This document shows positions 1 through 64,000 of a stretch of DNA of 64,000 bases, in pieces. The position numbers and the translations under genes were made by a program. Location: NCBI GenBank assembly GCA_024679565.1, contig JAIBDD010000004.1:1-64000 (forward strand), in the 5' to 3' direction. The stretch is from Bacteroidota bacterium (GTDB lineage: Bacteria > Bacteroidota > Bacteroidia > NS11-12g > UBA9320). Under the pieces are notes generated by a model. The model was not told where the DNA came from. It made no database searches and was given only the letters and a program-made list of their open reading frames with translations. Every line of letters begins with the position of its first letter. Position 1 is the first letter of the stretch.

Positions 1-96
1 AATGTGGAAATTTTCTGGTCGGCTGATGACGATGCCACGGAATACACCCTTTATCAATATAATGGAAACGAAATTGATACAAAAATCTGGAGGTAA
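1..96 (+). CDS. 3' end of a truncated CDS entering from the left (...NVEIFWSADDDATEYTLYQYNGNEIDTKIWR*)
   Basis: Open frame from base 1 to TAA at 94-96; too short for a family call. Confidence 0.5.
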   Translation, partial: NVEIFWSADDDATEYTLYQYNGNEIDTKIWR

Positions 97-104
97 AAAC
101 GATT

Positions 105-1253
105 TTGACAGTAGAAAATAAACATACCAAACACAACAAAATGGCACGCAGAGTTTCTGGCACATATGGGGCAACAGAAATTGTTTTTGTTGGCGGAACA
201 TGCACTAAGGTTCAGGATGTTTCCCGTTCCATAATCACTGAATTATCCAAGGATTATGCGGTTTCCTATATTGATGCTGACCATGGTTCGTTTGACACTC
301 CAGAAAAGGGAGATTTTCTTGAACAAGGAGGGTCTATGTTTATGTCTGATAAACAAGAGTCTATCCAATTGGTGAGACCATCATTAAGCAATGGATTTGA
401 TGCCAGAATTGCATTTAACGAATGTGATTTGGCCTTAGTCAATGGAAATCATTTTCAAGGAGAAGCTCAAATTGTGATGCTAGACTCCGTGAAAATAAAA
501 TCACTTGAGAAACGTGTAGCACAGTTAACCAATGTTATAGCTATAATAAAGGTGGAGGATCTAGCAATACCAGATTTCCTGTTAAAAGCGCTTCCTCATA
601 TTAATGAACTACCGGTTTTATGGTATACCGATACGTATGAGATAATCAATTTTATATCTAAGAGGTTAGAAGACCAAAAACCGCAATTAAATGCACTGAT
701 ATTAGCCGGAGGTAAGAGCTCGCGCATGGGTCAAGACAAGGCTTTGTTGAAGTACGACAATCAAAGGCAGGTGGATAGAATATTGACTTTATTACAAGCT
801 AAGGTGGAGGAGGTGTATGTAAGTTGTAGACGTGAGCAAAATTTAGAGGTAGATGCACCCAAAATATTCGACCGAATGGAAGATATGGGTCCGCTTGGCG
901 CCATAACAACAGCGTTTAGGGAAAATCCTAATGCAGCTTGGTTGGTTGTGGCATGTGATCTTCCAATGATAGATTCCGACGTTATTGACCAATTAATAAG
1001 TAGCCGATCACAGAAACACACAGCAACCGCATTCTTCAATCACGAAACGGGATTTGCAGAGCCTTTAATTACAATATGGGAGCCAAAGAGTTATATGCGT
1101 ATGTTGGAGTTTGAAGCGCTTGGGTTTTCCTGTCCACGAAAGGTCTTAATAAATTCAGATACGTTACTCCTAAAACCACATAATCCGACAAAACTATTCA
1201 ATGTAAACACACCAGAGGATTTCAAAGTAGCCGCTAAAGCACTCGAGCAATGA
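105..1253 (+). CDS. mobA: MobA-like molybdenum cofactor guanylyltransferase with ~190-aa MobB-like N-terminal domain
   Basis: C-terminal half has LILAGGKSSRMGQDKALL and VVACDLPMID (NTP-transferase motifs). Starts with TTG at 105; next in-frame ATG at 141. Confidence 0.8.
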   Translation: MTVENKHTKHNKMARRVSGTYGATEIVFVGGTCTKVQDVSRSIITELSKDYAVSYIDADHGSFDTPEKGDFLEQGGSMFMSDKQESIQLVRPSLSNGFDARIAFNECDLALVNGNHFQGEAQIVMLDSVKIKSLEKRVAQLTNVIAIIKVEDLAIPDFLLKALPHINELPVLWYTDTYEIINFISKRLEDQKPQLNALILAGGKSSRMGQDKALLKYDNQRQVDRILTLLQAKVEEVYVSCRREQNLEVDAPKIFDRMEDMGPLGAITTAFRENPNAAWLVVACDLPMIDSDVIDQLISSRSQKHTATAFFNHETGFAEPLITIWEPKSYMRMLEFEALGFSCPRKVLINSDTLLLKPHNPTKLFNVNTPEDFKVAAKALEQ

Positions 1254-2254
1254 ACGAGAGATATCTCAGGCAAATAAGGATACCCCATTTTGGACTCGAC
1301 GGCCAAGCAGCCCTCACCAAAACGAAAGTTTTGATTGTTGGTTGTGGAGGTTTAGGCTGCCCTGTGGCGATGTATTTGTCTAGAGGAGGTATTCGGCATC
1401 TTGGGCTAGTGGATGGAGACAAAGTAGATGTTACCAACCTGCATCGCCAGGTATTGTATGGTGAAGCACATGTGGGAGCCCTCAAAGTACAAGCGGCTAA
1501 GGCAGCTTTATTAGAGGCTGATAAAGGCTTGACTATTGACATTTACCCAACTAGACTTCAGAAAGTCAACTATAAAGAAATTTGTGCGACGTATGACGTT
1601 GTAGTCGACTGTACCGACAACTTTGAAACGCGATATTTAATTAATGATGCTTGCGTCCTTCTGGATAAGCCTTTGGTTTATGGTGCAGCAAATGGGTGGG
1701 AAGGGCAAGTAGCCGTTTTCAATGTAAACAAAAGTGGAAACCTGAGAGATATATTCCCTGAAATGCCAAAGCCAGGAACAATCCAAAACTGTGAGGAAGC
1801 CGGAGTTTTAGGCGTCACCACTGGGGTAATTGGTAATATGATGGCATTGGAGGTAATAAAGGTGGCAACAAAAATTGGGACTCCTTTAGTGAATCAACTT
1901 GTTCAATTTGACGGTGAAACCAATGTGTATCATAGTTTAAAATACAAGCCAGGCAGATCTCCTTCGAATGTTCAGATTGAAGGCACTACACAAATAACAT
2001 GGAAGGCGTATCACAGAGACTACAAAGGCGCTTTACTTGTAGATGTTCGTTCGTTGGAAGAACGCGCAGTACAGCACATTGAAAGCACTCACATGCCACT
2101 ATCTAAGGTCGCTAATGACGTAAAGAGTTTGGATTGGAGTAAGCAAGTAATATTTTTCTGTGCTACGGGTAAGCGGGCATTAGAGGCGGCTGATACGACA
2201 AGGAAGCTAATGGGTAAAGAGTCATTAGCCATAATCGATACACTAGAACAATAG
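1250..2254 (+). CDS. moeB: HesA/MoeB/ThiF family adenylyltransferase with C-terminal rhodanese domain
   Basis: VLIVGCGGLGCPVAMYLSRGGI, DNFETRYLINDAC, C-terminal VDVRSLEERAVQHI and FFCATGKRA; overlaps the mobA stop. Confidence 0.88.
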   Translation: MNERYLRQIRIPHFGLDGQAALTKTKVLIVGCGGLGCPVAMYLSRGGIRHLGLVDGDKVDVTNLHRQVLYGEAHVGALKVQAAKAALLEADKGLTIDIYPTRLQKVNYKEICATYDVVVDCTDNFETRYLINDACVLLDKPLVYGAANGWEGQVAVFNVNKSGNLRDIFPEMPKPGTIQNCEEAGVLGVTTGVIGNMMALEVIKVATKIGTPLVNQLVQFDGETNVYHSLKYKPGRSPSNVQIEGTTQITWKAYHRDYKGALLVDVRSLEERAVQHIESTHMPLSKVANDVKSLDWSKQVIFFCATGKRALEAADTTRKLMGKESLAIIDTLEQ

Positions 2255-3490
2255 TTACTTTTTCTTTTTTCGCTTTTTGGGCTTTTTCAACAAGTCATTG
2301 TCGCTCATTAAACTTTTCCAATCAGCGTGTACGTCTCTTGAGAAATCGATTGTATCGGTGTACGTTTTTAAATCGATTTTTTGAACAGGCAACGGATCCC
2401 CTAAAAAAGATTCAATATCCTCTAATAAGGTTTGTTCTTCTGAGCTGCAGAATGACAGTGCAGAACCCTTGGCTGTGCCTCGCCCAGTTCGACCTACTCT
2501 ATGCACATAGTTTTCCGCTAACTCAGGTAAGTCATAATTTATAACAATATCAACTCCTGGGATATCAATTCCTCGTGCGCTAATATCTGTAGCGATGAGT
2601 AATTTTACCTTCCCACTTTTAAAATCGCGCATTGTAGCGGTGCGTTCTTCGTCCGATTTATCACTGTGAATCGTTTGTGCTTCTATTTCAACGCGTTCCA
2701 TTGCTTTTTTAACGCGCTCAGCACGAACCTTGGTGCGTACAAAACACAGCGTTTTGCTTTCAGAATAGTCGTTTATCACACGTTCCAAAAAGAATCGTTT
2801 GTCGTCCATTTCGACGTGAACCAAAGAATGGGTAACATTTTTCGATACTGGGTTTTTGGGAGATACCTGAATCCTGATCGGATTCTGCACTATCGAATAG
2901 GCAAGTTTTTTAATTCGTGGATTGATTGTGGCAGAGAAAAACAAGGTTTGGCGTTTTTTAGGAATAAAACGCAATAAGTCTTGAATGTCTTTTATAAAAC
3001 CCAAATCAAGCATATGGTCAGCTTCGTCTAAAACTAAAATCTTCAAATCTTCGAGTTTTAAATATCCTTGACTGCGTAAGTCAAATAGCCTTCCAGGTGT
3101 AGCAACAACCACGTCAATGCCTTGAGTGAGTTTTTCAATTTGGTCGTCCTGACTTACCCCTCCGTGGATGCACAAAACCGAAATACCTAAATCTTTGGTG
3201 AAGTCCAAAAATACTTGAGTAATCTGTTCAGCTAGCTCATGAGTTGGAGCCATAACAGCGCAGATAACACCACCGGTTTGAGCTTTTTTGGGAAGTTTAA
3301 GGATGTTCTGCAAAACCGGGATAACGAATGCAGCTGTTTTGCCAGTGCCAGTTTGAGCAATCGCCAGTACATCTTCTCTACGCAGAATGGCAGGGATAGA
3401 TTTGAACTGAATATCTGTTGGGCGTTTAAACCCTTTTTCAAGAATGTTGTGTTTTAACTTGTCAGATATACGATAATCCTCAAATTTCAT
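2255..3490 (-). CDS. DEAD-box RNA helicase (RhlE-like)
   Basis: AQTGTGKT, DEAD, SAT, HRVGRTGR motifs and a K-rich tail. Confidence 0.95.
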   Translation of the reverse strand: MKFEDYRISDKLKHNILEKGFKRPTDIQFKSIPAILRREDVLAIAQTGTGKTAAFVIPVLQNILKLPKKAQTGGVICAVMAPTHELAEQITQVFLDFTKDLGISVLCIHGGVSQDDQIEKLTQGIDVVVATPGRLFDLRSQGYLKLEDLKILVLDEADHMLDLGFIKDIQDLLRFIPKKRQTLFFSATINPRIKKLAYSIVQNPIRIQVSPKNPVSKNVTHSLVHVEMDDKRFFLERVINDYSESKTLCFVRTKVRAERVKKAMERVEIEAQTIHSDKSDEERTATMRDFKSGKVKLLIATDISARGIDIPGVDIVINYDLPELAENYVHRVGRTGRGTAKGSALSFCSSEEQTLLEDIESFLGDPLPVQKIDLKTYTDTIDFSRDVHADWKSLMSDNDLLKKPKKRKKKK

Positions 3491-3494
3491 GATG

Positions 3495-3502
3495 CAAAGT
3501 TA
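3495..3502 (-). promoter_or_regulatory. Bacteroidota -7 element TAACTTTG, 4 nt upstream of the helicase ATG
   Basis: Minus strand reads TAACTTTG-CATC-ATG. Confidence 0.5.
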
Positions 3503-3506
3503 CTGT

Positions 3507-3926
3507 TTAAGGATGAGCAGACACCCACACTTCTCCATCTTCGAAAAATTCCTTTTTCCAAATAGGTACAGATTCTTTTAATGTATCTATAGCAAATTGA
3601 CATGCACTGAATGCTGCACCACGATGAGCGGCGCCTACGGCAATAATTACGGGAATATCGCCAATGGCTAATGTGCCAATTCTGTGATGAATGGCTATGG
3701 CCGAAATTTCAAATTGTTCTAGTGCTTTGCCGGCAATCTTGTCCATTTCTTTCATCGCCATAGATTCGTAGCATTCAAAATGTAATTGGTGTACTGTTCG
3801 ACCATCGGTTGCGTTGCGAACTGTTCCTATAAATATACATTCTGCACCGTTACTATTGCCTGAAGCAAAATCCCTACAAGTACCTATTTCTAATGGTTCG
3901 GCTGATAAATGAATATTTTTTTTCAT
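3507..3926 (-). CDS. moaE: Molybdopterin synthase catalytic subunit MoaE
   Basis: FIGTVRNATDGRTVHQLHFECYESMA, HRIGTLAIGD, AAHRGAAFSACQFAIDTLKESVPIWKKE. Confidence 0.93.
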   Translation of the reverse strand: MKKNIHLSAEPLEIGTCRDFASGNSNGAECIFIGTVRNATDGRTVHQLHFECYESMAMKEMDKIAGKALEQFEISAIAIHHRIGTLAIGDIPVIIAVGAAHRGAAFSACQFAIDTLKESVPIWKKEFFEDGEVWVSAHP

Positions 3927-4046
3927 TTTTTATTGGTGTCGTACAACAAAACAGATTTGGGTACGTTAGTTGTACTGATATAGATAAAAAGTGATAACAT
4001 TATTCTTAATTTATTTGGTACGTCAGTACTTTTCGGCACGCTAAAA

Positions 4047-4283
4047 TTAGCCTCCACTAACTGGTGGAATTAACGCCACTACATCTTGATTTTTTAGAAC
4101 GTCATCATCGTTCGCATATTCTTCGTTTACTGCGAAAGCCAGCGCATTTAGTTTTTTAAGTTCAGGGAACTCTTTAAATATGTTTTCTCGAAAAGATTTA
4201 ACAGACGGATTTGTGGGTAACGGAAAGTCTAATTCCCTCTTGCCAATAATATCGCGTGCCGCACCAAATATCAGTACCTTCAT
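4047..4283 (-). CDS. moaD: MoaD/ThiS ubiquitin-like sulfur carrier
   Basis: Small protein ending in VALIPPVSGG (C-terminal Gly-Gly). Confidence 0.9.
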   Translation of the reverse strand: MKVLIFGAARDIIGKRELDFPLPTNPSVKSFRENIFKEFPELKKLNALAFAVNEEYANDDDVLKNQDVVALIPPVSGG

Positions 4284-5014
4284 TATATCAGTAATCTATA
4301 AAATATTCGTAGAGAAGCAAAGATAACAAGTACCGCGGTAAGTCTTTTAACACGTATTTGGGTTAAGATATTAATGTTCACTCTTGACCCAATTAGTCCG
4401 CCTACACCAACGGCCAACAGTAGCGGAACCAATACCGACCATTCAATCGTTATAGAGACAGCATAAGATTGTCCTGCTAATCCGGCAAGAGAGTTTACCA
4501 AGATGAAAAAACTAGAAGTGGCCGCAATTACTCGGGCACTATCCCATTTGATGAGATACAACAATGGGGCGAGAAAAATACCACCGCCTATTCCCACCAA
4601 CCCAGACACGAAACCAATGATGCCGCCTATTACAAGATTAAGGGCTACGCTGGATGATTTGGGGTTACTTGTATTGTGAGGTTGTTTAATCATCAATAAT
4701 CCAGATACAAGTAAACAACTGGCTAAAAGAATGAAGAATGACTGATGAGGTAGTTCAATGCTGCCTCCCAAAAAGGCCAATGGAACACTGGTGATGACCA
4801 AAGGAAGTGCCTTCTTGACATTTAACAGCTTATGTATTATAAAGACAGCTGTTCCACCACTAACGACAACTACATTACAGCAAAGGGCAATAAACCTTAA
4901 TTGAGAAGGAGGGAGGTCCGTAAATGATAGGATCGCGATGTACCCTGAACCACCACCAAAACCTACAGAAGCGTATAGAATTGCAATGAGGAAAAAGAGA
5001 ATTGCGTTTCCCAT
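4283..5014 (-). CDS. TauE/SafE family sulfite exporter-type membrane protein
   Basis: Polytopic; GGIIGFVSGLVGIGGGIFLAPLLYLI repeat typical of TauE/SafE. Confidence 0.9.
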   Translation of the reverse strand: MGNAILFFLIAILYASVGFGGGSGYIAILSFTDLPPSQLRFIALCCNVVVVSGGTAVFIIHKLLNVKKALPLVITSVPLAFLGGSIELPHQSFFILLASCLLVSGLLMIKQPHNTSNPKSSSVALNLVIGGIIGFVSGLVGIGGGIFLAPLLYLIKWDSARVIAATSSFFILVNSLAGLAGQSYAVSITIEWSVLVPLLLAVGVGGLIGSRVNINILTQIRVKRLTAVLVIFASLRIFYRLLI

Positions 5015-5145
5015 TAGTTATCTCGCTTCTCAAAAGTTTCGTTTCTCTTAGACTTGACGCGTTCAACAATCAACCCGATAATGAGGATTGCAGCGATAAG
5101 AAAAAACAGTGATTCTAGAAACAAAATTATTGAAGTGAAATTCAA
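5014..5145 (-). CDS. 43-aa single-TM microprotein (LNFTSIILFLESLFFLIAAILIIGLIVERVKSKRNETFEKRDN), not in the ORF track
   Basis: TTG start one nt after the ybjQ-like stop; TAA overlaps the tauE ATG by one base (TAATG); hydrophobic segment then basic tail. Confidence 0.5.
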   Translation of the reverse strand: MNFTSIILFLESLFFLIAAILIIGLIVERVKSKRNETFEKRDN

Positions 5146-5146
5146 G

Positions 5147-5461
5147 TTATTTAAACTTTACAGCCGTACCATAGGCAAGTATCTCTGCAGTTCCTTGCAT
5201 AATCATGGCAGTGGTGAGTCTTACGTTAACAATCGCATCTGCACCAAGTCGCTGTGCATCTTGAGTCATTCTTTGGATGGCTTGTTCTCTACTTTCTGCT
5301 TGTAGTTTTGTATACTCGTTAATTTCACCACCAACAATATTCTTTAAACCTGCAAAGATATCTCGGCCGATGTTTCGAGCGCGTACAGTGCTTCCTCTAG
5401 CAACACCAAGAATTTCAGCAATATCTTTATTAGGGACGGTTTCGGTTGTTGTAAGTATCAT
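5147..5461 (-). CDS. YbjQ family (heavy-metal-binding-like) protein
   Basis: VARGSTVRARNIGRDIFAGLKNIVGGEINEYTKLQAESREQAIQRM...GADAIVNVRLTTA. Confidence 0.9.
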   Translation of the reverse strand: MILTTTETVPNKDIAEILGVARGSTVRARNIGRDIFAGLKNIVGGEINEYTKLQAESREQAIQRMTQDAQRLGADAIVNVRLTTAMIMQGTAEILAYGTAVKFK

Positions 5462-5503
5462 GATAGCAAATTACAACAATTTCAAGGTGAAGAACGAAAC
5501 AGC

Positions 5504-6478
5504 TTATTTTTTTCGATTAATTACGAAATCCAACAGGTCAATAAGCGATTGTTTATTATTTACACCCTTCATATTATTCAAAACGTCTAACGCTTTTTGA
5601 TGATAATTGTTAAGATGTGTTTTGGCGTATTCGATACCACCGTGATCAACAACAAACTGGATTACTTTTTTAACACTCGCTTTGTCTTTTTTATCTGATT
5701 TGATAATTCGGATGATGGACTTTTTTGTTGACTTATCTGCTCCTTGCAAGGCATGGATTAGCGGTAAAGTCATCTTTTTTTCTTTGATATCGATGCCTGT
5801 CGGTTTGCCTATATCACTATCCCCATAATCGAAAAGATCATCTTTGATCTGAAATGCTATACCAGTATATAAACCAAACTCAGACATTTGGTCTAATACC
5901 TCTTGATCGTGCACGTTTGACGCGGCACCAATGGCACAACAGCTGGCTATCAGGGATGCGGTTTTTTTAGATATTATGTCGTAATACACTTCCTCCGTGA
6001 TGTCTAGCTTACGCGCTTTTTCCATCTGGAGTAACTCTCCCTCACTCATCTCCTCAACGGCAGTAGAGAGAATCTCTAGCATGTCGTGGTCCTTATTTTT
6101 TAGGGCAAGGAGTAATCCTTTTGATAAGAGATAATCACCTACTAAGACCGCGATTTTATTTTTCCATAAGGCATTAATAGAGAAAAACCCACGGCGCTTA
6201 TCCGAATCGTCAACTACGTCGTCGTGCACTAAGGTAGCGGTATGTAACAATTCTACAAGCGATGCACCTCGGTATGTTCGTTCGTTAACCTCACCAAATA
6301 ATTTGGCGCTTAACAATACAAACATCGGACGCATTTGCTTCCCTTTACGTTTCACGATGTAGGTCATGATTGTGTCGAGTAAAGCAACACGACTTTTCAT
6401 GTTTTTCCTGAAACGCTTTTCGAACTCAGCAAGTTCCGCGGAAATTGGATGTTGGATATCTTTAAGACTTGTCGCCAT
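5504..6478 (-). CDS. Polyprenyl synthetase (trans-isoprenyl diphosphate synthase)
   Basis: LVHDDVVDDSDKRRG and FQIKDDLFDYGDSDIGKPTGIDIKEKKMTLP; ORF opens at 6532, ATG at 6478 preferred. Confidence 0.93.
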   Translation of the reverse strand: MATSLKDIQHPISAELAEFEKRFRKNMKSRVALLDTIMTYIVKRKGKQMRPMFVLLSAKLFGEVNERTYRGASLVELLHTATLVHDDVVDDSDKRRGFFSINALWKNKIAVLVGDYLLSKGLLLALKNKDHDMLEILSTAVEEMSEGELLQMEKARKLDITEEVYYDIISKKTASLIASCCAIGAASNVHDQEVLDQMSEFGLYTGIAFQIKDDLFDYGDSDIGKPTGIDIKEKKMTLPLIHALQGADKSTKKSIIRIIKSDKKDKASVKKVIQFVVDHGGIEYAKTHLNNYHQKALDVLNNMKGVNNKQSLIDLLDFVINRKK

Positions 6479-6536
6479 CAGAAAATAGGAGCTGCAATAT
6501 ACTTGTAATTGGGGTTTATGAATATTAAACAATAAA

Positions 6537-6563
6537 AAAAGGGCTTTGTTTAAAAGCCCTTTT
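6537..6563 (-). terminator. Rho-independent terminator downstream of the exbD operon
   Basis: Arms aaaagggcttt/aaagcccttt; minus strand continues into a T run (complement of 6534-6540). Confidence 0.7.
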
Positions 6564-6581
6564 GAAGATTATTTAAGTCGA

Positions 6582-7058
6582 TTATTCGATCACTTCACCC
6601 TCTGAGGCAGAGTAAAGAAGTTTAAGCGAATTGATCTTTCTAAGTTCTTGTTTTATGTCCTGAATTAAGCCCATCTTCACTGAACGATCAGCTTTAATTG
6701 CAGTTGTAAGGTAATCACGGACACCTTCTGGATGTTCGTTCTTTTTAAGTGTGATATACGCTTGGACGCCATTGGCTCCTTCCACCATGCCAAACTTATC
6801 GTCAAACTGAATTCTTGGCGCAGTACCACTCTTAGACGTGTTTATTGGAGGTCCAACTAATATGTGATTTACCCAAGATTTCTTTTCGATCTTCTCAACT
6901 TCAGAAACAATAGGTAACGCTGTTTTAACCAATACCGTAGGGTCACGCATCTTGGTAGCTACCATGAAGAAGAACAACAGCATAAATACGATATCTGGCA
7001 ATGCAGAGGTATTAATCGCTGGTAATTCTTTGCCTTTATTTTTTTTAAATTTTGACAT
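6582..7058 (-). CDS. exbD: ExbD/TolR family biopolymer transport protein
   Basis: PAINTSALPDIVFMLLFFFMVATKMRDPTVLVKTALP. Confidence 0.85.
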   Translation of the reverse strand: MSKFKKNKGKELPAINTSALPDIVFMLLFFFMVATKMRDPTVLVKTALPIVSEVEKIEKKSWVNHILVGPPINTSKSGTAPRIQFDDKFGMVEGANGVQAYITLKKNEHPEGVRDYLTTAIKADRSVKMGLIQDIKQELRKINSLKLLYSASEGEVIE

Positions 7059-7060
7059 AA

Positions 7061-7618
7061 CTAGTTGCTTGATGAGTATTCTACTGGTTCTGCTTCCGAA
7101 ATCTTCATTGGATACTTCTTCTGCACCTCTAGCGCTTGTTCACTCTTTTTAGGTAAGTCTTTAAAAGACCTCCCAAATTTGTTGAGTGCGTATTCGTCCC
7201 TTGCTTCAACATAAGCCCGAATCAACTCATTATATACTTCTACATAACGTTGAACCGAAGTACCCCTATCATTTTTAAGAGATACAATCGCTGCCTGTGA
7301 TGAATCAGCAAAGTTTGGTAAACGGCCTTCATTTTGAATGTGACGTTTTGTTAATTCAGTTAGTTGATTAATACGAAGTGGTTTACGTTCCACAAGTAAT
7401 TGATCTCCCGAATTTACAAGCACTTCAAGCACGTTTCTATCATTTTGTTCCACTACTGGAGGTGGTACATTTGGATCTGGGTAAGGCGGAAGTTGTACCC
7501 GCAATCCTTTTTGTTGATCCATGGTTGTAGTTACCAAGAAGAAAACCAAAAGCAAGAAGGCGATGTCGGCCATTGAGCCGGCATTAATTTCAGGAATTTT
7601 TCTACTTTTTCTTGCCAT
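7061..7618 (-). CDS. exbD: ExbD/TolR family biopolymer transport protein (second copy)
   Basis: PEINAGSMADIAFLLLVFFLVTTTMDQQKGLRVQLPPYP. Confidence 0.9.
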   Translation of the reverse strand: MARKSRKIPEINAGSMADIAFLLLVFFLVTTTMDQQKGLRVQLPPYPDPNVPPPVVEQNDRNVLEVLVNSGDQLLVERKPLRINQLTELTKRHIQNEGRLPNFADSSQAAIVSLKNDRGTSVQRYVEVYNELIRAYVEARDEYALNKFGRSFKDLPKKSEQALEVQKKYPMKISEAEPVEYSSSN

Positions 7619-7626
7619 TGTTATAC

Positions 7627-8064
7627 TTATTTATCAAACATTGTTTTAACCGAAGAAGCTACTGCTAATACGATTGTTAAGCCAATCATGATGCCGGCAA
7701 CCCAAACTCCCGCATGTGAAAATTGGAAATCTTTTAAGGTAACCCCGTCATCAATCATTGCTTGAGGAACAACATCACTAGCCATTGATTTGCCGATAAA
7801 AAATAACACGGCTAACACAACGATACCAGCAATTGTCCATATCAATGCTTTAGGCTTTTGGATAATTCCTAATAGCGATAATACAAGAGCTGCAAGTACA
7901 GCGACCCCTATGTAAATGTATGATTGCCATAAGCCAAACGACGCTGGCCCTTTTTGCAACACCTCATTATCACTAGGGATTGTATACGTTCTGTACATAA
8001 ATATAAGCAACAGCAACACAACGATGCCGTAGTATATGTATGTAATTAATCTTTTAGCATTCAT
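7627..8064 (-). CDS. Uncharacterised multi-TM protein between exbB and exbD
   Basis: 145 aa with about four hydrophobic segments, co-directional in the exb operon. Confidence 0.75.
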   Translation of the reverse strand: MNAKRLITYIYYGIVVLLLLIFMYRTYTIPSDNEVLQKGPASFGLWQSYIYIGVAVLAALVLSLLGIIQKPKALIWTIAGIVVLAVLFFIGKSMASDVVPQAMIDDGVTLKDFQFSHAGVWVAGIMIGLTIVLAVASSVKTMFDK

Positions 8065-8073
8065 AGGCTTTAA

Positions 8074-8955
8074 TTAGCTTGTTTTTACAACGTTGTTTTT
8101 GATCAACATGTCTACCAAACGAATAGAGGCATCCTCCATGTTGTTGACGATGGAATCAATTTTTGATACCAATAAGTTGTAAAATATTTGCAGAATGATC
8201 GCAACAATAAGACCCGCTACTGTTGTTAAAAGGGCTACTTTAATACCTTTTGCAACAATTGCTGGAGAAATATCACCCGCGTTCTGAATATCGTCAAATG
8301 CTTTAATCATACCAATTACTGTACCCATGAAACCCAACATTGGGGCAAGTGCAATAAATAGTGATATCCAAACAAGACCTTTTTCCAATTGACCCATCTG
8401 AACTTCTCCATAGGATACAACAGATTTTTCAACGTGATCTAAGCCTTCATCTGCTCGGTCTAAACCTTGGTAGAAAATGCTGGCCACCGGACCTGGGGTG
8501 CTTCTTGCTACGTCTTTTGCAGACTCAATTCCACCAGAAATTAAAGCGTCTTCCACTTTTTTGATGAATTTGTCAGAATTAGAACTAACACTGAATAATG
8601 ATAATAATCTTTCAATTACGATCGCTAAACCTAGAATTAAACATAATAAAGGAAGGGCCATAAAACCAGCACCACCTTCGATAAATTTATCACGAATTAC
8701 CGCGATTCCTTCACCTTTCTCAGATTTTTTGTCATCTGCTTCAACCTCTTCACTAGCTTCAGCTACTGCTTCACCTTCTTCAGGAGCCGCTTCTTCTGTT
8801 GCTATTTCTTCCGATGCTGCTTCAGTGGCATCCGGCGCATCGGCACTCTCAACCTCAGTTGTTTCAGGCTCTGTCGCTGTTTCCTGAGCATAAGCGGATA
8901 GGTTCATACCTACGAATAGCGCAAATGCTAAAATCAATACAATCGTTTTTTTCAT
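8074..8955 (-). CDS. exbB: MotA/TolQ/ExbB proton channel family protein with signal peptide and acidic linker
   Basis: MKKTIVLILAFALFVGMNLSAYAQ then Glu/Ala-rich segment, then APMLGFMGTVIGMIKAF and KVALLTTVAGLIVAI; ORF opens at 8994, ATG at 8955 preferred. Confidence 0.9.
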   Translation of the reverse strand: MKKTIVLILAFALFVGMNLSAYAQETATEPETTEVESADAPDATEAASEEIATEEAAPEEGEAVAEASEEVEADDKKSEKGEGIAVIRDKFIEGGAGFMALPLLCLILGLAIVIERLLSLFSVSSNSDKFIKKVEDALISGGIESAKDVARSTPGPVASIFYQGLDRADEGLDHVEKSVVSYGEVQMGQLEKGLVWISLFIALAPMLGFMGTVIGMIKAFDDIQNAGDISPAIVAKGIKVALLTTVAGLIVAIILQIFYNLLVSKIDSIVNNMEDASIRLVDMLIKNNVVKTS

Positions 8956-8991
8956 TATTTCAGATCTTTTATAAGATATTGTGACTACTGG

Positions 8992-8999
8992 CAAAAATA
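8992..8999 (-). promoter_or_regulatory. -7 element TATTTTTG upstream of exbB
   Basis: Minus strand TATTTTTG ~36 nt before ATG 8955. Confidence 0.4.
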
Positions 9000-9103
9000 G
9001 AAAAACTTTGATATTAACCTTATCAATTAATAATCAATTTATTTTTATCCTTATTCCCGGTAATACAATGGTAATGCTACATTTTTATTGCCAATTTATG
9101 CTT

Positions 9104-9111
9104 TATGTTTG
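9104..9111 (+). promoter_or_regulatory. -7 element TATGTTTG upstream of radA
   Basis: Matches TAnnTTTG. Confidence 0.35.
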
Positions 9112-9142
9112 AGGAATAAACGGATTGAGTTGACAAACGGAA

Positions 9143-10513
9143 ATGGCTAAATCAAAAACGGTATTCTTCTGCCAAAACTGCGGGGCGTCATCGCCTAAGT
9201 GGATAGGGAACTGTCCTTCATGTAAGCAATGGAACACCTATGTCGAAGAAGTTGTAGAAAAAACCAGTACGCAAAGCGTACCCGCGTGGGTCGATAATCA
9301 AGAGGAAAAGACCAAAAAAAGTAGCCCCAAACTAATTACAAGTTTACAATCAGGTCCTGAGCAACGCATAGAAACTACGGATGCAGAATTGAACCGCGTA
9401 TTGGGCGGAGGTGTTGTGTTTGGAAGCCTTGTATTAATTGGTGGAGAGCCAGGAATTGGAAAATCTACTTTGATGTTGCAAGTGGCCTTGCAAAGCGACC
9501 AGAAGGTGCTTTATGTGAGTGGGGAAGAGAGTGAAACTCAACTTAAAATGAGGGCGGATCGAATTGGTATCAGAAATGAAGCCTGTTATATATTATCAGC
9601 TACCGAGATTCAGGAAATATTCAAACAGGTTAAAAAACTTAAACCAGGATTCTTAATTGTTGATTCTGTTCAAACGCTTTTTAGTCGTTCAATTGAATCA
9701 ACCCCAGGAAGTATATCTCAAATTCGAGAATGCACCGGTCAACTACTTAGGTTTGCCAAAGAAACAAATACACCAGTTTTTCTGATTGGCCACATAACAA
9801 AGGATGGACAAATTGCAGGGCCAAAGGTGTTAGAGCACATGGTTGATACTGTTTTACAGTTCGAAGGAGACCGTCATCATGTGTATAGAATTTTAAGAGC
9901 TGTAAAGAATCGTTTTGGTTCGGCGTCTGAAATGGGTATTTACGAAATGGCAGGGGAAGGCTTGCGGGAGGTATCAAACCCATCCGAAGTGTTAATTTCC
10001 AATAGAGATCAATTGTTATCAGGCATATCGATTACAGCTGCCGTGGAAGGTGTTAGACCTTTAATGATAGAAACTCAAGCGTTAGTAAGTACGGCTGTTT
10101 ATGGAACGCCTCAAAGAAACTCAAACGGATACGATTTAAGGCGATTGAATATGTTGCTTGCCGTGCTGGAAAAAAGATGTGGGTTCAAACTCGGGGCACA
10201 AGATGTGTTTGTAAACATTGCTGGAGGGCTTAAATTAGACGACCCCGGTACCGATCTTGGGATTGCTTCGGCCATCCTCTCTTCTTATGAAAACATACCA
10301 TTGCCTACGCTTACAGCGTTCGTAGGTGAAATTGGATTGTCTGGAGAGGTACGTGCTTCACGTAGAATGGACCAGCGTATCGATGAAGCCGAAAAATTGG
10401 GATTTGAAGAAATTATCGTCAGTGCAAATTCCGTTAAAGGCAATTCCGCAAAATCAATAAAAGTGATAGGTGTGAAAAATATTATGGAAGTAGCTACCTA
10501 TTTGTTTGGCTAA
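9143..10513 (+). CDS. radA: DNA repair protein RadA (Sms)
   Basis: N-terminal CQNCGASSPKWIGNCPSC zinc finger, GGEPGIGKST Walker A, KNRFGS motif, Lon-like C-terminus. Confidence 0.97.
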   Translation: MAKSKTVFFCQNCGASSPKWIGNCPSCKQWNTYVEEVVEKTSTQSVPAWVDNQEEKTKKSSPKLITSLQSGPEQRIETTDAELNRVLGGGVVFGSLVLIGGEPGIGKSTLMLQVALQSDQKVLYVSGEESETQLKMRADRIGIRNEACYILSATEIQEIFKQVKKLKPGFLIVDSVQTLFSRSIESTPGSISQIRECTGQLLRFAKETNTPVFLIGHITKDGQIAGPKVLEHMVDTVLQFEGDRHHVYRILRAVKNRFGSASEMGIYEMAGEGLREVSNPSEVLISNRDQLLSGISITAAVEGVRPLMIETQALVSTAVYGTPQRNSNGYDLRRLNMLLAVLEKRCGFKLGAQDVFVNIAGGLKLDDPGTDLGIASAILSSYENIPLPTLTAFVGEIGLSGEVRASRRMDQRIDEAEKLGFEEIIVSANSVKGNSAKSIKVIGVKNIMEVATYLFG

Positions 10514-10523
10514 TTCTGGAGCT

Positions 10524-11051
10524 TCATTTTGTATACGTCAGGTTAACTACGCCACTTTCGAATGATTCTGTTCCTGAAAGCTTGAATACTGTTTCCTGAC
10601 CATCTTTAAAAAGTGGTCGGCCGTTTCCTAAAACAATGGGGATTAAACTGATTAGCATGGAGTCGATTACACCTTTGTTCAAGAAATTAGCAATCAAAAC
10701 ACCACCCCCAACAATCCAAATATCTTTTTTTGCATGCTGTTTCATTTTTTGCAAGTCGGAATCCGTAATGCCTGAAATAATTTCAGTTTGTGGTGTTGAA
10801 ATCTCAACCTCATTTCGACTAGAAACTACATAACATTTGTAGTCAGCATATGGCCAATCTACATCAAACCCTACAACGTCTTCGTATGTTTTTCGACCCA
10901 TAACGATTGTATCAACACCCGACATAAATGCCGAATATCCATAGTCAACATCTTTTGGGTGGTCGATGATTTCTAACCAATCAATGCTTCCGTCTTCTCT
11001 CGCTATATAGCCATCAATGCTGGTGGCAATAAATAATTTAAACTGACTCAT
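10524..11051 (-). CDS. Dihydrofolate reductase family protein (RibD C-terminal-like)
   Basis: MSQFKLFIATSIDGYIAREDGSIDWL, TIVMGRKTYEDV, DIWIVGGGVLIANFL; ORF opens at 11120, ATG at 11051 preferred. Confidence 0.9.
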   Translation of the reverse strand: MSQFKLFIATSIDGYIAREDGSIDWLEIIDHPKDVDYGYSAFMSGVDTIVMGRKTYEDVVGFDVDWPYADYKCYVVSSRNEVEISTPQTEIISGITDSDLQKMKQHAKKDIWIVGGGVLIANFLNKGVIDSMLISLIPIVLGNGRPLFKDGQETVFKLSGTESFESGVVNLTYTK

Positions 11052-12208
11052 ACTACTTGGTTCTTTCTTTTTCTGTAAAAAATTCCTAACACGGTCGCCG
11101 GGTTGTGTTGAGCGAGCCATGCGGCCATGCGCAAGATAAATGGAAATTTAAATAAGAATCTCATTACCCAAAGATTCCGCCTCAGCTCCTTTACAATATT
11201 CGTTTCGACTGCGTTTTGATAAATTGTCATAGACGCGGAATCGAATCTCTTGTTTTTAAAACATATTTCAGCTTGCTTGGCTGCCAGCACTCCACTTTCC
11301 ATCGCTTTGTCAATGCCATGACCTTGCAACGGATCAATCAGGTGGGCTGCATCGCCAGTTAGCATGATATGGTCTGCGGTTAGGGAGGTGTCTTTCCCTC
11401 CAAGGGGTAATTTAAAACCCTGAATTTTGGCTATTGAACTGGCATTTTTGAATTTTTCACTGATAAAGGGATGATTTTCAATTACGTCTTGCATTGACGT
11501 TTTGATATTAACGGATTTAGCTTGTTCCGAAGTTGGGTTCAAAAGACCAACTCCAACGTTATAAATGTTTTTTGTGAGTGGGAAGATCCAAAAATAACCA
11601 GGGAATTCATCCAATAGATAAAACTCATTTGTGTTGGCATTACATGATACATTTTCGTAGTAGGACCTAATGGCATAGCCGTTTAGACCTTTGTGTGCCG
11701 TGCCTGAGAACATTTTTCTTTTAACTACAGAGTTGGTCCCATCGCCAGCAATTAGCAAATCACAAGTGAGCACTTTTGTGCCACTTCGCTCTGTTACAAT
11801 TACCTTGTCTTCAACCGCCACGTTATTAACTTGAAAATCTTCAATAACGGTGGTTTTCGTAGTTGACTTTACAAGATTTAATAGATAGTTGTCGAAGTCA
11901 GCCCGCGTTGCATTAAATGCCTGAGCCTTCCATGCGATATTTATCTTTTTACCCTTGGCGGGGTATATATGACTATTGGATATATCAGCACTTTTTGTTA
12001 AGCCGTTAAAAAGGTCTTGTTCATTTTCTGTGACTTTTTTTAAGATTTTTATACAAGGACCAGGTATCGCGTCACCACAGGGTTTATCTCGCGGAAATGA
12101 TTCTTTGTCGATTAGGGCGATGGATAATCCAGAGTCCTTAAGTGCCAGGACACACGTGGTACCAGCAGGACCCGCCCCTAAAATGACAATGTCAAAAGCT
12201 TTGTTCAC
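11048..12208 (-). CDS. FAD-dependent geranylgeranyl reductase-family oxidoreductase
   Basis: DIVILGAGPAGTTCVLAL, DKPCGDAIPG, LTGDAAHLIDPLQGHGIDKAMESG; GTG start. Confidence 0.88.
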   Translation of the reverse strand: MNKAFDIVILGAGPAGTTCVLALKDSGLSIALIDKESFPRDKPCGDAIPGPCIKILKKVTENEQDLFNGLTKSADISNSHIYPAKGKKINIAWKAQAFNATRADFDNYLLNLVKSTTKTTVIEDFQVNNVAVEDKVIVTERSGTKVLTCDLLIAGDGTNSVVKRKMFSGTAHKGLNGYAIRSYYENVSCNANTNEFYLLDEFPGYFWIFPLTKNIYNVGVGLLNPTSEQAKSVNIKTSMQDVIENHPFISEKFKNASSIAKIQGFKLPLGGKDTSLTADHIMLTGDAAHLIDPLQGHGIDKAMESGVLAAKQAEICFKNKRFDSASMTIYQNAVETNIVKELRRNLWVMRFLFKFPFILRMAAWLAQHNPATVLGIFYRKRKNQVV

Positions 12209-12239
12209 GGAGTCAAACTTAGTTCAATGACGAATAACA

Positions 12240-12946
12240 TTAGGCGACTTTATGATCATATACCAATAGTGCTTCTTGTTCTGAGTCTAACAGCGTCTTG
12301 ATTTTGCCGTTAGGCTGTATGGCTATAGATTGTCCGCCAGCAACAAAATTGTCACAGTTTCCAACCGCATTAACCATTAATACCGTAACGTCATGTTTAA
12401 GTGCCAACGACCCAAAGTGCTTGTGAGCAGCAGAAACGCCAACTTCATGCTTAGCAACAGACGATAGATAGATGTCGAATGGTTCGAGGTAAGCCAATTC
12501 GAAATGACTTGTTTGCATACTTTCATAACAAATGGCAAGTACAATCGAAACACCCTTGACGCCTATGCGCTCTTGCTTATTGCCAGCAACGAAATACGCC
12601 AATTCATCTTCATGCAACAGCTGTTTTGAGTAGACTATTTGTTTCTTAAAAGGCTGAAAAATGAGCATGCTTATCTGCCTTTTGTCACCTTCAATAGTTG
12701 GGGCACCAATGCCAATGGTTATGTTGAAGGAGTTACTTTTTTGCTGAAAAGGAATCAGAAGACTATCATCGGATGTTATGCCCATCTCATGGGCCAATAC
12801 TGGTTCGTAACCGGTGAGGGACAGCTCTGGAAAAAATATAGCATCACATTCTATCTTACACGCTTGGTCAATCCACTCCAAATGACTCGAAATCTTCCCA
12901 TTGATATCACCCGTTTCTGGTTGGATTTGAGCAGTGCGATTTTCAT
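12240..12946 (-). CDS. Carbon-nitrogen hydrolase (nitrilase superfamily), apparently frameshifted at codon ~5
   Basis: Downstream frame has FFPELSLTGYEP, KQLLHEDE, AICYES. Upstream DNA encodes MKIAL in one frame and AQIQPETGDINGKISSHLEWIDQ in another; tracked ORF 12240-12881 begins at an internal TTG. Confidence 0.7.
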
Positions 12947-12983
12947 TTTCCTCAAATGTAAAAAACCGTTTTCAATGGTTTAA

Positions 12984-13415
12984 CTATTCAAACGAGCCAC
13001 ATCCTTTTAATATGAAGTTTTTATCTGTTAACGAGACGCTTGTTTCGAATTGTTGATCGCCATCATCAAAACATTGGTCATAGGTAATGTTTAAGATAAG
13101 AGGCTTGGTTTCGTCATGCAGAATATAATGGGTAGCCTTATTCGGGTCGGCAGCTGGAAGTAACTCAGCAATACCAAATAATTCCCGTTCTCCGTAATCA
13201 AGGGTAAGACTATATTCCAATCCGCCGGATTTGTCTTCCACAAGAATGACGTGCCAACCAGGCTCGTTCCCTCCACCTTGGTATTGAGTATCTTTAGAGA
13301 TTGTGGTTATTGGTTCTTTGTTTTCGGAGGAATCCGTGTTTGATTGATTACTACAAGAGCAAGTCAAGCAAAACAGAATGCCGGTGATTATTAGAATGTA
13401 AGGGCTATATTTCAT
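12984..13415 (-). CDS. Putative lipoprotein (COG3650-like)
   Basis: Lipobox-like FCLTCSC, GGGNEPGWHVIL, C-terminal LKGCG. Confidence 0.65.
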   Translation of the reverse strand: MKYSPYILIITGILFCLTCSCSNQSNTDSSENKEPITTISKDTQYQGGGNEPGWHVILVEDKSGGLEYSLTLDYGERELFGIAELLPAADPNKATHYILHDETKPLILNITYDQCFDDGDQQFETSVSLTDKNFILKGCGSFE

Positions 13416-13418
13416 GAA

Positions 13419-14552
13419 CTAGGGTTTAAAGTAAACGTTGTGCGCAGCTTCTATGAATCCGAATCCAAATCGATCTAAGGTGGCATCGGTTTGAAGAATA
13501 AGTATTTCGTTTTTAGATTCGATTGCGCTTTTTAAATCAAGGTCGTCAATCATTAATCCAGAGGTAAAGTTTTGAGGATAAACTTGCTTGAAATAGTACC
13601 AAAACTCTCCAGAATCGCACGCTATTGTGCTTAACCCGATATCAAACAATCCCCAATAATAGCTGTCTGCAATAACTGCACTGGTGATCTTATCATTCCT
13701 TTCAACAATTTTATGTGACGGGTAAACCATATCGAAATGGGGTAACGTTTGATAAATATTAAGGCCGTCTTCCACATCTGCATCCGAACCTGAGGTCATT
13801 TTCGTTGTTGAATCGGGCATTGTGTAATGCAAGGTTGGGAGATCTTGATTGTAGTTGCTGTTCCAAAAACGCAGGATGGAATCTGTCGCGATTAACATGC
13901 CGTATTTACTCCAATGGATTCCCGTACGTGGGAATAAGGGTGCTAAAGCACTTTCTTTTTCTTGTCTAAACCAAGCATTAAAGTCCAGATACGGCATGTT
14001 AGCGTTATCAAAACCTGCTTTAAATCCTTGGTAATTTGTTTTGGACCGTCGATATTTTTGGTAATAATCAGGAATGTATTCTGGGAAGTAACTTCCTTTT
14101 CCGGGTGCAAATATCATACGCAGGTTTGTGCCTAAGGCAAAAAGTGTATCGTGCACTTGTTTATACATTTTTACCTTTTCACTGATTGTTGAATCACCAA
14201 GAAAATCCATACCAAGATGGGCTTCAATATATGGTGTTTCGTAAAGGTAATGTTCCTTGCCAACCACGACGTATTGCGCGTTAGCTTGGCGAAATAAACT
14301 GAAATCAATTTGATTGATACTTCGAACTAATGGACTTTGAAAGCCAAAAGAATCTGTACAGTACTTATCTGCGTCTTTTTGGTATTGACCGTTCAACCAT
14401 GATTCTAGGGTGATAGCCGGCTTTTTGTGTGCAGTACGAGCCCCTTTCAATGCATCGAAGGTCCATAAATGAAGGTTTCGTTGTAGCAACGGTGCAATGA
14501 ACAATAGTCCAATTATCCCAACTAAAATGCGATATGTGCGTTTAGATATCAA
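13419..14552 (-). CDS. AlgX/AlgJ-like SGNH O-acetyltransferase partner
   Basis: RTGIHWSKYGMLIATDSIL motif, N-terminal TM, ATGA overlap with the MBOAT gene. Confidence 0.75.
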   Translation of the reverse strand: MISKRTYRILVGIIGLLFIAPLLQRNLHLWTFDALKGARTAHKKPAITLESWLNGQYQKDADKYCTDSFGFQSPLVRSINQIDFSLFRQANAQYVVVGKEHYLYETPYIEAHLGMDFLGDSTISEKVKMYKQVHDTLFALGTNLRMIFAPGKGSYFPEYIPDYYQKYRRSKTNYQGFKAGFDNANMPYLDFNAWFRQEKESALAPLFPRTGIHWSKYGMLIATDSILRFWNSNYNQDLPTLHYTMPDSTTKMTSGSDADVEDGLNIYQTLPHFDMVYPSHKIVERNDKITSAVIADSYYWGLFDIGLSTIACDSGEFWYYFKQVYPQNFTSGLMIDDLDLKSAIESKNEILILQTDATLDRFGFGFIEAAHNVYFKP

Positions 14553-15961
14553 AATCTGAAATAAATGAAGGGATTGTAAGAACCTGTTGACAGACTGGCA
14601 ACACTTAAGGTGAACAACACCAAAGCAATACTAAAGTACATGGCTAATGATGCTTTTGAATAATTCTGATTGTAAAAATGGTCTTGCCATTTTTTTCCAA
14701 GTTTCGTAACGCTTTGGAACCCGAAAAATACGGCCAACCCTAAAACGAACAAGAGTTTATTGTTGTAGTAATATATTGGAGTGATACCATCAAAACTAAA
14801 CAGTGCGGAGTAAAACGACAGAGCTTCTGACGTATGTTCTAGTCTAAAAACCACCCAGCTAAGTACAACGATTAGAAAAGTTACACCTGTTCGGATAAGT
14901 GGGAATTTATAAGAGTTCGCCAGTCCAGTAAGACGCTCAATAATTAAAAAGAACCCATGAAAGGCACCCCATAGCACAAAGTTCCAACTCGCACCATGCC
15001 ACAATCCTGAAAGTAGGAAGACGATTAATAAATTTCGATAGGTTTTGTTGGTGTCAAAGTAACTACCTCCTAGTGGTTTGTATAAATAATCCCGCATAAA
15101 GCGTCCAAGGGTAATATGCCATTTACGCCAAAACTGTGTAATGGATAAACTGGTATACGGGCTGTTAAAATTCTCGGGAAACTTGAAACCCAACATTTTC
15201 CCCATTCCTATTGCCATATCCGAATATCCAGCAAAGTCAAAGTAGATTTGAAAAGTGTATAGAACGATACCAAACCATGCAATGGATGCAGTCCATTCGT
15301 TAGGTGGTAAATCAAATATTTTGTCTGCAGTTATGGCTAGGGTATTGGCAACCAAAACTTTTTTAGATAGACCTATACAAAAACGGATAAAGCCTTCAAC
15401 GATATGCTTGCTGGAATGAATACGATTTCTAATTTGACTGGCTATTTCACCAAATCGGACAATTGGGCCTGCAATCAGTTGCGGAAACATCATAATGTAC
15501 AGCATATAGTCTGTTGCTGATTTTAAGGGCTTATTATCCCCGCGATAGATGTCAATAGAATAGGTGAGGGTTTGAAATGTGTAAAAAGATATGCCTATAG
15601 GCAAAAGAATTTGGGGTAATGGAATGGAGCCAAATGAAAGGCTAGTGAGCAAAACATTCGCATTATCGACAAAGAAGTTGGCGTATTTAAAAAAGATTAA
15701 AAGTCCAACATTTAGTGATATGGATGTTGCTAACCATTTCTTCTTATTCCGCTGTTCTGCACGATGAAGCCTATTGACAACATGATAATCAATGATTGTT
15801 GAGAGAAGTAAGATGAAAACAAATTTTGGGGCGCCCCAGGCATAAAACACTACACTGCCTGTAAGCAGGCCATAGTTTTTAAACCTGTCTGGTAAAAGGA
15901 AGTAGATGATAAAGAATAGCGGAAAGAAGTAGAAAAGAAAAGTTAATCCGCTGAATACCAT
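14549..15961 (-). CDS. MBOAT family O-acyltransferase (AlgI-like)
   Basis: FYTFQTLTYSIDIYRGD, SITQFWRKWHITLGRFMRDYLYKPLGG, LSGLWHGASWNFVLWGAFHG. Confidence 0.95.
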   Translation of the reverse strand: MVFSGLTFLFYFFPLFFIIYFLLPDRFKNYGLLTGSVVFYAWGAPKFVFILLLSTIIDYHVVNRLHRAEQRNKKKWLATSISLNVGLLIFFKYANFFVDNANVLLTSLSFGSIPLPQILLPIGISFYTFQTLTYSIDIYRGDNKPLKSATDYMLYIMMFPQLIAGPIVRFGEIASQIRNRIHSSKHIVEGFIRFCIGLSKKVLVANTLAITADKIFDLPPNEWTASIAWFGIVLYTFQIYFDFAGYSDMAIGMGKMLGFKFPENFNSPYTSLSITQFWRKWHITLGRFMRDYLYKPLGGSYFDTNKTYRNLLIVFLLSGLWHGASWNFVLWGAFHGFFLIIERLTGLANSYKFPLIRTGVTFLIVVLSWVVFRLEHTSEALSFYSALFSFDGITPIYYYNNKLLFVLGLAVFFGFQSVTKLGKKWQDHFYNQNYSKASLAMYFSIALVLFTLSVASLSTGSYNPFIYFRF

Positions 15962-16044
15962 TTACCTGACTTGGCTTTGATTGTACGAATGTAACATCTA
16001 CAACAAGATTTTAAAAACGAATAGACTGCGCAGCATGAACCAGT

Positions 16045-16767
16045 TTATGTGGTGCTGGAGTTTCTTGAAACCATGTTCGAATCTCCGGCAATAGTTACGC
16101 CATTCATAAACTCAAGTTGATTTCGTTTACCTTGGATTGGCTTTAGTTGAGCAGAGTTGATCAAAGTTTTGTTGTCTAGCCGTTGAAACTTATTGCTAAG
16201 AATAACATCTTCAAATTCCGTAATATTTCTTTTACTTTCCACTTTTTCATTGTCTACAAAGTGGATGGTTGACCCAGTGTCTGAAGCAGTGATGTAGGTG
16301 ATGTTTTTTATTGAGGTAAATACCAACCCCGCTTTAGTGATGACGGGAATCTTTGTAAACTTGCTTTTAAGAATGCCATTAACCATTTGGTAAGCCGTGG
16401 TCATGTTTGTTTTACTTTTAGCTATTTGTTTAACGGCTTGTTGCAATTCATCAATATCGATTGGTTTAAAAAGACAAGTAATGCCAGAGTAGTTTATAGC
16501 TTTAACCGAGTATTCGTCATAAGCTGTAACGAAAATGATTTCAAAATTTATTTCATCTAGTGCCTGTAGTATTTGAAAGGAATCTCCCTCTTTTAATGTG
16601 ATGTCAAGAAACACTAAGTTTGGTTGTAGAGATTCTATGGCTGCGATTGCTCCTACGATATCTTCTGCCATACCTACGATTTCAACTTCAGGACAAAAAT
16701 TTTCAACCAAAGTTTTAATTACTTCACGGCTTTTCAACTCGTCATCAACAACAATGGATCTAAGCAT
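16045..16767 (-). CDS. LytTR response regulator
   Basis: Receiver IVVDDELKSRE...LVFLDITL; C-terminal LytTR-like domain. Confidence 0.9.
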   Translation of the reverse strand: MLRSIVVDDELKSREVIKTLVENFCPEVEIVGMAEDIVGAIAAIESLQPNLVFLDITLKEGDSFQILQALDEINFEIIFVTAYDEYSVKAINYSGITCLFKPIDIDELQQAVKQIAKSKTNMTTAYQMVNGILKSKFTKIPVITKAGLVFTSIKNITYITASDTGSTIHFVDNEKVESKRNITEFEDVILSNKFQRLDNKTLINSAQLKPIQGKRNQLEFMNGVTIAGDSNMVSRNSSTT

Positions 16768-19700
16768 CTGGATTTTTAAGTTTAGTAATTATAGGTAAGA
16801 AAATGGTTACACGGGTGCCAATGGAATTCCCGTCTTCATCGTACAAGTCCAATATGAAAAATTCAGGTGTTTCGGCCAAGTCTCGGGTTAACACTTCGAG
16901 CCTTTCACTCGTGACTTTTATGCCTTGAGATTTGTGTTTTTTCGTCCTATTTTCATTCAACTCTGCACTCTTTTTTCGTCCAATTCCATTGTCTTCTATG
17001 GTACAACGTAACTGATCTCTATGCTTGTTAAAGCCGATGCGGAGTTCTCTATTGCCTGTCGTTTTTGGTAAAAGTCCATGAACAATGGCATTTTCTACAT
17101 AAGGTTGAACCAGCATGCTTGGCACATATAGATGATTTGGGTCAAGTGAATCTTCAATTGCAATATTGTAGTCCAACTCGTTTTCCATTCGTAGTTTTTC
17201 CAAATCTAAGTAGGTGAATAGCCAATCATATTCTTCTTGAAGTGAAATATACTTTACGCGAGAATTCTGAAGAATCATCCGCATGAGACTAGAGAATTTT
17301 GTTAAATAATTGTAGGCTTCTTTGGGCTCGTTTTTTAGTACAAAGTACTGTATGGAGTTTAAGCTATTGAAGATGAAATGAGGGTTCATTTGACTTCTAA
17401 GTGCCTTTAACTCTAGGTCAACCAATTTGTGTTTATATGAAGTTGCTATACTTCTTGTGCGCAACCAAATGATTAACCCAATTATAGATAAAGCCAGTAG
17501 ACCTAGAATAGACCTAAACCACCATGTTTGCCAATACGGAGGAGCCACGGTAATCCTAACCATTTTGTCCATTTTGCTCCATTGCCCCATATGGTTAGAA
17601 GCACGGACACGGAAAGTATACGACCCTGGAGACAAGTGTGTATAGAAGGCCTCTCTTCTCGCACCAGCGTCTATCCAATCATCGTCAAACCCAACAAGCT
17701 TATATTGGTACCGATTGTCTTTTGAATTGCTATATGACAAGGTACTAAAGCCAAAGCTTATTAAATTTTCGTCATGCGATATTTTTAACTCTGTCTGATA
17801 ATTGATGTCCGTTTTTAGTTCAACTTTCTTGTCTGCAATTTTAAACGAAGTAAAGGCAATTCTGGGTGGAAATGAGTTGCGCTTAAGGTCATTGGATTTG
17901 AAGTAGTTAAACCCCTTTTGACCACCAAAATACATGGTTTGATCACGGGCTTTGAAATAAGCTCCTTCGTTAAATTCTAAGTCCTGAAGGTAATGGCTCA
18001 AATTGTATGACGTGAATTTTGTAGTTTTCCATTGGTATTCGATTAATCCATTATTGGAACTTAACCAATAGGTGTCATCATTTGCTTTAAGAATACCATA
18101 GATAACGTCATTAGGTAATCCATCTTCACTTGTAATTGAGGAAAAAGTCAGATTCTTTCTATCAAAAATGTTTAACCCCCCACTGTAGGTGCCAATTAAA
18201 AACGAATCGGCATTCATCGGCTCAATACACATCATGGAATTTGATGATGGACTAGTTGAATCCTTTTCATCATGCTGAAATACCAACTCTGATTTTCTGT
18301 TCTTTTTATTAAAAATATGAAGCCCAGATCTAAACGTTACCAGAAGAAGTTCTTCCCGTTTTTTGTCTTCTACGATTTGATATATCTGGTTATTTGATAG
18401 ATAACCGGTTTGATAGACCGTGTATTTTAAGCTGTCACGGTCGTAACTAGCTAGGCCCCATCTCGTACCCAACCACAACCTGCCGTCACTGTCTTCCATA
18501 ATATGACTAATGGTGTTCACATTTATTTCCGGGCGCTGCGGAGGGTGGTGTTTAAACTTTTTTGTTTCACGATTGTAAGAAAAAAGACCTTCCTTTCTCG
18601 TTCCCACCCAAAGGGTATTTTGCGAGTCTTCATAAAAAGACCTAATTGATTTGGTCTCAATATCACCGTCTTTAACCAACGGAATAATCTCAAGTTGTTC
18701 GGTTTGCGGGTTAAACTTGGCAATTCCACCTCCTAGAGTACCAATCCATATGGTACTATCTCGGGTTTCGTATATGGAGTAGAGGTTATTGTTAGTAGGC
18801 TTTCCGTCTAATTCAAATTGATTGAACAAGTTAAACAGCTTAAGACTAGGGTCAAATTTACTAACGCCAACACGTCCCCCAAACCATAAGGCACCCTCAC
18901 TGTCTTGAAAACCTACATTGATGTCATCACCAATAATGCTTCTGTAATTGTATGGGTTGTGATGATAGGTGACATACTTGTCGCCGCTGAATTTTAACAA
19001 CCCAGCGCCGTCTGTTCCAATCCACAAGTTGCCTACCCCATCGTGCATGACAAATGTGGTGAAATTGGCTCCACGTATTCTGGGTGAAGGGATTGGGACT
19101 ACTTGGTCTGTTTTTGTATCCCAGATTTGTAACCCTTGCCCATTGGTAACAATATACAACTTGGAGCCATGATGTAATATGTCATTAACTGATTGATTGG
19201 AGAACGCATTAAGAGAACGAAACGTCTTAAATTTTTGCTGTGAATACAATACAATCCCTTGTAATGTCCCAATCCATATGCCTAATCCATTAGCTTCAGT
19301 TGAAAATGACTTGACGTAGTTGCTAGGTAAGATGCTATTCTCTTCGGTGTAGGTAATCCAGGTATTACGCGAACGATTATGTATGGCCATACCTCCACCA
19401 TCGGTACCAATAATTAAATTCTGGTCACCATCTTCTTTAATACAATTGATTTGATACTGATTGGCAGTGCCTGTATAGTCTTTAAATGAATAATGTTTGA
19501 ACTGGTTCGTTTTTTTGTTAAACCGATCAAGTTGTCCTGCAAAAGTTCCTATCCAGATGAAGCCTTTATGATCTTCGTAAATAGAGGTGATGTGATTTGA
19601 TGCTAAAGAGGTGGAGTCATTAATTTCATGTTTAAATATTTTTAAACTGTAACCATCATATCTATGCAGACCTTCTGCAGTGGCAAACCACATAAACCCG

Positions 19701-19843
19701 TCGCTTCCTTGTAAAATGCCAGTTATGGTACTTTGAGCAAGTCCATCAACTCTGCCTATATTCTCAAAATGTATGATGTCTTTTTGTGCTTGAGCACTAA
19801 TACTCAAAAAAAATAAAAGACAAATTGAGAAGAGTCTTTGCAT
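16760..19843 (-). CDS. Two-component regulator propeller sensor histidine kinase (LytS-type kinase domain)
   Basis: Signal peptide; repeats such as GLAQSTITGILQGSDGFMWFATAEGLHRYDG; Y_Y_Y domain; QMNPHFIFNSLNSIQYF, LVQPYVENAIVHGL, CTIEDNGIGRKKS. Confidence 0.95.
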   Translation of the reverse strand: MQRLFSICLLFFLSISAQAQKDIIHFENIGRVDGLAQSTITGILQGSDGFMWFATAEGLHRYDGYSLKIFKHEINDSTSLASNHITSIYEDHKGFIWIGTFAGQLDRFNKKTNQFKHYSFKDYTGTANQYQINCIKEDGDQNLIIGTDGGGMAIHNRSRNTWITYTEENSILPSNYVKSFSTEANGLGIWIGTLQGIVLYSQQKFKTFRSLNAFSNQSVNDILHHGSKLYIVTNGQGLQIWDTKTDQVVPIPSPRIRGANFTTFVMHDGVGNLWIGTDGAGLLKFSGDKYVTYHHNPYNYRSIIGDDINVGFQDSEGALWFGGRVGVSKFDPSLKLFNLFNQFELDGKPTNNNLYSIYETRDSTIWIGTLGGGIAKFNPQTEQLEIIPLVKDGDIETKSIRSFYEDSQNTLWVGTRKEGLFSYNRETKKFKHHPPQRPEINVNTISHIMEDSDGRLWLGTRWGLASYDRDSLKYTVYQTGYLSNNQIYQIVEDKKREELLLVTFRSGLHIFNKKNRKSELVFQHDEKDSTSPSSNSMMCIEPMNADSFLIGTYSGGLNIFDRKNLTFSSITSEDGLPNDVIYGILKANDDTYWLSSNNGLIEYQWKTTKFTSYNLSHYLQDLEFNEGAYFKARDQTMYFGGQKGFNYFKSNDLKRNSFPPRIAFTSFKIADKKVELKTDINYQTELKISHDENLISFGFSTLSYSNSKDNRYQYKLVGFDDDWIDAGARREAFYTHLSPGSYTFRVRASNHMGQWSKMDKMVRITVAPPYWQTWWFRSILGLLALSIIGLIIWLRTRSIATSYKHKLVDLELKALRSQMNPHFIFNSLNSIQYFVLKNEPKEAYNYLTKFSSLMRMILQNSRVKYISLQEEYDWLFTYLDLEKLRMENELDYNIAIEDSLDPNHLYVPSMLVQPYVENAIVHGLLPKTTGNRELRIGFNKHRDQLRCTIEDNGIGRKKSAELNENRTKKHKSQGIKVTSERLEVLTRDLAETPEFFILDLYDEDGNSIGTRVTIFLPIITKLKNPDA

Positions 19844-19844
19844 G

Positions 19845-20597
19845 TTACAGTTTACTCAAAGCGGCTAAAAAATTCTCTTTTCGTCGTTTGGATACATCCA
19901 CAGAATCACCATTGGACATTACGACATATCCTCCTTCTCCGCGGACATACTTTTTCATTTCGTGCAAATGGATGAGCGATGATTTGTGTACTCTAAAAAA
20001 ATCATACTCCGACAAAAGGTCTTCATATTCTTTTAAATTTTTTGATGTGGTAATGCGTTCACCCGTTTTTAAAAAGAAATAGGTATAGGCGCCATCACCC
20101 CTTAAATATACAATGTTGTCGATTTTTATAAAAAGCAGTCCATCTGAACTAGATATGGCAATTTGTTGATTGCTTTTGTTGGTCTGCAAATTGTTAACAA
20201 AGACTTCAAAATTTTTATTGACTTTATCTTTGTCACGTTTCTCTCGGGCACGTTCAATGGCTTCTTTTAGCAGGTCAATGTCGATCGGTTTTAGTAAATA
20301 GTCAATTGCTGTGGTGCGAAACGCCTTGGATGCATATTGCTCATGTGCAGTCGTAAAAACGACTTCGAAATCTATTTTGTCAAAAGCGTCAAACAACTCA
20401 AAACCATCTCGTCTTGGCATTTCAACGTCTAGAAACACAATGTCGGGCTTGTTTTTAGCGATTGCTTTGACTCCAGATGTAACGGAATCAGCCATGGCCA
20501 CAACCGATACTCCTTCAATCAGGTTATGTAACATGGCTTCAAGACCTTCTCGGCTTTTAAGTTCGTCGTCGATAATAATTGCGGTGAGCATAGGCAT
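19845..20597 (-). CDS. LytTR response regulator (second)
   Basis: AIIIDDELKSREGLEAML...DIVFLDVEMPRRDGFELF; LytTR KSSLIHLHEMKKYVRGEGGYVVMSNG. Confidence 0.93.
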   Translation of the reverse strand: MPMLTAIIIDDELKSREGLEAMLHNLIEGVSVVAMADSVTSGVKAIAKNKPDIVFLDVEMPRRDGFELFDAFDKIDFEVVFTTAHEQYASKAFRTTAIDYLLKPIDIDLLKEAIERAREKRDKDKVNKNFEVFVNNLQTNKSNQQIAISSSDGLLFIKIDNIVYLRGDGAYTYFFLKTGERITTSKNLKEYEDLLSEYDFFRVHKSSLIHLHEMKKYVRGEGGYVVMSNGDSVDVSKRRKENFLAALSKL

Positions 20598-20601
20598 GTA
20601 A

Positions 20602-21192
20602 TTAGAGGGTTTGAATGGTTAAAGAGAAGAATGATTTTTTCTGCCAATTTGCCGAATAAGTAAGTAGTCCAGCATCTTGAAGTAGCTCAAGTCGTAAGAA
20701 GGCTAATTCTATTTTGGCATTTGTTTTTCCATGGGTTTGAGCATTCGTTTTTAAATCAATCAAAAGGCTACAAGTGTTGTCTTTTGTAGAAATGGAGATA
20801 TTAAATGAGTGCAATTTGGTTTCTAGAAATAAAAGCCATGCGTTCTCAACGAATGGTTGGAGAACGAAAGTAGGAATGGAGTTTTCGGGGTTTATGCCGT
20901 CAATTTTTATGGTGGGAAATTTCCTGTTTGGGAAGCGAATTTGTTCTAAAGCACCGTAGACCGTTAAAAAAGTAAGTGTTTCCTCCAATCTAGTAAATTG
21001 CTCGTTGCTTTGTTTTAAAGCCAGTTTGTAGACGCGGTTGAATAACTGTAAGGTGTCAAAAGCCGATTTATGTGCTTTAAGAATGACATCAGATTGTATT
21101 CCGTTTATAATATTTAGTAAAAAGTGAGACCCAACAAATGCTTTAAACGAATTAAGGAGACTATTGGTTATATGTGGGTTATCGTTGGGCAT
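20602..21192 (-). CDS. Stand-alone degenerate LytS-type histidine-kinase-like protein
   Basis: SHFLLNIINGIQ resembles the His motif; FVLQPFVENAWLLFLE resembles the N box but lacks HG; no DNG-type G box; no sensor region. Confidence 0.65.
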   Translation of the reverse strand: MPNDNPHITNSLLNSFKAFVGSHFLLNIINGIQSDVILKAHKSAFDTLQLFNRVYKLALKQSNEQFTRLEETLTFLTVYGALEQIRFPNRKFPTIKIDGINPENSIPTFVLQPFVENAWLLFLETKLHSFNISISTKDNTCSLLIDLKTNAQTHGKTNAKIELAFLRLELLQDAGLLTYSANWQKKSFFSLTIQTL

Positions 21193-21220
21193 AAAAATGC
21201 AATTTCAGCAAATCAATTCA

Positions 21221-21260
21221 GTGTACCAAACCTTGAGGTAAAAGTCAAGTTTTGGTACAC
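21221..21260. repeat. 16-bp inverted repeat GTGTACCAAACCTTGA-N8-TCAAGTTTTGGTACAC (one mismatch)
   Basis: Read directly; lies between the T9SS cargo gene and the LytTR operon. Confidence 0.85.
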
Positions 21261-21315
21261 CAAGTGTAGTGAATGATTGGTTAGGTTGGTTCTAAATTCT
21301 TGGCAGAAGTGTAGG

Positions 21316-21930
21316 TTATTGAACCAACAACTTCTTGGAGTCGGAATTACCAACGCCACTAATATTGACAATATACAATCCTGTGGTTAGGCTGTCTATT
21401 TTCACTTTTTTTGATATTGTCGATGTTGTAAAAGCAATTTGGCCTGAAATGGTGTAAACAGTTATACGAGCGATGCCTGTTAGGTTATGTTCCACAAAAA
21501 TGCCTTGGTTGTTTGCCATTGCAGGATTTGGATAAATACGTGATGTCAATGTAAATGACTCAGAAAGAGCAATTGAATCACTTTCTTCTTTCGACTGATC
21601 ATCGACTATCGTCGGGTCAGTGATTAATTCTTGAATATCCAAATTGGTAGGCTCTGGGTAGTGGCAAGAGATTATTCTAATTGATAGGTTGTGGGCAATA
21701 CTGCTATTGTCACCTTTATCATCATCTCCATCTTCATCAAAGTCATCAAATACCAAAGTGTCATCTGCTTGAATGTCTAGATTCACTTTGATTTTTATAG
21801 TATCCGTTTGAGTAATCTTTGATTGATCCGTTTTTTTGTCTTTATCTTTTTCATCAGCAAAAGCGTCGTGCTGAAAGCCTAGAAGCACAACCCCGATAAC
21901 CAATAGATATTTACAAATAATGCGTACCAT
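21316..21930 (-). CDS. Secreted protein with T9SS type A sorting domain
   Basis: Signal peptide MVRIICKYLLVIGVVLLGFQHDAFA; C-terminal IYPNPAMANN...TGLYIVNISG...KKLLVQ; TATCTTTG at 21943-21950 (minus) supports ATG at 21930. Confidence 0.8.
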   Translation of the reverse strand: MVRIICKYLLVIGVVLLGFQHDAFADEKDKDKKTDQSKITQTDTIKIKVNLDIQADDTLVFDDFDEDGDDDKGDNSSIAHNLSIRIISCHYPEPTNLDIQELITDPTIVDDQSKEESDSIALSESFTLTSRIYPNPAMANNQGIFVEHNLTGIARITVYTISGQIAFTTSTISKKVKIDSLTTGLYIVNISGVGNSDSKKLLVQ

Positions 21931-22063
21931 AAAATTCTTTTGCAAAGATAAAAAACGATGCGGTGATTTTTGAAATGAGTTAACCAACGGCAAAAATCCG
22001 TTTACAAACGGGAAAAGTGCCCCGTAAGGCACTTCTTCTTAAGTATAAATCAACATTAAACAT

Positions 22064-22735
22064 TTAAAACAATCTGAATCGGATCGGCTGTATGAAGTAG
22101 GTTTTCACAGGTCTACCATCTTTCATTCCAGGTGTCCATATAGGCATTCCTTTTATTACACGTTTTGACTCTTCACCAGCACTAGGTAATAATTCGTTTC
22201 CTATAATTTTAATATCTGTAATTCGCCCATTCTCATCAACTATAAATATCACTTTTACGGTCCCTTGTTTTTCAAATTCTTCGCAGTCTCCAGGATACCT
22301 CAAGTTGTTGCGTAAATATCTATTCAGCGCTTCCATTCCTCCTGGAAAAGACGGCTTAACATCTACACCCATAATTACTTTTGAAGTAGTTTGAGTAACT
22401 GGCCCAACAGGTGGGGTGCTAACAGGTATTGCAGCTGGTTGAGCAGGTTTTAATGCGATAGGGACAACGATGTCGTATTTAACAAGTTTCAACTTAGCGT
22501 TAACCGTAAAAGGCTGGGTTTTATTTGGTCTTGGTTTTTCTTTTATGATTTGCTTTTTAGTCAATTTGACGCTGACTACTTGTACGCCATAGGTGTCATT
22601 ATCTGGCATCACCTCTACAATTTCTCCAATGTTGTAGTCCGTTTTGTAATTGAAGGCAAAAAGTGTGAGGCCACAGGATATGGCAAAGCCTATAAAGAAA
22701 TTTCTGTACCGATGTTTGTTAAATGTTGCTGTCAT
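22064..22735 (-). CDS. TonB family energy transducer
   Basis: TM near N-terminus; FPGGMEALNRYLRNNLRYP...GTVKVIFIVDENGRITDIKI. Confidence 0.9.
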   Translation of the reverse strand: MTATFNKHRYRNFFIGFAISCGLTLFAFNYKTDYNIGEIVEVMPDNDTYGVQVVSVKLTKKQIIKEKPRPNKTQPFTVNAKLKLVKYDIVVPIALKPAQPAAIPVSTPPVGPVTQTTSKVIMGVDVKPSFPGGMEALNRYLRNNLRYPGDCEEFEKQGTVKVIFIVDENGRITDIKIIGNELLPSAGEESKRVIKGMPIWTPGMKDGRPVKTYFIQPIRFRLF

Positions 22736-22845
22736 ATTGAGTCTTTATAGAATCAATACGTGAAGATCACTAAAGGTAAGTGATGAAACCTATTTAGTTT
22801 TTAGGAACGGAGGGAGATAACTGATGAACGGCAAGATAGGTTAGG

Positions 22846-24027
22846 CTAAAACATCCAAATCGGATGCACCTCTCCAGAACTAAAGTTTTGCATGTCGGAT
22901 GGAAACTCCATAAACGCATTGGCAATAGTCATGTTTGCCAAATCTCCAGAACCATTTCCTGTAACAGGTTTTGCGACCAACGTCCCATTTACATTTTCCA
23001 CTGTTACCTGCAAAAAGAAGGTAAGTGCGGGTCTAAAAGAAACGTCTTCACCCAAAATCGCATGCAGTTGGGCGGATTGTTGGTGTAGCGATTTTTTGAG
23101 CCAAGGCTCAAAAAATCGTTTAGCGCACACAAATGTGGAAACTGGATTCCCAGGGAATGCAAATACTTGAGTGCCTTGCGCAGAACCAAACCAAAAAGGC
23201 TTTCCGGGTCGTTGTTCGACTTTATGGAAATGTTTGACCACACCTAAGCTAGCCAACACTTCAGGTAAGAAATCAAACTTGCCTTTGCTCACAGCCCCAC
23301 TTATGAGTATGGCATCTTTTTCTGTTAAAAGGCTTTCTATTTTGTTTTTTATCTGGCTTTTGTCGTCGGCCAAATGAACCAACTCGGGTTGAATTCCATG
23401 TTGATTCAATAAAGCTTTTAAAGAATGTACGTTGCTTTTTCTGATTTGAAATGGCAGTGGTGTTACATGAACATCCACCAGTTCGTCGCCGGTACTGATG
23501 ATGGCAATTTTCGGGTTTTTATATACCGGGACTTTCTCTTTTCCAACAGTCGCTAATACGCCAATTTCTGTGGCAGTAATTTTAGTGTTATTGAAAATAA
23601 GCACATCTCCTTTTTTGCGATCGCTACCTTGGTTATGGACATTTTGACTTTGACGAACATCTTCTATTTTGACCGTTGCTATACCGTTATCGATAGACAT
23701 GTCTTCATAACGAATAACAGAATCTGCATGTGTTGCCAACATGGCTCCTGTCATGATTTCGATGGCACAACCAGATTGATTCTCCATTGCTTTCGCTCCA
23801 GCTGGCTGAGTGCCAACAATCTTAAACTGGCGTTGCCCGTTTTCGAAATCTTCGAACTGGATACAAATGCCATCCATGGCAACACGATTAAAAGGAGGGA
23901 AGTCTCTATCTGCTGAAATGTCTTGCGCACAAATTCTACCAAGAACGTTGTCAAGACCTACTTTTTCAATCTTCGGTTGAAACAACCTTTCATTTACAAT
24001 CTTCGACGCTTCTTCTACAGATATCAT
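22846..24027 (-). CDS. moeA: Molybdopterin molybdotransferase MoeA
   Basis: PPFNRVAMDGICI, IEIMTGAMLA, IISTGDELVD, FAFPGNPVSTFV. Confidence 0.95.
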   Translation of the reverse strand: MISVEEASKIVNERLFQPKIEKVGLDNVLGRICAQDISADRDFPPFNRVAMDGICIQFEDFENGQRQFKIVGTQPAGAKAMENQSGCAIEIMTGAMLATHADSVIRYEDMSIDNGIATVKIEDVRQSQNVHNQGSDRKKGDVLIFNNTKITATEIGVLATVGKEKVPVYKNPKIAIISTGDELVDVHVTPLPFQIRKSNVHSLKALLNQHGIQPELVHLADDKSQIKNKIESLLTEKDAILISGAVSKGKFDFLPEVLASLGVVKHFHKVEQRPGKPFWFGSAQGTQVFAFPGNPVSTFVCAKRFFEPWLKKSLHQQSAQLHAILGEDVSFRPALTFFLQVTVENVNGTLVAKPVTGNGSGDLANMTIANAFMEFPSDMQNFSSGEVHPIWMF

Positions 24028-25010
24028 TACCCACCAATCGTTGCCATGCTTTCAGAAATTGTTGTAAATCGCGATCTTTCCGCTGAAATCCCATCTACAG
24101 GCTTGTTTGCGACAGCATGTATAATCGCTTGTTTTACTTCCGCATCGGAGCTACCATTTCGCAGTAGATTCCTAAGATTAAGATCATTTTTACCATATAA
24201 GCACGTCTTCAATTGACCGGTAGGTGTTACCCTCAAACGATTGCAACTTCCACAAAATGTTCTAGAGTAGGAGGCAATAATCCCAACGTCGCCTTTCCAC
24301 CCTTCCACACTATAATTCTGACTTGTTGAACCATATTGAAACGGTTTCGACGTCATGTTTGGCAATGAAGTTTTAAGCTTGTGTAAGATGTCGTGATGGG
24401 TCATAAACTGAGTTTTTACTTCGTTCACACCATTAAACGGCATTTCTTCCAAAAATCGTACTTGAATATTGCGGTGTTCTGCGAGCTGCGCCATTGGAAT
24501 GATGTCGGCTTCATTAGAACCTTTGGTAACCACCATATTGACTTTTAAAGGCACATCGAGTTGGTAAAAAGCATTCATGGAAGCCAATACGTTATCCAAT
24601 TGATCTCTTTTTGTGATGTCTAAAAACTTATTTTTGTCGAGTGTGTCAAGGCTGATATTGACGCTTTGCAACCCAGCATCTACCAATCTTTGAATATGAG
24701 GCAAGGTTGTGGTGGCATTTGTTGTTAAATAAAAGCCATCCATAATCTGTTGTGCTTTAATTTCCTCAAGAAATTCTATAATACCTTTACGTACCAGTGG
24801 TTCACCACCCGTAATGCGCAGCTTAGTTACCTCAAGTGATTTGAATATTTTAAGCAATCGAAGCATTTCTTCATACGATAATAAATCATCTCTTGATACG
24901 AAGTCAATGCCAGATTGAGGCATACAGTATGTGCAGCGTAGGTTACACCGATCAGTGATGGCTAGGCGTACGTAATTAATTGTTCTTCCGTGCGAATCTA
25001 TTAAAGCCAT
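24027..25010 (-). CDS. moaA: GTP 3',8-cyclase MoaA
   Basis: VRLAITDRCNLRCTYCMP, TGGEPLVRKG, FCGSCNRLRVTPTGQLKTCLYG. Confidence 0.97.
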   Translation of the reverse strand: MALIDSHGRTINYVRLAITDRCNLRCTYCMPQSGIDFVSRDDLLSYEEMLRLLKIFKSLEVTKLRITGGEPLVRKGIIEFLEEIKAQQIMDGFYLTTNATTTLPHIQRLVDAGLQSVNISLDTLDKNKFLDITKRDQLDNVLASMNAFYQLDVPLKVNMVVTKGSNEADIIPMAQLAEHRNIQVRFLEEMPFNGVNEVKTQFMTHHDILHKLKTSLPNMTSKPFQYGSTSQNYSVEGWKGDVGIIASYSRTFCGSCNRLRVTPTGQLKTCLYGKNDLNLRNLLRNGSSDAEVKQAIIHAVANKPVDGISAERSRFTTISESMATIGG

Positions 25011-25370
25011 TTAGCAAACTGTATTTGGATTTTGAAACATGTCTGATTCATCTTCACCGGGCCTGACGGTTAAGCACTGAAAGTCTTTTTCTATTAAAAT
25101 CGAGGGCTTTACTTCTTCAGAGGACGTCACTCCAACTTGATCTGAATTTGCCCAAGTGTTGGCAACAGTATGATTAATGGATATTTCAATCTGATTGTCC
25201 TGAAAAAATGCTTTAACAGGAGTTAGGTCTGTATGTGATTTTAGCACATAACCCAAAACGGAATCACTAAAATGGGTGTTTTCAAACACTTTGTTTCCTG
25301 CCCCGATTTCTGCAACTTCACTTTGACTTAATCGCAGGCGTATACTGTCTCCTTTTATCCGAATTTTCAT
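25011..25370 (-). CDS. Uncharacterised conserved-looking protein abutting moaA (possibly DUF7009-type)
   Basis: MKIRIKGDSIRLRLSQSEVAEI... C-terminal FQCLTVRPGEDESDMFQNPNTVC; stop abuts the moaA ATG. Confidence 0.7.
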   Translation of the reverse strand: MKIRIKGDSIRLRLSQSEVAEIGAGNKVFENTHFSDSVLGYVLKSHTDLTPVKAFFQDNQIEISINHTVANTWANSDQVGVTSSEEVKPSILIEKDFQCLTVRPGEDESDMFQNPNTVC

Positions 25371-25439
25371 AACAAAAATCAAAGATAGAACAATTCATAG
25401 TGAATGGTGTGGTCTCCAATAATCTGACAAATAAATTCG

Positions 25440-25447
25440 TACTTTTG
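25440..25447 (+). promoter_or_regulatory. -7 element TACTTTTG upstream of the 25468 CDS
   Basis: Matches TAnnTTTG, 20 nt before ATG. Confidence 0.4.
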
Positions 25448-25467
25448 GTGCACTGAAAGCAAAGCAC

Positions 25468-26304
25468 ATGAAAAAAATCGCCATAGCCATTGTATGTTTT
25501 TTATTTAGTCTACAAGTATTTGCTCAAGACACACTCCAAGCAAAGTTTAGTGTTGTTGATGTTTGTGATGGGGTAGAAGCTGTATTTACAAATACGAGTA
25601 AAGTGCCAGTTAAATTTGGAGGAGCGAATTACTTCTGGTTTTTTGGCGACGGAACTACTTCAACAGACCAATTCCCTAAACATACATTCACTAAAACGAA
25701 ACCAGGGGAAGAAGAGCGATTTGAAGTAAAATTAGTGATCCAGTCAAAATCAATACCGTCAGAAAAGGATAGCACTTCTTCATTCATAACGATATATCCA
25801 AACCCGGATGCTAGTTTCACCTGGGATGTAGATAATAAAGGGAATACACAGGATGTAGTTATAACTACACAAGCGACCACAGATACAACTAATTTCTACC
25901 AATGGAACTTAGCTGGTGTTGTCAAAAGCAATGATATCACGCCTATATTTCTTTACGCCGATGTTCAACCGTATTTAGATGGCAAGAACTACGATTTTAC
26001 CTTATTGGTTCGTACTGTAGATATGTGTGAATCCACCTATAAAACGACCTTTAATTACAATCCTTTGTCAGTCGAGAGTGTTGTGTATGAGTCAAAGCTT
26101 TTATACCCAAACCCGGTACACAATGGGTACATCAATTTTGCAAAAACTGTTTCCAATATCGAGGTAAGAAACTATGCCGGACAGTTGGTGTTTTCTCATG
26201 AAGGCTTCACCAATCAAGTAAAATTTGATGGCGCTGCCGGATTGTATTCTGTAACTGCCAATGTCAATGGTACGTTGTTGTCTCAGAAATTATTAGTTGA
26301 TTAA
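25468..26304 (+). CDS. PKD-domain secreted protein with T9SS type A sorting domain
   Basis: Signal peptide; YFWFFGDGTTSTDQFPKHTF; C-terminal LLYPNPVHNGYINF...AGLYSVTANVNGTLLSQKLLVD. Confidence 0.85.
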   Translation: MKKIAIAIVCFLFSLQVFAQDTLQAKFSVVDVCDGVEAVFTNTSKVPVKFGGANYFWFFGDGTTSTDQFPKHTFTKTKPGEEERFEVKLVIQSKSIPSEKDSTSSFITIYPNPDASFTWDVDNKGNTQDVVITTQATTDTTNFYQWNLAGVVKSNDITPIFLYADVQPYLDGKNYDFTLLVRTVDMCESTYKTTFNYNPLSVESVVYESKLLYPNPVHNGYINFAKTVSNIEVRNYAGQLVFSHEGFTNQVKFDGAAGLYSVTANVNGTLLSQKLLVD

Positions 26305-26343
26305 GTTTTTATTCGATTGCTATTACAGCGCTAAGGAATAAAT

Positions 26344-26351
26344 TAACTTTG
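26344..26351 (+). promoter_or_regulatory. -7 element TAACTTTG upstream of gldH
   Basis: Overlaps the tracked TTG start, so the GTG at 26379 is the better start. Confidence 0.45.
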
Positions 26352-26378
26352 TCACCTCAAAATAGGGTGGGTTATACA

Positions 26379-26861
26379 GTGAACTTTCAAAATGCTTGTC
26401 TGGTTATAGCTACAGCACTTCTGCTGAGTTTAAGTGCTTGCGATAAATCTACGTGTTATAACGAATCGTCTTCTTTGGAAGGAACAATTTGGAAAGAATC
26501 GGATACGCTGATGGCTTCTTTTGAGGTTTCTGATAGCCAACATTATCATAACATATTTGTATTAGCCCGTTTTAATTCGTTATACCCATACAGCAATATC
26601 TATTTTAAAGTAATGCTCTCTGGCCCAAAGGGGATTGATATGACTGAAATAAAGAGTTTTGATATCACCGATAAATCCGGGAAATGGCTTGGTAACGGAT
26701 TTGGTGATTTACATAGTTACGAACTCCCAATCTTCCCTGATTTGGCATTAAAACAATTTGGAAAGTACAAGGTTAAAGTAGTTCCACATATGCGGAAAGA
26801 ATCGCTGGAAGGGATACATGACCACGGAATAAAAGTAAGTTTAGGCAAAGAAATTTTTTGA
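26379..26861 (+). CDS. gldH: Gliding motility lipoprotein GldH
   Basis: Lipobox LLSLSACDKS; Y-N-I-Y-F-K-V-M-L-S-G-P-K-G and GLGDLHSYELPIFP-like segments (here NGFGDLHSYELPIFP). Confidence 0.75.
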   Translation: MNFQNACLVIATALLLSLSACDKSTCYNESSSLEGTIWKESDTLMASFEVSDSQHYHNIFVLARFNSLYPYSNIYFKVMLSGPKGIDMTEIKSFDITDKSGKWLGNGFGDLHSYELPIFPDLALKQFGKYKVKVVPHMRKESLEGIHDHGIKVSLGKEIF

Positions 26862-28255
26862 AGATGAAATACGATGTAATCATTATTGGATCTGGCCCTG
26901 GAGGCTATGTATGTGCAATTCGATGTGCTCAACTCGGAATGAAAACGGCTATTGTCGAGAAGTACAGTACGTTGGGAGGAACATGCCTAAATGTTGGATG
27001 TATCCCGTCAAAAGCGTTGTTGGATAGTTCGCATCAATATCATGATGCCGTGCACAAATTTGAAGCACATGGTATCAACGTGGGTACGCCAAAAATTGAT
27101 TTCACCAAAATGATTGGGCGCAAGCAAGGCGTAGTGGACCAAATGACTAAAGGGGTTGATTTCTTAATGAAGAAGAATAAGATCGACGTTTTTACCGGTT
27201 TAGGTAGCTTCGAAAGTGCGACTAAAGTTAAAGTAACTGGTGACAAAGAAACGTTAATTGAAGGGGCAAACATCATTATTGCAACCGGCAGTAAACCAGC
27301 CTCATTGCCAGGAATGGAGATTGATAAGAAAAGAATTATTTCGTCTACAGAAGCCCTTAGTTTAAAGGAAATCCCTAAACATTTAATTGTGATTGGTGGC
27401 GGAGTAATCGGGATGGAATTAGGCTCTGTCTACAAACGACTTGGTGCTGAGGTGTCAGTTGTTGAATATGCACCGAGCATAATTCCGACAATGGATGCTG
27501 GCCTTGGAAAAGAGCTGGCTCGGGTCATGAAAAAGGAAAAGATGAAGTTCTACCTTGGGCATAAAGTGACCTCTGTAACAAGTAAAGGAAAGGTAGTAAC
27601 AGTAAAAGCAGAAGGTAAAAAAGGAGAGGTTGCTCTTGAAGGAGACTACTGTTTGGTTTCAGTTGGTCGTCGACCGTATACAGATGGTTTAGGTCTTGAA
27701 AAGGCCGGAGTAAAAATGGATGATCGTGGACGTGTTGAAGTCAATGAACATCTTCAGACCAATGTCTCTAATATTTACGCGATTGGTGATGTAGTAAAGG
27801 GAGCCATGCTTGCCCATAAAGCAGAGGAAGAAGGAGTATTAGTTGCCGAGCAACTTGCAGGAGAAAAACCACATATTGATTATAACCTGATTCCAGGTGT
27901 TGTATATACATGGCCAGAAGTTGCTTCGGTTGGGAAAACGGAAGAGGAGTTAAAAGCGGCAGGAATAGCGTATAAAGCAGGACAATTTCCATTTAGAGCA
28001 AACGGACGAGCAGTTGCAGGGATGGATTTAGATGGGTTTGTTAAAATATTAGCTGATGCTGAAACTGATGAAGTCTTAGGCGCTCATATGATTGGTGCTC
28101 GAGCAGCAGATATGATTGCAGAAGTTGCAGTTGCCATGGAGTTTAGAGCAAGTGCGGAAGACATCGCAAGAACATGTCATGCACACCCTACAACCTCAGA
28201 AGTAACTAAAGAGGCTGCCCTGGCAGCTACTGATAATAGAGCACTTCATTCGTAG
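26858..28255 (+). CDS. lpdA: Dihydrolipoyl dehydrogenase
   Basis: IIGSGPGGYVCAIRCAQLG, GGTCLNVGCIPSKALL, VIGGGVIGMELGSVY, C-terminal CHAHPTTSEV. Confidence 0.97.
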   Translation: MKMKYDVIIIGSGPGGYVCAIRCAQLGMKTAIVEKYSTLGGTCLNVGCIPSKALLDSSHQYHDAVHKFEAHGINVGTPKIDFTKMIGRKQGVVDQMTKGVDFLMKKNKIDVFTGLGSFESATKVKVTGDKETLIEGANIIIATGSKPASLPGMEIDKKRIISSTEALSLKEIPKHLIVIGGGVIGMELGSVYKRLGAEVSVVEYAPSIIPTMDAGLGKELARVMKKEKMKFYLGHKVTSVTSKGKVVTVKAEGKKGEVALEGDYCLVSVGRRPYTDGLGLEKAGVKMDDRGRVEVNEHLQTNVSNIYAIGDVVKGAMLAHKAEEEGVLVAEQLAGEKPHIDYNLIPGVVYTWPEVASVGKTEEELKAAGIAYKAGQFPFRANGRAVAGMDLDGFVKILADAETDEVLGAHMIGARAADMIAEVAVAMEFRASAEDIARTCHAHPTTSEVTKEAALAATDNRALHS

Positions 28256-28259
28256 TACT

Positions 28260-28886
28260 ATGTGGTTAAGGCTAAAGACAATTACACTGTGTTTATTCCT
28301 TGTGTCTTGTCATTTTGCCTGGGGCCAAAGTAGTTTTAAACGTGCTGGTGACTTTTATGCACTTCAAGTCGGTAACGATCTAGTTACCGCATATGTATTT
28401 ACAGAAGTATCCGATTTTTATGAGGGCAAGGCCTGGGTTAATAAAGGGAATCTTTATGGGTACATTGATACGCTCGGTGTTTCCATAACAGATTTTGTTT
28501 ACGCTGACGTCGACAGATTTATTGATGGATTTGCAGCAGTAAGCCGTGACACACAGGATGGTTTATATGGATTTATTAATGAGGTTGGACGTGAAGTGTG
28601 TGACTTGAAATACAACCGTATCAAGCCTTTTGGAAATGGATTTGCTGCTGTTCAGTTGGATTCCAATTGGACACTGATTGATGCCTCCGGCTCTGAATTG
28701 ATGGTGCCCATATTTGACTATGCACCAAAAGTGATTTCCGACCAATTTGTGATTGCTGTAAAAGCAAATAAATGGGGTGTGATTGATACGGCGGATCGTC
28801 TGAAGTATCCGTTCGTTTATGATTTGATTACTGCAGATGGAGTTGCGTACCTGGCTAATAAAAAAGTGTATTTAGGTTTGTTATAA
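28260..28886 (+). CDS. WG-repeat-containing secreted protein
   Basis: Signal peptide; repeated YEGKAWVNKGNLYGYIDTLG / DGFAAVSRDTQDGLYGFINEVG. Confidence 0.85.
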   Translation: MWLRLKTITLCLFLVSCHFAWGQSSFKRAGDFYALQVGNDLVTAYVFTEVSDFYEGKAWVNKGNLYGYIDTLGVSITDFVYADVDRFIDGFAAVSRDTQDGLYGFINEVGREVCDLKYNRIKPFGNGFAAVQLDSNWTLIDASGSELMVPIFDYAPKVISDQFVIAVKANKWGVIDTADRLKYPFVYDLITADGVAYLANKKVYLGLL

Positions 28887-28912
28887 TCCATTGATTGCAT
28901 TGGTTACCTTTG
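28877..28912 (+). promoter_or_regulatory. kynU promoter: TTTG (28877-28880) and TACCTTTG (28905-28912), 4 nt before ATG
   Basis: Sequence TACCTTTG-CGCC-ATG. Confidence 0.5.
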
Positions 28913-28916
28913 CGCC

Positions 28917-30176
28917 ATGCAATTTGAAAACAGCAGAGAATTTGCTCAAGAAATGGATCAAAATGATGCATTGGCAGGCTTCAGATCTCAATTTTTTATT
29001 CCGCAGCACAACGGAGAAGATTCTGTTTATCTAACAGGAAATAGTTTAGGACTTCAACCTAGAAGTGTTATTGACAAACTAAAGCAAGAGCTAGACGACT
29101 GGGCTCAATATGGAGTTGAAGGTCATTTTGATGGAAAAAATCCTTGGTTTCACTATCACAAGTTTTTCTCTGAATCTACGGCAAGAGTTGTGGGAGCTTC
29201 TCCGAAGGAGGTAGTAGTCATGAATAATCTAACGGTGAATCTTCATTTAATGATGGTGTCGTTTTACAGACCCACTTCAACGCGTTATAAAATCATTATG
29301 GAAGGCGGCGCTTTCCCGTCGGATCAATATGCAATGGAGTCGCAGGCAAAATTTCATGGCTTTGCTTATGAGGATGCGGTTATAGAAGTGAATCCTAGAC
29401 CAGGAGAATATGCACTACGAACAGAAGATATTCTACAAGTGATTGAGGAACATGGCGATAGTGTTGCCTTAGTTATGTTTAGCGGTGTTCAATATTATAC
29501 CGGACAAGCTTTCGATATGCAGAAAATTACTGAGAAGGCACATAAAGTTGGTGCCTTAGCGGGATTTGACTTGGCCCATGCTGCTGGGAACTTAGCACTG
29601 CAACTGCACGATTGGGAAGTAGATTTTGCGGTATGGTGTTCTTATAAATACTTGAATAGTGGGCCTGGCGGAGTTTCCGGAGCTTTTGCTCATGAAAAGC
29701 ACGCCAATAACCCAGACTTACCTCGATTCGCTGGTTGGTGGGGTCATCAAGAGGCAGAGCGTTTCCTTATGAAGAAAGGGTTTATTCCGGAATACGGGGC
29801 GGCCGGATGGCAACTGAGTAATGCACCGGTAATGTCTATGGCAGTGCACCGTGCCTCTCTCGATATTTTTGACCAAGTGTCGATGAAACAACTCAATGAA
29901 AAGTCGGAGCCGTTAAATAGATATTTGCAATTTGTAGTTGAAGATGCTGCAAAGAGCAATGACGGTTTAAGCTTCGAGGTAATTACACCAGAAGAACGTG
30001 GTTGTCAACTATCGGTATTAACCGGAGAGAATGGGAAAGACCTCTTTGATCATCTCACAAAACAAGGTGTTATTGCAGATTGGAGAGAACCTAATGTAAT
30101 TCGAATGGCACCCGTTCCATTGTATAATTCATTTATGGATATTTATCGATTCGGACAGATTCTAAAAAGCTATTAA
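28917..30176 (+). CDS. kynU: Kynureninase
   Basis: VYLTGNSLGLQPRSV, FDLAHAAGNLALQLHDWEVDFAVWCSYKYLNSGPGGVSGAFAHEKH. Confidence 0.96.
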   Translation: MQFENSREFAQEMDQNDALAGFRSQFFIPQHNGEDSVYLTGNSLGLQPRSVIDKLKQELDDWAQYGVEGHFDGKNPWFHYHKFFSESTARVVGASPKEVVVMNNLTVNLHLMMVSFYRPTSTRYKIIMEGGAFPSDQYAMESQAKFHGFAYEDAVIEVNPRPGEYALRTEDILQVIEEHGDSVALVMFSGVQYYTGQAFDMQKITEKAHKVGALAGFDLAHAAGNLALQLHDWEVDFAVWCSYKYLNSGPGGVSGAFAHEKHANNPDLPRFAGWWGHQEAERFLMKKGFIPEYGAAGWQLSNAPVMSMAVHRASLDIFDQVSMKQLNEKSEPLNRYLQFVVEDAAKSNDGLSFEVITPEERGCQLSVLTGENGKDLFDHLTKQGVIADWREPNVIRMAPVPLYNSFMDIYRFGQILKSY

Positions 30177-30182
30177 CCTAAA

Positions 30183-30202
30183 AACCCGGCTCACGCCGGG
30201 TT
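30183..30202. terminator. Hairpin AACCCGGC-TCAC-GCCGGGTT after kynU
   Basis: Perfect 8-bp stem 7 nt after the stop; weak U tract. Confidence 0.65.
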
Positions 30203-30413
30203 CTTGGAACTAAAATTACTAACCATGCTTATCTAAGTGATAAGGCGTTATGATGATTGCATACGTGTGTCACGCTGAAATCAAACTGTTATATCATGTG
30301 GGCTAATGGAAATCGTTTCCTCAGACGCATATAGTTAATAAAGTAGTAGTATGAAGGTAGGTAAACCATTGTCATGAATCAACAGCATTGTGGTATTTAT
30401 GGTTTAGTTACAT

Positions 30414-33400
30414 TTATAGGAGATTCCTAAGGCAGGTAACGAAGTCCTTTATTTGTCCCATCTGCTGTTCTGTAACCAGTAAAAGTTGATTGCCTTTTTG
30501 TTTTAAACTGAACAAGTTGTGATGCGTATTTACTTGGCTCATTATTTTACCAAATAAGTCAGAACTGTAGTAGTGAGTATTGTTCTCGTCAGGGAAGTAG
30601 CCTAGTAATTTACCGTTTTTTATTCTGATTTTGTGCCAACCTAAACGTATGCCAAGATGCTTTAAGCGAACACTATACAACAACGCTTTTACAGGCATCG
30701 GCAAATCACCGAATCGGTCTTTCAAATTATCTCGGAACTTAATTAGATCTGTATCATTGTCAATTTTTGATAACTCGGTGTACAGGCTTAACCGTTCAGA
30801 GATATTGCTTACATAGTGGTCAGGAATCATGATGTCAAGGTCGGTATCTACTTGACAATCCGTACTCGTTTCAGAAGGTTTTTCGTCGTCTTCAAATAGT
30901 GACTTGAACTCGTCATTTCTTAATTCTTGTACCGCCTCATCCAAAATTTTGTGATACATATCAAAACCAATTTCAGAAATGAATCCACTTTGCTCGCCAC
31001 CTAATAGATTTCCAGCACCTCGAATATCCAAATCACGCATGGCAACGTTAAAACCACTGCCTAAATCTGAGAACTCTTCGATGGCTTGTAATCTTCTTCT
31101 TGCATCGTCGGTTAAGGTATGGAGCGGCGGCGTAATTAAATGGCAAAAGGCTTTTTTGTTGCTTCTACCTACTCGACCACGCATTTGATGTAAGTCACTT
31201 AAACCAAAGTAATGCGCATTGTTTACAAGAATGGTATTCGCATTTGGAATGTCCAATCCACTCTCGATAATTGTAGTTGCGACCAGCACGTCATATTCTC
31301 CCTCAATAAAGCGCAACATCACATTTTCTAACTCATCACCCGCCATTTGGCCGTGACCAACGACTACACGTGCATTTGGGGATATGGAGCGAATCATGGT
31401 TGCAATGTCTTGAATGTCACGAACCCGGTTATGCACCACAAAAACTTGCCCTCCGCGTTCAATTTCGTAGTTGACAGCTTGTTCAAATATCTCTGTCCCA
31501 AAAGTGTGCAGTTGAGTTTTAATCGGTTGACGATTTGGGGGAGGTGTGTTAATTACACTTAAATCTCGAGCACCCATCAAACTAAAATGTAGGGTTCTTG
31601 GAATTGGGGTCGCTGTTAATGTTAAGGTGTCAATGTTGGCTCTTAGGGATTTGATTTTTTCTTTTGCTGAAACCCCAAACTTTTGCTCTTCATCAATGAT
31701 TAAAAGGCCAATGTCTTTGAATTTTATTTTGTCACTCAGCAATTTGTGGGTGCCAATGATAATATCCGTTTTGCCTTCAGCTAATTTCTTAATCGAGGCA
31801 GTTTGTTGTTTTTGGGTACGGAATCGATTTACGTAATCTACCTGACACGGGAAACCATCCATTCGTTCTTTGAAAGTATGATAATGTTGTTGGGCTAAAA
31901 TGGTAGTTGGTACCAAAATAGCTACTTGCTTGCTATCGCATACCGCTTTAAATGCCGCGCGAATGGCGATCTCTGTTTTGCCAAAGCCAACATCTCCGCA
32001 TACCAACCGATCCATTGGATGTGGTGACTCCATATCCTTCTTTACATCTTCAGTTGCCTTACTTTGATCTGGAGTGTCTTCGTATAAGAAACTTGCTTCA
32101 AGCTCAATTTGTAAGTAATTGTCAGGCGCAAATTGGAATCCGGGTTGGGCCTTTCTTTTTGCGTAGAGTTTAATCAAGTCACGTGCAATGTCTTTTACCC
32201 GTTTCTTGGTTTTACTTTTTAGCTTCACCCAAGTGTCGGAACCAAGTTTATTGATTTTTGGCGTATGGCCTTCTTTGCCCGTATACCTACTTATTTTATG
32301 TAACGCTCCGATGTTAACATAGAGCAAATCGTTGTTTTTATAAGATATCCTGACGGATTCCTGTAAACGGCCACCCATTTCAATTTTTTGCAATCCTTCA
32401 AATTTTCCAACACCGTGGTCGATATGAACGATAAAGTCACCAGGCTTTAGGTTGCTTAATTCACGTAAAGTTAACGCCTGTGTTTTGCTGTATTTGTGTT
32501 TGTTTTTGAATTGATAATGGCGGCCAAATATTTCGTGTTCGGTATAAATAGCTAGATGATGTTCTTTGTCGAGAAAACCATTTGACAAACCGAGATAAAC
32601 TGGGTTGAATTTTATGGAAGCGCCGATATCTTGAAAAATCGTTTCAAGACGCTCTATTTGTTTACCTGTTTCCGAAAAAATATGCTGGCCAATCCCTAAT
32701 CGTGCATTGTCTTGAAGGTGGTCTATTAAGAGTGAAAAGTTTTTACCAAATGTTTTTTGTGGAGTTTGGTCGAAACTGAGTTTTTCGATGTTTCGAAAAT
32801 GAGGAATCTGGCCGAATTCAGCACCGCTCCTTTTTGTTAATTGTTTTTTGAAGAAGTCATCGGTATCAAAAAGATCTTCTATTTCTGGGGTAACATGAGA
32901 CTTTAATGTAGCAAAACAGGTATTTAGCTGATCACCGAAAAAGATTGTTTCGTTATTGAAGTATTCGAATATGCTAATGCGTTCGCCAGCAATTTCGTCG
33001 TCTTGAATATTGGGGACAATAGAAGAAAATTTTAGGTCTGCAGTAGACAATTGAGTGATGGCATCAAATTGCCTAATGGACTCAACCATCCTCCCGTCTA
33101 ATTCGACACGAATGGGAAGTTCATGGGAGTAACTAAAAATATCAATAATCCCTCCACGCATGGAATATTGACCCGGCTCATAAACAAAATCTTCTCGGAT
33201 AAAGCCATATGTATTGAGCATTTCCATCATGAAATCAAAGTCCAATATTTCACCGACGTTAATCTCAAATTGGTTTTTGTCTAGGTTATCTTGCCCAATT
33301 ACTTTTTCTGCAATTGCTTCAACAGACGATACTAGTACCATTGGTTTGTCAAGCTTTTTAAGCTGCAACAAAATTTCTGAACGTTCCTGAATCGCGTTGT

Positions 33401-33695
33401 TTGAAGGCGTTTCTGGTTGAAATGATTTGCTAAACGAGCTAGGTAAATACATAGCCAGTGATTTGCCTAGAATATTGTGGATGTCTTGAAAGACATATCT
33501 AGCATCTACAGGGTTCGAAGCAATATAAACGATTGGCCTTTTAAGCTCAATTAATGCAGCCGAAACTAAGAAGGATTTAAACGACCCAGCTATACCGGAA
33601 ATATGTGCATGGCGTTTTGGTTGATCAAGCCAATGCAATACAGTCTTAACCTTTTCGGTTTGGACATAGTGGGCTAATATTTCGCGGGTATTCAA
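30414..33695 (-). CDS. mfd: Transcription-repair coupling factor
   Basis: LKPGDFIVHIDHGVGKFEGL, MDRLVCGDVGFGKTEIAIRAAFKA, DEEQKFGV; TTG start. Confidence 0.97.
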   Translation of the reverse strand: MNTREILAHYVQTEKVKTVLHWLDQPKRHAHISGIAGSFKSFLVSAALIELKRPIVYIASNPVDARYVFQDIHNILGKSLAMYLPSSFSKSFQPETPSNNAIQERSEILLQLKKLDKPMVLVSSVEAIAEKVIGQDNLDKNQFEINVGEILDFDFMMEMLNTYGFIREDFVYEPGQYSMRGGIIDIFSYSHELPIRVELDGRMVESIRQFDAITQLSTADLKFSSIVPNIQDDEIAGERISIFEYFNNETIFFGDQLNTCFATLKSHVTPEIEDLFDTDDFFKKQLTKRSGAEFGQIPHFRNIEKLSFDQTPQKTFGKNFSLLIDHLQDNARLGIGQHIFSETGKQIERLETIFQDIGASIKFNPVYLGLSNGFLDKEHHLAIYTEHEIFGRHYQFKNKHKYSKTQALTLRELSNLKPGDFIVHIDHGVGKFEGLQKIEMGGRLQESVRISYKNNDLLYVNIGALHKISRYTGKEGHTPKINKLGSDTWVKLKSKTKKRVKDIARDLIKLYAKRKAQPGFQFAPDNYLQIELEASFLYEDTPDQSKATEDVKKDMESPHPMDRLVCGDVGFGKTEIAIRAAFKAVCDSKQVAILVPTTILAQQHYHTFKERMDGFPCQVDYVNRFRTQKQQTASIKKLAEGKTDIIIGTHKLLSDKIKFKDIGLLIIDEEQKFGVSAKEKIKSLRANIDTLTLTATPIPRTLHFSLMGARDLSVINTPPPNRQPIKTQLHTFGTEIFEQAVNYEIERGGQVFVVHNRVRDIQDIATMIRSISPNARVVVGHGQMAGDELENVMLRFIEGEYDVLVATTIIESGLDIPNANTILVNNAHYFGLSDLHQMRGRVGRSNKKAFCHLITPPLHTLTDDARRRLQAIEEFSDLGSGFNVAMRDLDIRGAGNLLGGEQSGFISEIGFDMYHKILDEAVQELRNDEFKSLFEDDEKPSETSTDCQVDTDLDIMIPDHYVSNISERLSLYTELSKIDNDTDLIKFRDNLKDRFGDLPMPVKALLYSVRLKHLGIRLGWHKIRIKNGKLLGYFPDENNTHYYSSDLFGKIMSQVNTHHNLFSLKQKGNQLLLVTEQQMGQIKDFVTCLRNLL

Positions 33696-33735
33696 TGAAT
33701 GTATTTAGGGGTGCAAAAATATGTTTTGCCTACCA

Positions 33736-36141
33736 CTATTGCATTGGAGGTGCACTTTTTTCAAATCCTTTTTGGGCTTTTGCAGGTTTATGCAGGAAAA
33801 TGAAATCTCCATCATCGTCATGGTCGCCAAAACCGCCATAACGTGGGGTTGTTGGTGTTTTACTATCGGTGGCAATACTCATTAACTGCAAGTTGTCTGT
33901 GAAATCGTCAAAAGTGAGAATATTGCCTTTTTTAGCACCTTTTGTACTTAGAGTTTCGATAAACTTAATGGCAAACTTACTTTCGTCAGGGACGTACTCT
34001 TCACCACCGCTTGTTATAAACAACCGAGATTTGATTTTTGACTTCATTTCGATGAATTTCTCTGGACTTTCACGAATAAAATTCAAATCGGATTCAGAAT
34101 AGTTTCGTACTTCCGTTTTGTTAAACGCGGTGCCACCGAAACATACGTCGAAAACCAGCATGATATGGTTGCAGGAATACGTTGCATTGAAATAATCGCG
34201 GATATCTGTGAATTTTAAATAGCTTCGTAAGCTACCATCGCGTTCAGAATTTTTGGCGACGATAAAGCCACCTTTACCCGGCTTGTAGTGACCATGTCCG
34301 GCGAAAAACACGAATAGCTGATCTTTTGGCGCATAAGTGATACTTTCTGTATAATGCTCAATGATACTATCCATTTGTTCAACCGTTTGATTAACCTTGA
34401 TGTCCACCTTAAAACCATATACAGACTGTAGTAATTTTCCAATTTTCTCAACGTCTTTAATCGGATTTGCAAGTTGTTCCCACGAATCATATTCGTTTGT
34501 TGCGAAAAGAAGGGCGTAGTTGGTTTGAGAGGTATTAACATTAACAGGGTCAGCTAGTTTTTTACTGCTTTTATTGATTATGAATGAATCTGTAGCAATG
34601 TTTCCATTCCTGTCTTTGGCCGATATGACCAACTTGGTCCATGTGCTGGTAAAATTTTGATCTAGGTTGAATTTGCCGTTTTGTGTAAAGGCAACACTTA
34701 CCCCATTCACCATTATTTCAGCAATGCCGCTTTCATCAAGCGCTTGCCCTCCTACATTCTTTGATATCGTTACTACTTTTGTTTTACCCCCGCGTTTTCC
34801 ATCTGAACTAATCACGTTTGGAATGTATATCATTGGAGGTGTTGTGTCTGTCAAGTTCGTCGTTGCATTGACAAACGTAAGTGGAAAGTCAACCCCCGAG
34901 GAGTAACTTTTTAAGTCAAATTGAAGATTTCCTGAAGACATATTGCCATACATATACCCTTCTAAACTTTTTGAGGTTACATAGGCCAAAGACGCTGTAG
35001 TATCTTTATGAAAACTGTTTTGCCAATTGGTAGCAGCGCTACCAGAAATGCCTTCTGTTAGGTACGAGGTAAATAGACTCATGTCGGATTTGGGCATCTT
35101 GACCCTTCCGTCTGATACTAAAAACCCAATGCTTTCTGCAACATATTCATGATCGTTTTCGCGCTGATCAGCAGCATATTGGTCAATGAGACTCGAGTTA
35201 ACGGCGTCAAATAACAACAGTTTTTTTGAAGCAGACATCGAAGAGAGCCATGCCAAAATTTGTTCATTATCGATGGTGTCGTTTCCTACTAAAAGTTTGT
35301 CATCTTTGGTATATCCAGTGTAGTACAATATGAAACAATCGCCCGGTTTTGAATTCACAATAACGTTTTCGAATGCAGACTTAACTGAATCTTTTTTATC
35401 CTGATTTAATACAAAAATGTGAGATTGATCAAAAATCCGTTGGGCTCGCTCACCAACTATTTCAGCCATAATTTTGGCATCTTCTGTAGCGTGCCGATAA
35501 CCATTTGGGTTGGTACCGTTTGTGCCAATACTGATAAAATAAAGGTCGTTGCTTCGCTGTTTACTCTGGATTTTTCTTCGTGCTGCCAATTTCATTTTGT
35601 CAAACATGTCCTCCATCACGTCGTTGTCGAGCCAGTCATTTAGATTACTGATCATCTCTAAGTCATCCATTTCTAGCTCAGGGTCGTTGATGTGTTTGAG
35701 GTTAATGTTCCAGCTAGTCATATACCGTTGTAACGAGGTATTATAGTCCTCATGTTTATAGTAATTATAAGCACTCCATCTGTGGTAGTTTCTCAATAAG
35801 CCATACCTAACGTAATTGCCTTTATGCTCAAGGCCGATAGCTGTGTCAAACGCTAGGCCAGCCTGTAAATATTGCTCTTGTTTTTCTAAACCTTGACCTT
35901 TGGTGAAGTATTCATTTCCTAAAGCCTTGTATTTAAAGTGCTTGTTCCATTGACTGGTTAAATGTGTTTTTTCGCGGTTAACTTGTTCAACCTCCCAGCC
36001 GTTTTCGATAAAAAAGTCGAAATCAGCAATAATACCCTCATCGAAAACAGAAGTAGCACCTGCATTTTCTAGCGCTTTCAAATAGTATTTTCTGGCTTTT
36101 GTGTACTTTCTTAGTAATGTTAACGAGTGACCGTAATTCAT
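33736..36141 (-). CDS. TPR / degenerate caspase-like / Ig-like / caspase-like (C14) protein
   Basis: Intact dyad FVFFAGHGH and MLVFDVCFGG near the C-terminus; degenerate FILYYTGY and LLLFDAVNSS upstream; DTTPP Ig-like segment between. Confidence 0.85.
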   Translation of the reverse strand: MNYGHSLTLLRKYTKARKYYLKALENAGATSVFDEGIIADFDFFIENGWEVEQVNREKTHLTSQWNKHFKYKALGNEYFTKGQGLEKQEQYLQAGLAFDTAIGLEHKGNYVRYGLLRNYHRWSAYNYYKHEDYNTSLQRYMTSWNINLKHINDPELEMDDLEMISNLNDWLDNDVMEDMFDKMKLAARRKIQSKQRSNDLYFISIGTNGTNPNGYRHATEDAKIMAEIVGERAQRIFDQSHIFVLNQDKKDSVKSAFENVIVNSKPGDCFILYYTGYTKDDKLLVGNDTIDNEQILAWLSSMSASKKLLLFDAVNSSLIDQYAADQRENDHEYVAESIGFLVSDGRVKMPKSDMSLFTSYLTEGISGSAATNWQNSFHKDTTASLAYVTSKSLEGYMYGNMSSGNLQFDLKSYSSGVDFPLTFVNATTNLTDTTPPMIYIPNVISSDGKRGGKTKVVTISKNVGGQALDESGIAEIMVNGVSVAFTQNGKFNLDQNFTSTWTKLVISAKDRNGNIATDSFIINKSSKKLADPVNVNTSQTNYALLFATNEYDSWEQLANPIKDVEKIGKLLQSVYGFKVDIKVNQTVEQMDSIIEHYTESITYAPKDQLFVFFAGHGHYKPGKGGFIVAKNSERDGSLRSYLKFTDIRDYFNATYSCNHIMLVFDVCFGGTAFNKTEVRNYSESDLNFIRESPEKFIEMKSKIKSRLFITSGGEEYVPDESKFAIKFIETLSTKGAKKGNILTFDDFTDNLQLMSIATDSKTPTTPRYGGFGDHDDDGDFIFLHKPAKAQKGFEKSAPPMQ

Positions 36142-36938
36142 GGCGTAAGTGGCATCATTACTATCAACATATGGGCTTTTTCAGTGTGTTCTTCTGAAGC
36201 TTTAAATCGGCCTAATTTTATTAAAGTCCAACCGTACATACCATGGCCAAAAGCATATTCAGACATGTTGTCTTTCACAAAGGCAAACTCAGGTAGCGCT
36301 TTCATCAAGTTTTCCGATGTCAGGTACATCAAACCCAATTGCCAATGGATATTATAGTTTGTGGAGTCCTCCTTAAGTAAATCGATATATACTTTTTCGG
36401 ATTCTGAATATTGTTTTTTGGTTTGGAAAACCCACGCTCGAATCAATTCAAAATCTCGGTATTCTTGTCTGTAATTGTATTTGGTTGTTAATGCGGACCA
36501 TTGGTCAACCAACTTGATTGCACTGTCAAGATTACCTTGATTAGCCACTGCATAGATGTTTGTTTGAACCTGTGAGAAATCAAATGCTGTCACTTTTAAA
36601 TATCGACCGTATGCCGACTCCCAATTCTCCCAATCGGCATCAGTGACAATTTCTTTGTACAACTTTGATAATAAATTGCCGTCGTCTTCATTGGTAGGTG
36701 TAAAATTAATCACCCAAGTGGCATATGATTCGTCAATTCTAAACTTGCGGCCCATGTATTTATGCGGGTAGTCTATTACATAACGCAAGAAGGCCTTAAC
36801 ATCTGTCGTTTTTGAAATTAGCATTGCTTCCCACATATTTAAACCTGCAAAAGCGCCAGAGTCTATTTTTTCCGTCATGTCACTTTCGTCCGGGTCATAC
36901 AGGGTTTTGGCTGTATTGATAATAATGTCGCGCATCAT
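36138..36938 (-). CDS. TPR-repeat protein, apparent upstream part of the caspase-like protein
   Basis: YSESEKVYIDLLKEDSTNYNIHWQLGLMYLTSENLMKALPEFAFVKD; ATGA overlap with the next ORF and TPR sequence continuing in the other frame. Confidence 0.7.
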   Translation of the reverse strand: MMRDIIINTAKTLYDPDESDMTEKIDSGAFAGLNMWEAMLISKTTDVKAFLRYVIDYPHKYMGRKFRIDESYATWVINFTPTNEDDGNLLSKLYKEIVTDADWENWESAYGRYLKVTAFDFSQVQTNIYAVANQGNLDSAIKLVDQWSALTTKYNYRQEYRDFELIRAWVFQTKKQYSESEKVYIDLLKEDSTNYNIHWQLGLMYLTSENLMKALPEFAFVKDNMSEYAFGHGMYGWTLIKLGRFKASEEHTEKAHMLIVMMPLTP

Positions 36939-36974
36939 TTCAATCAGTACGTCCTCACTCGTTTCTATAGATAT

Positions 36975-37799
36975 TTATTGCGCAACCTTATAGCTATAAA
37001 GAGGTAAATTTTGGTCGCCTAAAAATGGAATATGAAATCGGGTTAGCTGTTGGATTAAACCATCATAAGCATCTGGATTGGCTCCAATTTCCATATAATT
37101 GAGATCACCTATTTGAGGTGTAAAACCACTAGCTTTTCCGTCATCGCTCATCACCATGTACCATTGAGATCGACCTTGATCTATCGACACAACGGTGGTT
37201 TGGCCCAGAGCTTCAATATACCGTTCTGGTTTACTTGCATCGTATATCGCTACAAACCATCCAGATTGGTCTATTCTTATCGAGTCACGTATCCCTAAAT
37301 CCATCGTGAACCAGGTCGTATCTCCCGAAGTTTTATCTATAGAAGAAACAGGGTATCGAGAATATTCTCTTTCTGTATTCCAACTTTCGAAGCCATAAAA
37401 ACTTTGATACTTTCTTGCTGAATCTTCATAAAACGAGACTAGTTTTATAGCAGCCTGCGCTTCGGCAATATGACCCCCTCTTTGGTAGTTTAATGCAGCG
37501 AGAAAAAAGTACTGTGACGCTGCGCCATAGTACGTCTCAGATACGAAAAATCTTGCGTAAAGGGCAAATACTTCGCCGATAAACTTCCTGTCTTGCCCCT
37601 CTTCGAGTTCTTTCTCTTCAACTACAGCTCCTAACAAGAGCGAAAAAACGTCATCATATTTCCCCTTTTCAATTAGCTTTAGTGCTTTGTCGTAAGACTT
37701 CTTGGCTTTTTTAGAATTTTGCGCACTGCTTTGGCTTGCCGTACAAATAAAGATGAGTACAACTATAGAATATGTAAATAACTGCTTCAGTAGAACCAT
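36975..37799 (-). CDS. Secreted uncharacterised protein, first ORF of the caspase-like locus
   Basis: Signal peptide MVLLKQLFTYSIVVLIFICTASQSSAQ; TACATTTG at 37817-37824 (minus) supports start 37799. Confidence 0.75.
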   Translation of the reverse strand: MVLLKQLFTYSIVVLIFICTASQSSAQNSKKAKKSYDKALKLIEKGKYDDVFSLLLGAVVEEKELEEGQDRKFIGEVFALYARFFVSETYYGAASQYFFLAALNYQRGGHIAEAQAAIKLVSFYEDSARKYQSFYGFESWNTEREYSRYPVSSIDKTSGDTTWFTMDLGIRDSIRIDQSGWFVAIYDASKPERYIEALGQTTVVSIDQGRSQWYMVMSDDGKASGFTPQIGDLNYMEIGANPDAYDGLIQQLTRFHIPFLGDQNLPLYSYKVAQ

Positions 37800-37816
37800 T
37801 TCTAGAGATCTTAAGC

Positions 37817-37824
37817 CAAATGTA
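37817..37824 (-). promoter_or_regulatory. -7 element TACATTTG upstream of the caspase locus
   Basis: Matches TAnnTTTG. Confidence 0.4.
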
Positions 37825-37887
37825 TTAAATATATATGGAACTGAGCGGATTGGTAAATGATAGTGGTCATAATACAAGTGTGCGGAG

Positions 37888-37895
37888 TATTTTTG
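37888..37895 (+). promoter_or_regulatory. -7 element TATTTTTG, 4 nt before the ATG of the 37900 CDS
   Basis: TATTTTTG-CTGT-ATG. Confidence 0.5.
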
Positions 37896-37899
37896 CTGT

Positions 37900-38370
37900 A
37901 TGGATTTAAAACCGTTTTATGATGTTGCAGAAGACGCAATTAAAACGTTGGGTGTAGACCCAGAGACAACACGATGTGAAGACCCAGGACAGTGGATTGT
38001 TACAAGAGAACCAATTGAAATTTTCATTGACATTTGGCAACCACAAGAAGCAAATCAATGGGAGTATTTTAAGGAGGATGAGCCAACTGCTATTTTTCAA
38101 GTCGTAGCGCCAGTGTGTTATTTGCCAGATAATGAAGCAGATAAAGCCAAATTTATGGAAGAAGTACTCTACATTAACCACCATATGTTTTATGGTAGCT
38201 TTACGGTTAACATGGAAGAGTCAATGGCGGCCATTGGATATAAGAGATTGCTTGAAGGAGCCAATCGTGTTGAGATGATAGAGCCGATAGAGAGCATAGG
38301 ATTTTATGCAGAAAATTTATCAAACTATCTTTCAAAAAAATACAATCTGAAAAAAATTGAAAAAAATTAA
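37900..38370 (+). CDS. Uncharacterised 156-aa cytosolic protein (YbjN/type III chaperone-like fold possible)
   Basis: Length and pattern only (QWIVTREPIEIFIDIWQ...LYINHHMFYGSF). Confidence 0.7.
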   Translation: MDLKPFYDVAEDAIKTLGVDPETTRCEDPGQWIVTREPIEIFIDIWQPQEANQWEYFKEDEPTAIFQVVAPVCYLPDNEADKAKFMEEVLYINHHMFYGSFTVNMEESMAAIGYKRLLEGANRVEMIEPIESIGFYAENLSNYLSKKYNLKKIEKN

Positions 38371-38377
38371 GGTTTAA

Positions 38378-38406
38378 GGCAACCAAACGCGGAAACTTCT
38401 CATCTA
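38378..38406 (+). promoter_or_regulatory. Candidate ECF promoter GGCAACC-N15-TCATCTA upstream of the sigma factor gene
   Basis: AAC-type -35 and a -10-like element at ECF-compatible spacing, upstream of 38438. Confidence 0.4.
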
Positions 38407-38437
38407 AGAAGAAAAGCGAGAAGAATGATGTCTTTAA

Positions 38438-38980
38438 ATGGCAGCGGACAAACGAGATACAGAATGGAAATTGGTAAAGCAATCTTTGCAAGGAGACCAT
38501 TCTGCTTTCGAGCTGTTGTATAAGTCATTATCACCTAAAATGTACGCCGTAAGTTTAAGATACACGCACCAAGATCAGGACGCACAAGATGTATTGCAAG
38601 AAGCGTTTATCCGGATTTATAAAAATTTAAAGCAATTTAAATTTAACGGCTCATTTGAGGGCTGGTGCAGAAGGATTGTTACAAATACAGCAATAGAAGC
38701 ATTGCGTAAAAAAGGTAGAATGAAGGAAAATTCTACTGAGGTGCTTCCTGATTTGCCTGTGGATCCTAAAAGTTTTGAGAAGTTAAAATATGATGACTTG
38801 ATGAAACTTGTTCGTGCACTTCCAGATGGATATCGCAGTGTGTTTAACCTGTATGTGATTGATGGTTTTAGCCATAGAGAAATTGGCGAAATGTTAGGCG
38901 TTACAGAAAGCACAAGTAAAACACAATTGTATAAAGCCAGATTGGCTTTGCAGAAAAAAGTACTAGAAACGATTGAGTAA
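38438..38980 (+). CDS. ECF-family RNA polymerase sigma-70 factor
   Basis: HQDQDAQDVLQEAFIRIYKNLKQF, FEGWCRRIVTNTAIEALRKK, HREIGEMLGVTESTSKTQLYKARLALQKK. Confidence 0.96.
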   Translation: MAADKRDTEWKLVKQSLQGDHSAFELLYKSLSPKMYAVSLRYTHQDQDAQDVLQEAFIRIYKNLKQFKFNGSFEGWCRRIVTNTAIEALRKKGRMKENSTEVLPDLPVDPKSFEKLKYDDLMKLVRALPDGYRSVFNLYVIDGFSHREIGEMLGVTESTSKTQLYKARLALQKKVLETIE

Positions 38981-40265
38981 AGAAAATAACATATCGCAAT
39001 TTGATTCACTGTTCAAACAAACGTTTGAGGGGGCAAGTTCGAATGTGCCTCCAGGTGTTTGGGAGGGGGTTTCTTCTGCTACTGCAGGCGCGGCAGGTGC
39101 TTCAAGTGTGTCCGTATTGTCGAAACTGTTCGGTCTTAAAGGCGCAGCCATTTTAGGGTCGGTAGCCCTAATTGTTACTTCTACTGTTTTACTAACGAAG
39201 GAGTCAAACCCTCAACCCGAAGAAATAACGCCAAATACGCAAACTGAAATAGTGGTTGAATCCGAAACGGATTTGGATAAATCTGCAAATGAGATTACGT
39301 CAATTGACGAGTCTGTAAGTGAGACGAATCAAAATAACACGGTCGATTTAGCTAAAGCGGATGGTGAGATAACAATATCGAACACTCAGGTTGTATCCGA
39401 TATAAAAACGGATGGTATAGGACAGCCAAGTAATGCATTTAAAGATGTTTCAAAGTCGACTGCACATAATTCAGGAAATAGTGAACCAACAAAATCAACT
39501 GGAGTACTGGAATTGTCCGTATCTTCTGAGTCAGTATGTTTGGGTCAAAAAGTAGATGTTTCGGTACTTGATGGGAATACATTGAAAGACATTTCTTGGT
39601 TAGTAGATGGCAAACCAGTGGTTTCGAACAGAAAGTATATGAGCTTTTTGTTTGATAAAGCAGGAGGCCATTCCATTGAACTGAATGCTATAAATTCAAT
39701 TGGAGAGAATTTAACCACTACAAAAAATATTAAGGTTGTTGAGGCAGATGCTTCGTTTAAAGTCAGCCAAAAAGAGGGGGTGATTTACTTGACATCATTG
39801 AAGCCAGTTAAGGCCAACCAGTGGTATGTCAATCAAGTACTCGTAAAGGAAAATCAGAATTCAACTTCATTTGAGTCTGAATCAGAAAAAAACACAATTG
39901 TACATGTGGCAACCAACCTAAATGGTTGCAGTGATACCGCAAAGCAAGAGGTTGTTAAGGTGGCGAACTGTGCTGGAGACTTGAAAGTGCCAAATATATT
40001 TACACCGTACCATCAAGATGGATTTAACGATGACTTTGTCATCGACATGCCACAAGTTAAAGGATATAGGTTAACAGTATACAACTTAAAGGACGGTAAG
40101 GTCGTCTTTGATACAGAAAGCCAGAAAGAAAACTGGAATGGTAAGTACGACAATATAGGAGCAATGGTTCCTGTTGGTTACTACATTTATCGATTGGTAT
40201 ATAACTGTAACGGAAAAACTACCACAAAACAGGACAGAGTAATGGTTTCAGATGCAAAAAATTAA
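38973..40265 (+). CDS. Single-pass anti-sigma-like protein with Ig/PKD-like region and CHU_C (gliding motility-associated) C-terminal domain
   Basis: N-terminal FDSLFKQTFEGASSNVPPGVWEGV, one TM (AAILGSVALIVTSTVLL), C-terminal VPNIFTPYHQDGFNDDFVIDMPQVKGYRLTVYN; TTG start overlapping the sigma gene. Confidence 0.75.
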   Translation: MSKENNISQFDSLFKQTFEGASSNVPPGVWEGVSSATAGAAGASSVSVLSKLFGLKGAAILGSVALIVTSTVLLTKESNPQPEEITPNTQTEIVVESETDLDKSANEITSIDESVSETNQNNTVDLAKADGEITISNTQVVSDIKTDGIGQPSNAFKDVSKSTAHNSGNSEPTKSTGVLELSVSSESVCLGQKVDVSVLDGNTLKDISWLVDGKPVVSNRKYMSFLFDKAGGHSIELNAINSIGENLTTTKNIKVVEADASFKVSQKEGVIYLTSLKPVKANQWYVNQVLVKENQNSTSFESESEKNTIVHVATNLNGCSDTAKQEVVKVANCAGDLKVPNIFTPYHQDGFNDDFVIDMPQVKGYRLTVYNLKDGKVVFDTESQKENWNGKYDNIGAMVPVGYYIYRLVYNCNGKTTTKQDRVMVSDAKN

Positions 40266-40347
40266 TTTGAAAAACCCAATAAATAACGATAATATAGCAA
40301 GCTCGAATTTGTCGGGCTTGCGTTTACATAACCCGATATTGAATTTT

Positions 40348-43300
40348 ATGAAAATGACAAAGAACAGAACTAAGTTTTTGATGTATTTGTTTTTCCCGAT
40401 GCTATTGCTTTTGGGACAGGTAAATGCAGCTAACGCTCAATGTAAGCCTAGCTATACAGCTGGTAATGAGTGTGAAAATGTAGCCATTAACTTTAAAGCT
40501 AATGCGCCGGGATTCTCAACCTACGATTGGGAATACAAAGAAAAAGGTTCAGGAACTGTAATTGGGAGCTCGTCAGATCGAGACCCTTCTTTCCCGTTTC
40601 CTAAAGCTGGTACTTACGTTATCACCCTGAAAGCTTCAGGAGTTGCTGGTAATTGTACCGAATCTTTTGAGATTGTAATTAAGCCTAGTCCAAAGGCAAT
40701 TCCGTTTTTAATCACGCCGAATCGGCAGTGTTTTAAAGGGAATATGTTCTGCTTAATTGATAGCAGTACGCCAGCACCAGGTAGCCAAATTGTGCGTAGA
40801 ACAGTCCTGTTCTCGGATGGTCAGCGTTACGATAAAGTCAATCCAACATATGGAGACACTATCTGTCACACAATCATCGATCCTAAAGGTGGTTGGTTTA
40901 ACATGAAGATGGAGCTTGAAGATAAAAACGGATGTGTTACTGAAGCATATTTTAATGATTTCATTCAAGTATTCCCTAGACTAAATGTTCGCTTGAGTAC
41001 TAACTCACCAACAAAGTGTGATTCTACAAAAGCAACCATCACAAACCTTACATATAACGATTGGAAAAATAACAATGAGACGACTATCGGGTTGAAAGAC
41101 ATCGCTCAATTTGTTTTTGATTTCGGTGGTGGAGATCCTAAAGTAGTTATTGGTGATTCTGTTACAAACACCAAATACTGGACAGGGGAAGCTTTTGATG
41201 GTATTACCGAACACTGGTATAGAACACATGGTACTTTTAATGCAACTCTTTCGGTAACGTCACGTTTTGGCTGTTCTGAGACTTTTACCTATAAAGGTGC
41301 TGCAACCAATATTAAACTAAGACCTCAAATTATTGCGGATAAAGATTCGGCTTGTACGAGTGATCCTGAAACATGTTTCAGTGTGTCTACGGGGCCAATC
41401 CCAGGAGCACAGTTCTTATGGACATTTGGTGATCCTCCGTCAGGTAACTTGAACTTCGATGATAAAACATGGACACCATGCCACTCTTATGGTGGTGGTC
41501 CTTGGATGATTTCGTTACGAATCGTTTCAGGTCCTTGTGATATCATGATTTTTGATACAATTACTAAAGTTGGTCCTTCATCTACCATAGAAGTTCCATT
41601 TGTACGTGTTCTTGAAAAAGAGAAGTACCAATGTGAAATTAGAGACAGTGTTCATTTTGTAAACAACTCAAGTTTTTATCATGATGATCCAAATTATTGG
41701 GATGAAGATTCATTCTTTTATTTCTACCCAAAATCATTCAGAATTGTTAAACACAGAGTTACAGGTGTAGATAGTATTTATACCTATAGTAATGTAAAAA
41801 CAAACACAGATACATTTAAAGCGAAATATGCTGTTACTGAGATTCTGTATCAAGATGGTGCTAAGATTTACTTTGATACCAATCTCGATTCGTTTGTTGT
41901 TGTGATAGGTAATTCTACTGGTGGAAATGACACGACTAAATTTGGTCGAGATATGGGAGGCCTTTATTCAAAACGTCGTTATGTATTTAACTTCAACGAG
42001 GATACAAGAGCCGGTGATCAAACCGCAATTCCTGTAGACCCAGCAATTCGAAGAAAAGACCACGTCTATCGTCTTTGGACATTAGGAGACAATTTTGCTC
42101 CTCCATGTACTACAGACACGAAAGCAAATAAAAACGTTAACCTAAACTGTAATTTCACCTTAGACTCATTACCAGTGCACTGGTATACACCTTGGGATGA
42201 CATTTATAGATACCGGAACAATGGTCAGTTTTATACCAACCCTGCACCTCGAACATTGTTTAGCCGTCATGCACGACAATGTTACCAAGTTCAGGTTTAT
42301 CCAGCTGATACGGCAATAGTGCCACAAGAGGTTGTTTTATTTGTGCCTAAAGACACAACAAAAACATTCTACATACCGTACACTGATTCAATGGGTGTTG
42401 CAAGAACTGACACTATTGAAATTTTGGGATGGAAGAAATATCCAGAGTTCCAACAAAGAAATAATTACCGCCTAAAAATTTGGAAGCCAGAGGCTGTCTA
42501 TAAAGGTAAGGTGATCAGTACAATAATTTGGGAAGACCATGATTATTACATTCCAGCTGGTGTCACCATACGACTTAAAAATCTTCAAAATGGCACGGTT
42601 ACCACTGTAACAGGTCCTAAGACCCATACTCTTGAAAAAGACTTTCAGTTTGAAGTTGATGAAGGGGATTCTATCGTATCACTTCCAGAAATGATTATTA
42701 ACCCAGAGCGGGTTGTCATTGCTGGAGCAAGTAATATTTTAATTGATACCATTATTAATGGAGTTGAAACTACGGTTCAACGTTCTGTTGTGCTGGTTGA
42801 TTCTATATATCATAGAAACTATTTCTATAACAATACCGCATCTTGTAATTCAGTTACTTTATTCCATAAAGACACTGTTCATCCATTTAAGTGTGAAAGC
42901 TCAAATAATATTTCGTTGGCGCTTATCCCGCCAAGTGCAAGAGGCTTGCGATGGGAGTCAGGTATTCCTTGTCCATTAGACGGAAATAAGTTGAATTATT
43001 ACCTAACGTTCAATATGGACGAAACGAAGCCAGGTTGTACACAACAATGGTTTGAAGTGAATTATGATTCACTTACCGGTCCTGATAACTGGATTAGTTA
43101 CAAAAGTGGTGGCGTATTAGCCCCACCGCCTCCAGGTTTGCCTATTCCATTCGTTTTGCCATATGATATAATTGGTCAGTGGGGAACGCAATTTGTAAAA
43201 GGATACTCTTCTGGAGAAATAGGAAGTGATCCAAGCAAGCGTCCAAATGGTTCGTTTACCATTGGTTTAGTTGTTGCTAACGGACCACCACAAACAGATA

Positions 43301-46068
43301 AAGACGGAAACCCAATTGCACCAGAGTGTACAGATACAGCTTGGTATAGTGACATGTTCCGTTACCAATACTTAGATGCTCAGTTCGACATCTTATTACC
43401 TCAAAATGATCCATTAGCACTTTGTGCCGGAGGAACTGCTTACTTCAGAATGTTAAATCCTGTTCAAGATAGTATTGCTGCCTTGAGATGGAACTGGGGT
43501 TATCCAGATCGTTTATCAGGTTACTATGAAGAATTCCAATATTTCCAAGAATACAAAGGTCCAGTTAAAGGACGTAACGATGAAGGGACGACTTGGAATC
43601 AAGGGAAAGATGTTTGGCTATATAACTATGTGGTGCGTCACAATCTAGATGATTTGTTAGGTGACGAAACCATTGATACTATTGTAACAAGAATTTATCG
43701 CGATTGGGACTACGAAGTGAATACGTATCAAGCGGATAAAATCCTAGTAGATATATTGAAGCAGTTGAATCTTGATATTAGAGATATTCCTGATGAGGAT
43801 TTTGCATTGATGTTAGGAGATGGAACAGTAGGTTGTATTGATACAACTGGCATTAGCGAATACTTCATCATTGGAAAGAAAGGTATTGACGAAAACGTTG
43901 TTTTCCATGATCAGTACAAGTATCAGTATACAAATTCAGGAATGACCGATTCTGTAATTATTGAAGAGGTATTCCACTTCAGGGATTCGTCGATTCAAGG
44001 TTTCGACACCTTGGTTGCCCCTTACGATTTAGTTGCTACAGATACAGTGTACAAACGTGGAGCGGTTATACCTGATGTATACAAGTTTACTTATCGTCAT
44101 CCAGAAGTTCGGTTGAATTTCTGTGATCCAACGAAGAAGGATACGTTCTGGGTGAATTCTAACGGACCAATGGTTCCAGGTATATTCTTGAATAACCGAG
44201 TAGGTTGTGAGAAGAGTGGCGCGAAACTGTTGAATGTTGGTTACCTCAATAAATTTGAGTTGTTAAACCAAGCGGTATGTAAAAACCAAGTACACGAATT
44301 GTACGACAGTATTCGATACTGGCAATATGGGGATGATATGTTCCCGAATGATTATCCAATTGATCCACGTAAGTTCTGGGAAGATCCAGTACGATATGCG
44401 AATGGTAAGTTGGAAATCAAATCAATTGATTGGAATTATGGTGATGGTGTTGATGACTTCAATAGATCGATTACTTTCTTCAACCAATATGATAGTGCAG
44501 GAGAATATGTTGTAGCAATCGCTACTAGAGATTCAATCGGATGTACCGATACGGCCTTTGTAACGGCTTTTGTTACAGGAGCACTTGCGAATTTCGAAAC
44601 CAACCAAGCGGTAGGTGGAGATCCTTGTGATGGTATCATTAACTTCTTTGACTCATCGATAGTATTTGATCCATGTCGTGGAAGAGATACTTGTCCAAAC
44701 GGTGTTTACGAACCATGTGATAGTGTTGTATGGTACGAGTGGGACTTTGGAGATGGTTCAACACGAAGTGTACTGAAAAACCCATCGCATGATTATACCT
44801 CTAGTGGATGGTTTACGATCAAATTAAAAATCTACACCTTATTAGGTTGTGAAGATTCAGTTGAGAAGCAAATATTCATTGAAGGACCTCAACCAAGGTT
44901 CGAGTTTGACGGAGGTAGCGTTTGGGGAGAAGATTCCATCATAATATGTGTGGGAGATTCGGTCCATCTGGCCAACACGAGTATCGATCCGATGTATAAC
45001 CCAAATTGGGTTCTATCTTGGGGTGATTCTTTAAACTCTACTTCATCAACTACTGACCCGAACAAGATATTATCTCACCAATACAACGATTCAGGTGTAT
45101 ACTATCTATTAATGTATATGGAAGATACCATAGAAGGATCTGCCAACAGATGTTTCAGAGTATTCCCAGATTCAAGTACGAAGGACGGTAAGATTCCAAG
45201 AAAGATTAAGGTAATTGTAAAACCAGTTGCCCCTGCTAAATTGGAAATTGCACCAGATACGGTTTGTCCTTACCAAGAAGTTGTATTTACAAGCAACTCG
45301 GATACCATCTATAAGTATTACCAATGGTCATTTGGCGATGGCGATACGGCAACACGAAACGACCCAGTTAATGTTGTAAGTCATAGCTATAAGGCTCCTG
45401 GTAGATACACGGTTGAATTAATACCTAATTACGATCTCCCTCCTGGTGATTTCGGGCCGCGTTGTCAAGATGTTGATACGGGTTATGTAACGGTAATTAA
45501 ACCAACAGCTGATTTCGATATAATCGATGTAGACAAACCAGATTTCTGTTTCACCAATACGTCAACCGGAGCGAAAACATACGAGTGGCAAATTGAGACG
45601 GAAACACGTGATACTACATACGAATACACAAGTGATATCAACGAGCAAATTTGCTACAACTGGGGAGAAACAGTGGGTACGTTTGCCATCTGTTTAATCG
45701 CTACGAATGAGGCAGGTTGTAAGGATACAATTTGTAAAACGATAGAGAACGACTTCTTTATTAAGTTTATCCCTTACAACGTATTTACTCCAGACGAAGA
45801 GGATGCATTAAACAATCAGTTTGTTGTCGATATTGAGGGATATGAAGAATTCCAAATCGACATCTACAACAGATGGGGTGAGCTTGTCTTTAAAACATCA
45901 GCGGAGAACAATGCACCGATCATTAATTGGGATGGCACAATTATGAACAAAGGGACGAAATGTCCTGCAGGAACGTACTTCTATGTAATCAACTACAAGT
46001 TGAAAAACAGACCAGAAAATGGTGAAGTAGGAGAACCAGTTAGCGGTACAGTTACCCTGATTCGATAA
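40348..46068 (+). CDS. Giant PKD-domain surface protein with T9SS type B (CHU_C) C-terminus
   Basis: Signal peptide at internal ATG 40348; WEWDFGDGSTRSVLKNPSHDY-type PKD motifs; C-terminal YNVFTPDEEDALNNQFVVDIEGYEEFQIDIYNRWGELVF. Confidence 0.9.
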   Translation: MKMTKNRTKFLMYLFFPMLLLLGQVNAANAQCKPSYTAGNECENVAINFKANAPGFSTYDWEYKEKGSGTVIGSSSDRDPSFPFPKAGTYVITLKASGVAGNCTESFEIVIKPSPKAIPFLITPNRQCFKGNMFCLIDSSTPAPGSQIVRRTVLFSDGQRYDKVNPTYGDTICHTIIDPKGGWFNMKMELEDKNGCVTEAYFNDFIQVFPRLNVRLSTNSPTKCDSTKATITNLTYNDWKNNNETTIGLKDIAQFVFDFGGGDPKVVIGDSVTNTKYWTGEAFDGITEHWYRTHGTFNATLSVTSRFGCSETFTYKGAATNIKLRPQIIADKDSACTSDPETCFSVSTGPIPGAQFLWTFGDPPSGNLNFDDKTWTPCHSYGGGPWMISLRIVSGPCDIMIFDTITKVGPSSTIEVPFVRVLEKEKYQCEIRDSVHFVNNSSFYHDDPNYWDEDSFFYFYPKSFRIVKHRVTGVDSIYTYSNVKTNTDTFKAKYAVTEILYQDGAKIYFDTNLDSFVVVIGNSTGGNDTTKFGRDMGGLYSKRRYVFNFNEDTRAGDQTAIPVDPAIRRKDHVYRLWTLGDNFAPPCTTDTKANKNVNLNCNFTLDSLPVHWYTPWDDIYRYRNNGQFYTNPAPRTLFSRHARQCYQVQVYPADTAIVPQEVVLFVPKDTTKTFYIPYTDSMGVARTDTIEILGWKKYPEFQQRNNYRLKIWKPEAVYKGKVISTIIWEDHDYYIPAGVTIRLKNLQNGTVTTVTGPKTHTLEKDFQFEVDEGDSIVSLPEMIINPERVVIAGASNILIDTIINGVETTVQRSVVLVDSIYHRNYFYNNTASCNSVTLFHKDTVHPFKCESSNNISLALIPPSARGLRWESGIPCPLDGNKLNYYLTFNMDETKPGCTQQWFEVNYDSLTGPDNWISYKSGGVLAPPPPGLPIPFVLPYDIIGQWGTQFVKGYSSGEIGSDPSKRPNGSFTIGLVVANGPPQTDKDGNPIAPECTDTAWYSDMFRYQYLDAQFDILLPQNDPLALCAGGTAYFRMLNPVQDSIAALRWNWGYPDRLSGYYEEFQYFQEYKGPVKGRNDEGTTWNQGKDVWLYNYVVRHNLDDLLGDETIDTIVTRIYRDWDYEVNTYQADKILVDILKQLNLDIRDIPDEDFALMLGDGTVGCIDTTGISEYFIIGKKGIDENVVFHDQYKYQYTNSGMTDSVIIEEVFHFRDSSIQGFDTLVAPYDLVATDTVYKRGAVIPDVYKFTYRHPEVRLNFCDPTKKDTFWVNSNGPMVPGIFLNNRVGCEKSGAKLLNVGYLNKFELLNQAVCKNQVHELYDSIRYWQYGDDMFPNDYPIDPRKFWEDPVRYANGKLEIKSIDWNYGDGVDDFNRSITFFNQYDSAGEYVVAIATRDSIGCTDTAFVTAFVTGALANFETNQAVGGDPCDGIINFFDSSIVFDPCRGRDTCPNGVYEPCDSVVWYEWDFGDGSTRSVLKNPSHDYTSSGWFTIKLKIYTLLGCEDSVEKQIFIEGPQPRFEFDGGSVWGEDSIIICVGDSVHLANTSIDPMYNPNWVLSWGDSLNSTSSTTDPNKILSHQYNDSGVYYLLMYMEDTIEGSANRCFRVFPDSSTKDGKIPRKIKVIVKPVAPAKLEIAPDTVCPYQEVVFTSNSDTIYKYYQWSFGDGDTATRNDPVNVVSHSYKAPGRYTVELIPNYDLPPGDFGPRCQDVDTGYVTVIKPTADFDIIDVDKPDFCFTNTSTGAKTYEWQIETETRDTTYEYTSDINEQICYNWGETVGTFAICLIATNEAGCKDTICKTIENDFFIKFIPYNVFTPDEEDALNNQFVVDIEGYEEFQIDIYNRWGELVFKTSAENNAPIINWDGTIMNKGTKCPAGTYFYVINYKLKNRPENGEVGEPVSGTVTLIR

Positions 46069-46088
46069 AACACTAATTGAATGACTTA

Positions 46089-46123
46089 AAGGCCCCAACA
46101 TCAAATGTTGGGGCCTTTTTTTT
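46089..46123 (+). terminator. Rho-independent terminator
   Basis: aaggccccaacat-caa-atgttggggcctt followed by a T run. Confidence 0.9.
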
Positions 46124-46139
46124 CGATAATTTAAATCGC

Positions 46140-46147
46140 TATTTTTG
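46140..46147 (+). promoter_or_regulatory. -7 element TATTTTTG upstream of the riboswitch
   Basis: Directly before the riboswitch P1 strand. Confidence 0.4.
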
Positions 46148-46149
46148 AT

Positions 46150-46255
46150 CGCGTTATCAAGAAAGATGGAGGGAATAGGTCCTGTGAAGTCTTGGCAACC
46201 TGTTTGTAAACAAGGTGCTACATCCTATCAGTCAGACGACTGAAAAGATACCATT
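46150..46255 (+). ncRNA. SAM-I (S-box) type riboswitch
   Basis: GTTATCAAGAAAGATGGAGGGA...GTGAAGTCTTGGCAACC...AAGGTGCTACATCCT, P3 hairpin CCTGTTTG-TAAA-CAAGG, P4 CAGTC-AGAC-GACTG, closing AAAGATACC; upstream of metH. Confidence 0.85.
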
Positions 46256-46285
46256 CACAAAACGGTTTCTTGATGCAAAATAGTT

Positions 46286-48934
46286 ATGAGCAAGAAACAA
46301 GATGTAATCTTACGGTTAAGCGGGTTAGAACCTCTAAACGTTACCGACAATATCAACTTTCTAAATGTAGGGGAAAGAACAAATGTTACCGGTTCAAAAA
46401 AGTTTGCACGGCTTATTTTAAATAACCAGTACGACGAAGCACTGTCTGTTGCACGGCAACAAGTAGAAAACGGGGCACAAGTTATAGACGTCAACATGGA
46501 CGATGGCATGTTGGACGGAAAAGAGGCAATGGTTAAATTTCTTAACCTGATTGCGGCTGAACCAGATATATCAAAAGTTCCTGTTATGCTGGATTCTTCT
46601 AAATGGGAAATTTTAGAAGCCGGATTGAAATGTTTGCAAGGGAAGGGAATTGTTAATTCAATAAGTCTAAAAGACGGAAAGGAAGAATTTTTACGTCGTG
46701 CAAAAATTATAAAAAGATTTGGTGCTGCAGCCGTAGTGATGGCATTTGACGAAACGGGTCAAGCAGACACCTATGAGCGCCGCATTGAAATTTGTAAAAA
46801 GAGTTATGATATACTAGTTGAGGAAATTTCTTTTCCACCTGAAGATATCATTTTTGACCCTAACATACTCGCTATTGCTACTGGCATAGAAGAACATAAT
46901 AACTATGCGGTAGATTTTATAAAGGCTACAGAATGGATTAAAAACAATTTGCCTTATGCCCTTGTCAGTGGAGGAGTAAGTAACATCTCTTTTTCCTTTC
47001 GAGGTAATAATGCGGTTCGTGAAGCCATGCACGCGGCATTTCTATACCATGCCATCAAAGTCGGTATGGATATGGGTATTGTCAACGCAGGTATGATCGA
47101 AGTCTATGATGAGATAGAGCCTGATTTGCTGGAACGCGTAGAAGACGTACTGTTTAACAGACGGGAGGATGCCACAGAACGATTGGTTGATTTTGCTGAA
47201 ACGGTTAAACAAAAAGGGAAGGTAATTGTCAAGGATGATTCCTGGAGACAAACAGACGTTACAGAGCGGCTAAAGCACGCCTTGGTTAAAGGAATAACGG
47301 ATTATATCGATGAGGATACAGAAGAAGCACGTCAGAATTATGACTCTCCACTAAGTGTAATTGAAGGACCGTTGATGGACGGGATGAATGTTGTTGGTGA
47401 TCTATTTGGGTCCGGAAAGATGTTTTTACCGCAAGTTGTTAAAAGTGCACGGGTAATGAAAAAATCCGTTGCCTACCTATTGCCTTATTTAGAGGAAGAA
47501 AAGGCAGCGGGCAGTACCCGGGGAAAGATATTATTGGCAACAGTAAAAGGTGACGTACACGACATTGGGAAGAATATTGTAGGTGTTGTTTTGGCGTGTA
47601 ATAATTATGAGATTATTGATTTAGGTGTGATGGTGCCTTTAGATAAAATTTTACAAACTGCAGCAGAAAAAGAGGTAGATGTGATTGGTTTAAGTGGATT
47701 GATTACACCGAGCTTAGATGAAATGGTCGACGTAGCGGAAGAAATGCAACGTCGTAACTTGAAGACACCATTACTTATTGGAGGAGCAACTACATCGCGC
47801 ATACATACGGCTGTCAAAATTGCACCGACGTATTCAAATGCAGTTATTCATGTATTGGATGCGTCCAAAAGTGTACCTGTTGTCGGGTCCTTATTGTCGA
47901 AAGATGCGGAAGCAACTATGGCAAGGTACAAATCTGAGTATACTAAGTTGGCTGAGGATCACCAAAAAAGGAAAGCTGCAAAAACGATACTGACGTATGA
48001 TCAAGTGGTTCAGAATCGATTGCAGATCAATTGGGATGAAGAGCATATTGTGGCTCCCCAAAACAAGTCAATAAGAAATTGGACACCAACGATTGAAACA
48101 CTTATCCCATATATTGATTGGACGCCATTTTTTAGAGCGTGGGAGCTTGCCGGTAAATATCCAAACATATTGGAAGATAAGGTAGTAGGAGACGAAGCAA
48201 AGAAATTATTTGCCGACGCACAAAAGATGCTGGCATCGATAACCAATAATCAATTGCTTGAAGCAAAAGGGGTCTCTGGAATATTTGCAGCTGAATCCAA
48301 TGGTGAAACAGTATTGGTAACCGACGAAAAGGGAAAGCAGTACCCATTTGAGTTCCTTAGACAACAAAGAAAGATGGGGGATGGAATTCCAAATCTAAGT
48401 CTGGCAGATTTCGTTGCTCCTACAGGCTATAATGACCATATGGGCTGTTTTGCAGTAAGTGTCCACGGTGCTGTGGAAATGGCAACTGAATATGAGGCTG
48501 ATCACGACGATTATCATGCCATCTTGGTTAAAGTATTGGCCGATAGATTGGTTGAAGCTTTCGCAGAATATTTGCACCGAGAAATTCGTGTAAGTGATTG
48601 GGGATATGCACAAAGTGAATCGCTCACTAATGACTTATTAATACGTGAAAAGTATCAAGGCATTAGGCCTGCACCTGGATATCCGGCATGTCCTGATCAT
48701 ACAGAGAAACAAATCATTTGGGATGTGTTAGACGTGAATGAGAATACTGGAGCTAGCTTAACGGAAAACTATGCCATGCATCCTGCCGCTTCTGTTTCGG
48801 GTGTTTATTTCGCCAACCCAAAGAGTAAATATTTCGCAGTAGGTCAAATCGGAGAAGATCAATTAAAAAATCTGGCTAATCGGAAAAACCTGCCAGTGAA
48901 TGAAATGCGAAAATGGCTTCGTCCAAATTTGTAA
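46286..48934 (+). CDS. metH: Methionine synthase MetH C-terminal module (pterin, B12 and activation domains; no homocysteine-binding domain)
   Basis: [46 protein letters not shown]; starts at the pterin-binding domain. Confidence 0.93.
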
Positions 48935-49013
48935 ATTATTTTTCTTTCTTTGGAATGTGTTGCAGTTAAGAACTGTCTAAACAACTAAGTCAAAGTAAAA
49001 ACCTAAGTGAATT

Positions 49014-50504
49014 ATGAAATTATTGAATTTAAGAGTCACAATTGCCGTCGCTATTTGTGTTTGTAGTATTAGCCTTTTTGGCCAATCTTTCGATGGGTAT
49101 GCGCTGTATAACCTTCAAAACAACAAAACAACGTATATGATTGACAAGGATGGCAATATTGCACATTCTTGGGATTGCAATGTCAACTGTAATTATGCAG
49201 TTGCGCTAACAGACGAGGGTAATCTTGTGAGAGGCGGCGTATATGGAAGCAACAAGCTAAATGGTGCTGCCATTGGTGGTATGATTCAAGAGTACGATAA
49301 AGACGCCAATTTAGTTTGGGAGTTTGTGTATTCTAACGACAGCCAGGTGTCTCACCACGATTTTTGCTTAATGCCAAATGGTAATGTGTTAATGACGGCA
49401 TGGGAAGTAAAAACCGCTGCAGAACTTACTGCTGCTGGCTATAATGGCAGTGCAAGTGGATGGCCAACACATATTATCGAAGTAGAACAAGATGGTTCGG
49501 GAGGTAAAATTGTATGGGAGTGGCATATATGGGATCATTTTATTCAGGATTTCGACAAAGACAAAAACAACTTTGGTGTTGTTGCAGATCATCCAGAACT
49601 TATGGATGTTAATGCCGTGACGGTAAGCCGCAGAGGTGGTGATTGGTTTCATGTAAATGGGATTGACTACAATGCGGATTTAGACCAAATCGTTTTTTCT
49701 TCTCGATTTGCAAGTGAGATCTTTATCATTGATCACAGCACAACAACGACAGAAGCTGCGTCTCATTCAGGGGGCAACTCGGGTAAAGGAGGCGATTTCT
49801 TGTATCGATGGGGGAATCCAGCGAACTACGGATCTTCGGACAATCAGCAAATTCCAGGCCCAGTGCACGACCCTCGATGGATAAAGGATGGACGACCCAA
49901 CGCTGGCTATATTCAATTTTTTAACAACCAAGGCGCAGGCTCAAAATCGTCAGCTGTCGATGCGATAAACCCTAAACGTGATGGATATAATTATAGCTGG
50001 GATGGTACCAAGAATGAACCAAGTGAAAAGGACTGGCGACATGAATGTGCTGATTATGCCGACGGGCAATCTGCAAGTGATAGAATGACTAATGGAAATA
50101 TATTCGTCGCACTTTCACGTGAATACATGTATGAAGCTGATTCTACCGGTAAGGTAATTTGGCAATACAATGCTAGCCCGGCAAAGGCTTTTAGATATGA
50201 ATGTGCACATCCAGCGGTTTGGGCTCTACTTGGGTCAAATGGCTGCGGTACAGCATCGATTAAGAATATGAAGGCAAACGCCGTTACTGTGTTTCCAAAT
50301 CCTTCAACAGGCATGTATACGATAACTGGATTGGAAGACGAATCGGGGTACTCGGTTTTGGTTACAGATAATGTAGGGCGAAGCATAAATGTTGCTATGT
50401 CAAACAGCCAATTGGATTTGTCTGGTTTTGCCAAAGGACAATACTTCATCATCGTAAATCTTAACGACGGACAGACGTTCGCTAAAAAAGTAATTCTGAA
50501 TTAA
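49014..50504 (+). CDS. Aryl-sulfate sulfotransferase family secreted protein with T9SS type A domain
   Basis: Signal peptide; YMIDKDGNIAHSW, VSHHDFCLMPNGNVLMTAWE, HVNGIDYNADLDQIVFSSR; C-terminal VFPNPSTGMYTITG...KKVILN. Confidence 0.8.
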   Translation: MKLLNLRVTIAVAICVCSISLFGQSFDGYALYNLQNNKTTYMIDKDGNIAHSWDCNVNCNYAVALTDEGNLVRGGVYGSNKLNGAAIGGMIQEYDKDANLVWEFVYSNDSQVSHHDFCLMPNGNVLMTAWEVKTAAELTAAGYNGSASGWPTHIIEVEQDGSGGKIVWEWHIWDHFIQDFDKDKNNFGVVADHPELMDVNAVTVSRRGGDWFHVNGIDYNADLDQIVFSSRFASEIFIIDHSTTTTEAASHSGGNSGKGGDFLYRWGNPANYGSSDNQQIPGPVHDPRWIKDGRPNAGYIQFFNNQGAGSKSSAVDAINPKRDGYNYSWDGTKNEPSEKDWRHECADYADGQSASDRMTNGNIFVALSREYMYEADSTGKVIWQYNASPAKAFRYECAHPAVWALLGSNGCGTASIKNMKANAVTVFPNPSTGMYTITGLEDESGYSVLVTDNVGRSINVAMSNSQLDLSGFAKGQYFIIVNLNDGQTFAKKVILN

Positions 50505-50511
50505 GACTTCA

Positions 50512-52752
50512 ATGAGATTCTTAGTTCTTGTATCATTTTTACTTACGACATTGGGTCATATGGCTCATGCTCAGAGTGATTTTTATGATATCAATGAAAT
50601 AAGAAATGTGCGGCTCTATTTTCAACAACCCAACTGGGACGCCTTACTAGACAGTTTATACGTTGACGGAAAGGAAGAACGCATACATGCTTCAGTAGTT
50701 GTTGACGGGGTACGGTTTGACAGCGTTGGTGTGCGCTACAAGGGGTTTAGTTCTGTAAGTACAGAGCGTAAGAAAAACCCGTTCAACATAAAATTAGATT
50801 ACGTCAAGAATCAATCGTATCAAGGCTATGAAAAAATTAAGCTGAGTAATGTTATTCAAGACCCTTCGTTTGTTCGAGAAGCACTCTCCTATGAAATCGC
50901 TAGGAATTATATGGAGGCTTCCAAGGCAAATTTTGCCAATGTTTTTATAAATGATACGTTTTGGGGTGTATATACCAATGTGGAGGCGGTGAATAAGCAA
51001 TTTTTGGCCGATAGGTTTTCATCTAAAGAAAATGCCTTGTTCAAAGGAAACCCGGAGGATTTAGACCTCAATGGCGAAAACAGTAACTTAAACAACTTGT
51101 ATGGGTTAGATTCTTCGAGATATTACCATCTCTATGACTTAAAATCAGATGCAGGCTGGGGTAATTTAATGACGCTTATGTCTGTTTTAAATGATTCGGT
51201 TGAGTTATTGGAAGATATATTAAACATGGATCAGACGCTTTGGATGCATGCCTTCAACTATACCTTCGTGAATTATGATAGTTACATAGGGTATGCCCAA
51301 AACTATTATCTATACCAAAACGATAATGGCCAGTTTTATCCTATACTCTGGGATCTAAACCAGTCGTTCGGTAGTTTTAGACTGACAGACGCATCCACAT
51401 TTTTTAGAGGATTTTCGGTTAATGAAGCTCAAACGGTTGATCCTTTGACGCATCTGAATAGCTTTTCTGTTCACCCGCGACCACTCCTTCGCCAACTGCT
51501 TTCAAACGATAAGTATAAAAGGATGTATTTGGCACACATTCGTACCATGGTGGAAGAATACATGTCAAATGATTTGTATTACGAACGGGCAACCGCAATC
51601 CAACAACTAATTCAAAACTATGTATTTCTGGACGAAAACAAATTTTACACCAATGCTGATTTTACCAATAATTTGGAGGTTACGGTCAAAGATTTAGTTG
51701 AATATCCAGGGATTAAAGACCTCATGTCTGGAAGGCAGATGTATTTACAAACGTATCCTGGGGTAGCCGGACATCCATTGTTAGATAATGAGGCGCTCAT
51801 AGAGGTAGTGCCCGACAGCATAGATATTACCGTAGAGGTAGATTTAAGCACCCGCGTGTTTCTGTACTATAGGAGCAACAAGAATAACAAATTTGTATTG
51901 GCAAACATGTTTGATGATGGGCTACACAACGACGGCAGTAACAACGACAATGTTTATGGCGTAAGAATATCCAGCTCAGAAATAAAGGACTATTATTTTT
52001 ATGCCGAGAATGATTCATCCGGGGCATTTCTGCCAAAGAGGGCCGCACATAATTACTTTTCGGTTTCTTCAGATATGGCATTGGTGATCAACGAAATTTG
52101 TGCCAGTAATGGGTCTATAATAGCAGATGAAAATGGCGATTTTGACGATTGGGTAGAACTGTATAATACAAGTGGAGGCACTATCGATCTTACTGGTTTT
52201 TACCTATCTGATGATTTTGCCAATCTCAGTAAGTGGCCGTTACCATCAATACGCATTGATCCGTCGGGGTATGCACTTTGTTGGTTAGACGATGAAGTGG
52301 AAGAGGGCAGTATGCATGCTAACTTCAAACTATCCGCTTCAGGAGAATCGTTGTATCTCTCAAATACACAAGGTGAAATTATTGATGAAGTAACTTTTGG
52401 ACCGCAAACTACCGATAAAAGTTATGGACGTATAGCCAATGGCATTGGAGGTTTTGTGGAGAATACACCAACCCCAAACGAGGAAAATATCTCATCTGCA
52501 AACGCTCAAAATACCCTAAACTACGTGTTGTATCCCAACCCTTCTGAAAACGCAGTGCGCTTGCTGTTTAGCCACAAAACGTCTGGAAAAATTGACATAC
52601 GTAATGTGAACGGAAGCCAGGTGAACAGGCAAGCGAATATTGCTAATGCCTGGACATGGAACTATGATGTTTCTGAAATGGTGAAAGGGATATATTTTTT
52701 AACCGTTACAACAGATGGCACGGTGCTAACCAAAAAATTCATAATAAATTGA
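50512..52752 (+). CDS. CotH kinase family secreted protein with lamin-tail domain and T9SS type A domain
   Basis: GVRYKGFSSVSTERKKNPFNIKLDY, AQNYYLYQNDNGQFYPILWDLNQSFG; LTD VINEICASNGSIIADENGDFDDWVELYN; C-terminal LYPNPSENAVRLLF. Confidence 0.88.
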   Translation: MRFLVLVSFLLTTLGHMAHAQSDFYDINEIRNVRLYFQQPNWDALLDSLYVDGKEERIHASVVVDGVRFDSVGVRYKGFSSVSTERKKNPFNIKLDYVKNQSYQGYEKIKLSNVIQDPSFVREALSYEIARNYMEASKANFANVFINDTFWGVYTNVEAVNKQFLADRFSSKENALFKGNPEDLDLNGENSNLNNLYGLDSSRYYHLYDLKSDAGWGNLMTLMSVLNDSVELLEDILNMDQTLWMHAFNYTFVNYDSYIGYAQNYYLYQNDNGQFYPILWDLNQSFGSFRLTDASTFFRGFSVNEAQTVDPLTHLNSFSVHPRPLLRQLLSNDKYKRMYLAHIRTMVEEYMSNDLYYERATAIQQLIQNYVFLDENKFYTNADFTNNLEVTVKDLVEYPGIKDLMSGRQMYLQTYPGVAGHPLLDNEALIEVVPDSIDITVEVDLSTRVFLYYRSNKNNKFVLANMFDDGLHNDGSNNDNVYGVRISSSEIKDYYFYAENDSSGAFLPKRAAHNYFSVSSDMALVINEICASNGSIIADENGDFDDWVELYNTSGGTIDLTGFYLSDDFANLSKWPLPSIRIDPSGYALCWLDDEVEEGSMHANFKLSASGESLYLSNTQGEIIDEVTFGPQTTDKSYGRIANGIGGFVENTPTPNEENISSANAQNTLNYVLYPNPSENAVRLLFSHKTSGKIDIRNVNGSQVNRQANIANAWTWNYDVSEMVKGIYFLTVTTDGTVLTKKFIIN

Positions 52753-52757
52753 AAATC

Positions 52758-53987
52758 ATGATTAAATCTATTTATGTACTCGCATTTGTGCTTATTCAGT
52801 CATTGGCCATGAGTCAATCCATTACAAATTATACAACGGTTGATGGACTACCAGATAATGACGTAACGTGTTTGGTACATGATGGAAATGGAACAATGTG
52901 GTTTGGCACACAAAAGGGAGTAGCAGCGTTTGATGGGGTTAATTGGGTTACCTATACGACAGAGTCTGACTCAGCCATACCACAAGATGCCATTACGGCT
53001 ATTGCGATAGGGAATAACAGTGATATTTGGATTGGAACAGATGCAGGAGCTGCGGTGTATGATGGGAGTGAATGGAAAGCATTTACTACTACTGATGGAC
53101 TTGGTAGCAATCGTATAAATCATATCGCAACAATGTCGAATGGAGACATTTGGTTTTCTGAATTTAATGGAGCCACGAAATATGATGGTATTACTTTCAA
53201 AGCGTATAGCAACTCTGATGGTCTTCCATTTGGTGGGGTTGTAAAAATAGCTGAAGACAACAATGGAGATATTTTGATGTGTACGGGCTTAGGCGGTCTT
53301 GTAACGTTTGACGGTACAAATTTTACGGCATACTCAACTGCTGAAGGTTTAGTGAGTAAAAACACAACGTCTTTAGCTATAGACGCTCAAGGAAATAAGT
53401 GGATAGGCACAGCAAAAGGAGTTACTGTCCTTAATTCATCTAATCAATGGGTAACCAATCACACACAAATGCTGGAAATTCCTAAGCCAGATACCTTAAA
53501 TCCTGTTGAAGATGTTGCAATCGACAAGTTTGGTACTGTTTGGGTTGGAATCTATGTAGACTATTTAGTAACGGTAGGAGGTGTTGCTTACTTAGACAAT
53601 GGGAACTGGACTACAATCGACGCTTCAGACGGTCTCGTCGGACCTACAATTCGTAAAATCGCATTAGATGGCAGGGGCAATCTGTGGGTTGGAACAAGCA
53701 GTGGTATCTCAAGAATTGATAATCCTAGTACAGCTAGTTTGTTGGAAGTAAGGGACATACGATTTGGGGTATACCCGAATCCGGCGAGATCATATGTGAC
53801 CGTTTCTTTTGATAAAGTCATGGATGAAACTACCGATATTTTGGTACTGAACAACATGGGGCAGGTCGTTAAATCAGGGCAAGTAAAAATGGGGGCGAAC
53901 AGTTATTCATTTGACATGTTGGATGAAAAACCTGGGCTTTATTTTGTTGTTTTTAACGGCTTACATAAAAAACTTTTTGTTAAGTAA
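52758..53987 (+). CDS. Secreted two-component-regulator-type beta-propeller with T9SS type A domain
   Basis: TVDGLPDNDVTCLVHDGNGTMWFGTQKGVAAFDG repeats; C-terminal VYPNPARSYVTVSF; no kinase. Confidence 0.85.
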   Translation: MIKSIYVLAFVLIQSLAMSQSITNYTTVDGLPDNDVTCLVHDGNGTMWFGTQKGVAAFDGVNWVTYTTESDSAIPQDAITAIAIGNNSDIWIGTDAGAAVYDGSEWKAFTTTDGLGSNRINHIATMSNGDIWFSEFNGATKYDGITFKAYSNSDGLPFGGVVKIAEDNNGDILMCTGLGGLVTFDGTNFTAYSTAEGLVSKNTTSLAIDAQGNKWIGTAKGVTVLNSSNQWVTNHTQMLEIPKPDTLNPVEDVAIDKFGTVWVGIYVDYLVTVGGVAYLDNGNWTTIDASDGLVGPTIRKIALDGRGNLWVGTSSGISRIDNPSTASLLEVRDIRFGVYPNPARSYVTVSFDKVMDETTDILVLNNMGQVVKSGQVKMGANSYSFDMLDEKPGLYFVVFNGLHKKLFVK

Positions 53988-54305
53988 TCTGACACGTAGA
54001 AGAGAGGGATGTTGCACAATACAAAGTTTGCGCCCTTTACTTTCTTGTAAGTAAATTGCCAGTTGATTCCTGCATTTTCTGACAACTAAACCAGTACGCT
54101 TTGGATCGTTTTGATTCAAACAATGGCGTGTTTGAGCGGTCTTCCAGTTAGGGCCAAAGCTGCATTTTGTAGTAATATCCTCTCTGCAAGGGCAAAAATG
54201 CCAATTAGTCAATCGTGAATGCCTTGATATTTAGAGATTCACACTCAATATGTAGCATTACTGTCAGCATATGGTCATGGCCAACATTTTCATGTTTAAT
54301 TTGTT

Positions 54306-54313
54306 ATTTTTGA
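54306..54313 (+). promoter_or_regulatory. -7 element TATTTTTG upstream of the 54375 CDS
   Basis: Matches TAnnTTTG. Confidence 0.35.
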
Positions 54314-54374
54314 TAACCTCGGAAACTGCGCGTTTTCAGGTGTAGTAGCAAGTTTAGTTGAAAGTATTAGTATT

Positions 54375-57300
54375 ATGGAAAAGGCATATTACCAAAATCA
54401 TTTTTTCTCTCGTCGAAAGACCAATATGAGAAATGTTTTCAAAATGTTTGTGTTGGTATTCTTAGGAATATTTATGCAAACAGGAAACCTAAGTCACGCA
54501 CAAAGTTCCAACAAAGGAACTGAGTTTTGGATTGGATTTCCGAATCATGCAGAAGGCACTCAGGCTGGGTTATATCTGTATATCACCGGTGACTCTAATT
54601 CTACGGGTACTGTTTCTGTGCCAGGACAAAGTTGGTCGTCTACTTTCAGTGTCACCGCCAACAGCATGACATTGGTCGCTGTTCCTTCAAGTGTTGCTTA
54701 CATGAGTTGCTCGGATTGTATTGAAGACAAGGGTATAAAAGTGTCAACGAACAAAAAAGTGGTTGTGTATTCACACATTTATAGACAGTACAGGTCAGAT
54801 GCTACACTTGTACTACCAACAAGAACCTTAGGAAAGAAATATTATTGCATGTCTTACGAGCAGCTATGGACTTCAGAACGTTCGCAGTTTATGGTTATCG
54901 CTGCTAAAGATGATACGAAAGTTAAGATTACTCCTTCAGTAGCTTTAAGAAAAGCGACAGGTGGAACACATGCTCCAGGTACACCATTTGAAGTTACTTT
55001 AGACGCAGGAGAATGTTACCAAGGACGTGCAAACTCATCAGGGTCTAACGAAGATGTTTCTGGAACATTGATTGAAGTAATCGATACAGGGTCTACAGCA
55101 AATTGTCGAACAGTTGCCGTTTTTTCTGGTAGTTCTGGAACCCATTTAGGATGTAATAACAGATGGCAAAATTCACGTGACAACTTATACCAACAAATGT
55201 ATCCAACTAAGTCGTGGGGCCAGCGTTTTATAACCGTTCCGTTTAAAGGAATGAATGGTGACGATATTAGAATTTTAGCATCTGAAGACAATTCAACTGT
55301 AACGGTAATTAACAAAACAGGTGCTCCAAACAATTATTATTTGGATAAAGGAGAGCACTATAGTTTAGAAGACGTTAAAGAAGAAAAGTATATTATCTGT
55401 GACAAGCCAATCATGGTTGCGCAATACCAGCAGTCACAACGATGTAACAGTAATAATACAGGTGACCCATCCATGACGATTCTCAATCCGATTGAGCAAA
55501 CACTAAACAATATCACTGTGTATTCTTCAGAATATGAAGATATAAATTCACATTACATCAATGTCATAATCCCTTCTGCAGGCGTTGGGAGTTTTAGGAT
55601 TGACGGTAAGACTGCCAGTTTTACCAAAGTTGCCAAGTATCAAACCTATTCATTCGCACAAATTTCAGTGACCAAAGGTAACCATGCGATGAGTTCAGAT
55701 GTTGGTTTTAACGCCGTTGCATATGGTTTCGGTAGATATGAAAGCTATGGGTATTCTGCTGGCGCAAACGTAAAAGATTTGACAGCAGTTGCCGAGTTAG
55801 AAAATTCTGCAAAAACTGATGAAATTACACTTTGCCTAGGCCAAGAAGCTTCGTTTAAAGGGAGTGCAGAATATTCTGCAAAAAGTTGGCATTGGGACTT
55901 TGGTGATGGTGATACCTCTACCACTCAAAGCCCGAAGCATACCTACGCAGACACTGGATTGTATGAGGTAAAACTAAAGGTGTATAAACCGGCGGATGAC
56001 GGGTGCTCTATTTATGATTCTTCTGTTTTGGAAGTTAGAGTTAATGCTCCTCCCACTGCACGAATCCACTATGATGTATTGTGTGAAGACATGTCAATAC
56101 GTTTCGAAGATTCCACCATTGTGCCTTTCGGTGAAACCCAGTTGTTTAGTCAATTTACATTCCATGACAACAAAAGTGTATATGCCAAATTTGCAAATAG
56201 AACGTACGACAGTTCAGACAAATATTACATACGGTTAATAGCAGGTACCGAAAACCAATGTCGAGATACATTTATTGATTCCATATTTATCAGTCCAACA
56301 CCGGTCGCGTCATTTAACATTGACAATGCATGTAGTTTAGATACCTCAGAATTTACAAATACAAGTTCTGTAAAAATTGGTGGATTAGCCTCTTATAAAT
56401 GGTATTTTGGTGATGGTGATTCAAGCACTGTAGGCTCACCTAAACACTTCTACCAAGATTCAGGTACTTATGCTATCCAATTAGATATTGTAAGCGATAG
56501 TGGCTGTACAGCTTCAGCCTTTGATACTATTATTAAGTATGAGCAATATTCTATTGATTTTGCTTATGCCGATACGTGTGCAGGTTTGACTGTTGATTTA
56601 GTCAATATCTCAGCAAGTCAGGGTGGATCTTTGCAAAACTGGAAGTGGAAATTCCACGATGGAACTATAGCTACCTCAAAAGACACGGCGTACAAATATG
56701 CTACCCCAGGTAATTATGATGTATGGTTGGTAGGTAGTTTGGATACTGTTTGTCGTGACTCAGTAATGCACACGATTACAGTTGATCCTAATATTTCTGC
56801 CGACTTTGGACTTACTTCAAGTTGCTTAGTCGATACGATTACGTTTACGAATACGTCGACTATGTCGGGTGGTGTAATGGCTGAATCGTATTGGGATTTT
56901 GATGATGGATTAACGTCAACACAAGATACAGCTAAAGTGAAATACGCTTCAAAAGGGTCTAAAGATATTGAGTTAATTGCAGTTACCGACCAGGGTTGTA
57001 GAGATACGGCTACCTTGTCTATTATGATATATGATCCGACCATAATTGGATTTAATATCCCTAACATTTGTCAAAATACAGATGCGGAAATTGCCGCTAT
57101 CCTAGATTTGGATGGGGACTCCGTGAAGACTTGGGATTGGACAGCTGAGGGCACGACTTATACAACAGATACAGTTAAGATTAACAAAGCGAATACAGGC
57201 CGATATGAAGTGACGTTAGACATTGTTACCAAGTTTAATTGTAAAATCAGTCATTTGGATTCGTTTAATATCTATGCAACACCAGTTGCTGATTTCACAG

Positions 57301-58559
57301 TTGACCCTGTATGTATTGGCGAAGATTTGATACCGGTGAACACAAGTTCTATAGAAGCAGGAGAGTCAATTACTGGTTTTAATTGGTATTTAGACAATGT
57401 ATCTATGTCTACAGTTCAAAACCCGTCAATCCCAACAACCACTGTTGGAACAAACTCATTACGTTTGAATGTGACAAGCTCTACAGGATGTCCGGGATCA
57501 AAAATCGTGGATGTAGAGGTATATCCTAAACCAGTGCCTAGCTTTACATATAGAGACACGTGTTTTGGCGATAATACGACGTTTACATCTGGTTCTACTG
57601 TTTCAAGTGGCAGTATAACAAGTGAAGACTGGACATACGATGATGGCACAGTAACATCAGGTTCGGTTGTATCTAGGTTCTTAAATGCTCCGGCAGAGTA
57701 TTCTTTAAAGTTAGTGGCCACTTCTGGTTTTGGTTGTAAAGACTCCATTTCACGAAGTTTCTCTATTGCACCTTTACCAATGGTTGATATTGTTGCTGAC
57801 CCTATTTCAGGTTGCCAGCCATTATTGGTGAACTTTACAAATAATTCATCAATTGGTACAGGCACAATCACCGACTTTAACTTTGATTTTGGTGATGGAA
57901 ACTCGTCAACCACGATTAGTCCAAGTCATGTTTATCAAACGCCTGGATCATTTGTCGTTGTGATTGATGCGCTTAGTGCAGCTGGTTGTAGAGATACATT
58001 AACATTAGCAAACCCAATAGACGTGTTGCCAAAACCGGTGGCGTCTTTCACTTTTACACCTGAAGAGCCAAGTTTATTAGAGCCAGCAATACAGTTTGTA
58101 AACACCTCGTCGCCAGATGCGGTAACATTCAACTGGTTTATAACAGACGGAACGACGCACTCAGGACCAATTGTAGATCATACCTTGGAGCCAGGTGATT
58201 ACGTGGCAACTCTTGTGGCGATTGCGGCTAACGGATGTAGTGATACAGCTGAACAAAACATTCATGTGAAACTGGACTTCTTCTTACATGCACCAACAGC
58301 ATTCTCACCAAATGGTGACTTAATCAACGACTTGTTTGGTATTGATGGTATGGTGGCAGAAGTACAGGGGTATACGATGGAGATATTCAATACTTGGGGA
58401 GAACAAGTATTTTACTCTGACAACCCTATTGAAAAGTGGGATGGAACTGTAAATGGAAAAGAGACCCATACCGGTACGTATGTTTACATTGTACGGTATA
58501 GAAACATCGAAACAGACCGTTGGGAAACTATCAACGGTGTGCTTACTGTAGTGCGATAA
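54375..58559 (+). CDS. IgGFc-binding-like N-terminal domain plus PKD-like repeats, T9SS type B (CHU_C) protein
   Basis: GTEFWIGFPNHAEGTQAGLYLYITG; repeated WHWDFGDGDTSTTQSPKHTYADTGLYEVKLKV; C-terminal APTAFSPNGDLINDLFGIDGMVAEVQGYTMEIFNTWGEQVF. Confidence 0.9.
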   Translation: MEKAYYQNHFFSRRKTNMRNVFKMFVLVFLGIFMQTGNLSHAQSSNKGTEFWIGFPNHAEGTQAGLYLYITGDSNSTGTVSVPGQSWSSTFSVTANSMTLVAVPSSVAYMSCSDCIEDKGIKVSTNKKVVVYSHIYRQYRSDATLVLPTRTLGKKYYCMSYEQLWTSERSQFMVIAAKDDTKVKITPSVALRKATGGTHAPGTPFEVTLDAGECYQGRANSSGSNEDVSGTLIEVIDTGSTANCRTVAVFSGSSGTHLGCNNRWQNSRDNLYQQMYPTKSWGQRFITVPFKGMNGDDIRILASEDNSTVTVINKTGAPNNYYLDKGEHYSLEDVKEEKYIICDKPIMVAQYQQSQRCNSNNTGDPSMTILNPIEQTLNNITVYSSEYEDINSHYINVIIPSAGVGSFRIDGKTASFTKVAKYQTYSFAQISVTKGNHAMSSDVGFNAVAYGFGRYESYGYSAGANVKDLTAVAELENSAKTDEITLCLGQEASFKGSAEYSAKSWHWDFGDGDTSTTQSPKHTYADTGLYEVKLKVYKPADDGCSIYDSSVLEVRVNAPPTARIHYDVLCEDMSIRFEDSTIVPFGETQLFSQFTFHDNKSVYAKFANRTYDSSDKYYIRLIAGTENQCRDTFIDSIFISPTPVASFNIDNACSLDTSEFTNTSSVKIGGLASYKWYFGDGDSSTVGSPKHFYQDSGTYAIQLDIVSDSGCTASAFDTIIKYEQYSIDFAYADTCAGLTVDLVNISASQGGSLQNWKWKFHDGTIATSKDTAYKYATPGNYDVWLVGSLDTVCRDSVMHTITVDPNISADFGLTSSCLVDTITFTNTSTMSGGVMAESYWDFDDGLTSTQDTAKVKYASKGSKDIELIAVTDQGCRDTATLSIMIYDPTIIGFNIPNICQNTDAEIAAILDLDGDSVKTWDWTAEGTTYTTDTVKINKANTGRYEVTLDIVTKFNCKISHLDSFNIYATPVADFTVDPVCIGEDLIPVNTSSIEAGESITGFNWYLDNVSMSTVQNPSIPTTTVGTNSLRLNVTSSTGCPGSKIVDVEVYPKPVPSFTYRDTCFGDNTTFTSGSTVSSGSITSEDWTYDDGTVTSGSVVSRFLNAPAEYSLKLVATSGFGCKDSISRSFSIAPLPMVDIVADPISGCQPLLVNFTNNSSIGTGTITDFNFDFGDGNSSTTISPSHVYQTPGSFVVVIDALSAAGCRDTLTLANPIDVLPKPVASFTFTPEEPSLLEPAIQFVNTSSPDAVTFNWFITDGTTHSGPIVDHTLEPGDYVATLVAIAANGCSDTAEQNIHVKLDFFLHAPTAFSPNGDLINDLFGIDGMVAEVQGYTMEIFNTWGEQVFYSDNPIEKWDGTVNGKETHTGTYVYIVRYRNIETDRWETINGVLTVVR

Positions 58560-58598
58560 GTGTTTCTGATTAGACGTAGTTTCTTTCATCGTTTTATA

Positions 58599-58606
58599 TA
58601 ACTTTG
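58599..58606 (+). promoter_or_regulatory. -7 element TAACTTTG upstream of sucD
   Basis: Matches TAnnTTTG, 23 nt before ATG. Confidence 0.45.
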
Positions 58607-58629
58607 CCCGCTCAAACGGATAGCAAAAT

Positions 58630-59499
58630 ATGAGCGTTTTAGTCAACAAAGACTCAAAGATTATTGTTCAAGGTTTTACTGGTAGCGAAGGTACTTTCCA
58701 CGCTGGCCAGATGATTGAATATGGTACTCAAGTTGTAGGTGGTGTTACACCAGGTAAAGGTGGTCAAACACATCTTGACAAACCAGTATTTAACACGGTT
58801 GCCGATGCTGTAAATGCAACAAATGCTGATGTAAGTATAATCTTTGTTCCACCAGCTTTTGCGGCTGATGCCATAATGGAAGCGGCAGATGCTGGTATCA
58901 AAGTAATCGTTTGTATTACCGAAGGAATCCCAACAAAAGACATGATTACAGTTAAAGCGTATTTAAGCGATAAGGACTGTAGAATGGTTGGCCCTAATTG
59001 CCCTGGAGTGATGACTGCAGGAGAGGCAAAGGTTGGTATAATGCCGGGGTTCATATTTGAACCAGGACGAATAGGTATTGTATCAAAGTCAGGTACACTA
59101 ACATATGAGGCCGTTGACCAGATTACAAAAGCGGGTCTTGGTCAGTCTACTGCAATTGGAATTGGTGGTGATCCAATTATTGGAACATCCACTAAAGAAG
59201 CGGTTGAATTATTAATGAACGACCCCGAAACTGATGGCATCATTATGATTGGTGAGATTGGTGGAAGTATGGAAGCTGATGCAGCGCGTTGGATTAAAGA
59301 AAATGGTACAAAGCCTGTGGTTGGGTTTATTGCTGGTGAAACAGCGCCTAAAGGACGTAGAATGGGCCATGCCGGTGCGATTGTTGGAGGTAAAGATGAT
59401 ACTGCTGCAGCTAAAAAAGCGATCATGAGAGATTGTGGTATTCATGTGGTAGACTCACCTGCTCATATCGGCATAAAAATGGCTGAAGTGCTTAGCTAG
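58630..59499 (+). CDS. sucD: Succinate-CoA ligase alpha subunit
   Basis: [57 protein letters not shown]. Confidence 0.97.
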
Positions 59500-59523
59500 A
59501 AAATATTTAGAAAATATTATACG

Positions 59524-59552
59524 GCCCAACTCTCACCAGTTGGGCTTTTTTT
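59524..59552 (+). terminator. Rho-independent terminator after sucD
   Basis: GCCCAACT-CTCACC-AGTTGGGC followed by T7. Confidence 0.9.
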
Positions 59553-59656
59553 ATATTTCTGATTTAACCATAAACAGCTTAAACCTTATCTATTTTTTTG
59601 ATTTATATTCGTAACAAGCTACTATCCAAAACTAAAATTTACGAATATCTAATGTT

Positions 59657-62600
59657 ATGAATGCGTCAATTCAAAAGATTGTAATTGGTATTATACTGAC
59701 AATTTTCGTTGCTGGGTGGGTCTTTTTTGGATTAAATACACAAGTAAATGAGGTTGATGTAATGCCATCAGTCGAGTTTAAAAGAAAGGATTTAAAAGAA
59801 AGGATCGATTTGGCGTTTCAACAGGAATTTGATCGAACCAAGGATCCGCTGATTAACAGAGTTCCACGAGAACGCCTCCTAGATGCTTATGAGGTAATAA
59901 GAGAACAAGAAGCCAAACAAGGTAAAGCTGCAATTAGCGGAATTACATGGTCTGAACGTGGGCCAAACAATGTAGGTGGGCGTAATCGAGTAATCATGTT
60001 TGATGCGTCTGATGTTACTAACAAAACAGTTTTTGTTGGCTCTGTGGCTGGAGGGTTATGGAAGACAACAAATATTTACGCAAGTCAGGTAGAGTGGATT
60101 CCGGTTAACGACTTTTTTAGCAATATGGCCGTAACTTCTTTAGCTCAAGACCCCACAAACCCGGCCATAATGTATTTCGGGACAGGAGAAGGATATTCAA
60201 ACTCTGATGCTGTTAAAGGAGATGGTATATGGAAAAGTACGGACACTGGCTCAACATGGACACAACTCACGGCTACAACTGGAGACAACTTTTCATATGT
60301 TAATAAACTGATAGTCGATGGATCTGGAAACTTGATTGCTGGAACGAAGGGGTATTACATAAATAATGGGGGTGTTTACAGATCGACTGATGGAGGTACA
60401 TCGTTTACAGAAGTTTTAGAGAGATACACAGCAACCAGTACATCAGAATGGGACAGATGTGCCGATGTGGAATTAGCTGCAGATGGCAAAACATTCTATG
60501 CTGCTATGGGATTAGGCACTACAGATGGGATTTTTAAATCCACAGATTCTGCAAAAACATGGACAATGGTTTATGACGCGGATTCTGAAAGTGAACAAAG
60601 AATAGACCTCGTCTGCGCTCCTTCCAACTCGAGTTATATTTATGCTCTTGTTCAAGGTTCTGGAAGCAGTATTAAGAAAATAATGAAATCTACAGATGGA
60701 GGAAGCTCATGGACTTCGTGTACGACTATCTCATGGAATGATCAATGCTCAAGTGCTTCAACAGATTTTACTAGAAATCAAGCATGGTACAATTTAGCAT
60801 CTGTTGTAGATCCAGATGATGAAGATATATTATACGTCGGTGGGATAAATTTGTTTAGGACTACCAACGCTGGAACGTCATGGTCACAGCTGTCGTCATG
60901 GGTAGGATGTGGTGGCTATTCTGAAGTACATTCAGATCATCACGTTCTCATATTTGCACCTGGTAGTTCAGATACTTTGATTAATGGAAACGACGGTGGT
61001 GTATATATTACGACTAACAGCCAGGCGTCTCCTCCAACATGGGAAATGATAAACAATGGGTTCAATGTCACCCAATTCTACGCCGGCGCAATTCATCCAA
61101 CAGCACTTAGTTCTTATTTTCTGACAGGGTCACAAGATAACGGGTCACAACGTTTCCAATATGGGGGAATCAACTCTACGGATGAGGTGACTGGAGGTGA
61201 TGGTGGATATTGTCATATAGACCAGGAAGACCCAGAAACCCAAATTACGGCCTATACATATAATAATATTAGGATTTCTACAAACGGTTTTAACACATAT
61301 ACGTCATACAGTAGCAGTGTAGGAAACTTCATTAATGCATCTGATTATGATAGCGATAACAAAATATTGTACTCTAGTAGTAATTCAGGTACAATGTATC
61401 GTTGGTCTAACGTTGGTGGTACACTAAGCACCAGCAACTTGTCTGTCTCTGCAATGAATAGCAGCCAGGCTTCAGCCATTCTTGTTTCACCGAATGACCC
61501 CACAACGGTTTATGTTGGAACAGAGGCTGGAAGAGTAGTGCGCATAACAGATGCCAACGGAAGCCATACAGGTATAAATATTTCCACTGGTTTGCCAAGC
61601 AGTGTTACAGTAAGTTGTATCGCTGAAGATCCATTTGATCCGGGACACTTGCTAGTAACATATTCAAATTATGGTACCACAAGTGTTTGGGAGTCTACCG
61701 ATACCGGGGGGTCATGGGCCTCTGTCGAAGGAAACCTACCAGACATACCCATACGCTGGGCAATATTCAGTCCATGGGGCGGTGACAGTGCGTTATTAGC
61801 CACGGAACTTGGTGTTTGGAGTACCACAAACTTAAACTCTGGTGGAACAACTAATTGGGCCGTATCTAATACAGGATTGGCAAATTGTCGAGTAGATATG
61901 CTACAATATCGAGCATCAGATTCTCTGATAATGGCAGCGACACATGGTCGAGGGGTTTTTACCACATCATATTTTTCAGAAAGGATTGTTTCGCAAATAG
62001 GATGTAAAAATATTGCATACGTTGGTGAAGAGATCAGCTTTTATGACAACTCATATGGTGCGACAAGTTGGAGTTGGGATTTCGAGAATGACGGCAATGT
62101 CGAGTCTACATCTCAAAATCCAACCTACACATTCGGCAAAGGCGGTTTGTATACTGTGAAGTTGACAATCAATGGGACTACTTCCTCTACTAAAACGGTC
62201 CAAATTCTCCCAAACCTAGGTGTTCCATATTCAACATCTGACGGAGGTGACATGGAATCTAACGCATGGCATTTTGGAGGTCGAATTTTGGAAGGAGGAA
62301 GTCAATTGTGGGAAAGAGGAGGGCCCAGCTCAAATACGTTTACGTCAAGATACCACAATGGGTCAAACGCATGGGTGACTGTGTTAGATGGAGATTTGTA
62401 TGAAGCAAATGTTAAGTCTGAACTTCTTAGCCCAAACTTCAACTTCTCAAGTTCTGGAACTTATACATTGAGCTTTATCAAAAGCATGCATTATCGATAT
62501 TCTAATGCTCCATTTGCAGTTCAAGTCCACTATTCTACTGATAAGGGGAAGAATTGGACGCGGTTGGGCTCTGATACATCAACTACGGCTGGCACCAATT

Positions 62601-63913
62601 GGTACAACCGGGGCCCTAACAGTTCTTCTCAGATTAGCAGTAGCGTTTTTGGAGATAGCATAGGGTGGACCGGCAGTTACACGAAAAGTACAACTTCACA
62701 CGATGTTTCGTTTCTATCCGGAAACGAAAACGTATGTTTTAGAGTTTTAATTTCGCTTGATGCTGGATGGAGTGGTGGATATAATCGTGATGGATTTTTA
62801 GTGGATGACTTTGCAATAAGTGGGCCTTCGAATGATAAGATTATTGGTGGCGGCATTGAATCAAATGCGTTTACAAAAATACTTGATTTGCCTGGCAACG
62901 ATTCTGCGCATTATTACTCGCCAAATGGGAAGTTGATGGCATCAATTTGGAATTTGAGTTCTCACGATTTTGGAGCAACAACGGTAGAAATAGATGGCAC
63001 CGGAACGGGCACTCAAGACTTTGATACCAATACACAAGCTGAGAACAAAATTTTTGCCAAAACCATTAAGATTACACCAACTACCAATAATACATCCGCA
63101 TCGGTGAAAATAGCAATGTATTATACCAACGCAGAGTATTTGGGCTGGAAAAGTGGAACAGGGGAGTTTGGTAAAGACCTGCAGTTGTTTAAAACCACAA
63201 ATGCTATAGCTAGCAGTTCGGTAGCGCAAGGGAGTTTGCCAAGTGTAACTGCCACTGATACGTTATTCAATGGGGATGATTTATGCATCATTGGAACATT
63301 TTCAAACGGGTTTTCTGGTGTTGGAGGTGGAGGTGGAGCTGGAAGTGGAGGTGGCCCTCTACCTGTAACATTCCTTCACTTTGATGGGAAACGAGAAACA
63401 GACAGGGTGCAACTTGAGTGGTCAACTGCTTCTGAAGTAAACAATCATAAATTTATCGTGCAGAGGAGTTTCGGTGGACTTGATTTTGTCAATATAGGTG
63501 AGGTTATGGGTGCTGGTAATTCAACAACACGCAGTAATTATGTATTTGTCGACAGTGACCAGGTTGTACATACAACCAAAACGTTGTGTTACAGGTTAAA
63601 GCAAATTGACTATGACGGGGCATTTGAACTATCTAATGTCATTTGTTTCAATTCAAATACTATGATAAAGGATGTAACAATTGGACCTAACCCATTTAAT
63701 GGAGTTCTTAACATTACAATTGATCCTTGGACGCCAAATATTTATGATTTTAAGATATACGATATTGACGGAAAGCTGGTTTATGAACAATTGAAGTTGA
63801 AAGATGGAACGCAGCATATAGATGTTACCAAACTTTCAGGAGGCGTTTACTTTGTGGCAATATTAAAGAACGGAGAAAGAGTTGAAGTGAAGAAAATCGT
63901 CAAACAGATGTAA
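59657..63913 (+). CDS. Secreted sortilin/BNR-repeat beta-propeller with PKD domain and T9SS type A domain
   Basis: GDGIWKSTDTGSTWTQL and GGLWKTT repeats; PKD WSWDFENDGNVESTSQNPTYTF; C-terminal IGPNPFNGVLNITI...GGVYFVAILKNGERVEVKKIVKQM. Confidence 0.9.
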   Translation: MNASIQKIVIGIILTIFVAGWVFFGLNTQVNEVDVMPSVEFKRKDLKERIDLAFQQEFDRTKDPLINRVPRERLLDAYEVIREQEAKQGKAAISGITWSERGPNNVGGRNRVIMFDASDVTNKTVFVGSVAGGLWKTTNIYASQVEWIPVNDFFSNMAVTSLAQDPTNPAIMYFGTGEGYSNSDAVKGDGIWKSTDTGSTWTQLTATTGDNFSYVNKLIVDGSGNLIAGTKGYYINNGGVYRSTDGGTSFTEVLERYTATSTSEWDRCADVELAADGKTFYAAMGLGTTDGIFKSTDSAKTWTMVYDADSESEQRIDLVCAPSNSSYIYALVQGSGSSIKKIMKSTDGGSSWTSCTTISWNDQCSSASTDFTRNQAWYNLASVVDPDDEDILYVGGINLFRTTNAGTSWSQLSSWVGCGGYSEVHSDHHVLIFAPGSSDTLINGNDGGVYITTNSQASPPTWEMINNGFNVTQFYAGAIHPTALSSYFLTGSQDNGSQRFQYGGINSTDEVTGGDGGYCHIDQEDPETQITAYTYNNIRISTNGFNTYTSYSSSVGNFINASDYDSDNKILYSSSNSGTMYRWSNVGGTLSTSNLSVSAMNSSQASAILVSPNDPTTVYVGTEAGRVVRITDANGSHTGINISTGLPSSVTVSCIAEDPFDPGHLLVTYSNYGTTSVWESTDTGGSWASVEGNLPDIPIRWAIFSPWGGDSALLATELGVWSTTNLNSGGTTNWAVSNTGLANCRVDMLQYRASDSLIMAATHGRGVFTTSYFSERIVSQIGCKNIAYVGEEISFYDNSYGATSWSWDFENDGNVESTSQNPTYTFGKGGLYTVKLTINGTTSSTKTVQILPNLGVPYSTSDGGDMESNAWHFGGRILEGGSQLWERGGPSSNTFTSRYHNGSNAWVTVLDGDLYEANVKSELLSPNFNFSSSGTYTLSFIKSMHYRYSNAPFAVQVHYSTDKGKNWTRLGSDTSTTAGTNWYNRGPNSSSQISSSVFGDSIGWTGSYTKSTTSHDVSFLSGNENVCFRVLISLDAGWSGGYNRDGFLVDDFAISGPSNDKIIGGGIESNAFTKILDLPGNDSAHYYSPNGKLMASIWNLSSHDFGATTVEIDGTGTGTQDFDTNTQAENKIFAKTIKITPTTNNTSASVKIAMYYTNAEYLGWKSGTGEFGKDLQLFKTTNAIASSSVAQGSLPSVTATDTLFNGDDLCIIGTFSNGFSGVGGGGGAGSGGGPLPVTFLHFDGKRETDRVQLEWSTASEVNNHKFIVQRSFGGLDFVNIGEVMGAGNSTTRSNYVFVDSDQVVHTTKTLCYRLKQIDYDGAFELSNVICFNSNTMIKDVTIGPNPFNGVLNITIDPWTPNIYDFKIYDIDGKLVYEQLKLKDGTQHIDVTKLSGGVYFVAILKNGERVEVKKIVKQM

Positions 63914-63917
63914 CAAA

Positions 63918-64000
63918 CTAATCTCTAATCAGGGTTACAGTACCGGATCTTTTATCCTTCCTGAGCGGTTCAGTTTGGTCTTGACCAAATTTACCTTCAA
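63918..64000 (-). CDS. C-terminus of a truncated CHU_C-type (T9SS type B) protein
   Basis: Minus strand ends ...EGKFGQDQTEPLRKDKRSGTVTLIRD*, similar to ...GEPVSGTVTLIR* of the 40348 protein. Confidence 0.55.
   Translation of the reverse strand, partial: EGKFGQDQTEPLRKDKRSGTVTLIRD

Follow-up and report, generated by a model that had tools for sequence, protein, structure and literature searches.

We describe here a bacterial gene in which a caspase domain without its catalytic pair stands ahead of an intact one in the same polypeptide. The gene, which encodes TPRs, a pseudo-caspase, an Ig-like domain and a caspase, is found in interrupted form on the minus strand (33736..37799; frame taken from six intact relatives) of a 64,000-nucleotide stretch of DNA from a Bacteroidota bacterium, hereafter the window. 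By analogy with known caspase-type pairs, we suggest that this secreted-type protein may combine both halves of a caspase heterodimer in a single chain, in which the dead unit serves the live one as an internal partner or regulator, and we put the probability of this reading at about one half.

Structure and interruption of the gene

Window coordinates refer to its minus strand unless indicated. An earlier note on this DNA had described an ORF of 801 aa (33736-36141). This ORF is real, but it is the 3' part of a gene of ~1,390 aa, as alignment with relatives indicates, and its initial Met falls within a TPR. The 5' part is held by two more ORFs, a middle open stretch (36138-36974) and a first open stretch (36978-37916). 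The putative start ATG is at 37797-37799, inferred from the alignment, and the gene ends with a TAG at 33736-33738. The first open stretch is ended by an in-frame TAA (36975..36977) at a place where the intact orthologues have no stop, and a frameshift zone inside a TPR (36138..36180) is marked by the overlap of two stop-to-stop frames and by a change of frame in the orthologue alignment. In the six relatives with a complete contig (L027, L029, L030, L031, L032 and L033), the gene is a single open frame of 1360-1394 aa with, in order, a signal-peptide-like start, TPRs, the upstream unit, the Ig-like domain and the caspase; the nearest of them is L027, from an uncultured Bacteroidia MAG (CAJQIC010000020.1), with 84% identity across the 801 aa. 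A programmed stop or frameshift was rejected because these intact relatives carry one plain frame.

The window's putative signal peptide, MVLLKQLFTYSIVVLIFICTASQSSAQ (37719..37799), was recognized by eye, and the orthologues start with similarly hydrophobic residues. A TPR-rich helical region (35557..36420) precedes the pseudo-caspase; Pfam TPR matches in the window pieces and in L027 agree with the TPRs noticed earlier ahead of the caspase units. A conserved beta-rich stretch (36978-37700) that follows the first TPR region and precedes the later TPRs was matched by no Pfam family.

Among the 42 genes of one relative (G001) that can be compared with the window, the caspase gene alone shows a frame-changing match; three other flagged genes have single-frame matches, with stops that are perhaps 5' of the true start codon. 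That a single gene has two lesions speaks for true decay, and the window copy is probably a pseudogene or affected by assembly errors; assembly error or strain mixture may be the alternative source of the lesions. On the question of pseudogene status, dN/dS is uninformative because dS is saturated. Given the nonsense codon and the frameshift, the full tandem protein is probably not made by the window's genome. The earlier description of a pseudo-protease/protease pair in one secreted-type polypeptide is supported for the intact relatives, and probably does not apply to the interrupted gene of the window. The tandem gene is also split in another relative, G004. Because G004 has two more long genes broken up over different frames, and a third match that shifts frame at its extreme end, this split may be a sequencing error. 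The window's own genome has three further C14 matches, at C17:17397-20204 and C49:5746-6489, so that a loss of caspases there would be incomplete.

The live unit and the dead unit

The downstream unit (33739..34521) is a caspase with an intact His-Cys pair, as identified by PF00656 and by orthologue alignment. It matches Pfam Peptidase_C14 (PF00656) over aa 541-694 with an E of 6.6e-20 and 72.2 bits against a cut-off of 21.4, and with a score above the curated cut-off and both catalytic residues in place it is a member of Peptidase_C14. The canonical residues reported earlier are at the positions given for them: the catalytic histidine is His616 in VFFAGHGH (34294..34296) and the catalytic cysteine Cys667 in LVFDVCFGG (34141..34143). 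Both are invariant across 8 orthologues, and both are kept in 12/12 complete downstream units and in 16/16 stand-alone C14 units.

By contrast, the aligned catalytic His and Cys are both missing from all 14 upstream units of the tandem homologues, which come from three families. The earlier note had correctly seen that the pair is absent here, but the replacements that it named, Tyr/Gly for His and Asn/Ser for Cys, are one residue off; in the alignment, Tyr277 (35311..35313) takes the place of the His and Val314 (35200..35202), with Asn-Ser after it, that of the Cys. In the thirteen upstream units that were tabulated, the His column is occupied by Y, F, K, Q, P, S or A and the Cys column by one of V, A, E, P, N and F; the fourteenth, L028, reads YYTGYT and DAANST. 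In four upstream units a Cys lies one or two columns off, and the His column is without His in all four. As the replaced residues are not fixed, any role of the dead unit resides in its fold or surface.

Between the window and L027, dN is 0.096 for the upstream unit, 0.054 for the Ig-like domain and 0.123 for the downstream unit, with dS saturated. Judged by these values, the dead unit is constrained as tightly as the live unit, under purifying selection that resembles that on the active unit. This bears on the idea of the upstream unit as a decaying remnant that persists by chance beside a caspase. The fast, unfixed changes in its active site and the breakage of the whole gene in both the window and G004 would fit such decay; nevertheless, a complete unit in 14 homologues of three families and an upstream dN as low as that of the active unit (dS being saturated) make it very unlikely. 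Homologues in which the upstream unit is absent or unrelated, which the earlier note had said would speak against its reading, did not turn up; every tandem homologue found retains the unit, without the catalytic pair.

The upstream unit is a caspase domain homologue

The upstream unit (34867..35556) has the complete p20 plus p10 length of a caspase domain and was assigned to C14 as a degenerate member by hhalign, by PF00656 matches in homologues and by AlphaFold/Foldseek. As a single sequence, the window's own unit has no match in Pfam, and the assignment rests on its homologues, among which PF00656 is detected in 6/14 (lowest E 1.2e-7). When eight upstream units are combined into an HMM, it picks up intact C14 domains at the C-terminus of WD40 proteins with E values from 1e-21 to 1e-27; the matches span almost the entire HMM, and the targets come from other families. 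In hhalign, a profile of 14 upstream units matches a profile of 7 intact stand-alone C14 domains of WD40 proteins with a probability of 99.8 and an E of 1.9e-30 over 222 columns, end to end and with the p10 part included. The match between the upstream unit and the protein's own downstream unit is far weaker (E 6.8e-6 with eight sequences on each side). The description of the upstream unit as a degenerate caspase, which needed homologues as proof, is borne out by these profiles.

Structure prediction, which had been proposed as a check of the fold, gave a concordant result. AlphaFold modeled the window's upstream unit with low-to-moderate confidence (pTM 0.67, mean pLDDT 60, the p20 part better) from an input of six rows, half of them active caspases, which favors a caspase fold and makes the model not independent of the profile matches. 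In a Foldseek search of the PDB with this model, the best 50 matches are all clan CD structures, among them GSU0716, MALT1, caspases, metacaspases and legumain, with a best E of 9.7e-7 and a TM of about 0.5-0.6. We conclude that the upstream unit is homologous to caspase (Peptidase_C14) domains; without the His-Cys pair, it is by its sequence not a peptidase. As a C14 p20 in which the catalytic pair is substituted, it is a pseudo-orthocaspase by definition.

The Ig-like spacer

The stretch between the two units (34570..34851) was recognized by hhalign as an Ig-like domain, as had been claimed for it: the spacers of seven orthologues align with the Ig repeats of another caspase protein, L098, with a probability of 98 and an E of 1.5e-13. 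Searched singly against Pfam, the spacers give matches to Big_13, HYR and Glucodextran_B, all under the cut-off, and the tandem protein does not follow the paracaspase domain rule of PMC6426788, which calls for a Pfam Ig, Ig_2 or Ig_3 domain before the p20. In most members, this Ig domain, about 94 aa long, stands between the units; in L099 and L100, there is no comparable Ig stretch and about 35-40 residues lie between the two units. The Ig domain may hold the units apart, which would count against a dimer contact.

Distribution and origin of the tandem

The tandem is present in 12/109 genomes of the order and, elsewhere in the class, in 2 of another family. Of two scans of viral contigs, one turned up a single usable relative and the other none. 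The upstream units form one clade, with a support of 98/94 in one tree and 100/99 in another, and neighboring genes are conserved across families. These two observations argue for the tandem being old. Beside the caspase gene, the window carries a divergent small gene, an ECF sigma factor and large PKD-like genes (37900-46068, plus strand) in an order kept in several relatives; on the other side, G009, G005 and G051 have paaD/paaC-like genes, so named by eye, in place of mfd.

The downstream units sit in a subfamily together with stand-alone WD40- or Ig-linked caspases, which excludes the upstream units with a support of 100/100. The upstream units group with the WD40-type subfamily, but not firmly (87/78). 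A recent internal duplication was rejected because upstream and downstream units come from separate C14 subfamilies, the downstream one forming a clade without the upstream units even with its stand-alone members included. A single clade of the upstream units and the downstream subfamily has a p-AU of 0.18, and an ancient duplication as the possible origin of the two units is thus not rejected by the trees. The live subfamily is also found without a dead partner, in the WD40 or Ig proteins L098, L112, L113 and L075; thus, a built-in partner is not always required.

Related layouts exist in other proteins. L036 (5623-6369), L040 and L079 are two-unit proteins of 557-610 aa, outside the TPR family, in which a degenerate C14-like unit is followed by a live caspase of the downstream subfamily. 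L035 (4070-6703, plus strand) has three C14 units, the first with the His and without the Cys, the second without both and the third with both, and L158/L159 (L159 at 2814-5378, minus strand) have a similar three-unit order. The dead units of all these proteins are too divergent to be placed in the tree. C14 genes also occur in series: G248:C96:329000-345000 (L114) has seven in succession on one strand, and large ORFs in G374:C1:215457-242134 give at least five C14 matches over 27 kb, apparently a WD40-caspase array.

Discussion

Caspases and the paracaspase MALT1 act as dimers that are joined at the p10 strand (PMC4357240). Gingipain has an inactivated unit directly ahead of its active one, and the two make up a covalently linked dimer that resembles caspase dimers; it is a secreted protein of Bacteroidota, and as in the tandem both units lie in a single chain (PMC4626109). 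However, gingipain R belongs to a different peptidase family (C25, for which our Pfam scans gave no match), has no TPR and has its IgSF domain after the units rather than between them. FLIP(L), which is without the catalytic pair, pairs with caspase-8 into an enzyme with a single active site (PMC7586951), so that a pseudo-caspase supports or restricts a live caspase much as we propose here, except that two separate proteins are involved. In caspase-16, the caspase domain at the N-terminus is dead and that at the C-terminus live, and the gene, like that of the tandem, is broken in some species, namely human and mouse; by contrast to the tandem units, which come from two subfamilies, the caspase-16 domains arose by exon duplication within one caspase (PMC12198278), and caspase-16 is without TPR or Ig. 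By analogy with gingipain subdomain A, FLIP(L)/caspase-8 and caspase-16, we consider it most likely that the dead unit would be a covalent pseudo-heterodimer partner or regulator.

In the mechanism that we propose, a C14 domain that is catalytically dead is followed in the same chain by a live one, in most cases with an Ig-like spacer between them. The TPR part would act as a sensor or scaffold, the dead unit would pack onto the live unit, serving it as an in-chain dimer partner or as an allosteric regulator, and a change in the state of the TPRs would be relayed by the dead unit to the active site of the live unit. For the 607-aa two-unit part of L027, run as a single sequence, AlphaFold gave a pLDDT of 30.4, too low for use of the model. 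A role in anti-phage defense is unsupported, the L027 product having no PADLOC match to known defense systems at an E of 1e-5.

There are two rival roles for the dead unit. It might be a substrate- or ligand-binding or anchoring module with a peptide-binding groove, and form no caspase-type dimer. We find this alternative rather unlikely, although conserved core residues beside an unfixed replacement of the catalytic pair, an Ig spacer that parts the units in most members and a live subfamily that elsewhere manages without such a partner all speak for it; against it, the p10 part is retained over its full length, and in caspases it is this part that has the dimer strand (PMC4357240). Alternatively, the dead unit could be an inhibitory prodomain that is lost by autoprocessing, the active unit being latent before cleavage. 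Its position N-terminal of the live unit recalls the self-inhibitory N-termini of several clan CD peptidases (PMC4357240), but the sequence gives no sign of processing, and we regard this possibility as improbable.

Among the bacterial caspase homologues, or orthocaspases, of Peptidase_C14, the downstream unit is a clear member and the upstream unit a homologue by profile; the tandem differs from them in that each chain has two units, of which the first is devoid of the catalytic pair. Pseudo-orthocaspases likewise have a C14 p20 with His and Cys replaced, and some have TPRs; in the part of the survey available (PMC6426788), they are mainly from Alphaproteobacteria and Cyanobacteria, with 10/1078 in Bacteroidetes, and multiple p20 domains are mentioned in "a few proteins", with no dead/live tandem described there. 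Within an open-access library, papers retrieved for tandem caspase domains were PMC6426788, the one on caspase-16 and a coral survey.

MALT1 resembles the tandem in that an Ig-like domain adjoins its C14 domain, and it is a frequent PDB match of the upstream-unit profile and model. This paracaspase has one active C14 domain; to our knowledge, its chain includes neither TPRs nor a dead C14 partner.

More tentatively than for the protein itself, we speculate that Bacteroidota have a recurrent class of caspase pseudo-heterodimers, assembled more than once, in which the C14 units that precede a live terminal caspase of one subfamily lose the catalytic pair. As proposed, this class covers the TPR type, the short two-unit type and the three-unit type, and it would be a counterpart of gingipain A/B and of caspase-16 that was reached independently. 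With a dead partner beside a live caspase in one chain, the switching-on of a bacterial caspase becomes testable through a single protein and simple deletions. The layout parallels that of the gingipains and of mammalian caspase-16, and would show that the same solution evolved repeatedly.
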